A stretch of 64,000 nt of DNA. Source: an uncultured Ectothiorhodospiraceae bacterium (GTDB lineage Bacteria; Pseudomonadota; Gammaproteobacteria; XJ16; Halofilaceae). The notes below the pieces were generated by a model that worked only from the letters and a program-made list of their open reading frames with translations, did no database searches and was not told the origin of the DNA. The position numbers were made by a program, and so were the translations under genes. The stretch is taken from positions 62,001 through 126,000 of the forward strand of contig CAJXKK010000003.1 in NCBI GenBank assembly GCA_913055615.1. The letters run 5' to 3'. Shown here piece by piece: positions 1 through 64,000 of the stretch (position 1 is its first letter; the number at the start of each line of letters is the position of its first letter).

Positions 1-1377
1 CGGCGCAATCAGCCACTCGCCGGGGAACTCTATGAAACCGTGATCGCCGTCTGCGGCTCCTCCGAGCGCCCGACGCTGCATGAAGACGGCGAAGAGACCG
101 GCGAGGCATTCGAATACGGCGTGCGAATGCTGCGTTTCGACAGCACCGACCAACTCGACCACCGGCTCGCCGCCGGCCGCGTGACTGGCACGGAAATGGG
201 CGATTTCGCGCGTCGGCTGGCGCTGTTCCACGCCGACGCCGCACGGGTCGATCCGCAATCCGAATGGGGGACCCCCGCGGCGGTGGTGGGACCGGCAAGG
301 GAGAACATCCGCCAGCTCGAGTCATTGCTGGAGCGGCAGCCGGAACTCGCACCGCGGCTGGCGTCCACTCTGCGCAAGGTCGCCGAATGGACGGAAAGGA
401 CCGGAGCACGGCTTGAACCGATATTCGCCGGGCGCCGCGCCGACGGCTTCGTCCGCGAATGCCACGGTGATCTCCATCTCGGCAATCTCGTACGACATCA
501 CGGCCGCGTTATCGCGTTCGACTGCATCGAATTCAATCCGGACTTCTACTGGATCGATACGATCAATGAACTCGCGTTTCTGGTCATGGACACCTCCGAT
601 CGCGGGCACCCGGGACTCGGCCGGCACATCCTGAACCGGTACCTGGAGTGGAGCGGTGACTACGACGGTGTGCCGGTACTGGATTTCTACCGCGTGTACC
701 GGGCCATGGTGCGCGCCAAGGTGACGGGGCTGCGCGCCCGGCAGATGCAGACGCACGACACCGGAGCAACCGCCACGGAGATCGGGGGCTATCTCGACCT
801 CGCAGAGCGCATGATGGCGCCGCGGGACACCTGGCTGGCGATCACGCACGGGCTATCCGGATCAGGCAAGAGTCGGGTCAGTGGCGAACTGATCGAGGCG
901 GGCGACGCGATCCGCCTGCGCTCGGATGTCGAGCGCAAGCGCCTGTATGGCCTGACGCCGGACGACAGCAGCGATTCCGGCGTGGCCGCCGGGATCTACA
1001 CGCCCGAAGCAGGACAGCGCACCTATGACCGGCTGCTGGATCAGGCGCGCCGGCTGCTGGACGCGGGCTGGCCCGTGATCGTCGATGCCGCTTTCCTGAC
1101 GCGAGAGCAGCGCGAGCCGTTTCTCACGCTGGCTCGCGAGCGCGGTATCGCGGGCGTGATCCTCGACATCACGGCCCCCGAAGCGGTCCTTCATGAACGC
1201 GTACGGGCGCGCTCACAACGCCGCGATGACGCCTCGGAGGCCGACGAAAACGTACTCGAGCGCCAGATCGGTCTGCGCGAACCGGTGACCGCGGATGAAG
1301 CGGAGCGGGTAGTGACCGTGGACACGACCCGCACACACGATCCCACCACCCTGTGGGCCCGCGTCACGGGTCACTGA
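1..1377 (+). CDS. Bifunctional aminoglycoside-phosphotransferase-like / P-loop kinase, 5' end outside window
   Basis: The reading frame is open from the first base, so the true start lies upstream; a GTG at 40 is in frame but falls inside conserved sequence. The N-terminal part is a phosphotransferase-fold domain with the Brenner-type motif CHGDLHLGN near window residue 155 and a following IAFDCIEF segment that supplies metal-binding acidic residues. The C-terminal part is a small nucleotide kinase with the P-loop GLSGSGKS near residue 285. Families of this architecture are common in proteobacteria; the natural substrate is not established and antibiotic resistance should not be assumed from the name. 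Its TGA ends at 1377 and the convergent neighbour's stop begins at 1378, so no room exists for a terminator between them. Confidence 0.85.
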   Translation, partial: RRNQPLAGELYETVIAVCGSSERPTLHEDGEETGEAFEYGVRMLRFDSTDQLDHRLAAGRVTGTEMGDFARRLALFHADAARVDPQSEWGTPAAVVGPARENIRQLESLLERQPELAPRLASTLRKVAEWTERTGARLEPIFAGRRADGFVRECHGDLHLGNLVRHHGRVIAFDCIEFNPDFYWIDTINELAFLVMDTSDRGHPGLGRHILNRYLEWSGDYDGVPVLDFYRVYRAMVRAKVTGLRARQMQTHDTGATATEIGGYLDLAERMMAPRDTWLAITHGLSGSGKSRVSGELIEAGDAIRLRSDVERKRLYGLTPDDSSDSGVAAGIYTPEAGQRTYDRLLDQARRLLDAGWPVIVDAAFLTREQREPFLTLARERGIAGVILDITAPEAVLHERVRARSQRRDDASEADENVLERQIGLREPVTADEAERVVTVDTTRTHDPTTLWARVTGH

Positions 1378-2376
1378 TCAGGCGGCGCCCACCATCGCGT
1401 CGCGCACGCCCAGCGCGCGATCCCGGGTCAGGCGCGGACCATAGGTGGTGATGATGTCGGCCGACGCGCTGATCGCGAACTGCGCGGCGCGCTCGTGGCT
1501 CCAGCCCTGCGTCAGGCCATAGAGGAACGCCCCGGCGAACATATCACCTGCACCAACGGTATCGATCGCATCGACCCGGCGGGCATCCACGGAGAACTCG
1601 CGCTCGCCGTCGAACACGATTGCGCCCCTCGGGCCGCGCGTAACGACGAATTCCCGCGCGCTCGATTTGAGCGCGGCGATGGCGTCCTCGATCGTCGCCG
1701 TCCCCGTGAGTTGTTTCGCTTCATCCTCGTTGGCGAACAGCAGGTCGACGCCGTCACCGATCATCCCGCGCAGCTGGTCACCAAAGTGGCTGACGATGTT
1801 CGGGTCCGACAGCGAGATCGCCGTGCGGACCCCGGCATCGCTCGCGACCCGGCGGGCCTCGGCGACCGCCTCGCGGGCCGTCTCCGAAGTCGCCAGATAG
1901 CCTTCGAGATACAGATACTCCGATTCGCGGATGGCCTGGGGCACGAGTTCCGGCTTGCCGAGACTCCCGGTGATCCCGAGATAGGTGCACATCGTGCGAT
2001 CGGCATCGGGTGTCACCAGTACCATGCAGCGTCCGGTGTAGCCGGGCTCCACGACCTCGTGCGCGTTGGTCTCCACGCCATTTTCTTTCAGGTCGTCGGC
2101 ATACAGCCGGCCCAGATCGTCATCCGCCACCTTGCAGGTGTAGAAGCCGCGGCCGCCGAACTGGGCCAGAGCGATGACCGTGTTCGCGGCCGAACCACCC
2201 GCGCTGCGGTGCACGTGGTGTTCATCGAGATAGACCATCATCTCGGACTGGTGATCGACATCGACCAGCGTCATCACGCCTTTGTCGATCCCGAGACGCT
2301 GCAGGTCTTCCGGCGTCAGGCTGTACTCCATATCCACCAGCGCGTTGCCGATGCCGTAGACGTCGTATTTGCTCAT
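1378..2376 (-). CDS. Adenosine kinase, PfkB/ribokinase family
   Basis: The 332-residue protein is a PfkB-family sugar/nucleoside kinase. The N-terminal GNALVDMEY segment and the C-terminal DTVGAGDMFAGAF motif (anion hole and catalytic Asp) are present, and the NTVIALAQFGG region matches adenosine kinases of this family. It would phosphorylate adenosine to AMP. Because S-adenosylhomocysteine hydrolase (7607-9025) releases adenosine and is reversible, this enzyme would pull the methyl cycle forward, which fits its place at the end of the metK-ahcY-metF-metH series. I chose the ATG at 2376 because a GAGGAG Shine-Dalgarno sits just upstream; the frame is open 17 codons further but without conserved sequence. 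Substrate assignment rests on family resemblance plus context. Confidence 0.88.
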   Translation of the reverse strand: MSKYDVYGIGNALVDMEYSLTPEDLQRLGIDKGVMTLVDVDHQSEMMVYLDEHHVHRSAGGSAANTVIALAQFGGRGFYTCKVADDDLGRLYADDLKENGVETNAHEVVEPGYTGRCMVLVTPDADRTMCTYLGITGSLGKPELVPQAIRESEYLYLEGYLATSETAREAVAEARRVASDAGVRTAISLSDPNIVSHFGDQLRGMIGDGVDLLFANEDEAKQLTGTATIEDAIAALKSSAREFVVTRGPRGAIVFDGEREFSVDARRVDAIDTVGAGDMFAGAFLYGLTQGWSHERAAQFAISASADIITTYGPRLTRDRALGVRDAMVGAA

Positions 2377-2483
2377 TCCGGCTCCTCGTTTCACCTCGTT
2401 TTTATACCGACACCAACGTGACGCCACGCCGGCATTTCTGATTGTCTTCCGCCGCCAGGGAACCTCTGATCTTCAGGAATCCG

Positions 2484-2548
2484 GTAGGTCGGGCTCATAG
2501 CCTGACACCCGTAAGTAACTGATCTTTCGGGCTATAAGCCCGACCTAC
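2484..2548. repeat. REP-like imperfect inverted repeat
   Basis: Two 19-base arms, GTAGGTCGGGCTCATAGCC (2484-2502) and GGCTATAAGCCCGACCTAC (2530-2548), are complementary except at one position and enclose 27 bases. The GTAGGTCGGG...CCCGACCTAC ends resemble widespread proteobacterial extragenic palindromes. It lies between metH (stop near 2608) and the adenosine kinase start (2376), so it sits in the transcript if the two are co-transcribed. No transposase lies near. The rest of the 2377-2607 gap shows nothing I recognise. Confidence 0.75.
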
Positions 2549-2607
2549 AACACTCATCAACGCCCTGCCTCTATGCAATCAGAGCGTCCCTGGCCGGCGG
2601 CACGGAT

Positions 2608-6315
<3,708 letters not shown>

Positions 6316-6330
6316 CGTTACTCCAGTCGT

Positions 6331-7212
6331 TCAGGCGACGTGAGTCTTCTTCGCCTGTTCGGAACGCGCGCGCTCGTCGGGCAGGATGCCGATCATGCGG
6401 CACACCGCCCGCGTCAGCGGCGCGCGGTTCATGGTGTAGAAGTGGAACTGATCGACGCCCTCCGCCATCAGGCGCCGGCACTGGTCCGAAGCGACGGAGG
6501 CGGCGACCATATCCTGCTCGCGCGGATCGTGTTCGAGACTCGCGAACAGCCGCTCGAGCCAGCCCGGCACGGTCGCACCGCAGCTGCGACTGAACCGCGC
6601 CACCTTGGGGAAATCCGCGACCGGGAGGATGCCCGGAACGATCGGGACATCGACGCCGGCCGCGACCGCGCGGTCGCGGAACCGTAGGATCGTGTCGTCG
6701 TCAAAACAGAACTGCGTAATCACGCGGCTGGCGCCGGCATCGACCTTGCGCTTGAGGTATTCGATATCGGCGGCGGATGACGGTGCGTCGGGATGGACCT
6801 CCGGGTAACCGGCGACGCTGATATCGAAATCCGCGACCTCCCGCAGCCCGGGTATCAGTTCGGCCGCGCAGCCGTACCCATCGCTTCGCAGCGCATGGCC
6901 TGAATCGTCGTCGGGCAGATCGCCTCTCAGGGCGACCAGACGACGGACGCCGTTCTGCCAGTAACGCCGCGCGATCCGCTGGATCTCGGCACTACAAGCG
7001 CCGACACAGGTCAGATGCGCGGCCGGCGTCAATTCCGTTTCCCGGAGGATACGACGGACTGTGGAATGGGTCCGCTCGCGGGTCGATCCGCCCGCGCCGT
7101 AGGTCACGGAAACGAATTCCGGGCGCATCGACTCCAGCGCGATAATCGCGTCCCAGAGCCGCGCCTCCGCAACCTCCGTGCGCGGTGGGAAAAATTCGAA
7201 TGAGACTTTCAT
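6331..7212 (-). CDS. metF: Methylenetetrahydrofolate reductase
   Basis: The 293-residue protein has the standard MetF start (MKVSFEFFPPRT) and length. It reduces 5,10-methylenetetrahydrofolate to 5-methyltetrahydrofolate with FAD, the methyl donor for MetH directly downstream. FEFFPPRT, the SVTYGAGGSTRERT segment and FDDDTILRFRDR near residue 180 are typical of the family. The frame stays open upstream to 7371 only because it runs into the decamer repeats there; the ATG at 7212 is the one that matches the family. The Shine-Dalgarno is weak. The gap to ahcY is filled by nested inverted repeats, so it is unclear whether transcription from ahcY continues into metF. Confidence 0.97.
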   Translation of the reverse strand: MKVSFEFFPPRTEVAEARLWDAIIALESMRPEFVSVTYGAGGSTRERTHSTVRRILRETELTPAAHLTCVGACSAEIQRIARRYWQNGVRRLVALRGDLPDDDSGHALRSDGYGCAAELIPGLREVADFDISVAGYPEVHPDAPSSAADIEYLKRKVDAGASRVITQFCFDDDTILRFRDRAVAAGVDVPIVPGILPVADFPKVARFSRSCGATVPGWLERLFASLEHDPREQDMVAASVASDQCRRLMAEGVDQFHFYTMNRAPLTRAVCRMIGILPDERARSEQAKKTHVA

Positions 7213-7242
7213 GTTGAACGTACCTGGTTCAGGGAAATTTCT

Positions 7243-7560
7243 GAACCACGAATGAACACGAATGCTGCCGCGCGAGGTGCATGGCTCGCGGGAGCTATGC
7301 TGGAAGGTGGCCGCAACGCAACGGTTGGGAAAGAACCACAGATGAACACAGATGGACACAGATAAAGTCAAAGGCGGTGAATGGGTAACCGTGATCGCGT
7401 GATCTCACCCCATCACGGATTTTGACCTTATCTGTGTTCATCTGTGTCTATCTGTGGTTCAAACGGGATCCCGTTCACCGACTACGCTTCAGCGAAGCTC
7501 CCGCGAGCCATGCACCTCGCGCGGCAGCCATTCGTGTCCATTCGTGTTCATTCGTGGTTC
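7243..7560. repeat. Outer GAACCACGAAT-type inverted repeat of a nested pair
   Basis: The left arm (7243-7296) begins GAACCACGAATGAACACGAA and continues into a unique block ending GGGAGCT. The right arm (7496-7560) is its reverse complement over the whole length, including the unique block, but carries one extra 11-base unit (GGACACGAATG class). About 54 paired bases with an 11-base insertion therefore enclose roughly 200 bases, which themselves contain a second element of different flavour (7333-7460). It fills the 394-base gap between metF and ahcY. No open frame with coding character lies inside. Confidence 0.85.
7333..7460. repeat. Inner GAACCACAGAT-type inverted repeat nested in the outer element
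   Basis: The left arm (7333-7372) consists of three units: GAACCACAGAT, GAACACAGAT and GGACACAGAT, then AAAGTCAAAG. The right arm (7420-7460) is its near-complement, with the middle units changed to AGACACAGAT and GAACACAGAT. A spacer of 47 bases separates the arms. The unit length is 10-11 bases. The inner end of the left arm, AGTCAAAGGCGG followed by TGAATGGG, recurs in the second repeat family at 63747. Confidence 0.85.
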
Positions 7561-7561
7561 C

Positions 7562-7592
7562 ATAAAGAGGCGGGACCCGCAGGCCCCGCCTC
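7562..7592 (-). terminator. Rho-independent terminator of ahcY
   Basis: Read on the minus strand, GAGGCGGG (7592-7585) and CCCGCCTC (7574-7567) form an eight-base GC-rich stem with a ten-base loop, followed by TTTAT. It starts 14 bases after the ahcY stop and would end the metK/ahcY transcript before the repeat-filled gap. Confidence 0.75.
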
Positions 7593-7606
7593 CCCGGCTG
7601 CCGCGG

Positions 7607-9025
<1,419 letters not shown>

Positions 9026-9047
9026 CGTGAGTGTGTCTCCGTATTGC

Positions 9048-9130
9048 GACGAGCGCCGTTGGTACGTGGGCCGGTACCCGAGCCTGGCGGTCCGCGCGGG
9101 GCGGAGGCCGTTGCAGCGCTCCTCGGGTCC
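9048..9130 (-). promoter_or_regulatory. SAH riboswitch in the ahcY leader
   Basis: On the minus strand the leader carries ACCCGAGGAGCGCTGCAACG (9127-9108), then a variable hairpin, then CCAGGCTCGGGT (9087-9076), then GGCGCTCG (9057-9050). ACCCGAG pairs with CTCGGGT to form P1, and GAGCGC pairs with GCGCTC to give the pseudoknot. These conserved blocks and their spacing match the S-adenosylhomocysteine riboswitch class known upstream of ahcY and metH in proteobacteria. The Shine-Dalgarno of ahcY follows within about 30 bases. By knowledge of the class, SAH binding turns expression on. Confidence 0.93.
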
Positions 9131-9218
9131 GGTTACTGCGATCCGGCCGGCGGTCGCCGGCGGGATCTGATCGTGGCGGCGGGAGCGGTCGCGACCACAT
9201 CCCTTCCAGCCCTTCGGT

Positions 9219-10397
9219 TCAGGCCGTTGCCGGGATGTCCGCCGCCTCGCGCAGGGCCGCCGCGCGGTCCGTGCGTTCCCAGGGCAGATCCACGTCCTCA
9301 CGGCCGAAATGGCCGTAGGTCGCGGTCTGCGCGTAGATCGGGTGGCGCAGGTCTAGCATCTTGATCAGGCCGTAAGGGCGCAGATCGAAGTGCTCACGCA
9401 CCAGCACCTCGATGCGCCGGTCGTCGATCGTGCCGGTGCCGAAGGTATCAACGCTTACCGAGGTCGGCTCGGCCACGCCGATGGCGTAAGACACCTGGAT
9501 CTCGCAACGCTCGGCGAGGCCCGCGGCGACGATGTTTTTCGCCACGTAACGCCCGGCGTAGGTGGCCGAGCGGTCCACCTTGGACGGATCCTTGCCCGAC
9601 ATCGCGCCGCCGCCGTGGCGCGCCATACCGCCGTAGGTGTCGACAATGATCTTGCGCCCGGTCAGGCCGCAGTCGCCCACGGGGCCGCCGACGACGAAGC
9701 TGCCGGTCGGGTTGATGTGGACGTTCTCCCGGGGACAGGTATCGAGCCACTCCGCGGGCAGCGTCGGCTGGATGATGGTCTCCATGACCGCCTCGTGCAG
9801 GTCCTTCTGACTGATGTCCGGGCTGTGCTGCGTCGACAGGACGACCGCGTCGATGCCGACCGGCACGCCGTCGCGGTAGCGGAACGTGATCTGGCTCTTG
9901 GCATCCGGGCGCAACCAGTCGAGCTCGCCGGATTTGCGCACCTCGGACTGGCGCCGTACGAGGCGGTGCGCGTAGGTGATCGGGGCGGGCATCAGGACGT
10001 CGGTCTCGTTGGAGGCGTAGCCGAACATCAGACCCTGGTCGCCCGCCCCCTGGTCCTCCGGCTTCTCGCGGTTGACGCCCTGGGCGATGTCCGGGGACTG
10101 TTTGCCGATGGCGTTGAGCACGGCACAGGTGGAGCCATCGAAGCCCATGTCCGAGTTCGTGTAGCCGACGTCGAGGACGGTCTGGCGCACGATATCTTCC
10201 AGATCCACCCAGGCGGTGGTCGTCACCTCGCCGGCGACCAGTACCATGCCGGTCTTGAGCAGGGTCTCGCAGGCCACCTTGCCCTGGGGGTCCTGGCGGA
10301 TGATCTCGTCTAGCACGCGGTCCGAGATCTGGTCCGCGATCTTGTCCGGATGGCCTTCCGAGACCGATTCCGAGGTAAACAGGTAGTCGCTGCTCAT
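9219..10397 (-). CDS. metK: S-adenosylmethionine synthetase
   Basis: The 392-residue enzyme makes AdoMet from methionine and [23 protein letters not shown] at the start, [12 protein letters not shown] near residue 120 and [18 protein letters not shown]-like sequence near residue 258 identify it. It precedes the ahcY riboswitch by about 90 bases with no clear terminator or promoter between, so read-through into ahcY is possible. The 193-base leader (10398-10590) has a TTGACA at 10550-10545 without a convincing -10, and a small hairpin with arms GTGAAAG/CTTTCAC (10438-10444 and 10485-10491); I do not recognise a SAM riboswitch there. Confidence 0.98.
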
Positions 10398-10590
10398 GGT
10401 CTCAAACTCTTCCTGGTCGGGCCGGTGCAGGGAGAACGTGAAAGCATTCGAGCGTCTGCTGCGGGCGTGTGACGACGCGGGATACTTTCACGGTCTCCGG
10501 GACCGGTTAGGGGTTGCGGTCAGCCGCAAGGATCAGCGGCGCATTGTCAAGCGTGCGGCAGCGCCTGTCCAGCCGGGGCGTCATGCCCAC

Positions 10591-12348
10591 CTAGCGGGCA
10601 CTCATGAGCGTTTGCAGTTCACTCTTCTCGTCCGCGGTCAACGCGCGCTCGCGGGCAGCCGCGAGCAGGGCGCCGGTCCGGGCGCGGCGGGCCTGTTCGC
10701 CGAGCCGGGCGAGCGCGTCGTCGAACTCGCGTGCGAGCGCCTCGTCGCGATCGCTCTCGGCGTCGGTGGCGAACGGCCAGCTCGCGAGCCGCTCCAGGTG
10801 TTTCTGCTCCGAGGTGTCGCGGTACGCCTCGATGAGCCGGGCGGTACTGATGTCGGGGGTGCTCCGGATACGCGCACACAGGTCCGCAAGCAGGCGCGTG
10901 CCGGCCTGATCCCCCGTGAGTGCCGGGTGGTCTTCGGGCAGACGCTCGGCGAGCCGGGGGTTCTGCAGCAGCAGGCCGATGGCGCTGCGCATCGGGTTCA
11001 TCCGGATGCCGCTGGCGGCGCGCTGCCGGGGTCTTTCAGCCCGTTCCGGCGGGCGGGGTGCCGCGCTGCCGCCGGTCATATCGGCCCGCAGCCGGTCCGG
11101 CGACAGGCCGACCTGTGCCGCCAGGCGGTCGAGCAGGAGGTCGTGATAGACGCCGGCTGGCATGGTCTTGAGCAGGGGGCCCGCCTCGGACGCCAGCTGG
11201 GCGCGGCCGCCGACGCTGGTGGTATCGATCCCGTCGCGCAGGCGTTCGATCAGGAAATCCGCCAGCGGTTTCGCCTGTGCGAGGCGCACCTCGAAGGCCT
11301 CGCGGCCTTCGGCGCGGACCATACTGTCCGGATCTTCGCCCTCGGGCAGGAACAGGAACCGGGCCTCGCGGCCGTCGGTCAGCACCGGCAGCGTGTGGGT
11401 CATGGCGCGCCATGCCGCCTGGCGCCCGGCTTCGTCACCGTCGAAACAGAACACGATCTCGCGGGTGACGGAGAACAGGCGTTCGGCATGCGCCTGGCCG
11501 GTCGAGGTGCCGAGGGTCGCGACCGCGTAGTCGATACCGTGCTCGGCAAGCACGATGACATCCATGTAGCCCTCGACCACCACCAGCCGTTGCGGATCGC
11601 GGCGTGCGCGCCGCGCCTCGTAGAGGCCATACAGCTCCCGCCCTTTGTGGAATACCGGGGTTTCCGGTGAATTCAGATACTTGGGCGTGCCATCGTCGAG
11701 GACCCGCCCGCCGAACGCGATCGTGCGGCCGCGGCGATCGCGGATCGGATACATAACCCGCCCACGGAACCGGTCGTAGGTCCGGTTGGCCTCATTGCGG
11801 TTGACCAGCCCCGCGCGCAGGAGGTCGTCGAGCGGGCCCGCGTCCGCCTCGTCGATCAGATGGCTCCAGCCGGGTGGGGCATAGCCGATGCCGAAGCGTT
11901 TCGCGGTGGCGCCGGAGATACCGCGCCGGCGCAGGTACTCGATGCCCTCGTTCGACTGGCGCAGCTGCCCCTGGTAAAACCGGTCGGCCGCGGCGAGCGC
12001 CGTGTACAGCCGCTCCAGCCCTTCGTCCTCGCCCGTGCCCCCGCTACCGCTTCGGGGTACCTCGATGCCGAGTTCGGCGGCGAGCGTCTCCACCGCCTCC
12101 ACGAACTCGACCCGGTCGTACTCCATGACGAAGCCGAGCGCGGAGCCACCGGCCCCGCAGCCGAAACAGTAGTAGAACTGTTTGGTCGGGCTGACCGTGA
12201 ACGAGGGCGTTTTCTCCTCGTGGAAGGGGCAGCAGGCGACATGATTGCTGCCCTGTTTCTTCAGGGGGACGCGGGCGTCCACCACGTCGAGGATATCGAC
12301 GCGGGCGAGCAGGTCATCGATGAACGACTGCGGGATGCGACCCGCCAT
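10591..12348 (-). CDS. dnaG: DNA primase
   Basis: The 585-residue primase makes RNA primers at the replication fork with DnaB. The N-terminal CHC2 zinc finger (CCPFHEEKTPSF with FGCGAGG, residues about 40-65), the primase core with YLNSPETPVFHKGRELYGL, and the TOPRIM motif VVVEGYMDVI near residue 265 are present; the C-terminal DnaB-binding part is shorter and less conserved. The ATG at 12348 gives the expected MAGRIPQSFIDDLLARVDI start. In most gammaproteobacteria dnaG sits between rpsU and rpoD; here rpsU and yqeY are about 13 kb away (25057-25736) and no rpoD is in the window. Confidence 0.97.
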   Translation of the reverse strand: MAGRIPQSFIDDLLARVDILDVVDARVPLKKQGSNHVACCPFHEEKTPSFTVSPTKQFYYCFGCGAGGSALGFVMEYDRVEFVEAVETLAAELGIEVPRSGSGGTGEDEGLERLYTALAAADRFYQGQLRQSNEGIEYLRRRGISGATAKRFGIGYAPPGWSHLIDEADAGPLDDLLRAGLVNRNEANRTYDRFRGRVMYPIRDRRGRTIAFGGRVLDDGTPKYLNSPETPVFHKGRELYGLYEARRARRDPQRLVVVEGYMDVIVLAEHGIDYAVATLGTSTGQAHAERLFSVTREIVFCFDGDEAGRQAAWRAMTHTLPVLTDGREARFLFLPEGEDPDSMVRAEGREAFEVRLAQAKPLADFLIERLRDGIDTTSVGGRAQLASEAGPLLKTMPAGVYHDLLLDRLAAQVGLSPDRLRADMTGGSAAPRPPERAERPRQRAASGIRMNPMRSAIGLLLQNPRLAERLPEDHPALTGDQAGTRLLADLCARIRSTPDISTARLIEAYRDTSEQKHLERLASWPFATDAESDRDEALAREFDDALARLGEQARRARTGALLAAARERALTADEKSELQTLMSAR

Positions 12349-12448
12349 GGTGACCCCGGTCCAGGAAGGAGGAGAATGCCGGCTCGCAGTGTACTGTGGT
12401 GCGCACCCGCCAGGCCACCGGCACGGCCCGCTGCGATGGCGTCCGTGC

Positions 12449-13315
12449 TCAGTCCCCGAAACGCTGGTTAAGCAGACTCGCGGCGGCGGCCTCGAGCACG
12501 CGCGGCAGGCCCTCGCCCGCCTCGGCGATCCGGTCGAGATCTTCTCCGTCGAGCGGCGATTCGCCATCGAGGCCCGCCGCCTCGAGGCGCTGCAGCATGT
12601 ACGGGCCGACGCGCGCGCGCTGCATGGGCCTCACTGCGGTGGCCACGATGCGCCCGGCGTCGATCTGGCGCGACTGGAGGTTGGCGATCCGCAGTTCGAA
12701 CCGGGATGAGGCCGCCAGGAGGATCCGGAAGCGTCCACCGAGGGCCGCCTTGAGGCTGTCATGGGCGGCCAGCAGGTGGTTCAGTTCATCGTCGCCCAGT
12801 GCATCGGCGTCGTCGATGACGAGGACGGCCGGGCAATCGTCAGCGACCACCGAGCGCAGCTGCCGGGCCAGTTCACGGAAGCATTCGCTGAGGTCTTCCG
12901 GAACCGGGCGCACCAGCACGCGGAGCATGTCGATGATCGTGCGTTGCGCCGTGAGCGACGCCTCGCCGCGCACGACGAAAAAGTGGTAGTCCCGGGCATG
13001 CCGCGTCATCAGCTGGATCAGGAGCGAGGTCTTGCCGGAGCCGGCCTCGCCCTTGAGCAGCGGCACCATTTCGCCGCTTCGGAGCTGGTCGGCGAGCGTG
13101 TTGACCTGCATCTCCACCGCGTGATCGACGAACAAAGCTTCGGGCGCCGTCTGCTCCGGGAACGGCTGGCGTTCGAGTCCGAGCGCGAGCAGTGTGTTCG
13201 CGTCGAGAGTCCGGTTGCCGTCGAACGCGGCCTCCGCGAGGTCCACGGTGTCATCCTCCCCCGGAAGCAGGCGCGCGACCAGATCGCGCAGGGAGCGGGT
13301 GCTACCCAAAGTCAT
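12449..13315 (-). CDS. AAA ATPase of the ExeA/DamX-like group, without SPOR domain
   Basis: The 288-residue protein has a P-loop GEAGSGKT near residue 90 and a Walker B VLVIDDAD near residue 165. It sits where damX usually follows aroB, and its ATG overlaps the aroB TGA (ATGA at 13315-13312), so translation is coupled. DamX proteins carry a transmembrane helix and a C-terminal SPOR domain that binds septal peptidoglycan; neither is visible here, the protein ending shortly after the AAA fold (LLNQRFGD). ExeA-like ATPases act in secretin assembly, which would suit the adjacent pilQ, but that role is inference. Confidence 0.85.
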   Translation of the reverse strand: MTLGSTRSLRDLVARLLPGEDDTVDLAEAAFDGNRTLDANTLLALGLERQPFPEQTAPEALFVDHAVEMQVNTLADQLRSGEMVPLLKGEAGSGKTSLLIQLMTRHARDYHFFVVRGEASLTAQRTIIDMLRVLVRPVPEDLSECFRELARQLRSVVADDCPAVLVIDDADALGDDELNHLLAAHDSLKAALGGRFRILLAASSRFELRIANLQSRQIDAGRIVATAVRPMQRARVGPYMLQRLEAAGLDGESPLDGEDLDRIAEAGEGLPRVLEAAAASLLNQRFGD

Positions 13316-14412
13316 CCCGCCGGCACCTCCGCGTTCGGGGGTATGCCGAGTTCATCCTCCAGTGCCTTCGGGGCATAGTCTTCGACCACGCGGGCGGCGC
13401 CGATCGCGTCCATGAGCACCAGCCGAATCCGGCCGTGACGCGCTTTCTTGTCGCCGGTCATCAGCCCCAGCATGCGCTCGCCATCGATCGGTGGCGGCTC
13501 GGTCGGCAGGCCCGCGGCGCCGAAGATCGCCTCGGTGCGCCGACGGGCGTCCGTTGTGAGCATGTCGAGGCGTTCCGATACGCGGGCGGCCATGCACATC
13601 CCCGCGGCGATCGCCTCTCCGTGCAGCCAGGATTCATAGCCTGTGGCCGTCTCGATCGCGTGGCCGAACGTATGGCCGAGATTCAGCAGGGCGCGCCGGT
13701 CCTGTTCATATTCATCCGCCGCGACGATCGCCGCCTTGTTGCGGCAGGATTGCTCGATCGCATGCCGCAGGGCCGCTGGCTCGCGCGCCAGCAGTGCGCT
13801 GACCGAGGCCTCGAGCCACTCGAAAAAGGGCCGATCCGCGATCAATCCGTATTTGATGACCTCCGCGAGGCCGGCCCGCAGCTGCCGATCATCGAGCGTA
13901 TCTAGCGTCGCCGTATCCGCGATCACGCAGCGCGGCTGGTGGAACGCGCCGATCATGTTCTTGCCGCGGGGGTGATTGACGCCGGTTTTGCCGCCGACCG
14001 AGGAATCCACCTGGGCAAGCAGTGTGGTCGGCACCTGCAGGAACGGGATGCCGCGCTGGTAGATCGCAGCGGCGAAACCGGCCATATCGCCGATCACGCC
14101 ACCACCGAGTGCGACCACCGTGGACTGTCGATCGCAGCGATTGTCGACCGCGGTGTCGAGTATGCGCTGCAACACCTCCAGGTTCTTGAAGCGCTCGCCA
14201 TCGGGCAGGACGCAGTCGTGGACACGCGACCCTTGGCCCAGGGCCGAATGGATACGGTCCAGCCACAGCGGGGCAACCGTCTCGTTGGTGACGACGATCA
14301 CGCGATCGCCCTGGATTCGATCGGTGAGCGAATCCGCGGTCAGTATGCCCCGGCCGATCCGGATCGGATAGCGCCGGGACCCGAGTTCGACGTCGACGGT
14401 GGTTACGTTCAT
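13312..14412 (-). CDS. aroB: 3-dehydroquinate synthase
   Basis: The enzyme (366 residues from the ATG at 14412) converts DAHP to 3-dehydroquinate, the second step of the shikimate pathway, using NAD and a divalent metal. GGVIGDMAGFAAAIYQRGI and the VDSSVGGKTGVNHPRGKNMIG block are diagnostic, and metal-binding His residues lie in LGHTFGHAIE. Another in-frame ATG two codons upstream (14418) is possible; the GCGGA upstream is better spaced for 14412. It lies about 100 bases after aroK and overlaps the AAA ATPase by four bases. Confidence 0.97.
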   Translation of the reverse strand: MNVTTVDVELGSRRYPIRIGRGILTADSLTDRIQGDRVIVVTNETVAPLWLDRIHSALGQGSRVHDCVLPDGERFKNLEVLQRILDTAVDNRCDRQSTVVALGGGVIGDMAGFAAAIYQRGIPFLQVPTTLLAQVDSSVGGKTGVNHPRGKNMIGAFHQPRCVIADTATLDTLDDRQLRAGLAEVIKYGLIADRPFFEWLEASVSALLAREPAALRHAIEQSCRNKAAIVAADEYEQDRRALLNLGHTFGHAIETATGYESWLHGEAIAAGMCMAARVSERLDMLTTDARRRTEAIFGAAGLPTEPPPIDGERMLGLMTGDKKARHGRIRLVLMDAIGAARVVEDYAPKALEDELGIPPNAEVPAG

Positions 14413-14517
14413 GCGCATGTCCGCTGAGAGAGGAACCGGATCCTGCGCCTACCGTACCGGATGGGGATCGCGCCCCCGGGGACACGGTCAGCGGTCACGG
14501 CGCGGGTCCGGAGCGGT

Positions 14518-15084
14518 TCAGTCTTCGTGCGTCTGGATCCGCTGCAGGAGCCGATCGGCCGTGGCCGCACTGCGGCGACGGTCGGTGTCGATCACGAGTG
14601 CGGCGGTCGCCCGATACAGCGGGTCCCGCTCCCGTTGCAGGCGCTCCAGTGTAGCGCGCCGATCGCCGGACTGCAGCAGGGGGCGGCGCTGGTCGTTACG
14701 GGTGCGGCGCAGTTGTTCATCGACCGTCGTCGCCAGGTAAACGGTCAGTCCGCGCCGCGACAGGTGCTCCCGGTTTTCCGGGTCGAGTACGGCGCCGCCG
14801 CCGGTGGCGAGCACGATGCCGTCGCGCTGCGTGAGCTCATCGATCATGGCGCGCTCGCGCTGGCGGAAGCCGGCTTCGCCCTCGAAATCGAAGATGGTCG
14901 GGATGTCGACGCCGGAGCGCGTCTCGACTTCCCGGTCGGAGTCCAGGAAATCGAGGCCCATACGCCGGGCGAGGAGGCGGCCGATCGTGCTCTTGCCGGC
15001 CCCCATGGGCCCCACGAGGAAAATGCGCCCGGGAGGAAAATCCGGATCCGTCACGCCGTCATCAGTAATCGAGGCCGGCCTCAC
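14518..15084 (-). CDS. aroK: Shikimate kinase
   Basis: The 188-residue kinase phosphorylates shikimate at O3. The P-loop GPMGAGKST (residues about 25-33), the shikimate-binding DSDREVETRSG, the GEAGFRQRE and ATGGGAVL motifs, and the lid Arg in RRPLL are all present. Its start lies 23 bases inside the end of pilQ, so it is read from the same transcript as the pilus genes, as in many gammaproteobacteria. Confidence 0.97.
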   Translation of the reverse strand: MRPASITDDGVTDPDFPPGRIFLVGPMGAGKSTIGRLLARRMGLDFLDSDREVETRSGVDIPTIFDFEGEAGFRQRERAMIDELTQRDGIVLATGGGAVLDPENREHLSRRGLTVYLATTVDEQLRRTRNDQRRPLLQSGDRRATLERLQRERDPLYRATAALVIDTDRRRSAATADRLLQRIQTHED

Positions 15085-17239
15085 CTTTCACGATTTTCGG
15101 CGTGACGAAGACCAGCAGTTCGCTCTTGTCGTTCTCGCGTATGGTCGACTCAAAGAGCGTACCGACGACTGGCAGATCGCTGAAGAACGGGACGCGGTTG
15201 ACGGTGTTGTTTTTGTCCTGCTCATAAATGCCGCCGAGCACGACCGTTTCGCCGTTGTCGACCAGCACCTGCGTCTGCAGTTCGCGGGTGTCTATCGAGG
15301 GGACATTGGCGAAGATCTGGCCGACCGAATCGCGGGTGATCGCCAGATCCATGATAAGCCGGTCATCCGGCGTGATCTGCGGGGTGACCGTCAGCGACAG
15401 CACGGCCTTCTTGAACGACACGCTCGTGGCGCCGCTCGAGCTCGCCTCCTGATAGGGGATCTCGACGCCCTGTTCGATGACAGCCTCGGACTGGTTCGAG
15501 GTGATCACCCGCGGGGTCGATATGATCTCGCCGCGGCCCTCCGCCTGCATGGCCGACAGTTCAAGCTGGAGCAGGCTGCCGAACGGCAGTTCGGCGAGTG
15601 CGAGCCCGATGGAACCGGCGGGGTTGGTGACCGGCAGGTCGACGTTGTAACCGCTGGTGTTCGGTGTGGCGGTAGCGCCGGTCGCCAGATCGCCGGCCGT
15701 GGTGCCGTCCGACGTCACCGCAGCGGCTTCGGAAGTCGAGTTTCCGCTGACGCCGAAGCGCACGCCGAGTTCGCGGTTGAAATCTTCGTTCGCGACCACG
15801 ATGCGGGACTCGATCAGGACCTGGCGGACCGGCACGTCGAGGCGCGACACGAGTTGTCGCGCCTGTTCCAGGTTGCTGGACGTGTCACGCACGAGCAGCG
15901 TATTGGTGCGCGCGTCCACGGTCACGCTGGCGCGATCCGACAGCAGGCTCGTGCCTTCGGACTGCATGATCGACGCCAGTTCCGATGCCTTGGCGTAATT
16001 GATCTGGATGTATTCGGTCCGCAGCGGCGCCAGTTCCTCTTTCTGCTGCCTGGCCTGGAGTTCCTGCTGTTCGCGCTGCGCGATCTCCTGCTGCGGTGCA
16101 ATGAAGATCACGTTGCCATTGCGCCGCTGCCCGAGCCCTTCCGTCTGCAGGATGATATCGAGCGCCTGGTCCCAGGGGATGTTCTTCAGGCGCAGCGTCA
16201 GCGTGCCGCCGACGCTGTCGCTGACGACCACGTTGAGCCCGGTGAAGTCGGCGAGCAGCTGCAGGACCGCACGCACCTCGATGTCCTGGAAGTTGAGCGA
16301 GAGCCGTTCACCGGTGTACTGCGGCTCTTCCTGCTCGCGCTCCTCGATCTCTTCCTCGGTCAGCGGTTTGAGCTCGACCGTGAGGCTCTCGTCCGACTGG
16401 TAGGCGAGCTGCTCGTAATCCTCCGTGCGCGGAGTAATACGGATCCGGCCGTTATTGTCGCGCTGCATGATATCGACGTACTTTACCGGTGTGGCGAAGT
16501 CGAGCACGTCGAGTCGTCTGCGGAGCTCTTCCGGGATCCGGGTCCCCGGCAGTTCGATCACGATCTCGCCGCCTCTGCGGTCTATGTTGACCGGCACCTC
16601 GGCGCTGCTCAGATCGACCACGACCCGGCCCTGACCCTCTTCGCCGCGGCGGAAATTGATGTCCTCGATGCCTTGGCCGGATCCCGAGCCGCTGCCCTGC
16701 TCGTCGCTGAACGGTTCACCGGATGTATCGCCGTCGGCGCTCGCGGATGTCGTGGCGGTGCTGGCGCTGTCGCCACCACTGTTGGCGGCCTGCGCCGTAC
16801 TCTCCTCGCGGCCGCCGAGCGTGATAATAATCGTGTCGTCTTCCGTGCGGGTACGGTAACGCGGCATCTCGGAGAGGTTGACCACCGCGCGCGTGCGTCC
16901 CCCGGACTCCACGATATTGATCGATTCGGTTACACCGGTATCGACGTCGATCTGGCGCTCCCCGGTCCCGTTGCGGGTGTCGGGCAAATCCAGGGCGATC
17001 CGGGCCGGGTCCTGGATATTGAATGTGCGGGGCTCCGCGACCGGTTTGTCGAGTTCGAACCGCATTTCCAGCCGGTTGCCCGGCAGAACGGAATAATCGA
17101 CCGCCCGCAGGCTGTTGCCGGGGCCCGATTCTCCATCCTCGGCCTGGACGCCCATAGGGGCCAGCGCCGCCAGTGCCAGTGGCACAAGCCACAGCAGGCG
17201 TGGCCGGGGAGAGCGTGCGCGGCGTCGAAACTCGATCAT
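15062..17239 (-). CDS. pilQ: Type IV pilus secretin PilQ
   Basis: The 725-residue protein forms the outer-membrane channel for the pilus. A signal peptide ends near residue 33 (GVQAEDG). One or two AMIN domains that bind peptidoglycan occupy about 40-300, separated by a Ser/Gly-rich linker; a STN/N0 and N1 region follows (LSLNFQDIEVRAVLQLLADF, about 310-470); the secretin domain fills the C-terminal 250 residues, with VPFFSDLPVVGTLF near the end. It is the last of the pilMNOPQ genes and overlaps aroK by 23 bases. Confidence 0.97.
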   Translation of the reverse strand: MIEFRRRARSPRPRLLWLVPLALAALAPMGVQAEDGESGPGNSLRAVDYSVLPGNRLEMRFELDKPVAEPRTFNIQDPARIALDLPDTRNGTGERQIDVDTGVTESINIVESGGRTRAVVNLSEMPRYRTRTEDDTIIITLGGREESTAQAANSGGDSASTATTSASADGDTSGEPFSDEQGSGSGSGQGIEDINFRRGEEGQGRVVVDLSSAEVPVNIDRRGGEIVIELPGTRIPEELRRRLDVLDFATPVKYVDIMQRDNNGRIRITPRTEDYEQLAYQSDESLTVELKPLTEEEIEEREQEEPQYTGERLSLNFQDIEVRAVLQLLADFTGLNVVVSDSVGGTLTLRLKNIPWDQALDIILQTEGLGQRRNGNVIFIAPQQEIAQREQQELQARQQKEELAPLRTEYIQINYAKASELASIMQSEGTSLLSDRASVTVDARTNTLLVRDTSSNLEQARQLVSRLDVPVRQVLIESRIVVANEDFNRELGVRFGVSGNSTSEAAAVTSDGTTAGDLATGATATPNTSGYNVDLPVTNPAGSIGLALAELPFGSLLQLELSAMQAEGRGEIISTPRVITSNQSEAVIEQGVEIPYQEASSSGATSVSFKKAVLSLTVTPQITPDDRLIMDLAITRDSVGQIFANVPSIDTRELQTQVLVDNGETVVLGGIYEQDKNNTVNRVPFFSDLPVVGTLFESTIRENDKSELLVFVTPKIVKGEAGLDY

Positions 17240-17255
17240 GGCCTTCTCCGGGATT

Positions 17256-17804
17256 CTACTCTTCGCCGAGGCTCAGCGCGGCCTCGCGTTCAATCCAGTC
17301 GCCCTGACCGTCGGGTACGATCTCGAGCACTTCGATGCGTTCGGCCGCGAGCTCCGTGATACGGCCGTAATTCTGGCCCAGGTAATTCCCCTGCTGGACG
17401 CGATGGATCACGCCCTCCGGGGATTTGACGAGGCCCCATTCCTGATCGCCCTGGCCCAGCGTTCCGACCATCTCCAGACTGTCGAGCGGGAACTGCTCCA
17501 GTGGCTCCTTCGGGCGCGACGTGTCGGGCGCGAGATCAGAGTCCGACTCCTTCGCGGCCTGCTCCTCTGCAGTCATCCCGAAACCTTCCGCGGGCCGGAA
17601 CGGATCGCGCAGCTCGGCCGAGTCGTAGTCGAAGCTCTCATAGGGCTCGAACTCGGGGATTTCCTCGATCTGGCCACCGGGACGCTCTTTGGTCTCTTCG
17701 ACGAAGTTGCGCAGATCCGACATGCCTTCGGAGCAGCCCGCCAGCAGTAGCATCACGAGCATCCCCAGCCATGGCGTCCTTGTCTGGTGCTTTAGGGGAC
17801 TCAA
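17256..17804 (-). CDS. pilP: Type IV pilus assembly lipoprotein PilP
   Basis: The 182-residue protein has an N-terminal signal ending in a lipobox, LLLAGCSEG, so it would be lipidated and held in the inner membrane. It links PilN/PilO to the PilQ secretin. The C-terminal globular part contains the typical GLVKSPEGVIHRVQQGNYLG segment. The start codon is TTG at 17804, overlapping the pilO stop (TTGA) and preceded by GGAGCGG. Confidence 0.93.
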   Translation of the reverse strand: MSPLKHQTRTPWLGMLVMLLLAGCSEGMSDLRNFVEETKERPGGQIEEIPEFEPYESFDYDSAELRDPFRPAEGFGMTAEEQAAKESDSDLAPDTSRPKEPLEQFPLDSLEMVGTLGQGDQEWGLVKSPEGVIHRVQQGNYLGQNYGRITELAAERIEVLEIVPDGQGDWIEREAALSLGEE

Positions 17805-18439
17805 TTTCCGCTCCCCCCGCCACTTTCGTCGATATAACGGTAGGTTTTGGCCTCGAGTTTCATCGAGAGGTCGACGTTCTGCCCGGTATCGTTGCCCTTG
17901 CCCGAGGGTTTGATTTCAATGTTGTGCAGCGTGACGATGCGTGGCAGCGAGGCGAGGCCTGATACGAAGTCCCCGAACTCGTGGTAGGTGCCGGCGACAC
18001 GCAGCTCGATCGGGTATTCGGCGTAGAATTCCTGCTGACGCTCGTTCCCCGGCTCGAAGTATTTGACCTCCAGACCCGCCGCGACGGAAGTCTGCGACAG
18101 GTCGACCAGCAGGCTCTCCATGTCGGTTTCATCCGGCAGTTGTCGCAGCATGGCGCCGAATGATTCCTCCATCTGCGCCAGCTGCTTCTTGTAGGCCTCG
18201 AGATTCGCGGCGCGGCTCTGTTTCTCCTTGAAGGTGTCGCGCAACTCCTGCTCGGTGCGCTCTTCCTGTTCAAGTGTCTCGAACTGCGGCCGCACGACAA
18301 ACCAGCCGATCGCGGCGAGGATGGCGGCGACGAGAACCAGGATCACCGCGATCTGTACCGGCTTCGGCGCAGTGCCGACCTTGCGCAGATCCTGAACATC
18401 CAGGTTATTGAGCTTCTGGATCGCCTCCCCGACGTCCAT
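17801..18439 (-). CDS. pilO: Type IV pilus inner-membrane alignment protein PilO
   Basis: The 212-residue bitopic protein has one membrane helix (about residues 30-50, VQIAVILVLVAAILAAIGW), a coiled-coil segment (about 55-100) and a periplasmic ferredoxin-like domain. PilO pairs with PilN in the alignment complex between PilM and PilP/PilQ. Its ATG overlaps the pilN stop by one base. Confidence 0.95.
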   Translation of the reverse strand: MDVGEAIQKLNNLDVQDLRKVGTAPKPVQIAVILVLVAAILAAIGWFVVRPQFETLEQEERTEQELRDTFKEKQSRAANLEAYKKQLAQMEESFGAMLRQLPDETDMESLLVDLSQTSVAAGLEVKYFEPGNERQQEFYAEYPIELRVAGTYHEFGDFVSGLASLPRIVTLHNIEIKPSGKGNDTGQNVDLSMKLEAKTYRYIDESGGGSGN

Positions 18440-19008
18440 CAGGAACTCTCCCCGTCGTCACTGTCATCGTCCGAATCCGGAACCGTCTGCGCCAGGTTCA
18501 GCGTGAACCGGCTGACGTCATCATCTTCGGACTCGATGATCTGGAGTTCCGGGTCGGTGAGCCAGGGTGAGGCATCCAGCCGGCGCATGTAGGAAGACAC
18601 GCGTGCATTCGACTCCGCCCGGCCATTGACGCTGAGTTTGTCGCCCTTCTGCGTGACCTGGGTCAGATATACGCCATCGGGCAACGTGTCCGCGATCTCG
18701 AAGAACAGATGCACGATCTGCGGCCGCCGCTGTTGCAGGCGCTGGATCACGTCCATGCGCGCGACCAGCTGACGGCGCGTGGATTCGAGTTCCTCGATCT
18801 GCTCGATCTCTTTCTGCAGGACCGCTATCTCCTCCTCCAGATAGTCATTGCGATCGCGCTGATGGTCGATCATGCCGTTCACGTGATACCAGGCGTAGCC
18901 GCCGATCGCGATCGCGAACAGGGAAGCCAGGACGGCCTGCCGGGCGAACTCCTGGGTCAGCTGGCGGCGACGTTCTTCGCGCCACGGGAGGAGGTTGATA
19001 CGTGCCAT
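18439..19008 (-). CDS. pilN: Type IV pilus assembly protein PilN
   Basis: The 189-residue protein begins MARINLLPWREERRR, the conserved cytoplasmic INLLPWR tail that docks into a groove of PilM. A membrane helix follows (about residues 23-42), then a coiled coil rich in Glu, and a periplasmic domain. The ATG at 19008 lies one base after the pilM stop; an upstream extension in the same frame lacks family resemblance. Confidence 0.96.
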   Translation of the reverse strand: MARINLLPWREERRRQLTQEFARQAVLASLFAIAIGGYAWYHVNGMIDHQRDRNDYLEEEIAVLQKEIEQIEELESTRRQLVARMDVIQRLQQRRPQIVHLFFEIADTLPDGVYLTQVTQKGDKLSVNGRAESNARVSSYMRRLDASPWLTDPELQIIESEDDDVSRFTLNLAQTVPDSDDDSDDGESS

Positions 19009-19009
19009 G

Positions 19010-20071
19010 TCAGTCGAGCCCCCGCACGGCCAGCCCACATGCAATCATCAGGGATGGCGCGTCGGCCATCAGGCGCTGGCGGTTGATCCGGGAGCCGAGC
19101 GCAACCTCCTGGAACGGGTTTGCGATCACGGTGGGCGTGCCGATGTGCGATTCGATGAATTCATCGATCCCGTCGATCGTCGCGCAGCCACCGCAGAGGA
19201 GGATCTGATCCACGCTCTCGAAATCGCTCGATGAGAAAAAGAACTGCAGGAAGCGGCTGACCTGCTGGGCCATGGTGTTCTTGAAGGGTTCCAGGACCTC
19301 CGGTTCGTAATTGTCCGGAAGCCCGCCCTGTTTCTTTACTCGGCCCGCATCTTCATAGGACAGGCCGTAGCGGCGCATGATCTCTTCGGTGAGCTGTTTG
19401 CCCCCGAAAGGCTGTTCGCGGGTATATACGAGTTCGCGGTCATTGATCACGTTGAGACTGGTGACCGTGGCCCCGACATCGATGACCGCGACCGTGCGGT
19501 CGATGCCGCCGTCCGGCAGCATCTCCGGCAGGGCCTGGCAAACGTGCTCGATCGTGTACGGCTCGACATCCACCGCTTTCGCCGTCAGGCCCGCGAGCGC
19601 GACCGCGGACGAGCGCATCTCCACGTTCTCGCTCTTCGACGCGGCGAGCAGGACATCAACCGTCTCCGCATTGTCGTCGCTCGGCCCGAGCACCTCGAAG
19701 TCGAGATTGATCTCCTCGAGCGGGTAGGGGATATACTGTTCCGCCTCAATCTGGATCTGGGCCTCCATGTCCTCCTCGCCGAGCGTGGCGGGCATGGTGA
19801 TCACCTTGGTGATGACCGCCGATCCGGGCACGGCGACCGCCGCGTCCTTGACCCGTGTCCCGGCCTTCTTCACGGCGCTGCGTACCGCCTCGCCGACCGC
19901 CTCGACGTCCTGGATGACCTTCTCGGCAACGGCCTCGGATGGGAGGGGCTCCACCGCGTGACTCTCGACGCGGAAGCCGCTGCCGGTCCGGCTCAGTTCG
20001 AGCAGCTTGACCGAGGTCGAACTGATGTCGATGCCGAGGACCGGCGCTTGTCTGCGTTTGAAAAGGAACAA
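19010..20071 (-). CDS. pilM: Type IV pilus actin-like ATPase PilM
   Basis: The 353-residue protein is an actin/FtsA-fold cytoplasmic protein that recruits PilN. GIDISSTSVKLLEL (phosphate 1), AVIDVGATVTSLNV (phosphate 2) and LLCGGCATIDGIDEF near the C-terminus (adenosine motif) mark the ATP site. It heads the pil operon and is divergent from mrcA across 265 bases, a conserved gammaproteobacterial arrangement. Confidence 0.97.
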   Translation of the reverse strand: MFLFKRRQAPVLGIDISSTSVKLLELSRTGSGFRVESHAVEPLPSEAVAEKVIQDVEAVGEAVRSAVKKAGTRVKDAAVAVPGSAVITKVITMPATLGEEDMEAQIQIEAEQYIPYPLEEINLDFEVLGPSDDNAETVDVLLAASKSENVEMRSSAVALAGLTAKAVDVEPYTIEHVCQALPEMLPDGGIDRTVAVIDVGATVTSLNVINDRELVYTREQPFGGKQLTEEIMRRYGLSYEDAGRVKKQGGLPDNYEPEVLEPFKNTMAQQVSRFLQFFFSSSDFESVDQILLCGGCATIDGIDEFIESHIGTPTVIANPFQEVALGSRINRQRLMADAPSLMIACGLAVRGLD

Positions 20072-20110
20072 TGGTTTGTCCGGTTATTCTCGTCCATTGA
20101 TTTCGCAATG

Positions 20111-20140
20111 ATAGTAAGGCGGTTTAATTCTTGATCGCAA
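20111..20140 (-). promoter_or_regulatory. Putative sigma-70 promoter of pilMNOPQ
   Basis: On the minus strand TTGCGA (20140-20135) and TACTAT (20116-20111) are 18 bases apart in an unusually AT-rich stretch about 40 bases before the pilM ATG. The match to consensus is moderate. Confidence 0.42.
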
Positions 20141-20240
20141 GTTTTTAAAATTCCTACATTATTCCCGGTTCAATGTCCAGCGACCCGGTCACGGTGCCGT
20201 CAGCCCGCCTGATGGCGCCATCCGCCCGCACTCCGGATTG

Positions 20241-20291
20241 GCACGGTCCATCGGCCGGACCGTGCGAGGTGACGATGGCTTCCTTTATACT
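20241..20291 (+). promoter_or_regulatory. Perfect 9-base inverted repeat and -10 element upstream of mrcA
   Basis: GCACGGTCC (20241-20249) and GGACCGTGC (20257-20265) form a perfect palindrome with a seven-base centre. TATACT (20286-20291) lies 20 bases downstream and would be the -10 of an mrcA promoter, so the palindrome would cover the -35 region. It could be an operator or a terminator stem; it lacks a T-run on either side, which favours the operator reading. Confidence 0.45.
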
Positions 20292-20336
20292 CGGCTCGCC
20301 CCGTCGCCGCGACGACTCTAGCACGTTCGAGATTCC

Positions 20337-22946
20337 ATGACCGCGCGATCCCGACTCTCCTGGCGCCTTGCCAAATGGTTCACCGCGATGGCGTTTGCCG
20401 GCTTCACCGCCGGTGCGCTGCTGCTGGGTGGCCTGTATCTCTATCTCGCACCGCGACTGCCCGCAATCGACCAGTTGCGTGACGTCCAGTTGCAGGAACC
20501 GCTGCGCGTTTATACGCGCGACGCCGAGCTGCTCGCCGTGTACGGCACGCAGCGGCGCATCCCGCTGGAGATCGACGCGATCCCCGAGCCCGTGCGCAAC
20601 GCCTTCATCGCCGCCGAGGATGATCGCTTCTATGAGCATCCGGGCGTCGACTGGATGGGGATTGTCCGTGCGGCCTGGAATCTGGTCCTGACTGGCGAGA
20701 AGACGCAGGGCGGCAGCACGATCACGATGCAGGTCGCGCGCAATTTCTTCCTGTCGCGGGAGAGGACCTATCTGCGCAAGATCAACGAGATCTTCCTTGC
20801 GCTCAAGATCGAGCGCGAGATCTCGAAGGACGAAGTCCTTGAGCTGTACCTGAACAAGATCTATCTCGGGAAACGGGCCTACGGCGTCGCCGCCGCCGCG
20901 CAGGTCTATTACGGCAAGGACGTCGAAGAACTCAAGGTCGCCGAGATGGCGATGATCGCCGGCCTGCCGAAGGCGCCATCGACCTTCAATCCGATCGCCA
21001 ACCCCGAGCGGGCGCAGCAGCGTCGCGATTATGTGCTCGGCCGGATGCGCGCGAACGACATGCTCGATGAGGAGGCCTACGAACGGGCGCTGCGCACCTC
21101 CGTCACCGCGACGACCCACAGCGCGCCGCTGGCCGTGGATGCACCCTGGGTGGGCGAAATGGCCCGTCTCGAGGCCGTACAGCGGTTCGGTGAGGACGTC
21201 TATACGGGCGGTTACCGCGTATACACCAGCGTCGACGCATCGCGCCAGCGGGCGGCGCAGGACGCGCTCCATACGGCGCTGGTCGATTACGAGCAGCGGC
21301 GCGGCTATGCCGGGCCGATTGGCGCCCTGGAGGCCGACCGGTTGCAGGCCCCGGAGGAGATCCAGGCCCGTCTGGACGCCGCGGCCCGCGGTGCGATCGG
21401 CGATGTCTCCGGAGTCGTGCCAAGCGAAAGCGGGCGCATGGGTCCGGTCGAGCTCGACCGTGTACTGCGCGAAAGGGGCGGAGTCGGTCCGCTCGACCCG
21501 GCCGTGGTGGTGGCTGTCTCCGGCGAGGATGCGACCGTCTACCGTCGCGAGGGCGGACTGGAACGGATCCCGTGGGAGGGTCTCGAGTGGGCCGCGCCCC
21601 GCCGAGAGAATGGCGGCACCGGCCCATCGCCGGAGAATCCGGCGGATGTGCTCGCGCTCGGCGATATCGTGTACGTGATGGACCGCAATGGCGCGTTGCG
21701 CCTGGCCGGGGAACCGGATGTGGAAGGGGCGTTCGTCTCGCTCGATCCGGAAGACGGCGGTATCCGGGCGCTGGTCGGGGGCTTCGCGTTCGAGCGGAGC
21801 AAATTCAACCGGGTGACCCAGAGCCGGCGGCAGCCCGGATCGGCGTTCAAACCGTTCATCTATTCCGCGGCGCTCAACGATGGATTCACGCCGGCCACGC
21901 TCGTGAACGACGCCCCGGTCGTCTTCGATGACCCGGCGCTGGAGGATACCTGGCGCCCCGAAAACTACAGCGGGCGGGTGTTCGGACCGACGCGTCTGCG
22001 TGAGGGGCTGGTCTATTCGCGCAACCTGGTTTCGATCCGCGTGCTCCTGTCCATAGGCATCCCGTACGCTATCGATTACGTCCAGCGGTTCGGGTTTCCG
22101 GAAGACCAATTGCCCAGGGACCTGACCCTCGCCCTTGGCAGCGCCGCTCTGTCACCGCTGCAGGTGGCGACCGGCTATTCCGTGTTCGCGAACATGGGCT
22201 TCCGGGTCGAGCCGTATCTCGTCACCCGGATGGCGGACAATCGCGGCGAGGTCGTTTATCGGGCGAATCCGGCCCGCGCGTGCCTGGAGCCCTGCAAAGA
22301 GCGCGAGGACGCGGGAGAGCTCGCCGAACGCGAAGCCGAAGAGGCCGGCGATCCCCAGGGCAAACCGCTTGAAGAGCAGGATCGTCCAGAGGAGCTGGAC
22401 GCGGTGGGCGTGCCCGACCGCAAGGTCAAACCCGGGCCGCGCTTCGCCGAACGGGTCATCCCCGAGCAGAACGCCTACATGGTGCGCAGTTTCATGCGCG
22501 ATGTTGCCCGTCGGGGCACAGCACGCGGCACGCGGGTGCTCGGACGCGACGATATCGCCGGCAAGACGGGGACGACCGACGACCAACTGGACGCGTGGTT
22601 CTCCGGCTTCAACAGCTCACTCGTGGCGACCGGCTGGGTCGGGTACGACGAGATGAAATCGCTGGGGCAGCGCGAAACCGGCGCCCAGGCGGCGCTGCCG
22701 ATGTGGATCGACTTCATGGGCACGGCCCTGAAGGGGACGCCGGAGACGTGGCCGGATCTGCCCTCGGACATGGTCACGGTGCGCATCGATCCCGAGACGG
22801 GTGAGTATGCCGGTTCCGGCTCGGACGGGGCCGTCTTCGAGGTGTTCCGCAGCGACAACGCCCCCGAGCCGCCGCCCGAAGGCTCCGGCGGCAACGGTAC
22901 CGGCGGTGGCGACAACGGCGACGATGACGGGGAACCGCTGTTCTGA
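20337..22946 (+). CDS. mrcA: Penicillin-binding protein 1A
   Basis: The 869-residue bifunctional enzyme polymerises and cross-links peptidoglycan in the inner membrane. A membrane helix spans about residues 13-38. The glycosyltransferase domain (about 55-240) has EDDRFYEHPGVD with the catalytic Glu and GGSTITMQVARN. An OB-like insert precedes the transpeptidase domain (about 430-780), where SAFKPF holds the nucleophile Ser, SRNLVS the SxN-type motif, and KTGTT the third motif. The C-terminus is a Gly/Asp-rich low-complexity tail. It is divergent from pilM, as in most gammaproteobacteria. Confidence 0.97.
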   Translation: MTARSRLSWRLAKWFTAMAFAGFTAGALLLGGLYLYLAPRLPAIDQLRDVQLQEPLRVYTRDAELLAVYGTQRRIPLEIDAIPEPVRNAFIAAEDDRFYEHPGVDWMGIVRAAWNLVLTGEKTQGGSTITMQVARNFFLSRERTYLRKINEIFLALKIEREISKDEVLELYLNKIYLGKRAYGVAAAAQVYYGKDVEELKVAEMAMIAGLPKAPSTFNPIANPERAQQRRDYVLGRMRANDMLDEEAYERALRTSVTATTHSAPLAVDAPWVGEMARLEAVQRFGEDVYTGGYRVYTSVDASRQRAAQDALHTALVDYEQRRGYAGPIGALEADRLQAPEEIQARLDAAARGAIGDVSGVVPSESGRMGPVELDRVLRERGGVGPLDPAVVVAVSGEDATVYRREGGLERIPWEGLEWAAPRRENGGTGPSPENPADVLALGDIVYVMDRNGALRLAGEPDVEGAFVSLDPEDGGIRALVGGFAFERSKFNRVTQSRRQPGSAFKPFIYSAALNDGFTPATLVNDAPVVFDDPALEDTWRPENYSGRVFGPTRLREGLVYSRNLVSIRVLLSIGIPYAIDYVQRFGFPEDQLPRDLTLALGSAALSPLQVATGYSVFANMGFRVEPYLVTRMADNRGEVVYRANPARACLEPCKEREDAGELAEREAEEAGDPQGKPLEEQDRPEELDAVGVPDRKVKPGPRFAERVIPEQNAYMVRSFMRDVARRGTARGTRVLGRDDIAGKTGTTDDQLDAWFSGFNSSLVATGWVGYDEMKSLGQRETGAQAALPMWIDFMGTALKGTPETWPDLPSDMVTVRIDPETGEYAGSGSDGAVFEVFRSDNAPEPPPEGSGGNGTGGGDNGDDDGEPLF

Positions 22947-22971
22947 CGCCCGTCAGGACCGGAGGTGCGGC

Positions 22972-23628
22972 ATGACACGAGCGCGGCGGCGTGGCCAGGG
23001 CGGCACGCAGGGTGTACCACGTGGGGCCGTGGCACAGCAGCGTGCGGAGATCGCCCGCGTGGCGGCCCGCCTGATGGCCGAGGAGGGGGTCCACGGTTTC
23101 GCCGAGGCCAAGGCGCGGGCCGCCGGCCAGCTCGGCATCCACGGGCGGCAGGCGCTGCCGCGCAATCACGAGATCGAGGCGGAGATCCGGGCCTGGCAGG
23201 CGCTGTTTCAGGCCGAGGAGCAGCCCCTGTGGCTCGAGCGGATGCGCCGCACGGCGCTCGAGGCGATGGACCTGTTGGCGGACTTTGCCCCGCAGCTCGC
23301 GGGCTCGGTCCTGCGCGGGACGGCACCGCAGGATGCCGAGGTCACGCTGCACCTGTTCACGGAGCCGCCGGAGCGGGTGGCCACTTTCCTGCTCGACCGG
23401 GGTATCCCCTGGGAGCTCGACGCCTGGGTCGGGCGCTTCGGCCGGGGCGAATTCGAACTGCCGATGTATCGCATCGCGCTGGGTGGCCAGCCCGTGCGCC
23501 TGATCGTCTTCCCGACCGAAGGCCCCCGCGAGGCCCCGCGCTCCCCCGTCGACGGCAAACCCATGGCCCGCGCCAACCGCACCCGCGTGGCCGAACTGCT
23601 CGCGGGCGACGATCCGGACTCCGCGTGA
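22972..23628 (+). CDS. Conserved proteobacterial protein of unknown function
   Basis: The 218-residue protein starts at an ATG with a strong GGAGGT six bases ahead. Its N-terminal 60 residues (RAEIARVAARLMAEEGVHGF) resemble the first helix of TetR-like regulators but lack a clear helix-turn-helix; the middle has HLFTEPPERVATFLLDRGIP and the C-terminus is a mixed alpha/beta region with RLIVFPTEGPREAPRSP. Similar proteins are widespread in proteobacteria and, from memory, are sometimes annotated as nucleotidyltransferase-like. I cannot assign a function. It follows mrcA by 25 bases and is probably co-transcribed with it. Confidence 0.75.
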   Translation: MTRARRRGQGGTQGVPRGAVAQQRAEIARVAARLMAEEGVHGFAEAKARAAGQLGIHGRQALPRNHEIEAEIRAWQALFQAEEQPLWLERMRRTALEAMDLLADFAPQLAGSVLRGTAPQDAEVTLHLFTEPPERVATFLLDRGIPWELDAWVGRFGRGEFELPMYRIALGGQPVRLIVFPTEGPREAPRSPVDGKPMARANRTRVAELLAGDDPDSA

Positions 23629-23647
23629 TTCCGTCAGGCGCGGGGTC

Positions 23648-23959
23648 GAACCACAGATGGACACAGATGAACACGGATCAGGGTGGTCGCCGCCAAAGCG
23701 CCAGGGAGTTGCGCTGACACCTGCTTCGAGTGGTGAGGTGCCGTAGATGAACCACAAAATCGATACAAGATGAACACAAAATAGGGCTTATGGCCCATTC
23801 CGTGGTGGGCGCAATCTCTGCGCCATTTTGTGTCTATCCTGTGTTCATTTTGTGGTTCAACAGTCCGAGGCTGCGGTGATGCGCCAGCGGGACGGCGGAC
23901 CCCACCAACGCAAACTCGCACCGACCCAATCTGTGTTCATCTGTGTCCATCAGTGGTTC
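23648..23959. repeat. Outer GAACCACAGAT-type inverted repeat of a nested pair
   Basis: The left arm (23648-23678) reads as units GAACCACAGAT, GGACACAGAT, GAACACGGAT. The right arm (23928-23959) is its approximate complement, with CAGTGGTTC at the edge where one base differs from the usual CTGTGGTTC. About 250 bases lie between, including a second element built from CACAAAAT units. The right arm overlaps the last codons and the stop of hemE. The 308-base gap between the upstream gene and hemE holds nothing else I can see. Confidence 0.82.
23749..23858. repeat. Inner GAACCACAAAAT-type inverted repeat
   Basis: The left arm (23749-23782) reads GAACCACAAAAT, CGATACAAGAT, GAACACAAAAT. The right arm (23824-23858) is its approximate complement. 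The spacer holds a smaller hairpin, GGCGCA-atctc-TGCGCC (near 23808-23824). This third flavour keeps the GAACCAC edge and the 10-11 base period of the other elements but has a different core word. Confidence 0.8.
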
Positions 23960-25016
23960 CGGAGCCACCCCCCCACCCCTTGACCGTCTCCACCATCGCG
24001 GCGACGTGCTCGGGATCGATGGCGGGATGTACGCCGTGGCCCAGGTTGAAGACGTGGCCGGGGGCGTCGCCGGCGCGCTCGAGGACCTGACGCGTCTCGC
24101 GGGCGATCGTCTCGGGGGAGGCATAGAGCACGCAGGGGTCGAGGTTGCCCTGCAGGGCGACCCGGTCACCCACGCGCCGGCGCGCATCGCCGATGTCGAT
24201 GGTCCAGTCGAGGCCGAGGGCGTCGGCGCCGGTCGCGGCCATGTCCTCGAGCCATTGCCCGCCGTTCTTCGTGAACAGGATAACCGGTACCGGCCGACCG
24301 TCGGCCTGGCGGGTCAGGCCGGAGACGATCCGCTGCATGTAGGCCAATGAGAACTCGCGGTACGCGTCGGGAGAGAGCGCGCCGCCCCAGGTGTCGAAGA
24401 TCTGCACGGCCTGGGCGCCGGCGGCGATCTGGGCGTTCAGATACGCGGTCGTGGAATCGGCGAGTACAGCGAGTACGCGATGCAGCAGGTCGGGCCGGTC
24501 GTAGAGCATCGCCTTGATGGTGGCGAAGTCCTTCGAGCTGCCGCCCTCGACCATGTAGGTCGCCAGCGTCCAGGGGCTCCCCGCGAAGCCGATCAACGGG
24601 ACCCGACCGTCCAGCGCCGCGCGTGTCTGCCGCAGTGCGGCCATCACGTAGCCGAGTTCAGTCTCCGGGTCGGGGGCGGTCAGGCGCTCGACATCGCGCT
24701 CGCTGCGCACGGGATTGCTGAGACGCGGCCCTTCGCCGGTGACGAAATGCAGGCCGAGCCCCATGGCGTGCGGGATCGTCAGGATATCGGAGAAGATAAT
24801 CGCCGCGTCGAGGTCGAACCGGTCGATTGGCTGGAGGGTGACCTCGCAGGCCATATCGGGGTTCTGGCACAGGGTGAGGAAGTCGCCCGCCCGCTCGCGC
24901 ACTGCGCGGTACTCGGGCAGGTAGCGCCCGGCCTGGCGCATGATCCAGACCGGTGGCCGATCGACGGGTTCGCGCGCGAGGGCGCGCAGCAGGCGGTCGT
25001 TCCGCAGCTCGGTCAT
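23937..25016 (-). CDS. hemE: Uroporphyrinogen decarboxylase
   Basis: The 359-residue enzyme removes four carboxyl groups from uroporphyrinogen III to give coproporphyrinogen III in heme synthesis. [17 protein letters not shown] near the start and [23 protein letters not shown] and the LDWT segment are family signatures. The last residues, after VKGWGGGSG, are TTDGHR and the stop: these are encoded by the edge of the CACAGAT repeat, not by conserved hemE sequence, so the repeat has replaced or extended the original 3' end. yqeY lies 40 bases upstream on the same strand. Confidence 0.96.
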
Positions 25017-25056
25017 GGTGTCGTCGCGATGGGGTGGCGGGTGCGCCCCGGCCGGA

Positions 25057-25509
25057 TCAGCCGAGGCGGGCTTTTACGCGGGCACTGACGGCGCTCATGT
25101 CGGCACGCCCCTGTACGCGGGGCTTGAGCTCCGCCATGACGCGGCCCATGTCTTTCATCGAGGCGGCGCCGGTCTCCGCGACCGCCTCGCCGATCATGCG
25201 GTCGAGTTCCTCGTCGCTGATCGGCTCCGGCAGGTACTCGGCAATCACCGCCAGCTCCCACTCTTCCTGCTCGACGAGGTCGGTGCGGTTGGCTTCCGAG
25301 TATTGCGCGATCGATTCGCGATGGCGCTTGGCCATCCTGTCGAGCACCTCAAGGACCTGCTCGTTGCCGAGCTCGGTCTGATCGTCGATCTCGCGCTGGC
25401 GGATGGCCGCGTGCATCATGCGCAGCGTGCCGAGGCGGGCCTTGTCGCCGCCCTTCATCGCCGCCTTGATGTCGGCGGTCAGCCGTTCCTTGAGCGAAGT
25501 GGCGGACAC
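25057..25509 (-). CDS. GatB/YqeY domain protein
   Basis: The 150-residue protein matches the YqeY family: [19 protein letters not shown] at the N-terminus, [19 protein letters not shown] in the middle and the C-terminal tail domain shared with GatB. The family's role is thought to be tRNA-related but is not firmly known. It follows rpsU by 11 bases, a conserved pairing. Confidence 0.95.
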
Positions 25510-25520
25510 GCCAGGCGGCC

Positions 25521-25736
25521 TCAGTAGAGGCGGACACGGCGCTGGGCTTCCTTCGCCAGCTTCTTCTGGTGCCGTTTGACGGCGGCCGCGCGCTTGCGCT
25601 TGCGCTCGGCGGTCGGCTTTTCGTAGAACTCGCGGCGGCGCGTCTCTGTCAGAATGCCCGCCTTCTCGCAGGACCGCTTGAAACGGCGCAGTGCGACCTC
25701 AAAAGGCTCGTTGTCGCGTACACGTACCGATGGCAT
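25521..25736 (-). CDS. rpsU: Ribosomal protein S21
   Basis: The 71-residue, strongly basic protein [20 protein letters not shown]...RRVRLY is S21 of the small subunit, involved in initiation. It is divergent from tsaD and heads an operon with yqeY. In many relatives dnaG and rpoD follow; here hemE does. Confidence 0.98.
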
Positions 25737-25810
25737 GGATCCGGATCACCCCTTCAACCAAAATGCTGCCCATGGATCGGACGGCTGACCCGTCCGGGCG
25801 TAAGCTGTCA

Positions 25811-25838
25811 ATCATACCATGCTGGAGCGCGGAAACAA
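25811..25838 (-). promoter_or_regulatory. Putative extended -10 promoter of rpsU
   Basis: On the minus strand TTGTTT (25838-25833) and TATGAT (25816-25811) are 16 bases apart and the -10 is preceded by TGG, giving an extended -10 form. It lies about 75 bases before the rpsU ATG. Confidence 0.55.
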
Positions 25839-25919
25839 TGCAGGCGAATGGCGAAAGAGGTACGGACACCGGCGCGAGCGGGATCCCCGGGGTGGCGCCC
25901 CGGGGACGGGATTGATCCG

Positions 25920-26939
25920 GTGCGCGTGCTGGGCATAGAGACCTCGTGCGACGAGACCGGGATCGCGCTGTATGACACCGAGCGCGGGCTGCTCGGGCAT
26001 GTGCTCCACAGTCAGGCGTCGGTCCATGCCGACTTCGGCGGCGTGGTCCCCGAGCTCGCATCGCGCGACCACGTACGGCGCCTGCTGCCGCTGACCCGCC
26101 GTGTGCTCGCGTCGGCCGGGGTGGACGAGGCGGCCATTGATGGCGTCGCCTACACGGCCGGCCCGGGCCTGGTCGGCGCACTGCTCACCGGGGCCGCCTT
26201 CGGCCAGGGGTATGCGTGGGCGCGGGGCCTGCCGGCGATCGGCGTCCACCACATGGAAGGGCATCTGCTGGCGCCGATGCTCGAGCCGGAGACGCCGGAC
26301 TGGCCGTTCCTGGCCCTGCTGGTGTCAGGCGGGCATACGCAGCTGGTCGCGGTCGATGGTCCCGGCGCCTATCGCCTGCTGGGCGATACGGTCGACGATG
26401 CCGCCGGTGAGGCCTTCGACAAGACGGCGCAGCTGCTGGGCCTCGGGTATCCGGGTGGGCCCGCCGTCGCGGCGGCGGCCCGCAACGGCCGGGCGGGAGC
26501 GTTCCGCTTCCCGCGGCCGATGACGGATCGCCCCGGTCTCGACTTCTCGTTCAGCGGCCTCAAGACCGCGGCCCGGCTCGCCGTGGAGCGCGGTGATGCG
26601 GATGACGCCGTGCGCGCGGATATCGCCCTCGCATTCGAGCAGGCCGTGATCGATACGCTGGTGATCAAATGCCGGCGCGCGGTCGATGCGACCGGACTTC
26701 GGCGCCTGGTGATCGCGGGGGGTGTGGGCGCCAACCGCCGCCTGCGGGAGACCCTGGCCGAGCGCCTGGCGGACGTCGATCGATTTTTCCCGCGCCTGGA
26801 GTTCTGTACCGATAATGGCGCAATGATCGCCTGGGCGGGGGCGATGCGCCTGCTGGCGGGCGAGCGTACGTCGCAGCGGGTGGGCGCCCGCGCGCGCTGG
26901 CCCCTGATGGAGCTGCAACCGCCGGGGGCGGGGTCATGA
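25920..26939 (+). CDS. tsaD: tRNA N6-threonylcarbamoyladenosine transferase TsaD
   Basis: The 339-residue ASKHA-fold enzyme transfers threonylcarbamoyl to A37 of tRNAs reading ANN codons, with TsaB, TsaC and Tsa[19 protein letters not shown] at the start, the metal-binding HHMEGH near residue 113, VSGGHTQLV and [10 protein letters not shown] are diagnostic. I chose the GTG at 25920 because it gives the family's usual start and length; an ATG at 25848 would add 24 non-conserved residues. It converges on plsY with five bases between stops. Confidence 0.96.
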
Positions 26940-26944
26940 TGGCT

Positions 26945-27526
26945 TCAGCGCTTGCCGAGCAGGTCGCGGATGTTGGCGCGATGGCGCCAGAACAGCAGGA
27001 TCGAGACGGCCGCGGCGACGATCACCAGCGCTGGCTGGTGCGTGGTCAATCCGACATAGACCGGCGCCAGCAGGAAGGCGGTCAGCGCGGCGGCGGCCGA
27101 TATGCGCACTATGGCCCAGGCGATGCCCCAGGTCGTGACGGTCAGCAGGCCGGCCACGGGGGTCGCGACGAGCAGGGCGCCCAGTGCCGTGGCCACGCCC
27201 TTGCCGCCGCGGAAGCCGAAGAAGACCGGATACAGATGGCCGAGAAATGCCGCCGCCCCCGCGAGGGCCTGCACCAGCGGCTCCGCGCCCAGTGCCCACG
27301 CGATGGCGACCGCCAGCGCGCCCTTGGCGACATCGCCGGCGAGCGTAAGCGCCGCGGCGTCGCGGCCCGCGAGGCGCAGGACATTGGTCGCCCCGGGATT
27401 GCCCGAGCCGCCGGTGCGGGGGTCGGTACGGCCGAGTGCGCGGCAGCAGATGATCGCCGAGGATACCGACCCGAGGAGGTAGCCACAGATCAGCGGGAAC
27501 ACGAGCGACAGGGCATCGATGACCAA
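26945..27526 (-). CDS. plsY: Glycerol-3-phosphate acyltransferase PlsY
   Basis: The protein (193 residues from a TTG at 27526) is an integral membrane acyltransferase that uses acyl-phosphate to make lysophosphatidic acid. About five membrane helices are visible, with the conserved loops GSGNPGATNVLR and GHLYPVFFGFRGGKGVATALG. The TTG has CGGAG eight bases upstream; an ATG at 27562 would add 12 residues without a Shine-Dalgarno, so the start is not certain. Confidence 0.93.
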   Translation of the reverse strand: MVIDALSLVFPLICGYLLGSVSSAIICCRALGRTDPRTGGSGNPGATNVLRLAGRDAAALTLAGDVAKGALAVAIAWALGAEPLVQALAGAAAFLGHLYPVFFGFRGGKGVATALGALLVATPVAGLLTVTTWGIAWAIVRISAAAALTAFLLAPVYVGLTTHQPALVIVAAAVSILLFWRHRANIRDLLGKR

Positions 27527-27606
27527 AGCGGGTGCTCCGGGGTGCGGCGGATGGTGCGCCATTCTAGCGTCGGCCGGCGGCGCCGTCCCGTCATGGTGGT
27601 GTCGGC

Positions 27607-28365
27607 GTGTCGATGAGCGCCGGCCGGCGCGCACCGCTCGTGCTCCTGCACGGCTGGGGGATGGGGCCGAGCGTGTTCGCTGATTGGCGCACCGCGCTGG
27701 AGCCCGATCATCAGGTCCATTGCCCGGTCTGGTCGGATCACGTCGCGGCGTCCAGTGGCAGTCCACGGGAAAGGGATGCCCTCGGCGCGCTGGCCGCGCG
27801 TGTCGCCGACGGTATCGAGCGGCCCGCGCACTGGGTCGGCTGGTCACTGGGGGGGCTGATCGCCCTCGCGGCCGCCCGGTGCAGGCCCGGGGCCGTCGCG
27901 CGCGTCACGCTCATCGCCGCGAGCCCGCGCATGGTGGCCGCCCCAGACTGGCCCGGGATCGATCCGCTCGAGCTGCAGCGGTTCCGGCGCGGGCTCCAGG
28001 TCGAACCCATGGCGGCGCACGATCGCTTCCTGACGCTGCAGGTCCGCGGGAGCGAGGGCGGGCGGTCCGCACTGCGCGCGCTGCGAAGTGCGGTGGCCGC
28101 CGATGGCCTGCCATCCATGGGCGTCCTGCTGTCCGGTCTCGACCATCTGCTGCAATCGGATCTGCGAACCGATCTCAACGCGTTATCATGCCCGGTGGAC
28201 GCCGTGCTCGGGGATCGCGACGCGCTCGTCCCGGCCGCCGTGGCCGCGCGCCTGGAGGCGCTGGCGGTGCGCACCCGCGTCATCCCCGGGGCGGCGCATG
28301 CACCATTCATCTCGCACCCGGGTGTCGTCACCGAAGCCGTCCGGGATACTGGAGTCACGTCTTGA
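27607..28365 (+). CDS. bioH: Pimeloyl-ACP methyl ester carboxylesterase BioH
   Basis: The 252-residue alpha/beta hydrolase has the oxyanion LHGWGMG near residue 16, the nucleophile elbow GWSLGG near residue 79, a catalytic Asp in LGDRDALVP and a His in GAAHAPF. BioH hydrolyses pimeloyl-ACP methyl ester and so ends the fatty-acid-synthesis detour that makes pimelate for biotin. Translation may start at GTG 27607 or ATG 27613. It overlaps bioC by four bases; no other bio gene is in the window. Confidence 0.92.
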   Translation: MSMSAGRRAPLVLLHGWGMGPSVFADWRTALEPDHQVHCPVWSDHVAASSGSPRERDALGALAARVADGIERPAHWVGWSLGGLIALAAARCRPGAVARVTLIAASPRMVAAPDWPGIDPLELQRFRRGLQVEPMAAHDRFLTLQVRGSEGGRSALRALRSAVAADGLPSMGVLLSGLDHLLQSDLRTDLNALSCPVDAVLGDRDALVPAAVAARLEALAVRTRVIPGAAHAPFISHPGVVTEAVRDTGVTS

Positions 28366-29267
28366 CCGAATCGCACGCCGAATCGCTCGACTCCCGGGCC
28401 GTGCGGCGCGCCTTCGAGCGCGCCGCCGCCACCTACGATGGCGCGGCGGACCTGCAGCGCGAGACCGCGGACGAACTGCTTGATCGCCTCGCCGCGGTGA
28501 AGATTGAGCCGGCGCGCGTCATCGATCTCGGCTGCGGTACCGGTCATGCGCTGCAGGGGCTGCAAAAGCTCTACCGCGGGGCCGAGGTGATCGGGGTCGA
28601 TTTCTCTCATGCAATGTCGGCGCGCGCCCGCTCCCGCCCGCGTGGCGGGGCACGTCTGCGCCGGCGCCCGATGGCGATCTGTGCGGATATGGAGCGGTTG
28701 CCGTTGGCGGACGCGAGCGTCGACGTCGTGTTCTCCAGCCTGGCGTTCCAGTGGGCCCATGACCCGGTCGCGCTGTTCGGCGAGGCCCGCCGTGTGCTCC
28801 GCCCGGACGGTGCATTCATGTTCGCCAGCTTCGGCCCGGATACGCTGATCGAGCTGCGTGATGCCTGGGCGCAGATCGATGACCGCGTGCACGTCAGCCG
28901 TTTCCCCGACATGCACGATATCGGCGATGCCATGCTGGGTGCTGGCCTGATCGATCCGGTCATGGACGTCGATCGCCAGCAAAGGACCTACGACGATCTG
29001 CCCGCGCTGATGCGCTCGATCAAGGCCATCGGCGCCCGGAACGCCGCGCGCGGGCGCCCCCGCGGCCTGACCGCTCCGGGCGTTCTGCGCCGCCTCGAGC
29101 GGGCCTATGCGGCCCGGACGGCCGATGGGCGACCGACCGCCTCCTGGGAACTGGTGTATGGTCACGCCTGGGGGGCACAGATACCGCGTCCCGGCTCGGG
29201 GACTGCACAGGAATTTCACATCCCGCTCGAATCGATCGGGCGCGCCCGTACGAATCGGGGAGATTGA
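28362..29267 (+). CDS. bioC: Malonyl-ACP O-methyltransferase BioC
   Basis: The 301-residue class I methyltransferase has the AdoMet motif VIDLGCGTGHAL near residue 50 and a Val-Phe-Ser-Ser-Leu-Ala-Phe-Gln-Trp segment (VFSSLAFQWA) typical of BioC. It methylates malonyl-ACP so that two elongation rounds can build pimeloyl-ACP methyl ester, which BioH then cleaves. I chose the TTG at 28362, which overlaps the bioH stop (TTGA) and has GGAG seven bases upstream. The insertion RARSRPRGGARLRRRPM (about 85-105) is unusually Arg-rich. Confidence 0.92.
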   Translation: MTESHAESLDSRAVRRAFERAAATYDGAADLQRETADELLDRLAAVKIEPARVIDLGCGTGHALQGLQKLYRGAEVIGVDFSHAMSARARSRPRGGARLRRRPMAICADMERLPLADASVDVVFSSLAFQWAHDPVALFGEARRVLRPDGAFMFASFGPDTLIELRDAWAQIDDRVHVSRFPDMHDIGDAMLGAGLIDPVMDVDRQQRTYDDLPALMRSIKAIGARNAARGRPRGLTAPGVLRRLERAYAARTADGRPTASWELVYGHAWGAQIPRPGSGTAQEFHIPLESIGRARTNRGD

Positions 29268-29351
29268 GCGCGACAGGGGCATGCGCTAGCATTCTCCTCT
29301 GGACGAGCGTGGCCCACCGCGCAATCGCGACGGCAACACGGGCACCCGGAT

Positions 29352-29381
29352 GCGCTCCGGGGTGACCGGAATCCGGAGCGC
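29352..29381 (+). promoter_or_regulatory. Perfect inverted repeat in the coxB leader
   Basis: GCGCTCCGG (29352-29360) and CCGGAGCGC (29373-29381) are perfectly complementary around 12 bases, 81 bases before the coxB start. No T-run follows, so it looks like a leader hairpin or an operator rather than a terminator. No clear promoter hexamers could be assigned in 29268-29462. Confidence 0.45.
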
Positions 29382-29462
29382 GTGCGATACGGCGGGGGCT
29401 GGGATCCCGCCGCGCCGGCCGGTGAAGTGCCGGACCTGACGAATCTGCTGGAGAACCTGGAT

Positions 29463-30296
29463 ATGCGGCCATTCACCACGAGGGCAGCCGCTTGCATCGG
29501 CATCCTGCTCGGCGCGACCGGAACGGCGCACGCCGACTGGGCCGTAAACATGCCCCGGGGCGTCACGCCCATCAGCCGCGATGTGTACGACCTGCACATG
29601 CTGATCTTCTGGATCTGCGTGATCATCGGCGTGGTCGTGTTCGGCCTGATCTTCTGGTCGATCCTGCGCCACCGCAAATCGAAGGGAGCAGTCGCCTCCC
29701 AGTTCCACGAGAGCACGACCGCCGAGATCGCCTGGACCATAGTGCCGTTCCTGATCCTGGTCGGCATGTCGGTGCCGGCCGCGAAGACGCTGGTCGAGAT
29801 GGAGGACAGTTCCGACTCCGACCTGACGATCACGGTCACCGGCTACCAGTGGATGTGGCATTACGAATACGTGGGCGAGGACGTCGAGTTCTACAGCAAG
29901 CTGTCCACGCCGCGCACCGCGATCGCGAATATCGACGCGAAAGACGAGGATTATCTGCTGGCCGTGGACAACCGGCTGGTCGTGCCGGTGGGCAAGAAGA
30001 TCCGGTTCCAGCACACCTCCGAAGACGTCATCCACTCCTGGTGGGTGCCGGACCTGTCGGTGAAGAAGGACGCGATCCCGGGCTACGTCAACACGAACTG
30101 GGCCCGGATTGATGAACCCGGCGTCTATCGCGGCAAGTGTGCTGAACTCTGCGGCCGCGGCCACGGCTTCATGCCGGTGGTGGTCGAGGCCCTGCCGGAA
30201 GACGAATTCCAGCAATGGCTTGAAGAGAAGAGGTCCGCACAGCAGGCGGCCGCCGGCGGGGACGCCGACCGGGTCGCCAGGTTGAGCGGGCAGTAA
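29463..30296 (+). CDS. coxB: Cytochrome c oxidase subunit II
   Basis: The 277-residue protein has a signal peptide (ending near THADW-like GTAHADW, residue about 23), two membrane helices (about 45-65 and 90-110) and a periplasmic cupredoxin domain. The CuA centre is visible as HSWWVPDLSVKKDAIPG and GKCAELCGRGHGFMP with both Cys, the His and the Met ligands. It accepts electrons from cytochrome c and passes them to subunit I. The ATG at 29463 has GGAGA upstream; the frame opens earlier at 29382 without conserved sequence. Confidence 0.96.
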   Translation: MRPFTTRAAACIGILLGATGTAHADWAVNMPRGVTPISRDVYDLHMLIFWICVIIGVVVFGLIFWSILRHRKSKGAVASQFHESTTAEIAWTIVPFLILVGMSVPAAKTLVEMEDSSDSDLTITVTGYQWMWHYEYVGEDVEFYSKLSTPRTAIANIDAKDEDYLLAVDNRLVVPVGKKIRFQHTSEDVIHSWWVPDLSVKKDAIPGYVNTNWARIDEPGVYRGKCAELCGRGHGFMPVVVEALPEDEFQQWLEEKRSAQQAAAGGDADRVARLSGQ

Positions 30297-30336
30297 ACAT
30301 CCCGGGCCGGGTGAGCCGGTCCAGCAGGAGTCGATC

Positions 30337-31917
30337 ATGAGCGCAGTCATTCACGACACCGATCACCACGACGACCACGGTCCGGCCTACGGCTGGAAGC
30401 GCTGGCTGTTCACCACCAACCACAAGGACATCGGTACCCTGTACCTGTTCTTCTCCCTGGCCATGTTCTTTGTGGGCGGGCTGATGGCTCTCGTGATCCG
30501 GACCGAGCTGTTCCAGCCCGGCCTGCAGATCGTCGACCCGCATTTCTTCAACCAGATGACGTCGATGCACGCGCTGGTGATGATCTTCGGCGCCGTAATG
30601 CCCGCGTTCGTGGGCCTTGCGAACTGGCTGGTGCCGATGATGGTGGGTGCGCCGGATATGGCGCTGCCGCGCATGAACAACTGGTCCTTCTGGATCCTGC
30701 CGTTCGGGTTCACCCTGCTGCTGCTGACGCTGTTCCTCCCGGGGGGGGCGCCGGCCGCCGGCTGGACGCTGTACCCGCCGCTGTCGCTGCAAACGGGGGC
30801 GGCGTTCCCGTTCGCGATCTTTGCGATTCACATGCTGGGCATCTCGTCGGTGATGGGCGCGATCAACATTATCGCCACCATCTTCAATCTGCGCGCGCCC
30901 GGCATGACGCTGATGAAGATGCCGCTGTTCGTCTGGACCTGGCTGATCACGGCCTATCTGCTGATCGCGGTGATGCCGGTACTGGCCGGCGCGGTCACCA
31001 TGCTGCTGACGGACAAGTTCTTCGGCACGACCTTCTTCAGCGCGACCGGTGGCGGTGACCCGGTCATGTACCAGCACATCTTCTGGTTCTTCGGGCATCC
31101 CGAGGTCTACATCATGATCCTGCCGGCGTTCGGGATCATCTCGCAGATCATTCCGACCTTCTCGCGCAAGCCGCTGTTCGGCTACAGCTCGATGGTCTAC
31201 GCGACCGCCTCGATCGCGTTCCTGTCGTTCATCGTCTGGGCGCACCACATGTTCACCGTGGGCATGCCGCTGGCCGGTCAGCTGTTCTTTATGTTCTCGA
31301 CCATGCTCATCGCCGTTCCCACGGGCGTTAAGGTCTTCAACTGGATCGCGACCATGTGGCGTGGATCGCTCACCTTCGAGACGCCAATGCTGTTCGCCAT
31401 CGCCTTCGTGATCCTGTTCACCATCGGTGGGTTCTCGGGGCTGATGCTCGCGATCACACCGGCCGATATCCAGTATCACGATACCTATTTCGTGGTCGCC
31501 CATTTCCACTATGTTCTCGTCCCGGGTGCCGTCTTCGCGATTATCGCGGCCGCCTACTACTGGATGCCGAAGTGGACCGGTCACATGTACGACGAGAAAC
31601 TCGGCAAGTGGCATTTCTGGCTGTCGACGATCTTCGTCAACGTGCTGTTCTTCCCGCAGCATTTCGTCGGCCTCGCGGGCATGCCGCGCCGCATCCCGGA
31701 CTACTCGCTGCAGTTCATCGAGTTCAACCAGATCTCGACCATCGGGGCGTTCGGTTTCGGCTTCGCACAGCTGCTGTTCCTGTACATCGTGGTCAAGTGC
31801 GTCCGTGGCGGTGAGAAGGCGACCTCGCATGTATGGGAAGGCGCCCGGGGGCTGGAGTGGACGCTGCCGTCGCCGGCGCCGTATCACTCGTTCGAGACGC
31901 AGCCCGAGGTCAAATAA
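30337..31917 (+). CDS. ctaD: Cytochrome c oxidase subunit I
   Basis: The 526-residue protein is an aa3-type heme-copper oxidase catalytic subunit with 12 membrane helices. Heme and copper ligands are in the expected places: MTSMHALVMIFG (heme a His), WFFGHPEVYI (CuB His cross-linked to Tyr), WAHHMF (CuB His pair) and VAHFHYVLVPGAVF (heme a3 and heme a His). The D- and K-channel residues were not checked one by one. It lies 40 bases after coxB. Confidence 0.98.
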   Translation: MSAVIHDTDHHDDHGPAYGWKRWLFTTNHKDIGTLYLFFSLAMFFVGGLMALVIRTELFQPGLQIVDPHFFNQMTSMHALVMIFGAVMPAFVGLANWLVPMMVGAPDMALPRMNNWSFWILPFGFTLLLLTLFLPGGAPAAGWTLYPPLSLQTGAAFPFAIFAIHMLGISSVMGAINIIATIFNLRAPGMTLMKMPLFVWTWLITAYLLIAVMPVLAGAVTMLLTDKFFGTTFFSATGGGDPVMYQHIFWFFGHPEVYIMILPAFGIISQIIPTFSRKPLFGYSSMVYATASIAFLSFIVWAHHMFTVGMPLAGQLFFMFSTMLIAVPTGVKVFNWIATMWRGSLTFETPMLFAIAFVILFTIGGFSGLMLAITPADIQYHDTYFVVAHFHYVLVPGAVFAIIAAAYYWMPKWTGHMYDEKLGKWHFWLSTIFVNVLFFPQHFVGLAGMPRRIPDYSLQFIEFNQISTIGAFGFGFAQLLFLYIVVKCVRGGEKATSHVWEGARGLEWTLPSPAPYHSFETQPEVK

Positions 31918-31923
31918 TCAACG

Positions 31924-31957
31924 CCCGCCACGTGGGCCAGGAGGCCCGCGTGGCGGG
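31924..31957 (+). other. Strong intercistronic hairpin after ctaD
   Basis: CCCGCCACGTGGGCC (31924-31938) pairs with GGCCCGCGTGGCGGG (31943-31957) over 15 positions (one T-G wobble) around the four-base loop AGGA. It starts seven bases after the ctaD stop and is followed by a G-run, not by T, so it is not a typical terminator. Such stems between operon genes commonly protect upstream mRNA from 3' exonucleases or tune expression of downstream genes; which applies here is inference. Confidence 0.75.
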
Positions 31958-31972
31958 TGGGGGCCACCACGC

Positions 31973-32101
31973 ATGACGCGAACAAGACCGACCGAAGCCA
32001 GGGCGCGCCGGCGCGGTATCATTTGGACCGCCACGCTGCTGGCGTTGCTCGCGCTTGGTTTCTATATTGCGTTCATTCTGGTCACCGCAGCCAGCAACTG
32101 A
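31973..32101 (+). CDS. Small single-helix protein between ctaD and ctaE
   Basis: A 42-residue frame encodes a basic N-terminus (MTRTRPTEARARRRG), one hydrophobic helix (about residues 17-37, WTATLLALLALGFYIAFILV) and a short polar tail. In many proteobacteria ctaG/cox11 occupies this position; the profile here resembles the N-terminal anchor of CtaG or the very short cytochrome oxidase small assembly proteins annotated in some proteobacteria. It lies 45 bases before ctaE. I consider it a real gene on position and composition, but cannot prove translation. Confidence 0.65.
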   Translation: MTRTRPTEARARRRGIIWTATLLALLALGFYIAFILVTAASN

Positions 32102-32146
32102 CGGAGAGGCCGATCGCCCGATCGGTGTCATGAGGGGACAACGACA

Positions 32147-33022
32147 ATGACAGAAGCGGCTTCCGGCCCCGGTCACTACTACGTTCCGCACGAGACCCAC
32201 TGGCCGATAATCGGCTCGATCGGGCTGTTCGCGCTCGTCGGCGGTCTCGCCATGTACCTAAGCAACATGCCCTTCGGCGGGACCGTGTCGATCATTGGTC
32301 TGCTGCTGACGCTGTACATGATGTACGGCTGGTTCGGGACGGTGATCGGCGAGTCCGAGAAGGGCCTGTACCACGACTGGGAAGACCGCTCATTCCGGAT
32401 GGGGATGGGCTGGTTCATTTTCTCCGAGGTGATGTTCTTCGCCGCCTTTTTCGGTGCATTGTTTTATGCCCGGGTGTATTCGATCCCCTGGCTCGGCGGC
32501 GAGGGCACCGGCGCGGCCACGCATACGATCCTTCACGAGGCCTTCACGGCGGCCTGGCCGACCAACGGGCCGGCCGGGGTCGGCGGCGCATTCGAGACCG
32601 TGGGTGCCTGGGGTATCCCGGCGATCAATACCGCGATCCTGCTGACCTCCGGCGTCACGATCACGTTCGCTCACTGGGCGCTGAAACAACAGAAGCGGGC
32701 CTCGCTCGTGCTGTGGATGACGGCGACCTGGGTCCTGGGCGTGATCTTCGTCGGGTTTCAGGCGTACGAGTACGGCCACGCATGGAACGATCTCAACCTG
32801 ACGCTCAACAGCGGGGTTTACGGATCGACCTTCTACATGCTGACCGGTTTCCACGGCTTCCACGTGACGCTGGGCGCGATCATGCTGATCGTAATCACCC
32901 TGCGTTGCATGAAGGGGCATTTCACGCCGAAGAACCACTTCGCCTTCGAGGCGGTGGCATGGTATTGGCACTTTGTCGACGTGGTCTGGCTCGGGCTCTT
33001 CTTTTTCGTGTACTGGTTCTGA
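32147..33022 (+). CDS. ctaE: Cytochrome c oxidase subunit III
   Basis: The 291-residue protein has seven membrane helices and the subunit III signatures FFAAFFGALFYAR with the conserved acidic/aromatic positions before it (FIFSEVMFF) and the C-terminal FHGFHVTLGAIMLI and WYWHFVDVVWLGLF. Subunit III stabilises the catalytic core and binds phospholipid. A terminator follows at 33050. Confidence 0.97.
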   Translation: MTEAASGPGHYYVPHETHWPIIGSIGLFALVGGLAMYLSNMPFGGTVSIIGLLLTLYMMYGWFGTVIGESEKGLYHDWEDRSFRMGMGWFIFSEVMFFAAFFGALFYARVYSIPWLGGEGTGAATHTILHEAFTAAWPTNGPAGVGGAFETVGAWGIPAINTAILLTSGVTITFAHWALKQQKRASLVLWMTATWVLGVIFVGFQAYEYGHAWNDLNLTLNSGVYGSTFYMLTGFHGFHVTLGAIMLIVITLRCMKGHFTPKNHFAFEAVAWYWHFVDVVWLGLFFFVYWF

Positions 33023-33049
33023 ATCGGAGAACGCTTGCGGCCACCGAAA

Positions 33050-33077
33050 GGCGCTGGCCGCGGGTCAGCGCCTTTTT
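33050..33077 (+). terminator. Terminator after ctaE
   Basis: GGCGCTG (33050-33056) and CAGCGCC (33066-33072) form a seven-base stem with a nine-base loop, followed by TTTTT. The AAA before the stem makes it potentially bidirectional, serving the convergent gene at 33102-33314 too. Confidence 0.85.
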
Positions 33078-33101
33078 CGTCTGCGCCGGGCGTACGGGCG
33101 A

Positions 33102-33314
33102 TCAGCCGCGGTGCACGGCGTTGGGCTCGATCAGTCCGGTCCAGCCGGCAAGCAGCAGCAGCAGAAAGGCCGTGATCGACAGGCCGATTCGCCAGGTGAG
33201 AGCCCGCGCGGTTCGATCCGAATCGGACGAATCGCGCATCAGGAATACGAGGCCGGAGGCCAGGCTGCCGACGATGAGCAGCAGCAGGATCACCAGCAGG
33301 ATTTTCATCGTCAT
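33102..33314 (-). CDS. DUF2909 twin-transmembrane protein
   Basis: The 70-residue protein has two membrane helices (about residues 3-25 and 43-62) joined by a short charged loop, RDSSDSDRTARAL. Members of DUF2909 sit next to SURF1/cytochrome oxidase assembly genes in many gammaproteobacteria; their function is unknown. A GGGGAG precedes the ATG at 33314. It is divergent from the SURF1 gene by 86 bases. Confidence 0.9.
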   Translation of the reverse strand: MTMKILLVILLLLIVGSLASGLVFLMRDSSDSDRTARALTWRIGLSITAFLLLLLAGWTGLIEPNAVHRG

Positions 33315-33400
33315 GACAGGGACTCCCCCCGTGGGTTACGCATGAACCGCTTATTGTACCTTGGCGGCCGCGGCGGTGGCGCGCCCGGATTGGGCGCGCG

Positions 33401-34117
33401 GTGTTAAGCGGTCGACCGCACTGGTTGCCGTGGGTCGGCGCCGCGCTCGCCATCACCCTGTTTTCGGGCCTGGGTGTCTGGCAGTTGCAGCGGGCGGCCG
33501 AGAAACGGGCGGTGATCGCCTCACTGGAGGAGGACGGGCAGCCGGTGCTGGAACGCGTGCCGGAGATGCCGGCTGAACTGCGCGGGTCGGCACGGCGCGA
33601 GTTGCGGCTCGAGGGGCGCTACGAGGGCGAGCGCCAGTTTCTGCTGGATAACCGCATCCTGAAGGGGCGGCCCGGTTTCGACGTGTTGACACCGCTGTTG
33701 CTCGAAGATGGCCGCCGCGTGCTGGTGGACCGGGGCTGGGTGGCGGCGGGGCCGGGCCGGGAGCCGGTGGAGGCCGTCGGCCTCGCGATCGATGAACGCG
33801 TCACCGTCGAGGGGCGGCTGTGGCTGCCCGAACCGGGTATCGCGCTGGGCGCTGCTGTGGCGCCGAGCCGGGACTGGCCGCGGCTGGTTACCCGTGTCGA
33901 TTTTGCGGCGCTGGAAGAGGCGCTGGGGCGGGATCTTGTGCCGGCGGTCATCCGGGCGAAGGGCGATGCGCCGTGGCTCTTCCGCCCGCGCGATCTGCAG
34001 CCGCGGTTCGGCCCGATGCGGCATTATGGCTACGCCTTCCAGTGGTTCGCTCTTGCACTCACCGTGTTCGCGGTGGCCTGCATCCTGGAATGGCGTCGAC
34101 GACGAATGGACAGATGA
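33401..34117 (+). CDS. SURF1 family cytochrome oxidase assembly protein
   Basis: The 238-residue protein has membrane helices at both ends (about 10-27 and 212-230) around a periplasmic domain, the SURF1 plan. LFSGLGVWQLQRAAEK, LDNRILKGRPGFDVLTPL, VLVDRGWVA and the C-terminal MRHYGYAFQWFALALT match the family, which helps heme a insertion into subunit I. It starts at GTG 33401 and its stop overlaps the next gene (ATGA). Confidence 0.95.
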   Translation: MLSGRPHWLPWVGAALAITLFSGLGVWQLQRAAEKRAVIASLEEDGQPVLERVPEMPAELRGSARRELRLEGRYEGERQFLLDNRILKGRPGFDVLTPLLLEDGRRVLVDRGWVAAGPGREPVEAVGLAIDERVTVEGRLWLPEPGIALGAAVAPSRDWPRLVTRVDFAALEEALGRDLVPAVIRAKGDAPWLFRPRDLQPRFGPMRHYGYAFQWFALALTVFAVACILEWRRRRMDR

Positions 34118-34713
34118 TGAATGTAGATCCGGAAACCCGCCGCAAGGGCCGCAGGACCCTGATCGGCCTGTTCGCGCTGTTCTTCGCGCCGTTGCTGTTC
34201 GCCATGGCGTGGTATGCGTTCGCACCGGGCTACACACCGCCGTCCACGCCCGAGGGCACATTGCTCGATCCGGTGAAGCCGCTGGAGTCGTTCCGACTCG
34301 CGTCGGATGGGGGTGAGCCGCTGACGCTGGAAGGGCTGCGCGGGCAGTGGAGTCTGGTGCAGTTCGTGCCCGAACGCTGCAACGAGGCCTGTCGCGAGCG
34401 CCTGTACCAGACCCGTCAGGTCCGCGATGCGCTCGGAGAGGACCGTTCGCGCGTGCGGCGCATCGCCGTGGCCGAAGCGGGCAGGAGTACGCCCGGCCTG
34501 GCCGATCTCCTCGAGGAGCATCCGCGTCTGATGGTTCTGCAGGGCGACGGGCGTGGGGATTTCGGGCGCCAGTTTCCGCACGATCGCGGCGATGGCGCGG
34601 TCTTTGTCGTCGACCCGCTCGGTAACCTGATGATGCGCTTTGAGCCCGGACTGCCCCCCACGGATATGCTCAAGGATATGGAAAAACTCCTGAAGCTCTC
34701 ACGGATCGGTTGA
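34114..34713 (+). CDS. SCO1-like thioredoxin-fold copper assembly protein
   Basis: The 199-residue protein has one N-terminal membrane helix (about residues 15-37) and a periplasmic thioredoxin-like domain. ERCNEACRERLY carries a CxxxC pair at the place where SCO1 proteins bind copper, and GDGAVFVVDPLGNLMMRF resembles the strand following the SCO1 His ligand, although the His is shifted to FPHDRGDG. Lying between SURF1 and ctaA supports a role in maturation of the CuA centre. The start overlaps the SURF1 stop; a second ATG follows at 34117. Confidence 0.82.
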   Translation: MMNVDPETRRKGRRTLIGLFALFFAPLLFAMAWYAFAPGYTPPSTPEGTLLDPVKPLESFRLASDGGEPLTLEGLRGQWSLVQFVPERCNEACRERLYQTRQVRDALGEDRSRVRRIAVAEAGRSTPGLADLLEEHPRLMVLQGDGRGDFGRQFPHDRGDGAVFVVDPLGNLMMRFEPGLPPTDMLKDMEKLLKLSRIG

Positions 34714-35721
34714 ATGGCGCGCGACACCCTCATGTTCCGCCTGGGCTGTACGGCGACGCTGCTGACCCTCTGCGTGGTCGTGCTCGGCGCCTGGGTGCGT
34801 CTCTCCGATGCCGGGCTTGGCTGCCCGGACTGGCCTGGATGTTACGGTCATCTCGATGTGCCGCGCGTCGAGGCGGAAGTGGACGCCGCCAACGAGGTCT
34901 GGCCGGAGCGCCCGGTCGACACGGTCAAGGCGTGGAAGGAGATGGTGCACCGCTACGTCGCGGGTGCGCTCGGCCTGCTGATCGCGGCTATCGCCGTCGT
35001 TGCGCTCCGGCGTCGGCATCGTGGCGTCCCGATCGGCCTCCCGCTGGCACTCGTCGGTCTGGTTGCTTTCCAGGCGCTGCTCGGTATGTGGACAGTGACA
35101 CTCCTGCTCAAGCCGCTGATCGTGCTGGCCCATCTGCTCGGCGGCCTGACCGTGCTCGCGCTACTGGCGTGGCTGACGCTATCGCACGCGCCACGGGTGC
35201 CGGCCATGCCCCATCCCCCCTGGCTGGCCCGATTCGCCTTGCTTGCGCTGGTGGTGCTCGGCGTACAGATCACCCTCGGCGGCTGGACCAGCACCAATTA
35301 CGCCGCTCTCGCCTGTACGGATCTGCCAACATGCCAGGGGGAGTGGTGGCCCGAGACCGACTTCGACAGCGCCTTCGTCCCCTGGCACGGACTCGGCATC
35401 GACTACGAGGGCGGTATCCTCGACGGCCCGGCACGCACGGCGATTCACCTCACGCATCGCCTCGGTGCCATCGTCGCCGCGCTGGTGATCGGCGCGCTCG
35501 CGTTCGCCTGCATGCACCCGGCGCGCCCGGCCGCCCTGCGCCGCGCGGGCGGCGTACTGGCGTTGCTCCTGAGTCTGCAGATCGGCCTCGGCCTCGCCAA
35601 TGTCGTGTGGCTGCTTCCACTGTCCGTGGCGACCGCCCATAATGGCGGCGCTGCCCTTCTGCTGCTGGCGCTGGTCGCGCTCCTGCACGCATTTACGAGA
35701 TCGTCTTCCGATGCGCGGTGA
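34714..35721 (+). CDS. ctaA: Heme A synthase
   Basis: The 335-residue membrane protein belongs to the COX15/CtaA family that oxidises heme O to heme A. Eight hydrophobic helices are visible, with GAWVRLSDAGLGCPDWPGCYG near the start, VHRYVAGALG and IHLTHRLGAIVAAL supplying heme-binding His pairs. The ATG directly follows the TGA of the SCO-like gene. Confidence 0.96.
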   Translation: MARDTLMFRLGCTATLLTLCVVVLGAWVRLSDAGLGCPDWPGCYGHLDVPRVEAEVDAANEVWPERPVDTVKAWKEMVHRYVAGALGLLIAAIAVVALRRRHRGVPIGLPLALVGLVAFQALLGMWTVTLLLKPLIVLAHLLGGLTVLALLAWLTLSHAPRVPAMPHPPWLARFALLALVVLGVQITLGGWTSTNYAALACTDLPTCQGEWWPETDFDSAFVPWHGLGIDYEGGILDGPARTAIHLTHRLGAIVAALVIGALAFACMHPARPAALRRAGGVLALLLSLQIGLGLANVVWLLPLSVATAHNGGAALLLLALVALLHAFTRSSSDAR

Positions 35722-35728
35722 TTCCACG

Positions 35729-36643
35729 ATGGCGAACGCGCTTCCGAAAACCGGCATGATCCCCGGCAGCTGGCGTCCGTACTACGAACTCTGCAAGCCG
35801 AAGGTCGTCGCGCTGCTGGTCTTCACGGCTATCGTCGGGATGCTGCTGGCCGTGCCGGGAATGGTGCCGATCCAGCCCTTCGTGCTCGGTACGCTTGGGA
35901 TCGGGCTCGCGTCGGCCGCCGCCGCGGCGCTCAATCATGTCGTCGATCGTGAGGCCGACGCCCGCATGAAGCGTACGGACCGGCGGCCGCTGCCATCCGG
36001 TGCGCTCGATATCCGCCGCAGTGTCGCGTTCGCCGCGGTCCTCGCCGCGCTCGCGATGTTCATCCTGGCCGCCGGCGTCAACGTCCTCACCGCCGTGCTG
36101 ACGTTCGGCTCTATGATCGGTTATGCCGTGGTCTACACGCTCTGGCTCAAGCGCGCGACGCCCCAGAATATCGTGATCGGCGGGGCGGCCGGCGCGATGC
36201 CGCCGGTGCTAGGCTGGACGGCGATCACGGGCGAGGTCCATGCCCACGCGCTGCTGCTGTTCCTGATCGTCTTCATCTGGACGCCGCCGCATTTCTGGGC
36301 GCTCGCGCTCCACAAGCGCGACGAATACGCCTCCGTGGAGATCCCGATGCTGCCCGTCACGCATGGGGTCGAACTCACCCGCCTGCATATCTGGCTCTAC
36401 ACCGTCCTGTTGTTCATCGTGACCCTGTTGCCGTATCTGGTGGGCATGGCCGGGATCGTCTATCTCCTCGGCGCGATCGGTTTCGGCGCCCGCTTCCTGC
36501 AACACGCCTGGCGACTGTGGCGCCACAACGAGTCCGGTCAGGCGATCCGCACGTTCCTTTTCTCGATCACTTACCTCATGGGGCTCTTTGGCGCTTTGAT
36601 GATCGACCATTACCTGCCGCTGGTGCTGCAACTGTTCGACTGA
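35729..36643 (+). CDS. ctaB: Protoheme IX farnesyltransferase
   Basis: The 304-residue UbiA-family prenyltransferase turns heme B into heme O, the substrate of CtaA. ELCKPKVVALLVFTAIVGM, the first Asp-rich motif NHVVDREADARMKRTDRRPLP region and the second, WTPPHFWALALHKRDEY, are intact, and about nine membrane helices are seen. I chose ATG 35729; another in-frame ATG at 35711 would overlap ctaA by 11 bases and is equally possible. Confidence 0.95.
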   Translation: MANALPKTGMIPGSWRPYYELCKPKVVALLVFTAIVGMLLAVPGMVPIQPFVLGTLGIGLASAAAAALNHVVDREADARMKRTDRRPLPSGALDIRRSVAFAAVLAALAMFILAAGVNVLTAVLTFGSMIGYAVVYTLWLKRATPQNIVIGGAAGAMPPVLGWTAITGEVHAHALLLFLIVFIWTPPHFWALALHKRDEYASVEIPMLPVTHGVELTRLHIWLYTVLLFIVTLLPYLVGMAGIVYLLGAIGFGARFLQHAWRLWRHNESGQAIRTFLFSITYLMGLFGALMIDHYLPLVLQLFD

Positions 36644-36834
36644 TCGGCGCCGTGCGCGAAAATCCTGTGATCGGTTTCACGGCGACGCGGGGGGCGCAGC
36701 GATATGCTCACGGCCGGTCGGTTGCGCCACCACGCCCGGCCCCTTGGGGTGTACGGCGCAGACTCTTCCGGCTGGCGACGCGGGAGGCGAGTGTCCGCGC
36801 GCAGGACGCAATCGTGTCTGACAGAAGCGGATTG
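36644..36834 (+). other. Gene-free stretch that may encode a small RNA
   Basis: Between the ctaB stop and the terminator at 36835 no frame has coding character. The stretch is rich in potential stems, for example CAGACTC (36759-36765) against GAGTGTC-like sequence near 36789. TATGCT at 36703-36708 could be a -10, but I see no matching -35. The distance of about 190 bases from ctaB to the terminator is long for a plain 3' UTR. It does not match my memory of 6S RNA. Together with 36866-36952, where I see nothing, it makes up the 309-base gap before rpoH. Confidence 0.3.
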
Positions 36835-36865
36835 GACCCGGCCCGGCACGGCCGGGTCTTCTTTT
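36835..36865 (+). terminator. Strong rho-independent terminator
   Basis: GACCCGGCC (36835-36843) and GGCCGGGTC (36850-36858) form a perfect nine-base stem with loop CGGCAC, followed by TTCTTTT. The T-run is on the plus strand, so it ends transcription coming from ctaB or from an RNA in between, and not from rpoH. Confidence 0.88.
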
Positions 36866-36952
36866 ACCCGCGTTTGCGGCAGTAACCGCTGGAGGATCGG
36901 GCAGGTACAGCGCCACCCGGCAGGGGCCGGGCGGCGGGCATCAGCGCGACGG

Positions 36953-37816
36953 TTACGCGTCGACGGTGATCGACCGACGGATCTTCTTCATCGCGTTCGA
37001 TTCGAGCTGGCGGATGCGCTCGGCGGACACGCCGTAGTGATCCGCCAGTTCCTGCAGGGTCGTGCGGTTCTCGTCCAGCCAGCGCTGGCGCAGGATGTCG
37101 CGGCTGCGCTCGTCCAGCTCTGCGAGTGCGCCCTGAAGCTGCTCGTGTTCATGCTCGACCATATCCGCGTGCTCGGCCGTGGCCGCCGGATCGGAATCGT
37201 TCTGTTCCAGCCAGGAGGAGGGCGAGAACTGTTCCTCCTCGTCAGCATCCGCGGGTGCGTCGAACGGCGTATCCTGACCGGCCAGCCGGGATTCCATCTC
37301 CATGACCGTCTTCGGCTCGACGCCGAGGTCATTGGCCACGTTCTCGACCTCTTCCTGCGTGAACCAGCCAAGGCGCTTCTTCGACGAGCGCAGTTTGAAG
37401 AACAGCTTGCGCTGCGCCTTGGTCGAGGCCACCTTCACGATCCGCCAGTTGCGGATCACGTATTCGTGGATCTCGGCCCGGATCCAGTGCACGGCGAAGG
37501 AGATCAGGCGCACGCCTACCTCGGGGTCGAAGCGCTTGACGGCCTTCATCAGGCCGATATTGCCCTCCTGGATCAGGTCCGCCATGGGCAGGCCGTACCC
37601 CTGATAGCCGCGCGCGATGTGCACCACGAAGCGGAGCTGCGACATGATCAGGCGCTGGGCCGCCTGCAGGTCGTCGTGGTCGCGCAGTTCATGCGCGAGC
37701 CGCTGTTCCTCTTCGAAGTCGAGCACGGGGAGGTTGTTGACAGCGTGGATATACGCGTTCAGGTCCCCGGTGACTGCGGGCAGATGTTGTGACGGTTTCA
37801 GCAGCGCTGTGCTCAT
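36953..37816 (-). CDS. rpoH: Heat-shock sigma factor RpoH (sigma-32)
   Basis: The 287-residue protein carries the sigma-32 region 2 ([38 protein letters not shown], residues about 55-95), the RpoH box QRKLFFKLR near residue 130, and a region 4 helix-turn-helix ([19 protein letters not shown]). I chose the ATG at 37816 because AGGAG is ten bases upstream; the GTG at 37828 directly abuts that site. It follows ftsX as in other gammaproteobacteria. Its promoter is overlapped by a CIRCE-like operator. Confidence 0.97.
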
Positions 37817-37846
37817 GTGCTGTTCCACTCCTGCGTTTGCGGAATC

Positions 37847-37876
37847 ATTTTAGCACTCACACGGTGAGACTGCTAA
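37847..37876 (-). promoter_or_regulatory. CIRCE-like HrcA operator over the rpoH promoter
   Basis: TTAGCACTC (37850-37858) and GACTGCTAA (37868-37876) are separated by nine bases. This fits the CIRCE operator, TTAGCACTC then nine bases then GAGTGCTAA, with a single mismatch in 18 arm positions. On the minus strand the arm nearest rpoH runs into TGCTAAAAT, which reads as an extended -10 (TAAAAT at 37852-37847) with a start about 25 bases before the rpoH ATG. HrcA bound here would block the promoter. No hrcA gene is in the window. Confidence 0.85.
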
Positions 37877-37988
37877 AGGCCCCGAAAGTTCCCGGCGCAA
37901 CGCGCGCCGAGGGCGCCAACCCGTTCCTCTTGGGGCGGCGCGGACCGTTTTCAACCCCCGCATCACTGATTTGACACACTGTGCGGCT

Positions 37989-39014
37989 TTACCCCGGCTC
38001 GATGGCCCGAAGATGCCGGCCGACGGCGAGCCAGGAGCCGAGCAGACCCAGTGCCAACCCGGCACCGAGCAGCCCCAGACTCTCCGCCCCATCGAGCCCG
38101 CTCAGGCGGAACCCGCTGCCGTAGGCCGATGCAAGGCGCGCCGTCGGCCCGGCGAGCAGCATCCCGGTGACCGCGAGCAGCAGCCACGCCGCGAGGGCCC
38201 CGAACAGCCCGAACCAGAGTCCGCCATACAGGAACGGGCGGCGGATGAACGCATCGCTGGCACCGATCAGCTTCGTCACCTCGATCTCCTGGCGCCGGTT
38301 GAGTATGTCGAGCCGGATCGTATTGCCCACGATCAGCAGGACCCCGGCCGCCAGCAGGACCGCGAACAGCCCGACGCCCCGCTCGATCAGATCGAGCAAC
38401 GCGTACAGGCGCTCCACCCACTCGAGGTCCACCTGGACGCGGTCGACGCCGGCGATATCGTCGAGGGTCTTCGCCAGGCTCTCCAGCGCCGAGGCCGAAC
38501 GCGGCGTGTCGGCCGCCGGCTCGATCACGACCACGGCCGGCAGCGGGTTGCCGTCGAGCGCGGACAGGGCGTCCTCGAATCCCGCCAACGAACGGAATTC
38601 CTCCAGCGCTTCGTCGGGAGAGATCCGCTCCAGGACCCGGACCGACTCCCGCGCGGCGATCTCGTTGCTGGCGCGCTCAACGGCGGACGAGTCGAGTCCG
38701 GGTTCCAGATAGACAGAGATGCGGGCGCCGGCATCCCAGCCGGCGGTCGCGCGCTCGACATTCTGCAGGAGCATCCACAGCGATGCCGGGAGCGCCAGGG
38801 CGATCGCGATCACGGCCGCCGTCATGCCGTTGGCGACGGGATTGCGCCACATGCGCCCGAGACTGCCGAGCGCCGCGCGCGCATGTTCCTGTACCCACGC
38901 GGATGGTCGCCCGAGTTGCCGCCCGCGCGCCCGCTGGCGCGGCGCTTTGTTGCCCTTCGGCGCCTGCTTGCGGTCGGGGACGCGGCGGGCGGATCGGCGG
39001 GCATTACGCGCCAT
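37989..39014 (-). CDS. ftsX: Cell division permease-like protein FtsX
   Basis: The 341-residue protein has a long basic cytoplasmic N-terminus (about 40 residues rich in Arg/Lys), a first membrane helix near 65-85, a periplasmic loop, and three C-terminal helices (about 210-335). IRLDILNRRQEIEVTKLIGASDAFIRRPF is the FtsX signature. FtsX with FtsE regulates septal peptidoglycan hydrolases at division. It overlaps ftsE by 11 bases. Confidence 0.95.
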   Translation of the reverse strand: MARNARRSARRVPDRKQAPKGNKAPRQRARGRQLGRPSAWVQEHARAALGSLGRMWRNPVANGMTAAVIAIALALPASLWMLLQNVERATAGWDAGARISVYLEPGLDSSAVERASNEIAARESVRVLERISPDEALEEFRSLAGFEDALSALDGNPLPAVVVIEPAADTPRSASALESLAKTLDDIAGVDRVQVDLEWVERLYALLDLIERGVGLFAVLLAAGVLLIVGNTIRLDILNRRQEIEVTKLIGASDAFIRRPFLYGGLWFGLFGALAAWLLLAVTGMLLAGPTARLASAYGSGFRLSGLDGAESLGLLGAGLALGLLGSWLAVGRHLRAIEPG

Positions 39015-39687
39015 GTGCCCTCCCGTGGAAGTCGTCCCGGGAGAGGGCGCCGCCCTCGATTGACAGCACCGGGAGCCCGAAGGCCTCCGTCAGGGCGATG
39101 TCATGGGTGGCGACCAGTACCGTCACCCCGACGCGGTTGAACTGGACGAACAGATCCATGATCTCGCGCGACAACGCAGGATCGAGGTTGCCGGTCGGCT
39201 CATCCGCCAGCAGCAGGCGCGGGCGATGGACCACCGCGCGCGCGATGCCGACGCGCTGCTGCTCACCGCCCGACAGGGTGATCGGCATCTGCTTCTCCTT
39301 GTCGAGCAGACCGACCTTGTCCAGCGCGGCGTGCACGCGCCGCCCGAGCTCGCCGGAGCGGTAGCCGGCGATCACGAGCGGCAGCGCGACGTTGTCGAAC
39401 ACGGTGCGGTCGTAGAGCAGGTGGTGATCCTGGAACACGATGCCCATCTGCCGCCGCAGCCAGGGCACGCGTCGGCGCGGCAGCGTGGACAGATTGACGT
39501 TGCCGACCAGCAACGTGCCGCGCGTCGCGCGCTCGATGCGCGCGATCAGCTTCAGCAGCGTCGACTTGCCGGCCCCGGAATGCCCGGTCAGGAACGCCAT
39601 CTCGCCGTCCGGCAGGTCCATCGACAGATCCGACAAGGCCTCCTGCCGGCCCGGGTAGCGCTTGCTGACGTGGTCGAAACGGATCAT
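39004..39687 (-). CDS. ftsE: Cell division ATP-binding protein FtsE
   Basis: The 227-residue ABC ATPase begins MIRFDHVSKRYPG. The Walker A GHSGAGKST, signature LSGGEQQR, Walker B LLLADEPTGNLD and the H-loop ATHD are intact. The ATG at 39687 has no recognisable Shine-Dalgarno: 12 bases upstream the sequence turns into the repeat at 39700-39896. In most relatives ftsY and ftsE are closely spaced, so here the repeat element has come between them and forms the ftsE leader. Confidence 0.96.
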   Translation of the reverse strand: MIRFDHVSKRYPGRQEALSDLSMDLPDGEMAFLTGHSGAGKSTLLKLIARIERATRGTLLVGNVNLSTLPRRRVPWLRRQMGIVFQDHHLLYDRTVFDNVALPLVIAGYRSGELGRRVHAALDKVGLLDKEKQMPITLSGGEQQRVGIARAVVHRPRLLLADEPTGNLDPALSREIMDLFVQFNRVGVTVLVATHDIALTEAFGLPVLSIEGGALSRDDFHGRAHGA

Positions 39688-39699
39688 GGCGCGGGCGAA

Positions 39700-39896
39700 G
39701 AACCACAGATGGACACAGATGAACACAGATAATGGCCTTGTAGGCCTGTTCTGGCCTCCGGGTAGTGAGTCTCGGCAGCGCAAGACGCGACCGGGTTGTT
39801 ATTCCGGGATCGAATCCGTGCGCTGGCCGATCCGCTGAAAGGCGCTTCAGCGCCCCAGGCCCACCATCTGCGTTTTTCTGTGTCCATCTGTGGTTC
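39700..39896. repeat. GAACCACAGAT-type inverted repeat between ftsY and ftsE
   Basis: The left arm (39700-39731) reads GAACCACAGAT, GGACACAGAT, GAACACAGAT, then AATGG. The right arm (39866-39896) is its complement with two degenerate units. The 134 bases between show no second element, unlike the nested cases. It occupies nearly the whole 231-base gap between the two cell-division genes, which are otherwise in operon order. Confidence 0.83.
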
Positions 39897-39918
39897 CTTT
39901 CGGCCCTCCAGCGCCCGC

Positions 39919-40947
39919 CTACTCGTTACCCAGCAGGGCGTCGACGAAGGCTTCGGGGTCGAACGGGCGCAGGTCTTCGGGTTTTTCGCCGACGCCGATG
40001 AAGCGGATCGGCAGGCCGGTCTCCTGGACGATGGCGAAGGCGATGCCGCCCTTGGCGGTACCATCGAGCTTGGTGATGGCGAGGCCCGTGACGTCGACCG
40101 CGGCGCCGAACTGGCGGGCCTGGACGAGCGCGTTCTGGCCCGAACCGCCATCCAGCACAAGCAGCGTCTCGTGCGGTGCCGTCTCGTCGAAGCGGGCGAT
40201 CACTCGCCGGACCTTGCGCAGCTCATCCATCAGGTTCGCCTGCGTGTGCAGGCGCCCGGCGGTGTCCGCGAGCACGATCTCGATGCCGCGCGAGCGCGCA
40301 TGCGCGAGGGCGTCGTGGATCACGGCCGCTGAATCCGATCCGGTCTTCTGCGCGATTACGGGGACGCCGACGCGCGCGCCCCATTGCTGGAGCTGTTCCA
40401 CCGCCGCCGCGCGGAAGGTGTCGCCGGCGGCGAGCGCTACCGAATGACCGGCCGCCTGCAGGCGCTGCGCGAGTTTGCCGATCGTGGTCGTCTTGCCCGA
40501 GCCGTTGACGCCGACGACGAGCATGACCCACGGCTGCCCGGGCGGTGGTTGCGAGGGCTCGGACTCGCGCGGCACAAGCATGTCGACCAGGGTGCGCCGC
40601 AGGATGTCACGCACCTCGGACGTCGTCCGCGCCCGCTTGGCTTCTCGGCGCAGCGTGTCCAGGATGGTGCGGGTCGCATCGATACCGGTGTCGGCCAGCA
40701 GCAGCTCCTCCTCGATCTGCTCGATCAACTCGTCATCGAGCGCGCGCCCGCCGAACAGGGCGCGCAGGCCGCCGCCCATACGGCTGCGCGTCTTCTCGAG
40801 ACCTGCGTCGAGGCGAGGCTGCTCCTCCTGCTCGGCCGCTTCCTGCGGTGCGGTCGTGTCATCGACGGCGGCTTTGTCGACGCCCGCCTCGTCGCCGGGT
40901 GGTGCGGGGTCTTTCTTTTTGCCCTTGAACAGGCCGAACAGGCGCAT
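39919..40947 (-). CDS. ftsY: Signal recognition particle receptor FtsY
   Basis: The 342-residue GTPase receives ribosome-nascent-chain-SRP complexes at the membrane. After a short acidic A region (about residues 10-50) come the N domain and the G domain with GVNGSGKTTTIGKLA, DTFRAAAVEQL, LADTAGRLHTQ and TKLDGTAKGG. The ATG at 40947 gives MRLFGLFKGKKK; an upstream open stretch is not conserved. It is divergent from the M16 peptidase genes. Confidence 0.97.
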   Translation of the reverse strand: MRLFGLFKGKKKDPAPPGDEAGVDKAAVDDTTAPQEAAEQEEQPRLDAGLEKTRSRMGGGLRALFGGRALDDELIEQIEEELLLADTGIDATRTILDTLRREAKRARTTSEVRDILRRTLVDMLVPRESEPSQPPPGQPWVMLVVGVNGSGKTTTIGKLAQRLQAAGHSVALAAGDTFRAAAVEQLQQWGARVGVPVIAQKTGSDSAAVIHDALAHARSRGIEIVLADTAGRLHTQANLMDELRKVRRVIARFDETAPHETLLVLDGGSGQNALVQARQFGAAVDVTGLAITKLDGTAKGGIAFAIVQETGLPIRFIGVGEKPEDLRPFDPEAFVDALLGNE

Positions 40948-41103
40948 GATGGGGAAACTCGCAGGGTGCGGTCGGGGCGACGCGCCGGTGCGCGCCTGCA
41001 TGACAACGTGTTCATGATGCGGTCACGCTGCGTTCACGCAGCTGCCGCCAACCTTGGCGAAAGCGGTATGCTACCAGCCGCCCGCCAACCGGGGAATAAA
41101 CCG

Positions 41104-42507
41104 ATGGGTCGTATCCTTACACTCTTGTCCGCGCTTCTGCTGGTGCCGGCGTTGGCCGTCGGGGCCGACGATGGCACCGCGGAGATCCACGAATACCGGC
41201 TCGACAACGGCATGAAGGTGCTTGTGCGGACCGACCGCCGGGCACCCGTGGTCGTATCGCAGGTGTGGTACCGGATCGGCAGTGTCGATGAGCACCGGGG
41301 GGTTACCGGGGTGTCGCACACGCTCGAGCATATGATGTTCAAGGGCACCGAAGAGTACGGCCCCGGTGAAATGTCGGACATCATCGCGCGTCACGGCGGC
41401 TCCGAGAACGCCTTCACCAGTCACGATTACACCGCCTATTACCAGCAGATCGCGGCCGAGCACCTCGATCTCATGCTGCAGCTGGAGGCGGATCGAATGA
41501 CCAACCTGACGCTCCCGTCCGAGGAGTTCGAGCAGGAGATCCGGGTCGTCCAGGAGGAGCGCCGGCAACGCGTCGAGGACCAGCCGCGCTCGCTGACCTG
41601 GGAGCGCCTGCGGGCCGCCGCCTTCCCGTCCGGGCCGCAGCGGTCGCCGATTATCGGCTGGCGCGCGGATCTCGAGTCGATGACCCTCTCCGATCTCGAG
41701 CAGTGGTACCGCAAGTGGTATTCGCCGAACAACGCGGCCCTCGTGGTGGTGGGCGACGTCGATCCGGACGAGGTGCGCGCACTCGCGGAGAAGCATTTCG
41801 GTGACCGCGAGTCGGTCGATCTGCCGCGGCGGCCGGCGCCGTCGGAGATCGATCCGCGCGGGGAGATCCGCCTCAGGGTGCACGCCCCCGCGAAGCTGCC
41901 GTATCTCGCCATGGGCTGGCGTGTGCCGGCGCTGGGCAGTCTGGACAGCCCGGACGACATCTACGCGCTGGATGTGCTCGCGGGCGTGCTCGATGGCGGG
42001 CGCAGCGCGCGCATCGAGCGCAATATCGTGCGCGGTCAGGAGGTGGCCTCGGGGGCCGGGGCCAGCTACTCGGCGCTGAGCCGGATGGACGAAACGCTGT
42101 TCAGTGTGGGCGGGACGCCGGCATCCGACCGAGGGATCGGCGAACTGGAGTCGGCGCTGCGCGAGGAGATCGAGCGCCTCAAGGACGAGCCGATCGAGTC
42201 GGAGGAACTCGAACGGGTGAAGACCAAAGTCGTCGCCGACGACGTGTTCCAGCGCGATTCGATGTTCTACCAGGCGATGCGCATGGGCCGGCTGGAGATG
42301 GCCGGTGCGGAGCAGGATGCCTGGGAAGCCTACCAGCAGGGCGTGCAGCGCGTGACGGCGGAGGACGTCCACCGGGTCGCCCGCGAGTATCTGACGGATC
42401 GGCGGCTGACCGTCGCCGAACTGGTTCCCGAGGGCGTCGATGGCGGTTCCCGCCCGGCGGGCGATGGCGAGGGGTTGATTGGAGGTGAAGATGCAGTCGC
42501 GCAATAG
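41104..42507 (+). CDS. M16 family zinc metallopeptidase, catalytic partner
   Basis: The 467-residue pitrilysin-like protein has a signal peptide (about 1-20, ending LAVGADDG) and so acts in the periplasm. The inverted zinc motif HTLEHMMF (HxxEH) near residue 77 is intact, with the distal Glu expected about 75 residues later in the FEQEIRVVQEERR helix. Its gene overlaps the following M16 gene by 17 bases; such pairs form heterodimers in which one partner supplies the zinc site. Substrates are unknown. Confidence 0.94.
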   Translation: MGRILTLLSALLLVPALAVGADDGTAEIHEYRLDNGMKVLVRTDRRAPVVVSQVWYRIGSVDEHRGVTGVSHTLEHMMFKGTEEYGPGEMSDIIARHGGSENAFTSHDYTAYYQQIAAEHLDLMLQLEADRMTNLTLPSEEFEQEIRVVQEERRQRVEDQPRSLTWERLRAAAFPSGPQRSPIIGWRADLESMTLSDLEQWYRKWYSPNNAALVVVGDVDPDEVRALAEKHFGDRESVDLPRRPAPSEIDPRGEIRLRVHAPAKLPYLAMGWRVPALGSLDSPDDIYALDVLAGVLDGGRSARIERNIVRGQEVASGAGASYSALSRMDETLFSVGGTPASDRGIGELESALREEIERLKDEPIESEELERVKTKVVADDVFQRDSMFYQAMRMGRLEMAGAEQDAWEAYQQGVQRVTAEDVHRVAREYLTDRRLTVAELVPEGVDGGSRPAGDGEGLIGGEDAVAQ

Positions 42508-43855
42508 ATTCGCACGCACCCGGGCAGCGATCGCGCTGGCGCTGATGCTGGCGACGGCCCAGGTGCTGGCCGCGCCTCAGATCGAGCAGTGGACGACCGA
42601 CAACGGCGCGCGGGTGCTGTTCGTGCAGGCGCCGGAGATCCCGATGGTCGACGCCCGGGTCACCTTCGACGCCGGCAGCGCGCGTGATGGTGATCACCCC
42701 GGTATCGCCCGCCTCACCAGCAGTCTGCTGATGTCCGGCACCGGCGGCCGCGATACGGATGCTGTCGCGCGCGCACTGGAGCGCGAAGGCGCCGAGGTCT
42801 CGACTGGCTCGGCCCGCGACATGGCATGGATCAAACTGCGCTCGCTCAGCGAGACGGAGCAGCTGGAACCGGTAACGTCGCTCGTCGGTGAACTGCTGGC
42901 GCGTCCGGCATTCCCGGAAGATGAACTGGAGCGACTCGCGGAGAAACAGCGTACCGGCCTGCGCGAGCAGGAGCAGTCACCGGGCGGGATCGCCAATCGA
43001 CTGTTCCGCGAGGCGCTCTATGGTGATCATCCCTACGGCCAGGATCCGCTCGGCAGCCGGGAATCGCTCAAGGCCATCGACCGCGGCGCCGTGCAGGGCT
43101 TCCATGAGGAGTACTACGTCGCGAAGAATGCGAATATCGCCATCGTCGGCGATATCGACCTCGAGCGCGCGAAAGAGCTCGCGCGGACGCTGGTCGGCGA
43201 TCTGCCCTCAGGCGAGCGTGCGCCGGCGCTGCCGCCGGTGCCGGAACTCGACGAGGCCCGCACCATCGAGGAGTCGTTCCCGTCGACCCAGGCGCACGTG
43301 AAGATCGGTCGGCCCGGTGTCGCACGTGGCTACGAACAGTGGCCGGAACTCTATGTGGCCAATCATGTCCTCGGCGGCGGCGGCTTCACATCGCGCCTCT
43401 ATGACGAGGTCCGCTCCAAGCGTGGACTGGTCTACGGTGTCTACAGCCATTTCAGCCCCATGGCGCGGACCGGTCCGTTCCGGATCCAGCTGCAGACACG
43501 CGGCGACCAGGTCGACGAGGCCCTCGGCGTGGTCCACGACGTCTTCAATGAGTTCCATGCAAAGGGCCCGTCCGCCGAAGAGGTCGAGGATTCGATCCTG
43601 AACATCACCGGCGGTTTCCCGCTGCGCATCGATTCGAACGACGACATCACCGGCTATCTGGCGATGATGGGGTTCTACGACCTGCCCGTTGATTACCTCG
43701 AAAGTTTCCCTGAGCGGGTGCGCGACGTCGATGCGGACAGCGCGCATGCGGCGTTCCTCGACGTGCTCGGGCAGCGTCCCCGCGTGACGGTCGTCGTCGG
43801 CGGCGATCGCGCGCGCGATGGCGGGGATGCGGGCGATGGCGCGGCAGCGCAGTAA
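42491..43855 (+). CDS. M16 family peptidase-like protein, non-catalytic partner
   Basis: The 454-residue protein has a signal peptide (ending VLAAPQ near residue 29). At the position of the zinc motif it reads HPGIARLTSSLL, so HxxEH is missing. The C-terminal half keeps the Gly-rich HVLGGGGFTSRLYDEVRSKRGLVYGVYS segment that completes the active site of the partner. GGAGG precedes the ATG at 42491. This is the usual arrangement for an M16 heterodimer. Confidence 0.93.
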   Translation: MQSRNRFARTRAAIALALMLATAQVLAAPQIEQWTTDNGARVLFVQAPEIPMVDARVTFDAGSARDGDHPGIARLTSSLLMSGTGGRDTDAVARALEREGAEVSTGSARDMAWIKLRSLSETEQLEPVTSLVGELLARPAFPEDELERLAEKQRTGLREQEQSPGGIANRLFREALYGDHPYGQDPLGSRESLKAIDRGAVQGFHEEYYVAKNANIAIVGDIDLERAKELARTLVGDLPSGERAPALPPVPELDEARTIEESFPSTQAHVKIGRPGVARGYEQWPELYVANHVLGGGGFTSRLYDEVRSKRGLVYGVYSHFSPMARTGPFRIQLQTRGDQVDEALGVVHDVFNEFHAKGPSAEEVEDSILNITGGFPLRIDSNDDITGYLAMMGFYDLPVDYLESFPERVRDVDADSAHAAFLDVLGQRPRVTVVVGGDRARDGGDAGDGAAAQ

Positions 43856-44402
43856 CACCGTCCGCATCATCGGTGGCGCCTGGCGCGGACGGCGGATCCA
43901 TTTCCCCGGCGCGCCGGGCCTGCGGCCGACCGCGGACCGGCGCCGCGAGACCCTTTTCAACTGGCTCGCGTTCGATCTGGAAGGCGCCCGTTGCCTCGAT
44001 CTGTTCGCGGGCTCCGGTGCGCTCGGCTTCGAGGCGGCCTCGCGCGGTGCCGCCGCCGTGGTGATGGTCGAGGCCTCGCGCGAGGTGGCCGCCGCGCTCG
44101 CCGCGACGCGTGATGGATTCGGTGCGGGGGGCGTACAGGTCGTGCATGCGCAGATGGCGCGCTACCTCAACCGGGCGCCGCAGGCGTTCGACGTCGTCTT
44201 CCTCGATCCACCGTTTGCCCAGCCACGGCTCGCCGAGGACGCGTGCCGGCGTCTGGCCGAGAGTGGCTGGCTTGCCACGGGGGCCCATATCTATCTCGAG
44301 GTGGCCGCCCACGCGCAACGGCCGCTGATCCCCCCGGACTGGACGCTCGTTCGCGAAAAGGCCAGCGGCGACGCCCACGCCTTGCTGTACGCCACTTCCT
44401 GA
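43836..44402 (+). CDS. rsmD: 16S rRNA (guanine966-N2)-methyltransferase RsmD
   Basis: The 188-residue enzyme methylates G966 of 16S rRNA. VRIIGGAWRGRRIHFPG at the start, LRPTADRRRETLFNWL, the AdoMet motif LDLFAGSGALGFEA and the catalytic DPPF are all present. Three in-frame ATGs (43818, 43827, 43836) lie inside the end of the M16 gene; I chose the last on family length. In most relatives coaD follows at once; here it is 9.3 kb away. Confidence 0.95.
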   Translation: MARQRSNTVRIIGGAWRGRRIHFPGAPGLRPTADRRRETLFNWLAFDLEGARCLDLFAGSGALGFEAASRGAAAVVMVEASREVAAALAATRDGFGAGGVQVVHAQMARYLNRAPQAFDVVFLDPPFAQPRLAEDACRRLAESGWLATGAHIYLEVAAHAQRPLIPPDWTLVREKASGDAHALLYATS

Positions 44403-44406
44403 TCTG

Positions 44407-44455
44407 TTTCTGCAGAAATTATTCGCGTATACTCGACTCCATGAAACAGGGAGTC
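44407..44455 (+). promoter_or_regulatory. Promoter and two palindromes upstream of the toxin-antitoxin pair
   Basis: TTTCTGCAGAAA (44407-44418) is a perfect 12-base palindrome. TATACT (44428-44433) is a good -10. A second inverted repeat, GACTCC (44435-44440) and GGAGTC (44450-44455), lies between the -10 and the antitoxin ATG at 44461 and includes its GGGAG ribosome site. Antitoxins of this type repress their own promoter, so both palindromes are candidate operators. Confidence 0.6.
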
Positions 44456-44460
44456 TCTTC

Positions 44461-44853
44461 ATGAACCGCCTCGCCACCCGTTCCGTCGAGCGGCCCGAGC
44501 GGCCCGAGCAGCGTGACGTGTTGAGCAAGGCCGTGGTCCGCAGCGCGGAGCGGCTGGGGCTCACCGGCCGCGAGCTGGCGGCCACCCTCGGCCTCAGCCC
44601 GGCCAGCGTGTCGCGCCTGATGCGCGGTGATTACACCCTCGATCCGAAGCACAAGTCGTGGGAGCTGGCGACGCTGCTGGTCCGCCTCGTGCGCGGTCTG
44701 GATACGATCACGGCCGACGATGAGCAGGCTGCACGCGCCTGGTTCGATCACTACAACGAGCACCTGCAGGCCGTTCCGCGCGAACACGTCGCGAGCGTCG
44801 AGGGGCTGGTGGATACGCTGGCTTATGTGGACGCCTTCCGCGCTCGCATCTGA
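44461..44853 (+). CDS. Xre/MbcA/ParS-type antitoxin (DUF2384)
   Basis: The 130-residue protein has an N-terminal helix-turn-helix (LTGRELAATLGLSPASVSRLM, about residues 38-58) and a C-terminal DUF2384 region that ends with WFDHYNEHLQAVPREHVASVEGLVDTLAYVDAFR. Such proteins bind and neutralise RES-domain toxins and autoregulate. The toxin frame starts 29 bases before this gene's stop, a coupling typical of the pair. Confidence 0.92.
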   Translation: MNRLATRSVERPERPEQRDVLSKAVVRSAERLGLTGRELAATLGLSPASVSRLMRGDYTLDPKHKSWELATLLVRLVRGLDTITADDEQAARAWFDHYNEHLQAVPREHVASVEGLVDTLAYVDAFRARI

Positions 44854-45568
44854 GGGCAGGCCGCTGCGTGGCGACTGCTGGCGGGTGGTCGAGGACCAGC
44901 ACAGCGCGACCACGCGCCGCCTGACCGATACGGCGGCCGAACAGGAACTGCTGGAAGACATCCTCGAGCAGAGCAAGCCGAGGGTCCCCGAGGCCTGCGC
45001 CGCACTGCATTATCTGCTGCAGACACCGTTCCGGTATGGTGCGCCGCCACCGCACGGGTCCCGCTTTCGGGCCCGTGGTGATCGCCGCGGCGTATTCTAC
45101 GCCGCGGTCGATATCCCTGCGGCCATGGCCGAGTTGGCATTCTGGCGGTTGATGTTCTTCGAGGCCTCCTCGGGGGGAGTAACGCCGCGCAGCGCCGCGG
45201 TGCTGACCGTATTCTCGGTGGCGTATGCCACGCGCACCGGACTCGATCTGACGCGCCCGCCCCTCGATCGTGACCAGGCGTTGTGGACGGCGCCGGCGGA
45301 TTATGCGGCGACCCAGGCCCTGGCGGAGAATGCCCGTGACGCGGGTGTCGAGGTCCTGCGCTACGCATCCGTGCGCGACCTGCGGGGGCGGACCAACATC
45401 GCCATTCTCGAGTGCGCCGCCTTCGCTCGCCGCGAACCCGTGCGCCAGCAGACCTGGCGGCTGTGGGTGGATCGCAATGGCGTCGAGACCCGCAGGGCCG
45501 TGGGCGATGAGCCGGCCCTCATATTCCGGCGCGGCGATTTCGCGAGCGATCCGCGCCTCGCGGAATGA
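44825..45568 (+). CDS. RES-domain toxin
   Basis: The 247-residue protein has the RES fold. SRFRARGDRRGVFYAA carries the conserved Arg, AMAELAFWRLMFFE the conserved Glu, and a Ser is expected later in the domain. RES toxins with DUF2384 antitoxins degrade or modify NAD in the families studied. An N-terminal stretch of about 70 residues precedes the core, longer than in compact RES proteins. The stop overlaps the next ATG (ATGA at 45565), showing that the PAS-GGDEF remnant was once read in the same operon. Confidence 0.9.
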   Translation: MWTPSALASEGRPLRGDCWRVVEDQHSATTRRLTDTAAEQELLEDILEQSKPRVPEACAALHYLLQTPFRYGAPPPHGSRFRARGDRRGVFYAAVDIPAAMAELAFWRLMFFEASSGGVTPRSAAVLTVFSVAYATRTGLDLTRPPLDRDQALWTAPADYAATQALAENARDAGVEVLRYASVRDLRGRTNIAILECAAFARREPVRQQTWRLWVDRNGVETRRAVGDEPALIFRRGDFASDPRLAE

Positions 45569-46430
45569 CGGCCCCGGATGCCGCGAACGGACTCGCGTTC
45601 GACGCATTCGCCGGGCCGGCCACGGACCGGGCGCGGCTGACCGCCGCGTTCCGGCGGCTTGCGTCCGGTCATCCCGATGCCGGCGCGACCTTGCAGTACC
45701 GGCGCGATCGTAAGCCCTTCGGTATGGCCTGGAGTGTCGACCCCGTTCGCATCGACGCCCCGGGTATCACGCATTGCGTCTGGGTTCTCCACGAGATCGA
45801 TGCCAATGGCGCCGCTGGCGAAGGCGATCGCGCCGCGCCTGCGCACGCGGCGATCATCCTGACTGCCGCGCGCGCCTGCGTGGACGGTGGCGATCGCATC
45901 GTCCACGTCAACAGCGGATTTACCGCCCTCACGGGTTACGGTACCGATGAACTGAGCGTTCTTAGCCAGGTGTTGCTGCAGGGCGAGGGTGGCCCGGTCG
46001 GTGAGCAGCAACGCCTGCGGCGCGCGCTCGCGGGCGACTGGCCCTGCTGCCGTTGCGGCATGCCGGGGACGACGGGGCCGATTACTGGCTCGGTCTGGCG
46101 CACGACGTCACCGAAGACCGCGACCGCGAACAGCGCCGCTACGAGGCCGCCTATTACGACGATCTCACCGGGTTGCCGAACCGCGCGCTCGCCCAGGCGC
46201 GGATCGAGGTGGTGCTGGAGCGGCTCAAACCCGCCGCCCCGCTGGTCCGCGACGTGCACCTCGACCCGACCCGTCGCGACCTCGCGAGCCGGCTGGTCTC
46301 GCTCGCCGGCGAACACGGGCTGGCGACCGCGGCGGTCGCGGTCGAGACCGAGGGCGAGGCCGAATACCTCGAGGGGGTCGGCTGTGCCGCGGCCCAGGGG
46401 CACCGCTTCGGCCGTCCCGAAATTATCTGA
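45565..46430 (+). pseudogene. Broken PAS-GGDEF-EAL diguanylate signalling gene
   Basis: Frame 1 from 45565 encodes a PAS-type region (VNSGFTALTGYGTDELSVLS) up to about 46030. The homologous sequence then continues in frame 3: YWLGLAHDVTEDRDREQRRYE, YYDDLTGLPNRAL (start of a GGDEF domain), and soon after the end of an EAL domain, VRDVHLDPTRRDLASRLV through VETEGEAEYLEGVGC and AQGHRFGRP. So there is a frameshift between about 46030 and 46050, and the GGDEF active site, the linker and most of EAL are deleted. No product of this gene can make or break c-di-GMP. Confidence 0.88.
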
Positions 46431-46672
46431 TCTCCGCGAACGCACGGCTCACCGGGCGGTCGCCCGGGTGCCCTCCGGCGGCCCGCGATGGCGCCATACG
46501 TGAACTGTGTCACGGCAGCTCCATGGCTTGTCCGCTATATTCGACTTACATACGGTCGATCAGTCCGCCTCTGGCGAACCGGCGCACGGGGTGTGGGGCT
46601 TCAAGGGTGCCCGACCACCCGTGTCTGCGGCATGGCGGCGCGACCAGACGTGTCATGCCAGGGGGCGAATCC

Positions 46673-48022
46673 ATGGCTCAGGATAACGGGACCACCGGAG
46701 TACCGGTCGAACTGCTGCGGCCGGGCCTGTATGTACGCGAACTCGACCGCCCGTGGGTCGAGACGCCCTTCCTGTTCCAGGGGTTCCGGATCGTCGGGGG
46801 GGAGGAACTCGAGGCCCTGCGCGAGTATTGCCGGATCGTCATTATCGATGACGAGCGCTCCGAGGCGAAGGCGCTCGAGGCCGTTCGCCGCGAGGTGGTG
46901 AAGCAGGGGCATGCGCTGGCGGCCGGTGCATCCGCGCCGGCCGAGGCGCAGCCGGTGCAAACCAGGCGGGCGACCCCGAAGCGCCCGTCCGAGCGCGCGC
47001 GTCGACGCAGTGTCGGCGTGTTGTTCGCCGAGACCGAGAACCCCGACCGCAAGCGCTTCTCGACGCTGGTCCAGGCCGCCGCCGCAGCGCGCGGTGACGC
47101 GCGGGCTGCCGTCAGTGACGCGCTCCAGCGCGCCCGTGATGGCCGTATGGTGGACGTCGCGCGGATGGACGGCACGGTAGATGAGCTGGTCGATCTCGTG
47201 GTCGAGGATCCCACCGCCTCGCTCTGGCTTACCCGGATGCGCGAGCATGACGAGGGCATGGCCGTACATGCCGTGAATACCACGGTGCTGGCGCTGACCC
47301 TCGGTGCCCATCTCGGGGTCGACCGGCGCGGGCTGCGCCGGCTGGGCTTCGGCGCGTTGCTCCACGACATCGGCAAGACGACGATGCCGCGAGAACTGCT
47401 GGAGCGACCGGACGAATTGAGCGACGACGAACTGGCACGCCTGAGGGAGTACCCGCAGGCCGGTTATGAACTGGCGGCTGACAGCGGCCAGGTCCATACC
47501 GAGTCGCTGGAGGTGGTTCGGCTGCACCGCGAGCGCTGGGACGGCCGCGGCTACCCGCGGGGGCTGCGCGGCGAGATGATCCCGCGCAAGGCACTGATCG
47601 TCGGCCTCGCCGATGCGTACGACACGATGACCTCGCGGCGCCCCTGGGCCGAGGCCGTGGCACCCGACAAGGCACTGCATGAGTTGTATGCCGATGCGGC
47701 GCAGGAATTCAGCGTCGATCTGGTGCAGGAGTTCATCCGCTGCATGGGCATATTCCCCGTGGGCAGCGTGGTCGAGCTGGACAACCGCGCGCGGGGAATC
47801 GTCCTCGGTGCGCGGCCCGGTGGCGGCCTGTGGCCGACCATACTCATGGTCCGTACACCCGATGGCGAACCGTATCGCAAACGCCTGCTGCTCAATCTCG
47901 GTGCCGAGGTCCGTCGCTCACGCGACGGTGGCCCACGTCGCATTGCACGCTCTATCGATGCCTCGGCTTCGGGGATCGACGTGGCGCGGCTGGTTGCCAG
48001 TGAGTTCGGGCTTGCTGCTTGA
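46673..48022 (+). CDS. HD-GYP c-di-GMP phosphodiesterase with DUF3391
   Basis: The 449-residue cytoplasmic protein starts with a DUF3391 domain (about 1-130: LRPGLYVRELDRPWVETPFLFQGF) and ends with an HD-GYP domain (about 190-400). Metal and substrate motifs are intact: HAVNTTVLAL, LLHDIGKTTMP (HD), HRERWDGRGYPRGL (GYP) and LADAYDTMTSRRPW. Proteins of this architecture hydrolyse c-di-GMP. It lies 240 bases after the PAS-GGDEF-EAL remnant, in which I see no gene. Confidence 0.94.
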   Translation: MAQDNGTTGVPVELLRPGLYVRELDRPWVETPFLFQGFRIVGGEELEALREYCRIVIIDDERSEAKALEAVRREVVKQGHALAAGASAPAEAQPVQTRRATPKRPSERARRRSVGVLFAETENPDRKRFSTLVQAAAAARGDARAAVSDALQRARDGRMVDVARMDGTVDELVDLVVEDPTASLWLTRMREHDEGMAVHAVNTTVLALTLGAHLGVDRRGLRRLGFGALLHDIGKTTMPRELLERPDELSDDELARLREYPQAGYELAADSGQVHTESLEVVRLHRERWDGRGYPRGLRGEMIPRKALIVGLADAYDTMTSRRPWAEAVAPDKALHELYADAAQEFSVDLVQEFIRCMGIFPVGSVVELDNRARGIVLGARPGGGLWPTILMVRTPDGEPYRKRLLLNLGAEVRRSRDGGPRRIARSIDASASGIDVARLVASEFGLAA

Positions 48023-48048
48023 GGGTTGAGGGCGAAGGGCGAAGGTGG

Positions 48049-48756
48049 TCAGCCGGGGATCCGTTCGCCCAGGTGATCGTAGAGGCCGCCGCTGGCGGCG
48101 GTGTCGAGGTCGTCGAGCACCTGCAGCAGGCGCCGGGTTGATTCGGCGGGGGTGAGCAGGTCGCTGCCATCGCCTGAATACCATGGCGCCGAGAGGCGGG
48201 TGTCGACCGTGCCTGGCTGTAATGCCACGCACACCGCGTGCGGCTGGCGCCAGCGCATCTCGATGGCCGCCGTGCGCACGATCTGGTTGAGGGCGGCTTT
48301 GGATGCGCGATAACTCATCCAGCCGCCGTGGCGGTTGTCCTCGATCGAGCCCACGCGCGCGGAGAGCGTGGCGAAAATGCCGCGCTGGCGTCGGGGCAGT
48401 AGCGGCCCGAAGTGCTTGAGCAGCAGCGCCGGACCGGTCGCGTTGACCGCGAACTGCCGGGCCATGATCTGTGGGTCGAGTTCGGCCAGGCGTTTCTCGG
48501 GGCGCCGGTCGTCCAGACTCAGCGCGCCGGTGGCGTCCAGGGCCAGATGGACCGTGGGTGCGGTGTCGCGCAGCCAGGCGGCGGCAGCGGCGATACTCGG
48601 CTCGTCGGTGATGTCGATCGGGGGATCGGAGCGTCGATGGAGCCCGATCACGCGGGCGCAGTGCCGGTCGGCGCGCAGGTGATCGACGAAGGCCGAACCG
48701 ATGCCGCCGGATGCACCGATCACCAGGGCGGTATAGCCGTTCTCGAGAGAATTCAT
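48049..48756 (-). CDS. Short-chain dehydrogenase/reductase
   Basis: The 235-residue Rossmann-fold protein has the dinucleotide motif GASGGIGSA (residues about 14-22), an NATGPALLL segment and the catalytic YRASK (Tyr and Lys) near residue 154. Length and pattern resemble the C-factor/CsgA-like SDR group. The substrate is unknown. It is the last of four same-strand genes with the cyclodeaminase-like, ALDH and Rieske genes. Confidence 0.9.
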   Translation of the reverse strand: MNSLENGYTALVIGASGGIGSAFVDHLRADRHCARVIGLHRRSDPPIDITDEPSIAAAAAWLRDTAPTVHLALDATGALSLDDRRPEKRLAELDPQIMARQFAVNATGPALLLKHFGPLLPRRQRGIFATLSARVGSIEDNRHGGWMSYRASKAALNQIVRTAAIEMRWRQPHAVCVALQPGTVDTRLSAPWYSGDGSDLLTPAESTRRLLQVLDDLDTAASGGLYDHLGERIPG

Positions 48757-48779
48757 TGGCAGTATCCGCTCGCCCGCGC

Positions 48780-49730
48780 TCAGCCGTGCGCGACCTGTTC
48801 GACCAGGTGTTCGGCGGTGAACAGGTCGAGATGCGCGCCGCCGCCGTTCTTGAACAGGGTGATCTCGGCCTCTTCGCGGCGGCCCGGGTGCCGACCGCTG
48901 CAGAGTTCGAACAGGTCGGCGCGGATGTCCGATTCTTCGATCACGCCGTCGGTGATCGGATGGAACAGGTCGCCCGCGGCCTCGACGGTGGTTGGCCGGA
49001 AATCGACGAACAGGCTGGCCCGCTGCACGCAGTCGTCGTCGCTCTCGCGCATGGACGCATTGAACGAGCCGACCAGGTCCAGATGCTGCCCCGGATGCAG
49101 CAGTTCGCCGTGGATCAGCGGATCCATGGTGGCGGTGGCGCAGCAGATGATGTCCACCTCCGGGATCGCCTCGGCGATCGAGTCGACCGCCTCCGCGTCG
49201 ATCTCCTCCGCGTGCAGGGCCTCGACGAGGCTGTCACGGTTCCGGGCGGTACGATTCCACACCAGCACGCGCCGCAGCGAGGGGCGCGCCGCTTGATGGG
49301 CCGCGATCAGGTGCGCCGCAAGCGCCCCGGCCCCGACCATCAGGAGCGTGCCGGAATCGGTGCGCGACAGCAGGCGACTGCCGAGTGCGGAGTCCGCGGC
49401 CGTCTTGCGCAGCGTCAGTGCGGTGCCGTCGATGTTTGCTTTCGGCTCGCCGGTGTCACCGTCGAACAGCTGGTAGTTGGCGTGTATCGCCGGGCGGCCG
49501 GCATCCGCGTTGCGCGGGATGACGGTGGCCATCTTCACGCCCATCGCGCGCCCGGCGAACCATGCCGGGAGCACCAGGAACGCCTCGCCCTGGTGAACCC
49601 CGTGATCCGGACCCTGCATGAGGGTCCGCTCGACCCAGGGCGGGCTGTCGCGGTGCGCCCGGGCCAGGGCCTCGATGAGGCCTGGATAGGCCAGTTGCTC
49701 GTGCACCGTTTCCGCGTCGATTACATGCAT
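48780..49730 (-). CDS. Ornithine cyclodeaminase / mu-crystallin family protein
   Basis: The 316-residue protein has the family's substrate-binding region (GVKMATVIPRNA with the conserved Lys) and a Rossmann motif MVGAGALAAHLIAAH near residue 130. Members include ornithine cyclodeaminases, alanine dehydrogenases, ketimine reductases and the EutC-type enzymes; the exact reaction cannot be read from sequence alone. It is 73 bases downstream of the aldehyde dehydrogenase. Confidence 0.9.
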   Translation of the reverse strand: MHVIDAETVHEQLAYPGLIEALARAHRDSPPWVERTLMQGPDHGVHQGEAFLVLPAWFAGRAMGVKMATVIPRNADAGRPAIHANYQLFDGDTGEPKANIDGTALTLRKTAADSALGSRLLSRTDSGTLLMVGAGALAAHLIAAHQAARPSLRRVLVWNRTARNRDSLVEALHAEEIDAEAVDSIAEAIPEVDIICCATATMDPLIHGELLHPGQHLDLVGSFNASMRESDDDCVQRASLFVDFRPTTVEAAGDLFHPITDGVIEESDIRADLFELCSGRHPGRREEAEITLFKNGGGAHLDLFTAEHLVEQVAHG

Positions 49731-49802
49731 GGGGCCGCCCCGGCGGATCGCGATAGCGCAGACCCGCCACGGTAGCAGGCCACGCCCGGACCCGCGAGCG
49801 CG

Positions 49803-51254
49803 TCACCCGCCGAGGCGGATGGCGACGTTTTTGGTCTGCAGGTAGTTGTCCAGTGCCTCCAGGCCCTTCTCGCGCCCGTAGCCGGACTGGCGGGTGCCGC
49901 CGAACGGCGTCTCGACACCGCCGGCGAACCACTCGTTGACGAAAACCTGGCCGGCGACCAGTTGCTGCGAGGTCTTCATCGCGCGATCCAGGTCACGCGT
50001 GAACACACCGGCGACGAGGCCGTAGTCGGTGCCGTTGGCGATCTCGATCGCTTCCGCGTCCGTGCGGAACTTCATCAGCGACAGCGCCGGTCCGAAGATC
50101 TCCTCGCGGGCGATCGCCATATCGGGGCGCACGCCGGTGAATACCGTCGGCTGCATGAACCAGCCGGCGCGGTCGATGCGTCGGCCGCCGGTGACGGCGG
50201 TGGCGCCGGCGTCGATCCCCGACCGGCATAGCCGCTCGACGCGTTCGCGCTGATCCGATGAGATCAGCGGCGTGAGACCGGGATTCTCCAGGCCATGGCC
50301 CACGCTGAGGCCTTCAGCCAGCTGCACGGCGCGCTCGACCAGTGCGTCATGGATGGACTCGTGCACGAGCACCCGTGACATCGCCGAGCAGACCTGGCCG
50401 GCGTTGAAGAAAATGCCGCTGCGGATGCTCGCAAGTACCGTATCGAGATCGGCATCCGCGTGGACGATGCCCGCGGATTTGCCGCCGAGTTCCATGACGC
50501 AGGGCACGATGCGATCGGCGGCCGCGTGCAGGATCGAACGCCCGGTCGGCACCGAACCGGTGAACACGATCTGATTGACCAGCGGATGCTGGACCAGCGC
50601 CGCGCCGGCCTCGTTGCCCTGGCCGGTGATGATGTTGACCGCGCCCTCGGGCGCTCCGCCGCGTTCGCAGGCGACGCCAAGCAGCAGGGCGGCTAGCGGC
50701 GTCAGTTCCGGCGTCTTGATGACGACCGTGTTGCCGGTGGCCAGCGCCGCGGCCAGCGAGCGCGCCGCCAGCGCCACCGGGAAATTCCACGGCACGATCT
50801 GCGCCGAGACGCCGAGCGGCTCGCGCACGGTCCAATCGACATAGCCGTCGCCGAGCGGGATGGAGCGGCCCTCGATCTTGTCCGCCATGCCGCCGTAGTA
50901 CTCGAAGTAGCGGGCGGCCTCCTCGAACTCGTGGCGGGCGTCATCCAGCGCCTTGCCCGACTCCCGGCACAGGATCTCCGCGGCCTGGTCGGTGACGCCG
51001 CGGATCTCGGCGGCGATGCGGAACATCATCTCCAGGCGCTTATCCGGTCGCGGTCCGGTCAGGGCGCGCGAGCGGTGGCAGTCGGCCGCGGCGCGCACGG
51101 CACGGTCGACGTCTTCCGGGCCGGCGAGCGCGACCTCGGCGATGGTCTCCCCGGTCCCGGGATCCTCGACCCCGAGCCGGCGGTCCGCATCCACCCACTG
51201 GCCGCCGATAAAGCTCTGCCAGACGGGTTCAATGTTGGTTGCGGCCTCGGTCAT
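49803..51254 (-). CDS. Aldehyde dehydrogenase family protein
   Basis: The 483-residue NAD(P)-dependent enzyme has VPWNFPVALAARSLAAALATGNTVVIKTPELTP (coenzyme binding, catalytic Asn), FTGSVPTGRSI, the catalytic Glu in MELGGKSAGIV and the catalytic Cys in NAGQVCSAMSR. Its ATG overlaps the stop of the Rieske gene (ATGA at 51254-51251), so it very probably oxidises the aldehyde released by that oxygenase. Confidence 0.94.
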   Translation of the reverse strand: MTEAATNIEPVWQSFIGGQWVDADRRLGVEDPGTGETIAEVALAGPEDVDRAVRAAADCHRSRALTGPRPDKRLEMMFRIAAEIRGVTDQAAEILCRESGKALDDARHEFEEAARYFEYYGGMADKIEGRSIPLGDGYVDWTVREPLGVSAQIVPWNFPVALAARSLAAALATGNTVVIKTPELTPLAALLLGVACERGGAPEGAVNIITGQGNEAGAALVQHPLVNQIVFTGSVPTGRSILHAAADRIVPCVMELGGKSAGIVHADADLDTVLASIRSGIFFNAGQVCSAMSRVLVHESIHDALVERAVQLAEGLSVGHGLENPGLTPLISSDQRERVERLCRSGIDAGATAVTGGRRIDRAGWFMQPTVFTGVRPDMAIAREEIFGPALSLMKFRTDAEAIEIANGTDYGLVAGVFTRDLDRAMKTSQQLVAGQVFVNEWFAGGVETPFGGTRQSGYGREKGLEALDNYLQTKNVAIRLGG

Positions 51255-52489
51255 ACGGATGCCGCCTCCCGGGGCGTTTCGGTCCGGCGGGCGCCATCGC
51301 CGATCAGCCGGCGGGCGACCCACTGGTGGAAATGGTGCGTGGGGATGTCCTGTACGGGGGAGAACACGCCGCCCGTGTATCCGGGCGAGGCGCGTCCACG
51401 CTGCATGCCCTCGACCATTGTTACATCCTCTTCGAACACCGTCGTCCACGCCTGCAGCTGCGACTCGCGCGCGGCGGCGTGCTCATCGTCGACGGCCGCA
51501 TCGCCGACGTAGCTGATCCGCAGGTGCTCGCGCGTATGCTGCTCCGAGATCGGTTCGAGCAGGACGACGAAGAAGTGGTCCGCCTGCAGGCCGATCAGCG
51601 CGTTCGGATAGAGGGACAGGTACTCGGCTTCGCGCTCGCGCTCTTGCGGCCACTGCGACAGCTTCGGCATGGTGATGCCGGCGACCTCGGCGAGATTATA
51701 GACGCGCGTTCCCTGGCCGGCGAAGGACTCGCCGTCCTCGTCGAGCACGATGTAGTGGTCCTCGAGGCGTGAGTAGCTGTTCAGTGCCGGATGGACCCAC
51801 GGCAGGTGGTACGACTCGCAGTAGTTCTCCACCGCCAGTTTCCAGTTCGACTGGACGTCGAGCGTCAGCTGGCCGTCGCTGGCCGCGGCCGGGCGCAGCT
51901 CTTCCGGGCCGCTCCGGCCCCAGAAACCCTCCCAGCGCTTCATGATCGGCTCGATGTATTCCTCGAATGGCTCCGCCTCGCCGTCGAGATTCACGAAGAT
52001 GATGTCGCACCACACGGCCGAGCGGACGGTCTTCAGACCGTGCTGGCTCTTGTCGAAGCCCTCGCAGGAGTGGCAGTTCATGCCGCCGATATGCGGCGTG
52101 CCCTTGAGCGTGCCGTCGAGGCCGTAATGCCAGGAGTGGTACGGGCAGCGCAGGCCGGCCTCCACCTTCATCGGCTGGTCGACGAGCTGGCGACCCCGGT
52201 GGCTGCAGACGTTGTGAAAGACCCGGACCTCGCCCTGGCGATCGCGCAGCGTAATCAGCGGGATGCCCAGCAGATGCGTCGGGTGCACCTCGCCGTTCTC
52301 CTGGATGTCGCTGGCGAAGCCGAGCGCGGTCCACGTCCGCGCGAATACTTGGTCGCGCTCCGTGCGCAGGAATTCCGGATCGGTATAGACGCTGTTCGGC
52401 AGTCCATTGGCGTGCGCCGTATCCCGGAGTACGTTCTCCACGCCTTCGGGGATGGCGCCTTTCTGTGCAGTGGTGAATGGGTCGGACAT
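51251..52489 (-). CDS. Rieske non-heme iron oxygenase, alpha subunit
   Basis: The 412-residue protein has a Rieske centre, CSHRGRQ and CPYHSWHYG (CxH and CxxH, residues about 90-115), and a catalytic domain with NYCESYHLPWVHP carrying the two iron His ligands. Three residues before the first His there is Glu where most aromatic-ring dioxygenases have Asp; that Glu is shared with oxygenases acting on quaternary ammonium compounds such as carnitine or glycine betaine. No reductase or ferredoxin gene is nearby. An N-demethylase or carnitine-type oxygenase is the best guess. Confidence 0.92.
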   Translation of the reverse strand: MSDPFTTAQKGAIPEGVENVLRDTAHANGLPNSVYTDPEFLRTERDQVFARTWTALGFASDIQENGEVHPTHLLGIPLITLRDRQGEVRVFHNVCSHRGRQLVDQPMKVEAGLRCPYHSWHYGLDGTLKGTPHIGGMNCHSCEGFDKSQHGLKTVRSAVWCDIIFVNLDGEAEPFEEYIEPIMKRWEGFWGRSGPEELRPAAASDGQLTLDVQSNWKLAVENYCESYHLPWVHPALNSYSRLEDHYIVLDEDGESFAGQGTRVYNLAEVAGITMPKLSQWPQEREREAEYLSLYPNALIGLQADHFFVVLLEPISEQHTREHLRISYVGDAAVDDEHAAARESQLQAWTTVFEEDVTMVEGMQRGRASPGYTGGVFSPVQDIPTHHFHQWVARRLIGDGARRTETPREAASV

Positions 52490-52513
52490 GACGGACCTCC
52501 ATGCGCTTCGGGT

Positions 52514-52549
52514 CCGGTTCGGAAACCGGGATAAGCAATGATTTATACT
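52514..52549. promoter_or_regulatory. Divergent promoter region and candidate LysR operator
   Basis: The 125-base divergent gap has back-to-back -10-like words: TATACT (52544-52549) towards the LysR gene and TATAAA (52547-52542) towards the Rieske gene. The -35 matches are poor on both sides, as expected for activated promoters. CCGGTT and AACCGG (52514-52519 and 52524-52529) form a small palindrome in the Rieske leader. Confidence 0.35.
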
Positions 52550-52614
52550 GATGCTGGGTCTCTGCAGGAGGCTGTACAATCGAAAGTTTCTCAGTAGGGG
52601 TATGCGTTTAGATC

Positions 52615-53535
52615 ATGGATGGACGGCCCGAACCATTGCCGCCGCTACAGAACCTGCGGGCATTCGAGGCGGCCGCGCGGCTGGAGAGCTTCACCGCCGC
52701 CGCGGGCGAGCTCTGTCTGACCCAGGGGGCGGTCAGTCGCCAGATCCGGACGCTGGAGGAACGGCTCGCCGTGTCGCTGTTCGATCGCGGCGACCGCGGC
52801 GTGCGCCTGACCGCGGCCGGGCGGCGCTATTGTGACGTCGTGGCCGATGCGCTCGGGGCGATCGCGCGGGCCACGGCCGAACTCGTCGCGGATCAGAACG
52901 ACACCACCGTTACGGTTGGTACCACCAGTGCCATCGCCTCGCTCTGGCTGATGCCGCGCCTCACCGGGTTCCGCCGCCGGGCGCCCGAGCTCGAGATCCG
53001 GGTACTCGCGTCCGACCGCGACTTCGAGCGCAACAGCGATGAAGTCGATCTCGTGATCGAGTATGCCCGTGATCCCCAGCACGGCGCGGGCGTCTGGCGC
53101 CTGTTCGAGGAAGAGATCTTCCCCGTGTGCAGTCCCGATTACCTCAGCGGCCGCGCTGCGCCCGATCGGGCCGACCAGCTCCCGCTCGAGACCCTGCTGG
53201 TCCTGGACGACGACCATCCCGACTGGATGGGCTGGACCGAATGGCTGCGTCGCGCCGGCGTCGAGGCTGGTCCGCTGCGCCACCCGATCCGCATCAACAG
53301 CTATCCGACCCTGCTCCAGGCGGCGGCGGCCGGGGAGGGCATCGCCCTCGGCTGGCGTCATCTGGTCGACGAGTTCCTCGCCGCCGGTACCCTGGTCCCG
53401 CTACTGCCGAGGGCCATGACGGCGCCCGGCGCGTTCTACCTGCGCACGACCCGGCCGGTGGCGGACGACAGCCCCTGCGGCCGCCTCCGGGACTGGTTCC
53501 TGGGTACGCACCTGCAGGCGCCGGTCACGACCTGA
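52615..53535 (+). CDS. LysR-family transcriptional regulator, GcvA-like
   Basis: The 306-residue regulator has an N-terminal winged helix (LRAFEAAARLESFTAAAGELCLTQGAVSRQI, about 14-45) and a periplasmic-binding-like effector domain with SAIASLWLMPRL and AAAAGEGIALGWRHL. Its divergence from the Rieske-ALDH genes suggests that it controls them. The pattern resembles the GcvA and choline-sulfate regulator subgroup, which would agree with a quaternary ammonium substrate, but this is a weak inference. Confidence 0.92.
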   Translation: MDGRPEPLPPLQNLRAFEAAARLESFTAAAGELCLTQGAVSRQIRTLEERLAVSLFDRGDRGVRLTAAGRRYCDVVADALGAIARATAELVADQNDTTVTVGTTSAIASLWLMPRLTGFRRRAPELEIRVLASDRDFERNSDEVDLVIEYARDPQHGAGVWRLFEEEIFPVCSPDYLSGRAAPDRADQLPLETLLVLDDDHPDWMGWTEWLRRAGVEAGPLRHPIRINSYPTLLQAAAAGEGIALGWRHLVDEFLAAGTLVPLLPRAMTAPGAFYLRTTRPVADDSPCGRLRDWFLGTHLQAPVTT

Positions 53536-53695
53536 TGGCGTATCCGGGATGGGGAGCCGTGCGGCCGGATTGCGGGCGCGCGCGCCATGCGGCAACCTGA
53601 CCACCTTTCGGACCTGGCCTTGATTCCCACTCGCCGCGCTGGGATGCGCGGTACACCGGCAGGTTGCCTGGCGCGCCAATGACGGGAGATCCCTC

Positions 53696-54193
53696 GTGGA
53701 CGTAATCGCCGTATACCCCGGCACGTTCGACCCGGTCACGCACGGCCACGCCGATGTGGCGGATCGCGCAAGCCGCATGTTCCATCGCGTGATCATCTCG
53801 GTGGCCGCGAATCCGTCCAAACAGCCGTTCTTCTCGCTCGAAGAGCGGGTGGCGTTTGCCGAGACCGTGTTCGCGGACAATTCGAATATCGAGGTCCGCT
53901 CGTTCGACTCCCTGCTGGTCGAGTACGCGCGTGAACAGGGCGCCGGCGCGATCCTGCGCGGCCTGCGCGCGGTGTCCGATTTCGAGTTCGAGGTCCAGCT
54001 CTCGGGCATGAACCGCCGCCTGGCGCCGGAGATCGAGACCGTGTTCATCTCCGCCGCCCAGGAATACGGCTTCGTCTCCTCCAGCCTCGTGCGCGAAATC
54101 GCCTGCCTCGGCGGCGACGTCACCGAATTCGTCTCCCCTGCGGTCAAGGAGGCTCTTGATGCGCGGTTCAGGGCGAGTAAGAACCACGAATAA
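53696..54193 (+). CDS. coaD: Phosphopantetheine adenylyltransferase
   Basis: The 165-residue enzyme makes dephospho-CoA. VYPGTFDPVTHGHADV with the T/HxGH motif, GLRAVSDFEFE and the C-terminal EYGFVSSSLVREIACLGGDV are typical. It starts at GTG 53696. The last residues KNHE and the TAA at 54191-54193 are encoded by the first bases of the CACGAAT repeat, beyond the conserved end of the family, so the repeat edge defines the stop codon here as in hemE. Confidence 0.97.
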   Translation: MDVIAVYPGTFDPVTHGHADVADRASRMFHRVIISVAANPSKQPFFSLEERVAFAETVFADNSNIEVRSFDSLLVEYAREQGAGAILRGLRAVSDFEFEVQLSGMNRRLAPEIETVFISAAQEYGFVSSSLVREIACLGGDVTEFVSPAVKEALDARFRASKNHE

Positions 54194-54534
54194 AAGAGAA
54201 CCACGAATGAACACGAATGGACACGAATGGTTCCCTTGGCCAGGAAAGCGCGTCGGAGCTTCGCTGGAACCGGTCGGGGCAGGTCGGTAAAGGGCAAGAA
54301 CCACAGATGGACACAGATAAAAACAAAAAGGACCAAAGGGCGTCGCGCAGCTGACGTATGCGCCGCGTCCGGATGATTGGCTGAAGAGTCGGTTTTTCTA
54401 TCTGTGTTCATCTGTGTCTATGTGTGGTTCAAATAGCAACGCATCGACGGCAACGTAAGACTCTCCGCGAAGCTCCAGACAATTCTCCACGCCCCAGGGA
54501 AATATTCGTGTCCATTCGTGTCCATTCGTGTTCA
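54181..54534. repeat. Outer CACGAAT-type repeat enclosing an inner CACAGAT-type element
   Basis: The left outer arm (54181-54230) holds GAACCACGAAT, a second GAACCACGAAT after AAAAGA, then GAACACGAAT and GGACACGAAT. The right outer arm (54504-54534) is complementary to the last three units but has lost the GTGGTTC edge. Inside, GAACCACAGAT plus GGACACAGAT (54298-54318) pair with the complement at 54398-54430. The single gap of 438 bases between coaD and ggt holds only these two nested elements. Confidence 0.82.
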
Positions 54535-54631
54535 TAGCTCGGCGCATCCCTGCGCCTCGCCCCTTCGGGGCTGGCGCGAAAATCCGCTCCCGGCGGATTT
54601 TTGGTGCTTCCAGTCTCTCGGCTCGTCAGTC

Positions 54632-56350
54632 ATGAAAACGCTCGGTCCCGTCGTACTGCTTTTCGTTTCCCTCTTCACGCCGGTGGTTGCCGACGAGGAG
54701 GCGGGGCGTGAGTGGGGGATTGCGAGTGCGCATCCGTTGGCGACGGAGGCGGGGCGGGAGGTGCTGGAGGCGGGTGGTAATGCGTTTGACGTGGCCGTTG
54801 CGGTCAGTGCCGCGCTCGGCGTGGTGGAGCCGTACGGGTCGGGGCTCGGTGGGGGTGGTTTCTGGTTGCTGCATGAGGCCGAGGGCGATCGGGACGTGAT
54901 GATCGATGGCCGTGAGCGGGCGCCGCTCGCGGCAACGCGGACGATGTATCAGGACGAGGACGGCGAGCTGATCGAGCGCGCGTCGATCGACGGGCCGCTC
55001 GCTGCGGGCATTCCCGGCCTGCCCGCGGCGCTGGTGCATATCGCACGCAACTACGGCGAGCTGCCGCTGGCGTGGAGTCTGGCGCCGGCGATCCGCCTGG
55101 CGCGTGATGGCTATGAGATCGGTGAGCCGTATCGGGCGATGGCGCGTTTTCGCCGCGACGTGCTGCAGCGCTCGCCGGCGGCCGCCGCGACGTTTCTTGT
55201 CGACGGCGATGTGCCCCCGGAAGGCTACCGGCTGCGCCAGCCCGAACTCGCGGCCACGCTGGAGCGCCTGGCCCGTCGCGGCCGCTCCGGTTTTTACGAC
55301 GGGCCGGTGGCACGCAAGCTGGTGACCGGTGCGCGCGCGGCCGGTGGCATCTGGAGCCGACGCGATCTGCGTCAGTACCGCGTGCGCGAGCGCGCGCCGA
55401 TTACCGGTGAGTACCGCGGTATGGGGGTCGTCTCGGCCGCGCCGCCTTCCTCCGGTGGCGTGGTCCTGGTGGAGGCGCTCAATATCCTGGCGCCGTATGA
55501 CCTCGGCACGGCGCAGCCGGGAGAGCGCGTACATCTCGTAATCGAGGCGATGCGTCGCGCCTACCACGATCGTGCGCGTTATCTCGGCGACACCGATTAC
55601 GTCGACGTCCCGATCGAGCGGCTCACGGATCCGGACTATGCCGCCGGCCGCCGCGCCTCGATCCGCGCTGATCGGGCGACGCCAAGTGCGCAGCTGCCTG
55701 GCGTCGGCGCGGATCCGGGCGGGCGTGACACCACGCATTTCTCGGTCATCGGCCCCGGCGGTAACCGTGTCGCCGCGACGCTGTCGATCAACTGGCCGTT
55801 CGGTTCCGGCTTCATGCCGCCGGACACCGGTGTCGTCCTGAACGACGAGATGGACGACTTCGCGGCCAAGCCCGGCGAGCCCAACGTCTATGGTCTGGTC
55901 CAGGGCGAGGCGAACGCGATCGAGCCGGGCAAGCGGATGCTGTCGAGTATGTCGCCGACCTTCCTCGAGTATGGCGACCGTGTCGCGGTGCTGGGAACGC
56001 CGGGGGGCAGCCGGATCATCTCGATGGTCCTGCTCGCGGCGCTGGAATTCCACGACGGCGGTGACCCGATGGCGATGGCGGAACGCCCGCGTTTCCATCA
56101 TCAGTACCTGCCGGATGTCATCGAGTTCGAGCCGGTGGCGCTCGATGCGGCGGTCCGCTCCGCCCTGCAGGACCGGGGGCATGAACTGGACCCGCAGGAC
56201 GATACCTGGGGGGACATGCAGGTCGTGACCGATGACGGCGGAGAGGTTTCTGGTGCCGCGGATCCCCGTGGGATCGGAGCGGTAGCGCGCGGGATCGTCT
56301 TGGAAGGCGCCAACGGCTCGCGTATATTGAAGTCAATACCATTCGAATAA
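54632..56350 (+). CDS. ggt: Gamma-glutamyltransferase
   Basis: The 572-residue precursor has a signal peptide (ending VVADEE near residue 20) and acts in the periplasm. It is an Ntn hydrolase that cleaves itself before the nucleophile Thr in GRDTTHFSVIGPGG near residue 370; GSGLGGGGFWLLHE and the GKRMLSSMSPT loop that binds the gamma-glutamyl group are present. It splits glutathione and other gamma-glutamyl compounds. The ATG at 54632 was chosen for the signal peptide; the frame runs back into the repeat at 54518. Confidence 0.95.
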   Translation: MKTLGPVVLLFVSLFTPVVADEEAGREWGIASAHPLATEAGREVLEAGGNAFDVAVAVSAALGVVEPYGSGLGGGGFWLLHEAEGDRDVMIDGRERAPLAATRTMYQDEDGELIERASIDGPLAAGIPGLPAALVHIARNYGELPLAWSLAPAIRLARDGYEIGEPYRAMARFRRDVLQRSPAAAATFLVDGDVPPEGYRLRQPELAATLERLARRGRSGFYDGPVARKLVTGARAAGGIWSRRDLRQYRVRERAPITGEYRGMGVVSAAPPSSGGVVLVEALNILAPYDLGTAQPGERVHLVIEAMRRAYHDRARYLGDTDYVDVPIERLTDPDYAAGRRASIRADRATPSAQLPGVGADPGGRDTTHFSVIGPGGNRVAATLSINWPFGSGFMPPDTGVVLNDEMDDFAAKPGEPNVYGLVQGEANAIEPGKRMLSSMSPTFLEYGDRVAVLGTPGGSRIISMVLLAALEFHDGGDPMAMAERPRFHHQYLPDVIEFEPVALDAAVRSALQDRGHELDPQDDTWGDMQVVTDDGGEVSGAADPRGIGAVARGIVLEGANGSRILKSIPFE

Positions 56351-56438
56351 CATGGTCGGCGGCGTCATCGTGGCGCGGGCCGAACCGCCATGGATGCGGG
56401 CCATTGCCCGGACCGGCGGCACGGGGAGATCCGAAGGC

Positions 56439-57110
56439 ATGCGGAAAAAACACCCTTATCGACTGTTTGCACTGCTGTTCGGCGCCGCGTTGCTGGCCGG
56501 CCCGGTCAGCGTCACGAGCGCGGCGGACGACGACGAACTGATCGGCCGCATCGCAGGTAAGGGCGGTATTTTCGACTTCACCAAACTCAACGATCAGGGT
56601 CAGCCGCTCTCCAAACAGGGCGGGGTCTATACCGTTACCCCGTGGTCCTGCGTGCGCGACAACGTCACCGGTCTCATGTGGGAAGTGAAGACGACGGACG
56701 GCGGACTGCGTGACCAGAATCACACGTACACCTGGCACAACCCCGATTCCGGGGAGAATGCCGGGGCGTCGGGGCCAAGCGACGGCGGCGACTGCAGCGG
56801 TTCCGACTGTGGCACGCACGCCTATGTCCAGGCCGTGAACGAACGGGGCCTGTGCGGCGCCACCGACTGGCGCATGCCCACGCGCTCCGAACTGCGTACG
56901 ATCGTGGACTATCAGGCCACCTTCCCCGCCATTCAGACCGCCTACTTCCCGAATACCGTGGCGACCTCGTTCTGGACCTCCGAGCCCAACGTCAACTACC
57001 CGAACTTCGCGTGGCACACCGACTTCAAGTTCGGGCTGGCGAGCTATTACTACTTCAAATCCGGCCCCAAAGCGGTCCGCCTCGTCCGCGACGTGGACGA
57101 CGACGATTAG
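56439..57110 (+). CDS. Secreted DUF1566 (Lcl C-terminal domain) protein
   Basis: The 223-residue protein has a signal peptide (about 1-28, ending TSAADDD) and a DUF1566 domain: CVRDNVTGLMWEVKTTDGGLRD, a Cys/Gly-rich insert (GGDCSGSDCGTHAYVQAVN), and WRMPTRSELRTIVDY, then FWTSEPNV and the ending KAVRLVRDVDDDD. Such domains occur in exported and surface proteins, including a collagen-binding adhesin in Legionella; function here is unknown. Four Cys residues could form disulfides. GGGGAG lies upstream of the ATG at 56439. Confidence 0.85.
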   Translation: MRKKHPYRLFALLFGAALLAGPVSVTSAADDDELIGRIAGKGGIFDFTKLNDQGQPLSKQGGVYTVTPWSCVRDNVTGLMWEVKTTDGGLRDQNHTYTWHNPDSGENAGASGPSDGGDCSGSDCGTHAYVQAVNERGLCGATDWRMPTRSELRTIVDYQATFPAIQTAYFPNTVATSFWTSEPNVNYPNFAWHTDFKFGLASYYYFKSGPKAVRLVRDVDDDD

Positions 57111-57177
57111 TGTGCCTCTTCAGGCGGGGTTCTCTCCCTCGCCAAGACATCGCGTAAGCCAGCGAACAAATAAAATG

Positions 57178-57301
57178 CAGCTCTCGCAGAGGCGCTGAGA
57201 GCGCAGAGAAACAGGAATAAGAAGGACGTGTGGCCTGCTGCTTGCTCAAAAGTGAGCGCTATTCCTTGTCTTTCTCCACGCTCTTCGCGCCTCTGCGAGA
57301 G
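57178..57301. repeat. CTCTCGCAGAG-type inverted repeat (second family)
   Basis: The left arm (57178-57218) reads GCAGCTCTCGCAGAGGCGCT, then GAGAGCGCAGAGAAA and AGGAATA. The right arm (57261-57301) is its complement with a few mismatches, followed by TTCGCCTTTGACTTTC. Units of about nine bases (CTCGCAGAG, GCGCTGAGA, GCGCAGAGA) take the place of the 10-11 base units of the other family. It occupies the middle of the 304-base gap between the DUF1566 gene and mutM, where I see nothing else. Confidence 0.82.
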
Positions 57302-57414
57302 TTCGCCTTTGACTTTCCTTCGCCTGCCGGCGAGCACCCCTCAGTACACATTGCCCGCATGTGCGGGGTCAGATCGGGTCAGGCACGTTGATGTCCGTTC
57401 ACCGGGGTTACCGC

Positions 57415-58230
57415 TCAAGTCTGGCAATGCGGGCAATACACGGTCGCGCGCTGGCCGAGGCGGCGGGTGCGCAGGGTGTGGCCGCAGCGGCGGCAGGGCG
57501 CGCCGGCGCGGCCGTAGACGGCGAGCGATATGCGGAAGTAACCGGGCGCGCCCGTCGCGCTGGTGAAGTCGCGGAGCGTGGTCCCGCCCCGCTCGATCGC
57601 CTCCCCGAGGATCCGTTTGATCGCCTGGGCGAGCGCACGGTAGCGCGCCCGACCGACCCGCCCGGCCGCGCGGGCCGGGTGGATGCCCGCGTCGAACAGC
57701 GCCTCGGCGGCGTAGATGTTGCCGACGCCGACGACGATCCGGCCGTCCATGATGAAATCCTTCACCGATCTCCGCCGTCCGCGTGACCGTCCGTAGAGGT
57801 GATCACCGTCGAAGGCCGGATCCAGCGGCTCTGGCCCGAGTCGTGCCAGTACCGCGGGGAGCGGCGCCTCGGCGTCGAACCAGAGCACCGAGCCGAAACG
57901 CCGTGGATCGCGCAGCCTGAGACATGCGTCGCCCTCGAACAGTATGTCCACATGGTCGTGAACGGCGGCGGGTGTGTCGGGAGACACGACCCGGAGGCTG
58001 CCGGACATCCCGAGGTGCAGCATGATGGTGCCCCGGTCCGTGCGCAGGAGCAGATATTTGGCGCGGCGATCCACCGCCGTCACGGTCGTATCCTTCAGCA
58101 CGTCCAGCGCGGCGACCGGCACCGGCCAGCGCAGCCGTGGTTCACGCACCGTGACGCCACGGATCGCGCGGCCTTCGATGTGCGGCGCGATCCCGCGGCG
58201 GGTGGTCTCGACCTCCGGGAGTTCTGGCAT
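57415..58230 (-). CDS. mutM: Formamidopyrimidine-DNA glycosylase
   Basis: The 271-residue base-excision repair enzyme removes 8-oxoguanine and formamidopyrimidines. The mature N-terminal Pro-Glu ([12 protein letters not shown]), the Lys near residue 58, the helix-two-turn-helix segment [20 protein letters not shown] and the C-terminal zinc finger CRRCGHTL...CPHCQT are intact. Confidence 0.98.
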
Positions 58231-58295
58231 GGGCTTGCAGGTGCTCCTGGTAGAAGGATCGCGCCTGGGCGCGGTCGGGGGGCTGCGGTCGGGGG

Positions 58296-59138
58296 TCAGG
58301 ACGACCCAGCGTCCGGGGCGTCGGGCGGCGGTGCCAGCAGGCGCTCCGCTTCCTCGGCGGCGATCTCGAGGCCATAGTCAGCGCCCGTTGCTACGAGGAC
58401 CAGTGCCGGTTCACGGACTGTGATCCGAAACTCCGTGATCGCGCTATCCGTCGCGATCCGGATTCGTCCGAGATCGGCATCCGGCGGATCGAGTACGAAT
58501 CCGTCGGCGCGGGCCGCGCGCCAGCGCGCCGCCCAGGCCTTTGCGTCACCGCTCCCGCGCGTGAGATCCCATGCATCGTCACCGGTCAATCGCGCCTCGG
58601 CCTTCGGGGTGGAGATCCGGCGGGGAGCGCTCCCTGCGCCCAGCACGCCCGGTGCCGCGAATCCCTCGAGCCCCAGTTTCATCAGGGGCCAGAACTGGTC
58701 GGGCAGCAGGCAGAACCGGTTACCGGCGCGGACATAGCGGCGCCCGTCGGCGGCGCGATCGCCGAATTCGACTGTCGTGTCGTCCGCCTCCATGCGCAGG
58801 CGCGGGTCATCCAGCCCGAAATCGGCGAGCTCGTGTTCGTCGACGGCGTAACAACCCCGTGCCGGTGCCGCGAGCACGGCCAGTGCGGTCACGACGCGCC
58901 CGTCGCTGGCCGCGCGCTCGATCGGCTCGGCGATGTGCCAGCCGTCGCGCCGCCGTTCCAGCCGCAGTGATTTGCGCTCGTCGCGCGGGAACGTCAAGGC
59001 AAGTGTGCGGATGTCGCCGGGCGCGAGTGCCGTCAGCGACGGCGGTCCGCTGTCGCGCTGCCCGGCGTACCACGCGGCGCCCGCGCCGGCGACGATGGCG
59101 ACGGCGAGGACCAGGTTCAGGGAGCGGCGCAGGCGCAC
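58296..59138 (-). CDS. DUF4340 protein of an ABC-2 type module
   Basis: The 280-residue protein has one N-terminal membrane helix (about residues 7-26) and a periplasmic region of repeated DUF4340-like beta segments ([39 protein letters not shown]). It is the last of a four-gene set on this strand, after the GldG-like protein, the permease and the ATPase. DUF4340 proteins recur in this setting; what the module moves is unknown. Confidence 0.85.
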
Positions 59139-59150
59139 GATCGGGGTCCC

Positions 59151-60518
59151 TCAGCGCCGCCGTCGGCGCCAGCCGATGAACACGCCGGTCGCGAGCAGGG
59201 CGAGGGGCAGCACGAGCAGCACGGCGAAGCCGAGCACGATCACGGCCGTGCGCGAGAGATCGACCCGCGTGTCGGGGGCCGTGTCGGGCGGGATGTCGAT
59301 ATGGGCTCTGTCGCCCACCAGCCAGTTCACCAGGCGCATGCCGAGGTCGAGATTGACGCCGTTGCCGACATACGCGTCGGAGAGGAAGTCGCCGTCGCCG
59401 ATGACGGCGACACGCTGCCCGTCGGTGGGCTGCTCGTCGCCTTCTGCCGGCGGCCCGCGGCGAGCCGCCCAGCCGAGTGTGAGCGGGCCGCGGGTCTCGC
59501 CGGCATCGGCATCGAAATCGATCTCGCCCTCGATCGGCCCGGTCTCGGCCCAGCTCTGTTCGCGGGTGCGCAACAGGGCGGAGTGGTGCCAGCCGCCGGT
59601 ATCGAGGCTTTCCAGGGCGACCGCCTGCGGGAACAGCGACAACTGATCGAGCCCGTTGACGACCGGGTGGTCGCCGTAATCGCTGATCGCGGCGAAGTCC
59701 GGCGTGTCGGTGCCGAACAGCTGCGCCCCCGCGTCGACGACCACGCCGTCGTGGCGGCGGATGCCCACGTCCTCGGCGAGCCGGGCCAGACGCTCGCCGT
59801 TATCCGGCTCGGTCAGCCACAGCAGATGGCCCCCGGTCTGGACGTACTGGCGGATGCGGGCGAGTTCGCCGGGCAGGTAGTCCGACTGCGGGCTGGCGAT
59901 CACCAGCAGATCGGTGTTGTCCGGGATGTGCGGCATCTGCGCCAGCTGCAGCGTCTGGACCTGGAAACCGCGCTCCTCCAGGCGGTCGCCGAAACGCCCG
60001 AGATCGGCGTTGGCGTCGCCGTGTGGCTTGCGCTCGCCGTGCCCCTCGAGGAACACGACCCAGCGTTCGCCATCGCGCGCGAGTCGCGCCAGGGCGCTGG
60101 TGATGCTCTGCTCGCTGATACGCTGCAGCCGTTCCTCACGGCCGCCATGGCGCACGATCAGTTCGCCCCCCTGGCGGATGCCCAGTTCCCGGGCCAGGGC
60201 GGGGTTGGTCTCCGGATTGACGAATTCGAGCTGCACCTCGACGCCGGCCCGGCGATAGCGCTCGACCAGGTCGCGGATACTGCGCCGAGTAACCGGCTCC
60301 GGTCCGATATAGACGGTCATCTCGACCGGGTCCTCTATCAGTTCGATGACCTCATGGCTCTTCGCCGTCAGCGTATTGCGCGCCGTCTGGGTCCAGTCGG
60401 CGGTATAGCGCCAGGTCTGCGCGAGCCACGCGAGGATGCCGACGAGCCCCAGCACGAGCGCGACGAACAGCAGATTCTGCAGGCGCAGGCGGCGGCGGTT
60501 GCGGCGGTCCAGGCGCAT
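59151..60518 (-). CDS. GldG-like ABC transporter auxiliary protein
   Basis: The 455-residue protein has an N-terminal membrane helix (about 13-32), a large periplasmic region and a C-terminal helix (about 425-447). MTVYIGPEPVTRRSIRDLVERY, VVFLEGHGERKPHGDANADLG and the LLVIASPQSDYLPGELARIRQYVQTGGHLLWL segment match the ABC_transp_aux/GldG family, which works with a GldF-like permease and GldA-like ATPase. It starts 12 bases after the permease stop. Confidence 0.92.
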   Translation of the reverse strand: MRLDRRNRRRLRLQNLLFVALVLGLVGILAWLAQTWRYTADWTQTARNTLTAKSHEVIELIEDPVEMTVYIGPEPVTRRSIRDLVERYRRAGVEVQLEFVNPETNPALARELGIRQGGELIVRHGGREERLQRISEQSITSALARLARDGERWVVFLEGHGERKPHGDANADLGRFGDRLEERGFQVQTLQLAQMPHIPDNTDLLVIASPQSDYLPGELARIRQYVQTGGHLLWLTEPDNGERLARLAEDVGIRRHDGVVVDAGAQLFGTDTPDFAAISDYGDHPVVNGLDQLSLFPQAVALESLDTGGWHHSALLRTREQSWAETGPIEGEIDFDADAGETRGPLTLGWAARRGPPAEGDEQPTDGQRVAVIGDGDFLSDAYVGNGVNLDLGMRLVNWLVGDRAHIDIPPDTAPDTRVDLSRTAVIVLGFAVLLVLPLALLATGVFIGWRRRRR

Positions 60519-60530
60519 CGATACCCCCGC

Positions 60531-61289
60531 TCAGCCCTGCAGGCGGTCGTTATCGAGCCGGCGGACCGCGAGGGTCACGAACAGCCCGGCGAAGAGGACG
60601 AAGAACACGGCGGCGGCGCTGTCGAACAGCCCCGTCAGGAACGGATCCAGGTGGGTCGCCGGCGCCGGCCAGCCAAGCAGTCCAGACCATGGAGAACCGA
60701 GTGTGCCCCCCCATTCGCCCAGCAGCAGCAGGGCGAGGAGGATCCCGAGCGTAGCCGTCGCCGCGATGGTCGGTTCGCGCGTGAGGGTCGACAGCCACAG
60801 CCCCAGGGCGCCCGCGCCGGTGACGAACAGGAAGTGCCCGGTGATCGCGAGCGCCAGCGCCCCGCCGTCGAGATCGGTGAACAGGGTCAGCGAGAGCGGC
60901 ATCAGCGCCGTCAGTGCCACCATGGCCAGCAGGATGCCGAGCAGGCCCAGGAACTTGCCGAGGATGATCTCCAGCGTCGAGACCGGCGCGCCCAGCAGCA
61001 GTGGCAGGGTGCCCTGGCGGCGCTCGCCGGCGATCAGTTGCATGGTCAACAGCGGAATGGCGAACAAGTGGATCATCGCCGCCGCCCCGTACAGGCGCGG
61101 CGCCAGAAAGGCCGTCACGCCCGGCCCGCCGCCGGACCCGATCAGCTTCGGCTGCACCTGGAGGTAGCTCTCGAGGTGGAGCAGGAAGATGAATCCAGTC
61201 ACCAGCTGCGCGCCCGCGAGGACCACCCAGGCGGTCGGCGAGCGGAACAGCCCCGCGAGTTCACGACCGGCGATCGTGAGGATCGTCAT
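60531..61289 (-). CDS. ABC-2 type permease, GldF-like
   Basis: The 252-residue protein begins MTILTIAGRELAGLFRSPTAW and has about six membrane helices. LTMQLIAGERRQGTLPLLLGAPVSTLEIILGKFLG is the ABC-2 permease signature loop. The ATG at 61289 overlaps the ATPase stop (ATGA). It would form the membrane part of the exporter or mechanotransmitter with the adjacent ATPase. Confidence 0.93.
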   Translation of the reverse strand: MTILTIAGRELAGLFRSPTAWVVLAGAQLVTGFIFLLHLESYLQVQPKLIGSGGGPGVTAFLAPRLYGAAAMIHLFAIPLLTMQLIAGERRQGTLPLLLGAPVSTLEIILGKFLGLLGILLAMVALTALMPLSLTLFTDLDGGALALAITGHFLFVTGAGALGLWLSTLTREPTIAATATLGILLALLLLGEWGGTLGSPWSGLLGWPAPATHLDPFLTGLFDSAAAVFFVLFAGLFVTLAVRRLDNDRLQG

Positions 61290-62233
61290 GCGCTTGCCTC
61301 CGCCGTGTCCGCGGTCGTGAGTTCGACGAACAGCTGCTCCAGCGAAGCCCGGTCCGGCGTCATCTCGAGCAGGCCCCAGCCGGCGTGCACGGCGGCCTCG
61401 GCGACCCGCTCCGGTACGTCGCGCGTCGGGTCGAGGGTCAGCCGCAGGCGTCCCGGGGCGAGGTGCTCGACGCCGGTTATGCCCTCGATCGCATGCAGCT
61501 CGCTGTCGACCGGTGCCCGGCGCAGTGTGACCGTGATCCTGTCGACGGCCGTGTCGTCGGTGAACGCGCTCATGGGGCCGCCGTGCAGGATGCGCCCGTG
61601 ATGCATGATCGCGACCCGCGAGCACAGCGCCTGCACCTCCGGCAGGATGTGGGTTGACAGGATGATGCCGTGCTCGCGGCCGAGGTCGGCGATGAGGCCG
61701 CGGATGGCGCGGATCTGGATCGGGTCGAGTCCGACCGTGGGCTCGTCGAGGACGATAGCGGCGGGGTCATGCACGATCGCCTGGGCGATCCCGACCCGCT
61801 GGCGGTAGCCCTTGGAGAGATTCCCGATCAGGCGGTGGGCGACGTCCTTGAGGCCGCACAGCGACATCACCCGGTCGCTGGCATCGCCGCGCCCCGCTCG
61901 TGGCACGCCATGCAGGGCGGCGGCGAAGGCGAGATACCCGCGCACGCTCATGTCCGGATACAGCGGCGGGTGCTCCGCCAGATAGCCGAGCGCGCGTTTG
62001 GCCGTGCGGGGCGATTCGAGCAGATCGACACCATCGATGGCGATGGCCCCGGCGGTCGGCGCGAGCACGCCGCAGAGCATGTCCATGGTGGAGGTCTTAC
62101 CGGCGCCGTTCTGCCCGAGTAGACCGACGATCTCGCCGCGCTCAAGCCGCAGATCGACGTCGTCAACCGCGCGCAGTGCGCCGTAGTCCCGGCACAGGCC
62201 GGTGGCGTCAATCAGTGGCGTGGTCTCCGGCAT
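61286..62233 (-). CDS. ABC transporter ATP-binding protein, GldA-like
   Basis: The 315-residue ATPase has Walker A GQNGAGKTST (about residues 40-49), signature LSKGYRQRVG, Walker B IVLDEPTVGLD and the H-loop STH. The C-terminal 90 residues are the extra domain found in this subfamily (DRASLEQLFVELT near the end). It is the first gene of the four-gene module. Confidence 0.95.
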   Translation of the reverse strand: MPETTPLIDATGLCRDYGALRAVDDVDLRLERGEIVGLLGQNGAGKTSTMDMLCGVLAPTAGAIAIDGVDLLESPRTAKRALGYLAEHPPLYPDMSVRGYLAFAAALHGVPRAGRGDASDRVMSLCGLKDVAHRLIGNLSKGYRQRVGIAQAIVHDPAAIVLDEPTVGLDPIQIRAIRGLIADLGREHGIILSTHILPEVQALCSRVAIMHHGRILHGGPMSAFTDDTAVDRITVTLRRAPVDSELHAIEGITGVEHLAPGRLRLTLDPTRDVPERVAEAAVHAGWGLLEMTPDRASLEQLFVELTTADTAEASA

Positions 62234-62401
62234 CGACGGTCCAGCGGCGCGGCAGGACCGCGACGATAGACGCTCCGGGGTCGTGGCGGCAAGAGTCGGC
62301 GGCCTGTCCTGCGCCGCGGGGGTGTGATGTTGCGTGCCGCGATCGCGGGATCTTCACGACCTGCCGAGCAGGTCCTTCATCGTGAGGGGTTGTGGTCTGC
62401 A

Positions 62402-62410
62402 TGATATTAT
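62402..62410 (+). promoter_or_regulatory. Putative extended -10 of the desaturase gene
   Basis: TGATATTAT fits an extended -10 (TGn before TATTAT) in an AT-rich dip about 100 bases before the desaturase ATG. I find no good -35, which extended -10 promoters can do without. The rest of 62234-62509 shows no gene. Confidence 0.4.
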
Positions 62411-62509
62411 GCCAAATAGCCGTGCATGGGGAGCCGCCGCGCGGCCCACTCCCGGAATCCCGTATGTCCTGCTGCCCGGTGAAAACCCGTTTTCACCCGT
62501 GAGGTATCG

Positions 62510-63706
62510 ATGAACGAAACACTGCGTATTCTGGAATCCGGACTGCTCGATCTGTCCATTGCGGGCTACGTGGCGGTCGTGCTGGTGTTGACCCATATCA
62601 CGATCGTGGCGGTGACGATCTATCTGCATCGCTGCCAGGCCCATCGCTCGGTCGATCTGCATCCCGGCGTTGCGCACTTCTTCCGCTTCTGGCTGTGGCT
62701 GACCACAGGCATGCGGACCATCGAGTGGGTCGCGATCCACCGCAAGCATCATGCGCACACGGAGACCGAAGAGGATCCGCACAGCCCGCACCAGGCCGGG
62801 ATCTGGAAGGTTCTGCTCGAGGGCGCGGAGCTGTACCGCGACGAGGCGAAGGATCAGGAGACGCTGGACAAGTACGGACACGGCACGCCGGACGACTGGA
62901 TGGAGCGCAACGTCTATGCGCGCTTCGAGACCGGCGGCATCGTATTGATGGGCGTGCTCGCGCTCGCGCTGTTCGGCGTGCTCGGCATGACCGTCTGGGC
63001 GATCCAGATGATGTGGATCCCGCTGTGGGCCGCGGGCGTCATCAACGGGCTCGGTCATTACCTCGGTTACCGCAATTTCGAGTCGGCCGACGGCTCCACC
63101 AACCTCACGCCACTCGGGGTCCTGATCGGCGGCGAGGAGATGCACAACAACCACCACGCCTTCCCGAGCTCGGCGAAGTTCTCGCAGCGCTGGTACGAGT
63201 TCGACATCGGCTGGTTCTATCTGCGCATCCTGTCCGCGCTCGGGCTGGCGAAGATCAAGCGGGTCGCGCCCAGCCCCACGGTCGACCCGGCCAAAACGAC
63301 GATCGACTTCGAGACGGTCAAGGCCGTCGTGATCGCCCGCATGCACGTCATGCGCACGTATGCCCGGAGCGTGACCGTGCCGGTCCTGAAGGCCGAACTC
63401 GAGCGCGTGGACGACGGCACGCGTGCGTTGCTCAAACGCGCCAAAGGCGCCCTGATCCGCGACGAGTCACGCATGGACGCGCAGTCGAAGGCACGCCGCG
63501 ATCGGGCACTGAGCGCCAATGAGCGTCTGCACACGGTCTACGAATACCGCCGCCGCCTGCAGGAGCTTTTCGCCTCCAGGCGCGTGACCCAGGAACAGCT
63601 GGTGCAGTCGCTGCAGGCCTGGTGCGCGAGCGCGGAACAGACCGGCATCCAGGCACTGGAAGACTTCGCCTCGCATCTGCGCGGTTACCGGTTGAAGACC
63701 GACTGA
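62510..63706 (+). CDS. Membrane fatty acid desaturase
   Basis: The 398-residue protein has the three His boxes of di-iron membrane desaturases: HRCQAHRS (about residue 41), HRKHHAHTE (about 78) and HNNHHAFP (about 208), between pairs of membrane helices. It belongs to the stearoyl/acyl-CoA delta-9 group and would introduce a double bond into membrane lipid acyl chains. A helical cytoplasmic tail of about 110 residues after the third box (ARMHVMRTYARSVTVPVLKA) is also seen in gammaproteobacterial homologues. Confidence 0.94.
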   Translation: MNETLRILESGLLDLSIAGYVAVVLVLTHITIVAVTIYLHRCQAHRSVDLHPGVAHFFRFWLWLTTGMRTIEWVAIHRKHHAHTETEEDPHSPHQAGIWKVLLEGAELYRDEAKDQETLDKYGHGTPDDWMERNVYARFETGGIVLMGVLALALFGVLGMTVWAIQMMWIPLWAAGVINGLGHYLGYRNFESADGSTNLTPLGVLIGGEEMHNNHHAFPSSAKFSQRWYEFDIGWFYLRILSALGLAKIKRVAPSPTVDPAKTTIDFETVKAVVIARMHVMRTYARSVTVPVLKAELERVDDGTRALLKRAKGALIRDESRMDAQSKARRDRALSANERLHTVYEYRRRLQELFASRRVTQEQLVQSLQAWCASAEQTGIQALEDFASHLRGYRLKTD

Positions 63707-63744
63707 CTAAGACCGACTGACGTCGGGTGCGCGACCGGCGCTTT

Positions 63745-63929
63745 GAAGTCAAAGGCGGCCTCTCGCTGAGCCGCAGAGAACGCGGAGAAAGGCGATGAAT
63801 GGGGTGGCAAGGCGCCACCACGAATCCTTGGACGCAGCGGCTTCGACACCTGCCCTCACCTCGAGAGGGTTTTACCTTCTTTACTCTCGGCGCTCTCCAC
63901 GGCTCTGCGAGAGGCCGCCTTTGACTTTC
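63745..63929. repeat. CTCTCGC-type inverted repeat (second family), near-complete copy
   Basis: The left arm (63745-63792) reads GAAGTCAAAGGCGGCCTCTC, then GCTGAGCCGCAGAGAACGCG and GAGAAAGG. The right arm (63875-63929) is its complement with several mismatches, ending GCCGCCTTTGACTTTC. The first 12 bases after GA, AGTCAAAGGCGG, are identical to the inner part of the CACAGAT element at 7366, and AAAGGCGATGAATGGG further in resembles AAAGGCGGTGAATGGG there. The 294 bases from 63707 to the window end hold no gene that I can see. Confidence 0.82.
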
Positions 63930-64000
63930 GGTGTTCAGGCTTCAGGTTCACACAGCGAGGACCCGATCAGCTCTCGGCAGGCGCGTTGGCTGTGCGAGCC

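Follow-up and report, generated by a model that had tools for sequence, protein, structure and literature searches.

Mirror-image word arrays that follow GxxExxY nuclease type suggest an undescribed kind of mobile DNA

The nested palindrome between ahcY and metF

How does one palindrome come to lie inside another, built on a different repeated word, in the gap between two genes? The question is raised by positions 7243-7560 of the window (the whole 64,000-nt stretch of DNA analysed here), where the gene order is metK-ahcY-element-metF-metH and both ahcY and metF are read from the minus strand (Table 1). A first-pass annotation of this DNA had described two inverted repeats here, and sequence reading and repeat search recover both at the positions it gave. 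Base pairing between the outer arms, 7243-7296 and 7496-7560, extends over 54 positions, interrupted by a single 11-nt bulge on the right; as had been claimed, the arms are unequal by exactly one 11-base unit, the right array holding three words and the left two. The suggested gain or loss of units is borne out to the extent that the left outer array of a sister species (G002) has three words. The inner arms, GAACCACAGATGAACACAGATGGACACAGAT and its near-exact mirror image, begin with the same edge, GAACCAC, as the outer shell and keep a period of 10-11 bases, with the word AGAT replacing CGAAT. The outer-shell GC block measures 33 bases, and its arm-pair score of 36 is one of the highest among the 64 pairs scored. 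Folded as RNA, the 318 nt form a single hairpin of -215.9 kcal/mol, as compared with -105.6 +/- 5.6 kcal/mol for 100 dinucleotide shuffles (z -19.6). Wherever it was checked, the annotation's description proves correct, and its reading of genuine inverted units, one shell within another, is supported.

Table 1. Features of the two-shell palindrome and of its gene neighbourhood, in window positions
Feature	Position	Strand	Basis or remark
Whole two-shell palindromic element	7243..7560	.	Between ahcY and metF; same-architecture orthologue in G002
Outer left array, CGAAT x2, GAACCACGAATGAACACGAATG	7243..7264	+	Repeat search
Outer-shell GC block, left copy, identical to right copy	7264..7296	+	Repeat search
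GGAGCTATGCTG, left copy of conserved shell motif GGAGCNNNGCTG	7291..7302	+	Motif count over CGAAT arms
Inner left array, AGAT x3	7333..7363	+	Repeat search
Palindrome centre, imperfectly self-complementary, without GxxExxY gene	7364..7429	.	Repeat search and fold
Inner right array, AGAT x3	7430..7460	-	Repeat search
GGAGCTTCGCTG (CAGCGAAGCTCC on +), right copy of shell motif	7490..7501	-	Motif count over CGAAT arms
Outer-shell GC block, right copy	7496..7528	-	Repeat search and fold
Outer right array, CGAAT x3, one 11-base unit more than left	7529..7560	-	Sequence and fold
metF, 5,10-methylenetetrahydrofolate reductase, downstream neighbour	6331..7212	-	TIGR00676
ahcY, adenosylhomocysteinase, upstream neighbour	7607..8920	-	TIGR00936
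SAH riboswitch upstream of ahcY	9044..9130	-	RF01057, 53.7 bits

Because the riboswitch lies upstream of ahcY and the element further downstream, the hairpin would be part of the SAH-riboswitch transcript. The riboswitch is the only Rfam match at gathering score in the whole window, none falling over 7243-7560. A very stable 318-nt hairpin between two cistrons of a SAH-riboswitch operon speaks for palindromes retained for a host role, be it bidirectional termination, mRNA processing between cistrons or nucleoid binding. Against such a role, ahcY retains a G+C-rich hairpin of its own at 7567-7592, which the sister species has too; the comparison of species described below bears on it further.

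The window holds three further copies, at 23648-23959 (AGAT outer arms), 39700-39896 (AGAT arms) and around 54181-54308 (an incomplete CGAAT/AGAT form), each at a site that is occupied in the sister species.

A genome-wide family, its nesting rules and its turnover

The palindrome is not a unique event. Its edge pattern, GAACCACNRATRNACACNRAT, has 143 exact matches in the 3.0 Mb source genome (G000), as opposed to none for the reversed control, and these group into some 60 loci, most of them with inverted arms and with nesting as a systematic feature. The loci, which were fetched piecemeal, include in G000 solo AGAT pairs, CGAAT outside AGAT, AGAT outside CGAAT, mixed forms and fragments at contig ends; the sister species has 144 matches. 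Each shell is a half-palindrome of ~90-100 bp that starts with GAACCAC, followed by two or three words at the 10-11 base period, and whole elements measure ~130-540 bp. The distance between successive edges is tight, ~90 bp with two words and ~100 bp with three, and a further spacing class of ~165 bp has an additional 67-base hairpin pair inside the array. Of 157 CGAAT arms, 123 have the shell motif GGAGCNNNGCTG, as against 26 of 4473 control windows; its usual offset in the arms is 47-48 or 57-58 bases, counted from the edge.

The ~67-base double hairpin, of the type GATTTGCC..GGCAAATC, splits a word within CGAAT arrays; we see it at L015 (about 2540-2606) and in the right arms of L055 and L263, and it resembles a small mobile palindrome in its own right.

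The nesting orders seen, all at fixed spacing, are G>A, A>G, G>T, A>T and A>G>T. In G002 the inner shells at L260, L271, L284 and L273 are made of a third word, AAAAAT, the last of these loci being a triple nest, AGAT>CGAAT>AAAAAT. Nesting of a word within itself is nearly absent: among 56 and 66 edge pairs it occurs 1 and 2 times, where 28 and 30 were expected (3/122 versus ~58). The count enters the two arms of one element separately, and dispersal of an old composite as a whole would lower the number of independent events in it. At L034, L039 and L040 AGAT lies outside CGAAT or the order is crossed, and L039 and L040 have the same order in both species.

These regularities bear on the explanation that two ordinary MITE families have become nested by chance. 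Terminal inverted repeats are present, as in MITEs, and the copies are short, non-coding and many per genome; a fixed edge-to-edge spacing and a near-absence of same-word nesting are hard to reconcile with chance. Among 76 outer elements, moreover, target-site duplication is not seen, 4-base matches numbering 1 where 0.43 would be expected and matches of 5-9 bases numbering 0. At inner edges 2-base matches are in excess (23 versus 6.5), probably owing to AAAAAT-type arms, which are extended palindromically by AT. As no duplication of target bases is found, we do not claim ordinary MITE status for these elements, and chance nesting of two such families seems to us very improbable, the more so in light of the gene in the long copies, described below, which encodes a nuclease of a family that is not known to act as a transposase.

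Have the elements moved recently? In G002, whose metF is 93% identical, the two-shell element recurs in this gap, so that the clean empty site sought in a close relative is not found there. All 44 sites that could be matched by both flanks between G000 and G002 are occupied in G002; most G002 loci were fetched for carrying an element, and on the contigs fetched for other reasons 10 of 10 are occupied. The elements are old at the positions that these two species share and, with every comparable site occupied, without sign of recent movement. A base-by-base alignment of the gap in relatives, with nothing inserted, had been set as the observation that would argue against mobility: for this one gap it is seen in part, while at genus level the same pair of genes has an element between them in one species and none in another.

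What the shared sites contain, on the other hand, turns over. Fourteen sites have AGAT outer arms in G000 and CGAAT in G002, with no site showing the reverse, and at several loci (L016, L033, L035, L052) the interiors are inverted between the two species. The insides of elements diverge much faster than the flanks, with words and shells swapped at the same site. A third species of the genus (G001) has no match to the edge pattern GAACCACNRATRNACACNRAT; at the one site compared it lacks the element, the gap being ~71 bp as against 364, and it carries a GxxExxY element with CACGAAA arms in a gap where that element is missing from the other two species. The position of the sites, common to two species, agrees with a host role for the palindromes. 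Interiors that flip and diverge far faster than their surroundings, words and shells that are exchanged in place, and a third species that manages without the edge-pattern family all count against it, and we regard retention for such a role as improbable.

We found no base-exact empty site; in the presence/absence pairs within the genus the intergenic bases differ as well, too much in both G001 cases for the exact ends to be fixed. Two candidates were rejected. For the pair L066/L263 the better reading is a deletion in G000, one that retains GAACCACGA, and at L052/L324, considered as an uninserted outer shell, G002 retains an 11-base inner-edge stub and an inverted interior, making loss more likely. 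Phage records gave no match to one GxxExxY query and plasmids only a few, none of them close, and so neither source supplied an occupied/empty pair.

The GxxExxY gene and the word that goes with it

A 469-bp AGAT-armed copy in G000 holds an open reading frame for a GxxExxY protein. At the orthologous site in G002 the arms are CGAAT and the GxxExxY frame is 61% identical. The G000 frame (L048:2612-2974) scores 120.6 bits against TIGR04256 (cut-off 35) and 114.6 bits against PF13366 (cut-off 22). In other genomes, too, arms lying 430-500 bp apart enclose such a gene (L101, L115, L118, L201). The partner element with the same ends, where a MITE would have its autonomous partner, encodes a nuclease and no known transposase. 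No GxxExxY gene with the word CGAAT was found in G000, and none with the third word, AAAAAT, in G000 or G002.

The association was then read in reverse, from GxxExxY genes outward, in 16 and then 28 further genomes (61 genes, about 40 genomes), picked for holding the AGAT motif, a bias in spite of which most of the genes have other words. These include CGCAAAG, CGCCAAG, CACAGAG, CACGAAA, CGCAGATT and more. By a strict automatic test, 33 of the 61 genes have periodic arrays on both sides, in comparison with 1 of 113 windows of the same loci and 1 of 948 windows in G002; most of the remaining genes have degenerate or variant arrays, as judged by eye. GxxExxY genes are flanked by inverted word arrays. 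Some genomes, for example G067 and G066, have many decayed GxxExxY fragments with internal stops (L386-L415).

Across 54 sequences E28, D67, K79 and Q91 are invariant, an intact PD-(D/E)XK set, and Y95 is near-invariant (QxxxY), a residue pattern that fits the Cas4/RecB type of PD-(D/E)XK nuclease. The structure model is confident (pLDDT 96.8) and has as its best structural match the Cas4 protein SSO0001 (Z 9.7); a profile search of PDB sequences gave no relative. PD-(D/E)XK nucleases on their own are not known to transpose DNA.

The word goes with the GxxExxY protein clade and not with the host, across many phyla. In a tree of 34 GxxExxY proteins, with words assigned by eye, the clades track the word across unrelated hosts. 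With automatic word assignment, 33 of 33 genes share the last letter of their word with the closest protein from a different genus (mean 12.6 and maximum 26 under 20,000 shuffles), and the full 7-base word agrees with that of the nearest protein in another genome in 13 of 33 (shuffled mean 1.7). The last letter was chosen after the pairs had been seen, so that the coarser and full-word figures are the fairer, and both lie above every shuffle. A word-free Mantel test gives r 0.40 (null sd 0.044). The shuffles ignore relatedness among the sequences, and all of these figures should be read as strong rather than as exact probabilities. Within each genome, the commonest word among the fetched loci is that of the genome's resident GxxExxY element of this family: AGAT/GGAT and CGAAT number 102 and 53 in G000, as opposed to 42 and 105 in G002.

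We infer that recognition, cutting and movement are the work of the GxxExxY nuclease. The protein would bind the word array with one word per helical turn, touching it at three points along one helical face, and would nick or cut the DNA there; the cutting could open new intergenic sites, as well as the centres of elements with another word, to elements that have the word in question. Copies that lack the frame, such as 7243-7560, would be served in trans by the nuclease of the matching word. At 7243-7560 itself, the CGAAT shell would be the older element, at whose centre the AGAT shell settled, and later exchange between inverted arms may alter the unit number and flip the interior. We consider it more probable than not that 7243-7560, two-shelled and nested, derives from GxxExxY elements as a non-autonomous form, with arms that are binding or cutting sites of the nuclease. 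Against this reading stand the lack of target-site duplications and of a base-exact empty site, the full occupancy of comparable sites in the sister species, the want of a CGAAT-type GxxExxY gene in G000 and of an AAAAAT-type one in either genome, and the nuclease family itself, which by itself is not known to transpose.

The covariation of word and protein requires binding alone, not mobility, and could arise if the arrays were operators, bound by the GxxExxY protein or a co-evolving protein in control of its own gene, while some unrelated enzyme, or else ordinary recombination, dispersed the palindromes. A protein array fits well with words spaced one to a helical turn, and neither target-site duplication nor recent movement is seen. 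Operators would hardly be expected, though, to stand inverted on both sides of the gene, past its stop codon as well, or to recur in the same design in dozens of copies without a frame; the presence of the gene in multiple copies, with many decayed fragments per genome, is as in selfish elements. We think the operator explanation unlikely, if deserving of some weight, and prefer the nuclease-driven elements set out above.

Relation to known repeats and meaning

Since movement is something that we infer, we file the palindromes with the dispersed palindromic, MITE-like repeats. Like MITEs, including BrickBuilt of Porphyromonas gingivalis, in which tandem units lie inside a MITE (PMC4596501), they are short, intergenic, multi-copy and inverted at their ends. 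They differ from these in that the word arrays themselves form the arms, no target-site duplication accompanies them, two or three shells stand at fixed spacing, and the partner gene is a PD-(D/E)XK nuclease. With the GTAG- and CGTC-tagged REP/BIME repeats (PMC3733652) they share being intergenic palindromes of many copies; REPs are 20-40 bp long with a tagged end, as compared with ~130-540 bp and periodic arms here.

The GxxExxY protein has the fold and the D-(D/E)xK-QxxxY pattern of Cas4 and RecB-type nucleases, and differs from them in being ~120 residues long, with one domain and word-array flanks of its own. Its catalogue entries (TIGR04256; PF13366, PDDEXK_3) name the protein only, whereas here the gene is carried by the long copies of a repeat. 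Two papers name it, one of them in passing, as a gene reported beside a CRISPR-linked reverse transcriptase. A search of 5.39 million open-access papers with the repeat sequences gave nothing relevant and no description of the arrays.

A comparable arrangement surrounds genes of another fold. Four-helix-bundle genes (PF05635), known as the frames of 23S rRNA intervening sequences, are also flanked by inverted arrays of tandem words, mostly of ~7 bp (L356-L385, L223), in contrast to the period of 10-11 bases here, and word-protein covariation at these genes is weak (r 0.19). In Scytonema, the arrays at such a gene (L381, 1434-1454 and 1817-1855) have the word TAACTGA, the heptamer described in PMC4679880.

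Word arrays of this sort occur in a great many prokaryote genomes, and we have found no explanation for them in the literature. The hosts of one array motif, among the matches listed, include Planctomycetes, Acidobacteria, Cyanobacteria, Verrucomicrobia, Proteobacteria, Methanosarcina and others. Mirror-image ends made of words, with the word following the type of nuclease, suggest an undescribed kind of mobile DNA. More tentatively, and with real doubt on our part, we propose a class common to bacteria and archaea, with one Cas4-like nuclease that would read a repeated word placed in its own inverted ends; this word would serve as a specificity code, evolving along with the protein and barring same-word nesting, and the palindromes without a frame would be non-autonomous copies.

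The covariation ties the arrays to a protein family hitherto named by a sequence motif alone, and opens a direct test of binding and cleavage. How TAACTGA heptamer arrays have spread among distant lineages has been left open, with the suggestion that a repeat-binding protein is possibly mobile (PMC4679880), and the link between word and nuclease seen here may bear on what spreads them.

Follow-up and report, generated by a model that had tools for sequence, protein, structure and literature searches.

A shared 12-base block as a putative arm-edge module of nested intergenic palindromes that look like gene-less descendants of GxxExxY elements

Two families of intergenic repeats, one built of CACAGAT and the other of CTCTCGC units, share a 12-base block, AGTCAAAGGCGG, within a 64-kb window (the whole stretch of 64,000 nucleotides analyzed here), raising the question of what such a block is and why unlike repeats should carry it. 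A preliminary description had placed it at 7366-7377 and 63747-63758, and indeed it is found exactly at both positions on the plus strand; the complement reported at the right edge of the second element (63914-63929) is borne out by an exact minus-strand copy at 63915-63926, and the variant reported at 57304-57317 corresponds to a minus-strand copy with one mismatch, AGTCAAAGGCGA, at 57303-57314. Three exact 12-mers in 64 kb compare with ∼0.01 expected from the base count; when up to two mismatches are allowed the window alone holds 4 copies vs 4.3 expected, which is not significant.

The window contains six palindromic elements, all with inverted arms in which the heptamer CRCNRA(G/A/T) recurs about three times at a spacing of 8-10 nt, some of the arms retaining two intact units only. 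Element 1 is a double palindrome of T-type arms, with an outer left arm of CACGAAT units in a 10-nt period (7243-7264, plus strand), an inner left arm of three CACAGAT units (7333-7363, plus), the block at the inner edge of that arm, the block's partner TTTTGACCTT (reverse complement AAGGTCAAAA; 7420-7429, minus) at the opposite inner edge, an inner right arm of CACAGAT units (7430-7460, minus) and an outer right arm of CACGAAT units (7529-7560, minus). Elements 2 (23648-23959) and 3 (39700-39896) have CACAGAT arms, in the former case around a CACAAAAT-type inner palindrome, and both have CACGAAT arms at the orthologous site. In element 4 (54198-54530) CACGAAT arms surround CACAGAT arms. Element 5 (57137-57335) consists of CTCTCGCAGAG arms (57181-57206 and 57276-57301) in a CTCGCCAAG shell that is decayed here and intact in a congener, from which its shell order is seen to be reversed; the one-mismatch block copy lies between an inner arm and the decayed shell. 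Element 6 (63746-63929), finally, is of G-type, with CTCTCGC...CGCAGAG arms at 63760-63788 and 63885-63913 and an exact block at both its outer left and outer right edges.

Beyond the window, the 3.0-Mb genome contains 15 copies of the 11-mer AGTCAAAGGCG, as compared with 3 occurrences of a reversed control, and inspection of the contexts established that all 15 copies adjoin an arm of an iterated palindrome. In an 864-kb sample AGTCAAAGGC lies near arms in 7 of 8 cases (0.25 expected) and a sister word, AGTCAAAATC, in 7 of 7 (0.22 expected). The (A/G)TGAATGGG word said to follow the block is present at both named sites; as a recurring common word it is rejected, since GTGAATGGG and GATGAATGG are near arms too seldom (2/12 and 2/5, respectively, in the same sample). 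In a congener of ∼85% DNA identity the block of element 1 is kept at the orthologous site as AAAGTCAAAGACG, with TTTTGACCTTATCTGTG opposite, and the arms and the partner TTTTGACCTT are likewise conserved while the spacers have diverged. A search of named genomes, a set that possibly does not include the window's own, for the block joined to CTCTCGC gave 11 scattered matches in unrelated taxa that resemble chance.

A census of elements in 800 kb of genome stretches plus the window (864 kb in total), supplemented by genome-wide pattern counts, yielded 41 paired elements, many of which are shells, with one element nested at the center of another: CACGAAT arms around CACAGAT arms, CTCGCAGAG around CTCGCCAAG, the reverse order as well, and in one case a triple nesting. 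The block is found inside CACAGAT arms and outside, between or inside CTCTCGC arms. More specifically, the block or its sister AAAGTCAAAATCGG occupies the inner end of CACAGAT arms and both the outer and inner ends of CTCTCGC arms, and one or the other stands at the borders between shells and between arm and core. The word GTCAAA, of which there are 148 in the 864 kb (∼0.002 predicted per flank), is at the inner edge of 7/31 CACAGAT arms in the own-genome census and at the outer edge of 9/34 CTCGCAGAG-type and 9/32 CTCGCCAAG-type arms, two types that overlap in these counts because the census used regular expressions and some arms fall under both the CGCAGAG and the CGCCAAG types. Given the shells, the block or AAAGTCAAAATCGG at their borders and the enrichment at edges, the earlier suggestion that the families are mosaics of common parts was right, with the amendment that the CACAGAT and CTCTCGC "families" share a single arm architecture, of which each represents a subtype. 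On this reading the block would be a module marking arm edges throughout a superfamily of palindromic elements, and it is the nesting that would explain how unlike repeat families come to share edge modules.

Arms of this architecture, with a heptamer unit CRCNRA(G/A/T), a period of 8-9, 9-10 or 10 and usually three units each, also bracket genes of the GxxExxY family (PF13366/TIGR04256), assigned by this match to the PD-(D/E)XK nuclease superfamily and with no other Pfam match. None lies within the window, and both genes of its own genome are located elsewhere: one (L024) has CACAGAT arms (T-type) and the other (L021) CTCTCGCCAAG arms (G-type), the two arm types thus corresponding to those of the window's two repeat families, and L023, in a congener, has CACGAAT arms. 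The PF13366 match includes the conserved D ... E-x-K residues, with D-x-K replacing E-x-K in L024 in an alignment of nine proteins; a single-sequence structure model was poor (pLDDT 40) and a sequence search returned no solved structural relative. All 10 GxxExxY genes in 20 relatives are bracketed by arms on inspection, one of them being cut by a contig end, as are all 30 fully flanked loci in Gammaproteobacteria, where the median arm score is 23 vs 9 in shifted windows; the latter served as control, since a comparison across loci is uninformative when similar arms make the loci match one another. Chains of at least three heptamers are present in 22/30 upstream and 27/30 downstream flanks vs 12/360 control windows. 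Of 20 loci collected later, most have arms as well, in some cases on one side only or truncated by the end of a contig; the degenerate paralogues L213 and L214 lack them. Arms also accompany GxxExxY in two Bacteroidota records (Bacteroides and Bernardetia).

The gene itself occurs in 45 of 274 gammaproteobacterial genomes, or about one in six. One query gave no match among 50,697 phage records and 6 among 72,556 plasmid records, viral contigs held one relative (L166), and nothing meaningful was matched in a defence-system library. Our literature search, with subscription journals and preprints outside its scope, found neither a paper on GxxExxY function nor one containing the arm sequences searched, and a description elsewhere is possible.

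The type of arm follows the clade of the protein. Protein distance correlates with arm unit (Mantel r 0.45), a value that none of 2000 permutations reached, and across a 33-protein tree the last letter of the heptamer changes only twice, the fewest changes that three states allow, vs at least 6 times in shuffles. When 16 proteins from loci fetched later are included the resulting 49-protein tree requires 3 changes vs at least 12 in shuffles and unites all 33 G-type proteins in one clade with 91/95 support, while the deep branches on the T/A side are weakly supported. The added loci were labeled from their arms before tree building, though not blind to the proteins, and four loci were left out, three (L210, L213, L214) with untypable arms and one (L212) with a broken frame. 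Inner letters of the heptamer track the tree less closely (7 and 8 changes), and it is the arm heptamer and not the block that tracks the protein. Such a match could reflect co-inheritance of gene and arms instead of recognition. If the arms are the substrate of the protein, the clade to which a GxxExxY protein belongs foretells which last letter and which unit spacing its target arms should have.

Genomes that bear GxxExxY also contain scattered gene-less palindromes whose arms are of the same kind. The window's own genome and congener G002, both with a T-type GxxExxY, have 113 and 140 three-unit T-type arms, respectively; congener G001, in which the GxxExxY genes found are of A- and G-type only, has 0. 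Over 274 genomes, GxxExxY is present in 8 of the 13 with T-type arms vs 37 of the 261 others (p 2e-4). In the remaining 5 of the 13 no GxxExxY was found, and three of these (G084, G127, G142) carry 19-24 arms each. Similarly, CTCGCCAAG arms, in which the dinucleotide before the third unit varies between genomes, occur in 6 of 21 genomes tested, 5 of the 6 with a GxxExxY gene or relic of the same arm type; the sixth, G112, has a single such arm and its matching gene was not seen. Loss of the gene or another driver is needed to account for the arms in G084, G127, G142 and G112. Another genome, G086, distinct from that of the window, displays a series of internal deletions leading from GxxExxY to gene-less elements (L217, L218, L221, L223, L224) as well as one gene relic nested in T-type arms. 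Elements can also be present or absent at a given site: between fabD and fabG a GxxExxY element is found in Sphingomonas parapaucimobilis and a short gap only in S. paeninsulae, and presence and absence occur within the genus at one site (L063:6374). No target-site duplication could be defined, the relatives with empty sites being too diverged at the junctions for a comparison at the level of single bases.

Because the window palindromes have the same arms, because arm type matches protein clade, because both types of gene are present in their own genome, and because decay and nesting are seen in another genome, it is most likely that they derive from GxxExxY elements and are nested and non-autonomous. 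We are rather confident of this derivation. Taken as a whole, the explanation that we favor, as probable although by no means certain, is that the block is an arm-edge module, that complete elements carry GxxExxY and, more tentatively, that the protein drives their spread. The shared block would then be a scar left by a G-type element that had inserted into a T-type hairpin, or else an edge common to both enzymes; in the stretches read of the own genome CACAGAT arms were not found to contain a CTCTCGC arm, and the scar reading of the copy at 7366 therefore draws on analogy with G086. As to mechanism, the GxxExxY protein might recognize its own arms as DNA, in the form of a duplex or of an extruded hairpin, and cut at or near the center of the palindrome, with repair then copying an element into the cut; copying of this kind would allow gene-less copies to spread in trans and shells to build up. 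This nuclease-driven mobility step is a tentative proposal, about which we have somewhat more doubt than conviction.

An unlikely, if serious, alternative is that selection maintains the arms because a host protein binds them or because they form a DNA-structure motif such as a bidirectional terminator or a cruciform, that GxxExxY merely settles there and that the block is part of the site. Such selection would fit the better conservation of arms and block than of spacers at orthologous sites and the A-runs and T-runs, reminiscent of terminators, in which several elements end. It would also fit the fact that both arms can switch together, as at elements 2 and 3 and the GxxExxY loci L024/L023, where CACAGAT on both sides in one congener corresponds to CACGAAT in the other; the paired switch could arise if an element were replaced at the same site or if both arms were converted. 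However, a host site does not lead one to expect that the arm letter tracks the GxxExxY tree across families and phyla, that congener G001 is devoid of T-type arms or that gene relics lie inside gene-less elements.

It is quite improbable that the arms act in RNA, as in the intervening sequences (IVS) of 23S rRNA, with pairing in the transcript and cleavage by RNase III. In its favor, the S23p genes of IVS have the same kind of arms (PMC4990558), the Coxiella burnetii IVS having GACAGAT heptamers and 28-bp terminal inverted repeats (PMC4990558), and several GxxExxY genes do lie between co-oriented genes. Yet arm mismatches have no preference for G-U on the sense strand (41 vs 37 for GxxExxY, 38 vs 40 for S23p) and element 5 lies between convergent reading frames; lacking a wobble bias, RNA-level pairing is unsupported. 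The likeness to IVS with S23p/IVP (PF05635) nonetheless extends to a small, functionally uncharacterized gene enclosed by inverted arms of iterated heptamers, and 17 of the 23 S23p genes tested have an arm score of at least 15 vs 2 of 92 controls. The differences are that the protein here is the nuclease-like GxxExxY in place of S23p, that heptamers are spaced by 8-10 nt in place of contiguous 7-mers, that the elements are intergenic and not in 23S rRNA, and that there is no sign of selection on RNA pairing. No rRNA match was found in the window and no PF05635 match in its own genome. By analogy, the S23p parallel suggests a wider class of elements, with kinship unproven. Among the S23p genes examined (L036-L038, L135-L161) the contiguous heptamers of the inverted arms include GGGAGTA, GTTCTGA and GGGCCAA.

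Very improbable, too, is a reading of the palindromes as REP/REPIN sequences that are mobilized by a RAYT, a Y1 transposase, with the block as part of a REP end. In common with REP/REPIN-RAYT systems (Y1_Tnp, PF01797) there are dispersed intergenic palindromes that also flank an associated single-copy gene, the own genome encodes Y1_Tnp (5 matches), and some element cores include REP hairpins of the GTAG type. However, the repeats that closely flank Y1_Tnp genes on two sides are GTAG REPs (L231, L233, L235, L236), iterated arms near Y1_Tnp are one-sided only (L231, L234), no Y1_Tnp gene was found flanked on both sides by these arms, and the arms lack a GTAG head, are made of iterated heptamers and match the clade of the gene they flank, GxxExxY. 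With Y1_Tnp genes accompanied by different repeats, RAYT/REP as the driver is unsupported, and the genus has separate RAYT/REP pairs. The GTAG REP families at the four two-sided loci are GTAGGAGCG, GTAGGCCGG and GTAGGCGCG.

Least credible of all is coincidence, with A-rich edges converging on AAAGTCAAA in the absence of a common origin or role: arm-edge sequence does vary (AAAGGCG, AAAATCGG, AAAACCGG and AAGGTCAAAA) and so might be a loose A-rich edge, but the adjacency of every genomic copy to an arm, the ∼30-fold enrichment near arms and the conservation at the orthologous site all speak against it.

Returning to GxxExxY elements as the likely source, the gene-less copies resemble the MITEs of DDE insertion sequences in being short and non-autonomous, with terminal inverted repeats and internal deletion of a gene-bearing parent. 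They differ in that the parent encodes PF13366 and no transposase and in nesting as concentric shells. Iterated heptamers, many of them intergenic, have been described elsewhere, as GGGAATC in Xanthomonas with ∼70 inverted pairs (PMC4692102) and as TAACTGA in Beggiatoaceae (PMC4679880); these heptamers are contiguous, closer to S23p-type than to GxxExxY-type arms, and a carrier gene is not known to have been proposed for them. One can speculate, and we do so with less assurance than for any other part of the favored explanation, that GxxExxY is the mobility enzyme of a class of elements without transposase, that it reads the arms and targets palindrome centers to generate shells and MITE-like swarms, that S23p/IVS is a parallel branch, and that a single type of origin underlies many otherwise unexplained heptamer repeats and nested palindromes of bacteria. 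GxxExxY (TIGR04256) is named by motif alone, and if the arms are its substrate the family gains a testable activity, and intergenic palindromes of CACAGAT, CACGAAT, CGCAAAG, CGCCAAG and similar units gain a likely parent. The block would thus mark the arm edges of palindromes that seem to descend, with loss of the gene, from a little-studied and apparently mobile GxxExxY element, and a widespread sort of bacterial repeat would have a probable source.

Several further observations concern the surroundings of these elements. In three bacterial families GxxExxY genes or relics (L018, L021, L022, L220) are situated just upstream of a gene starting MLxMxDNYDSFT, which we take to be TrpG/PabA-like. 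An SAH riboswitch (RF01057) is present on the minus strand at 9044-9130 of the window, and the minus-strand reading frame ending at 7607 is presumably its adenosylhomocysteinase gene. A further palindrome, GCTCGGCGC...GCGCCTCGCCCC...GGGGCTGGCGCGAAG, is also dispersed and either breaks up CACGAAT arms or lies next to them (L057:3179-3664 and ∼54530-54577 of the window), and there are 84 copies of GCTCGGCGC in the 864 kb.

Follow-up and report, generated by a model that had tools for sequence, protein, structure and literature searches.

Hairpins of inverted heptamers at gene ends: probable gene-less members of a GxxExxY family of minimal mobile elements

Introduction

MITEs are gene-less elements with inverted ends that come from a coding parent, RAYT is a Y1 HUH transposase, and the Rpn proteins are small PD-(D/E)XK-like nucleases. 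The heptamer repeats analysed below are common in many genomes and may be mentioned in the literature. No description of the arm strings, of the GxxExxY arms or of the repeat words reported below was found in the open literature, most subscription papers and preprints lying outside the scope of the search. Among the closest described systems, REPIN/RAYT is described as short palindromes spread between genes and a dedicated enzyme that is thought to move them (PMC3116915, PMC2817692), and GTAG/CGTC tags are reported on REPs (PMC3733652). Rpn (YhgA-like, PF04754) is reported to contribute to RecA-independent horizontal transfer (PMC5350276). The intervening sequence (IVS) of the Coxiella 23S rRNA has 428 nt, a 28-bp stem and tandem GACAGAT heptamers and is excised by RNase III, and its origin is called unclear (PMC4990558).

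Here we analyse two hairpins of an uncultured Ectothiorhodospiraceae bacterium, found in a window of 64,000 nucleotides (the whole stretch analysed). A preliminary description, made from the sequence, had taken them for a second family of long inverted repeats, of two copies and with 9-base units, that shares its design with a first family in the same window.

Results

Two heptamer hairpins adjoining gene ends

Copy 1 is flanked by two genes that converge on it, an Lcl_C-domain gene on its left (56352..57110, plus strand, stop at 57110) and a formamidopyrimidine-DNA glycosylase gene on its right (57415..58230, minus strand, stop at 57415), while copy 2 begins 40 bases past a desaturase-like gene with an FA_desaturase domain (62510..63706, plus strand, stop at 63706), so that the setting at gene ends is as it had been described. 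Residues 273-394 of the desaturase-like protein also match the transposase profile DDE_Tnp_ISL3 (E 1e-11), an odd pairing. The left arm of copy 1 (57181..57211, plus strand) reads CTCTCGCAGAG-G-CGCTGAG-AG-CGCAGAG-AAA, that is, three heptamers with spacers of 1 and 2 bases; a loop of 59 bases (57212..57270), which bears no trace of a GxxExxY gene, separates it from the right arm (57271..57301, minus strand), and TTCGCCTTTGACTTTCC follows (to 57318). In copy 2, the left arm (63746..63788, plus strand; AAGTCAAAGGCGGC-CTCTCGCTGAG-C-CGCAGAG-AA-CGCGGAG-A) and the right arm (63885..63927, minus strand; ending in GGCCGCCTTTGACTT) enclose a loop of 96 bases (63789..63884).

The arms are 31 nt each and 87% complementary in copy 1, and 43 nt each and 88% complementary in copy 2. 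The RNA folds (−74.2 kcal/mol, z −6.9 for copy 1; −106.1 kcal/mol, z −8.0 for copy 2) far exceed those of dinucleotide shuffles, none of which folded equally well, and the DNA fold of copy 2 has a z of −8.4 against shuffles. Long inverted repeats are thus borne out at both places, with stems whose predicted length would on paper be sufficient for excision by RNase III. The arms had been thought more divergent than those of the first family, which does not agree with the 83-86% complementarity of the first-family pairs I2, I5 and I6. Of the common flank that had been proposed, the right part (GCCTTTGACTTTC) is present in both copies, whereas the left part (AAGTCAAAGGC) occurs in copy 2 only.

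In both copies the arm consists of three CRCNRAG heptamers, separated by 1 and then 2 bases. A 9-base unit was discarded, since heptamers with unequal spacers fit better. The left arms of both hairpins match this G-type pattern (spacers 1,2) exactly and the right arms with one mismatch each. Inspection by eye revealed no GTAG or CGTC tag (the REP core) at the arm ends of either hairpin, where the arms read ...CTCTCGC..., and in an Rfam scan of the window neither hairpin matched a family and there was no rRNA match. The sole Rfam match in the window is a SAH riboswitch at 9044-9130 on the minus strand (53.7 bits).

The first family follows the same plan with other heptamers and spacers (CACAGAT or CACGAAT, spacers 3 and 3), which upholds the view of a second family built on the design of the first. 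Its sites, to which no strand is assigned, include 7264..7563, where CACAGAT and CACGAAT heptamer arms (spacers 3,3) are nested with a 50-base inverted repeat; 23642..23962, with CACAGAT arms that enclose a second inverted repeat; 39694..39899, with CACAGAT arms; and 54192..54537, with CACGAAT arms that enclose CACAGAT arms. The orthologous sites of the second and third of these in the congener G002 have CACGAAT arms, and that of the fourth is empty in the genome G001, where the flanking genes overlap (TGATG).

Copy number and covariation of the arms

Far from two copies, the 3.0 Mb genome to which the window (C3:62001-126000) belongs has 93 exact arms of the G-type pattern CRCNRAGNCRCNRAGNNCRCNRAG, 47 forward and 46 reverse, with 0 in the reversed-pattern control; nearly equal counts on the two strands are what paired arms produce. 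A companion pattern for the endings A and T gives 59 + 57 (control 1) in the same genome and a maximum of 209 + 197 in G334. Over the class, 65 of 369 genomes have at least one exact G-type match (maximum 117 + 128, in G066), with 2096 matches in total and 7 in the reversed-pattern controls. Further copies, the search for which had been put forward as a check, are therefore present genome-wide.

Compensatory changes between arms, the other check proposed, are in excess. When the G-type hairpins of the own genome (n=28) were paired by nesting, which was done for the G type only, the two arms differed at 4.5 of 28 positions, against 7.1 after re-pairing (0 of 20,000 as low), and changes common to both sides numbered 76, against 35.2 expected (maximum 56 in 2000 re-pairings). 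The hairpins of G002 (n=9) gave an arm difference of 3.44 against 6.72 (52 of 20,000). Naive neighbour pairing of exact arms was rejected, as it mispairs nested elements and gives a weaker signal (own G type 125 of 20,000; G002 1738 of 20,000); under it, covariation of T-type arms was not significant (3653 and 4220 of 20,000). Covariation need not mean selection on the folded hairpin, because elements that arrive with matched arms covary as well; arrival as a matched pair and selection on the stem both produce it, and it does not decide between them.

The same arms enclose GxxExxY genes

The own genome has two PF13366 genes, L056 and L061, and both proteins correspond to TIGR04256 (GxxExxY). 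L056 (E 6e-39 against PF13366, a PD-(D/E)XK-like profile) is enclosed by the arms TCTCTCGCCAAGACGCCAAGCGCGCCAAGGA, of the same type as those of the two window hairpins, and sits between two genes that we take from their translations to be trpE and trpG. L061 (on contig C6 of the own genome, G000) is enclosed by GAACCACAGATGGACACGGATGAACACAGAT, of the CACAGAT type, which is the arm type of the first family; further inverted T-type arms occur in its neighbourhood. The reading of the hairpins as a hairpin family is therefore retained in part: they do form a second family of the same design, but the bracketing of GxxExxY genes by the same arms moves the reading to a family of mobile elements.

The association was scored as the best inverted pair of arms at most 200 bases from the gene, with flanks taken from different loci (mismatched) and windows displaced by 900 bases as controls. 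The 77 loci come from 96 PF13366 rows, of which 19 were left out (fragments, weak matches, and G172:C42 and G001:C149 at contig ends). A score of at least 14 was obtained at 64 of the 77 loci, against 61 of 1000 mismatched pairs and 0 of 74 displaced windows, and a score of at least 18 at 52 of 77, against 23 of 1000 and 0 of 74; the remaining 13 of 77 loci scored below 14. By the last base of the heptamer the arms at these loci are of three types, G, T and A, with spacers of 1,2 in most G arms and mostly 3,3 in T arms.

The loops of 59 and 96 bases contain neither gene nor remnant, and we therefore call the window hairpins gene-less members. No GxxExxY remnant was detected in the gene-less loops of the own and G002 stretches (best E 0.29), which indicates that the loops there are not recent deletion products. 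Both neighbours run in the direction of the GxxExxY gene in 6 of 6 annotated plasmid records, and in 26 of the 34 class loci with both neighbours called (out of 43 with at least about 1 kb on each side), as given by a rough gene caller that gave the wrong strand or overlooked a neighbour at L053 and L056.

Among 25 GxxExxY sequences there is no exception to E25 or K77, while at least 90% have D65 and E75, a pattern that fits an E...D...ExK nuclease. L061 has DTK instead of ExK, and this copy is perhaps inactive, as judged from its residues. The dN/dS between the own genome and G002 is 0.11 for GxxExxY, compared with 0.048 for trpE and 0.084 for trpG, which indicates that GxxExxY is kept as a protein by purifying selection. 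The AlphaFold model is unusable (pLDDT 40.5), and a sequence search found no relative in the PDB.

Occupied and empty sites

In the genome G277, a transporter operon (whose HlyD-like partner was named by eye from its translation) has an insertion of about 1 kb that separates the transporter stop from the HlyD-like start and is made up of a GxxExxY gene and further hairpins, whereas the same site in G170 has 4 bases (GCAC), between flanks that are 95-97% identical to those of G277. At a second site, G277 combines a gene-less hairpin of 160 bases with a gene-bearing element, G023 lacks the gene but has the same outer arms, and G170 has neither element, with one base between the aligned flank blocks. 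The 5-base TAAGA at this second G277 site is a candidate duplication, a single case, and no clear target-site duplication was seen at the sites compared. PF13366 has no match in G023, yet matches to the 160-base hairpin occur there at about ten places.

The window aligns collinearly with the congener G002 (identity about 86%), and at nine sites both genomes have an element of the same type. The arms are orthologous and can be aligned at six of them (54202, 57185, 67915, 71890, 75533 and 85479), and the words differ at three (23652, 39704 and 63764). A concerted change of all six heptamers at every orthologous site was discarded, as the alignments show orthologous arms at six of the nine. At the copy 1 site, G002 has kept an outer CGCCAAG element with the window hairpin nested inside it, whereas the own genome has decayed outer arms only: the left one lies at 57130..57160 (plus strand) and is intact at the orthologous G002 site, and of the right one GGCGAGCACCCCTCAG is all that is left. 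The copy 1 site is empty in G001, a more distant genome, where the matched gene ends are about 50 bases apart. The copy 2 site of G002 has CGCCAAG arms that enclose a GTAG-type palindrome, and the 67915 site of G001 has one CGCCAAG arm. The GxxExxY copy between trpE and trpG occupies the same site in G002 and probably in G001 (contigs break inside the gene), so there has been no recent movement of this copy.

GTAG-type palindromes (GTAGGAGCGAGCTTGCTCGCGA) and GTAGGTCGGACTTCCAGTCCGAC hairpins are found in or near heptamer hairpins, in nests of two to three layers (L002, L199, L042, L035). In G002, a palindrome family (GATTCGCCGGGAGCGAATC...) is inserted between the heptamers of a CACGAAT arm (L198/L197; G002:C11, about 30,830-30,910 and 14,870-14,930).

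Arm types on the GxxExxY protein tree

The tree covers 62 GxxExxY proteins and rests on few columns; many of its forks are open, and one branch (L209) is very long. Arm type changes 3 times on it, where the minimum is 2 and the shuffled mean 19.4 (0 of 200 shuffles had as few changes), and a branch with support 98/94 sets the G type apart from the rest. Six loci whose arm type is unclear, the loci scoring below 14 and four plasmid loci were left out, and for the four plasmid loci that remained the arm type was assigned by eye. G-type genes occur together with A- or T-type genes in seven genomes (G000, G002, G086, G238, G277, G334 and G338), so the host does not explain arm type. Arm type goes with the protein phylogeny rather than with the host, and the joint change of gene and arms resembles that of an enzyme and its target.

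Across the 369 genomes, 37 of the 57 that have a strong GxxExxY match are arm-rich, compared with 22 of the 312 others (odds ratio 24, p 3e-21), and with the G pattern alone the figures are 29 of 57 and 13 of 312 (p 1e-17); because the species are related these p values are too small, although the draw spans well over a hundred families. Eight genomes with a weak or short PF13366 match were kept outside the strong set, and counts of the A/T pattern (W) below 6 were ignored. The discordant genomes are 22 that are arm-rich with no strong GxxExxY match and 20 that bear the gene and are not arm-rich.

The same heptamers surround GxxExxY loci in Bacteroidota, Gemmatimonadota and Alphaproteobacteria. 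Relatives in PLSDB were found in eight plasmid records (Bacteroides, Bernardetia, Gemmatirosa, Sphingomonas, Treponema, Persicobacter, Fusobacteria and Prevotella), four of these loci with G-type arms, that of Treponema with a weak pair and three with none clear. In the Sphingomonas plasmid, the gene sits between fabD and fabG.

Arms around IVP genes

The S23p/IVP four-helix-bundle gene (PF05635, TIGR02436) is found in 23S rRNA IVS. Around IVP genes outside rRNA the arm score was at least 14 at 24 of 34 loci, against 84 of 1000 mismatched pairs and 0 of 65 displaced windows; the sample combines 4 rows of one profile search with 30 loci of another, the other rows of which were not used. The own genome has no PF05635 match. 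An IVP-like frame with two stops (L065, G029:C9) lies inside what appears by eye to be a 23S rRNA gene, between arms of AGAAGACAG-like units. The word GGGCCAA forms the arms of the IVP gene of G002 (L064), and about twenty tandem GGGCCAA heptamers stand in the loop of a G002 hairpin (L200, G002:C11:66,400-66,560).

Discussion

That the hairpins are real and of wide reach is near certain. We interpret them, with a probability of roughly 0.6, as gene-less representatives of a mobile-element family whose full members are very small and have one GxxExxY gene between two inverted arms, each of three heptamers CRCNRA(G/T/A). Taken separately, their membership of the GxxExxY element family is very likely, a high degree of confidence also attaches to the mobility of this family in evolution, and GxxExxY itself is, on balance, probably what does the moving. 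The pairing of arms and gene suggests a hitherto undescribed type of mobile DNA of very small size. A more far-reaching proposal, which we advance tentatively and at somewhat less than even odds, is that GxxExxY and its spaced-heptamer arms make up a self-sufficient element of ~450-500 bases that cuts its own arms, as cruciform or duplex, with no known transposase; it would have spread through several phyla with an arm code for each enzyme clade, and would seed gene-less hairpins, which host genomes would then nest, swap and carry in dozens to hundreds.

In such a mechanism, GxxExxY would recognise the heptamer triplets, as duplex or extruded cruciform, and cut there, after which repair would set a copy of the element elsewhere, frequently at an operon junction or within a hairpin already present, in its loop or in one of its arms. 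Insertion into older hairpins would give rise to the nested palindromes of the window. Expression of the GxxExxY gene would depend on transcription of the host operon. RNase III may trim the hairpin in the transcript, as happens with rRNA intervening sequences, and the insertions would thereby become tolerable. The gene-less hairpins would either multiply in trans or be relics.

A RAYT-like, REP-associated Y1 transposase or another host transposase might instead move the hairpins in the manner of REPINs, with GxxExxY as a passenger in some of them. Y1_Tnp matches are present in all six genomes tested (five in the own genome, of which three are over the cut-off), so that such enzymes could move gene-less hairpins and this rival stands; the GTAG-tagged, REP-like palindromes nested in the same hairpins and the many gene-less copies of G023, where PF13366 has no match, also speak for it. 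We consider it unlikely, since a Y1 mover leaves unexplained why arm type follows the GxxExxY tree, why the gene hugs arms at 64 of 77 loci and why the same heptamer surrounds GxxExxY in other phyla.

The position of both hairpins just past gene ends and the covariation of the family would also be expected of ordinary host features, such as terminators or mRNA stabilisers, multiplied for their usefulness at gene ends, the likeness to the GxxExxY arms being secondary. This is improbable given the sporadic occurrence of the exact G-type arm (65 of 369 genomes), the presence or absence of hairpins between congeners, their nesting in one another and the different words at some orthologous sites. 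What speaks for a non-mobile defence or toxin-like module, in which the hairpin would be a switch or decoy, is the parallel of Rpn, another PD-(D/E)XK-like family that was first named for recombination. A later report describes Rpn proteins as toxin-antitoxin systems (PMC10327210). On the other side, PADLOC gave no match for three GxxExxY proteins, PHROG a weak match for one protein only (E 4.5e-4), viral relatives are few, and the genes occur as single-gene insertions scattered between ordinary genes, all of which makes such a module very improbable.

If GxxExxY elements are mobile as we propose, a conserved family that is named only by a motif gains a testable function, and a class of repeats (ACACAGATG..., CGCAGAG..., CGCCAAG...) at gene ends in many genomes would be explained. 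Should the enzyme read its arms, nature would have provided, in the arm codes of the clades, a set of matched nuclease/target pairs. The rRNA intervening sequences, an old puzzle, gain a parallel case outside rRNA.

With the MITEs of classical insertion sequences, the window hairpins share the lack of a gene, the inverted ends and a coding parent, for which GxxExxY is the candidate here, but there is no clear target-site duplication. REPIN/RAYT is similar in combining short palindromes between genes with a dedicated enzyme; this is a Y1 HUH enzyme, whereas GxxExxY is PDDEXK-like, and the REP tags are absent from the heptamer arms, though GTAG-type palindromes are nested in them. Rpn resembles GxxExxY as a small PD-(D/E)XK-like protein of a different family, for which we know of no cognate inverted arms. 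The IVS with an IVP gene are alike in having one small ORF within heptamer arms and a hairpin in the transcript. They lie in rRNA genes, whereas both window hairpins adjoin protein genes, and their arms are mostly 7-base tandem words, e.g. (GTAGGCA)n, rather than spaced CRCNRAG triplets. IVP and GxxExxY belong to unrelated protein families, and each of these small genes seems to have taken on the same architecture.
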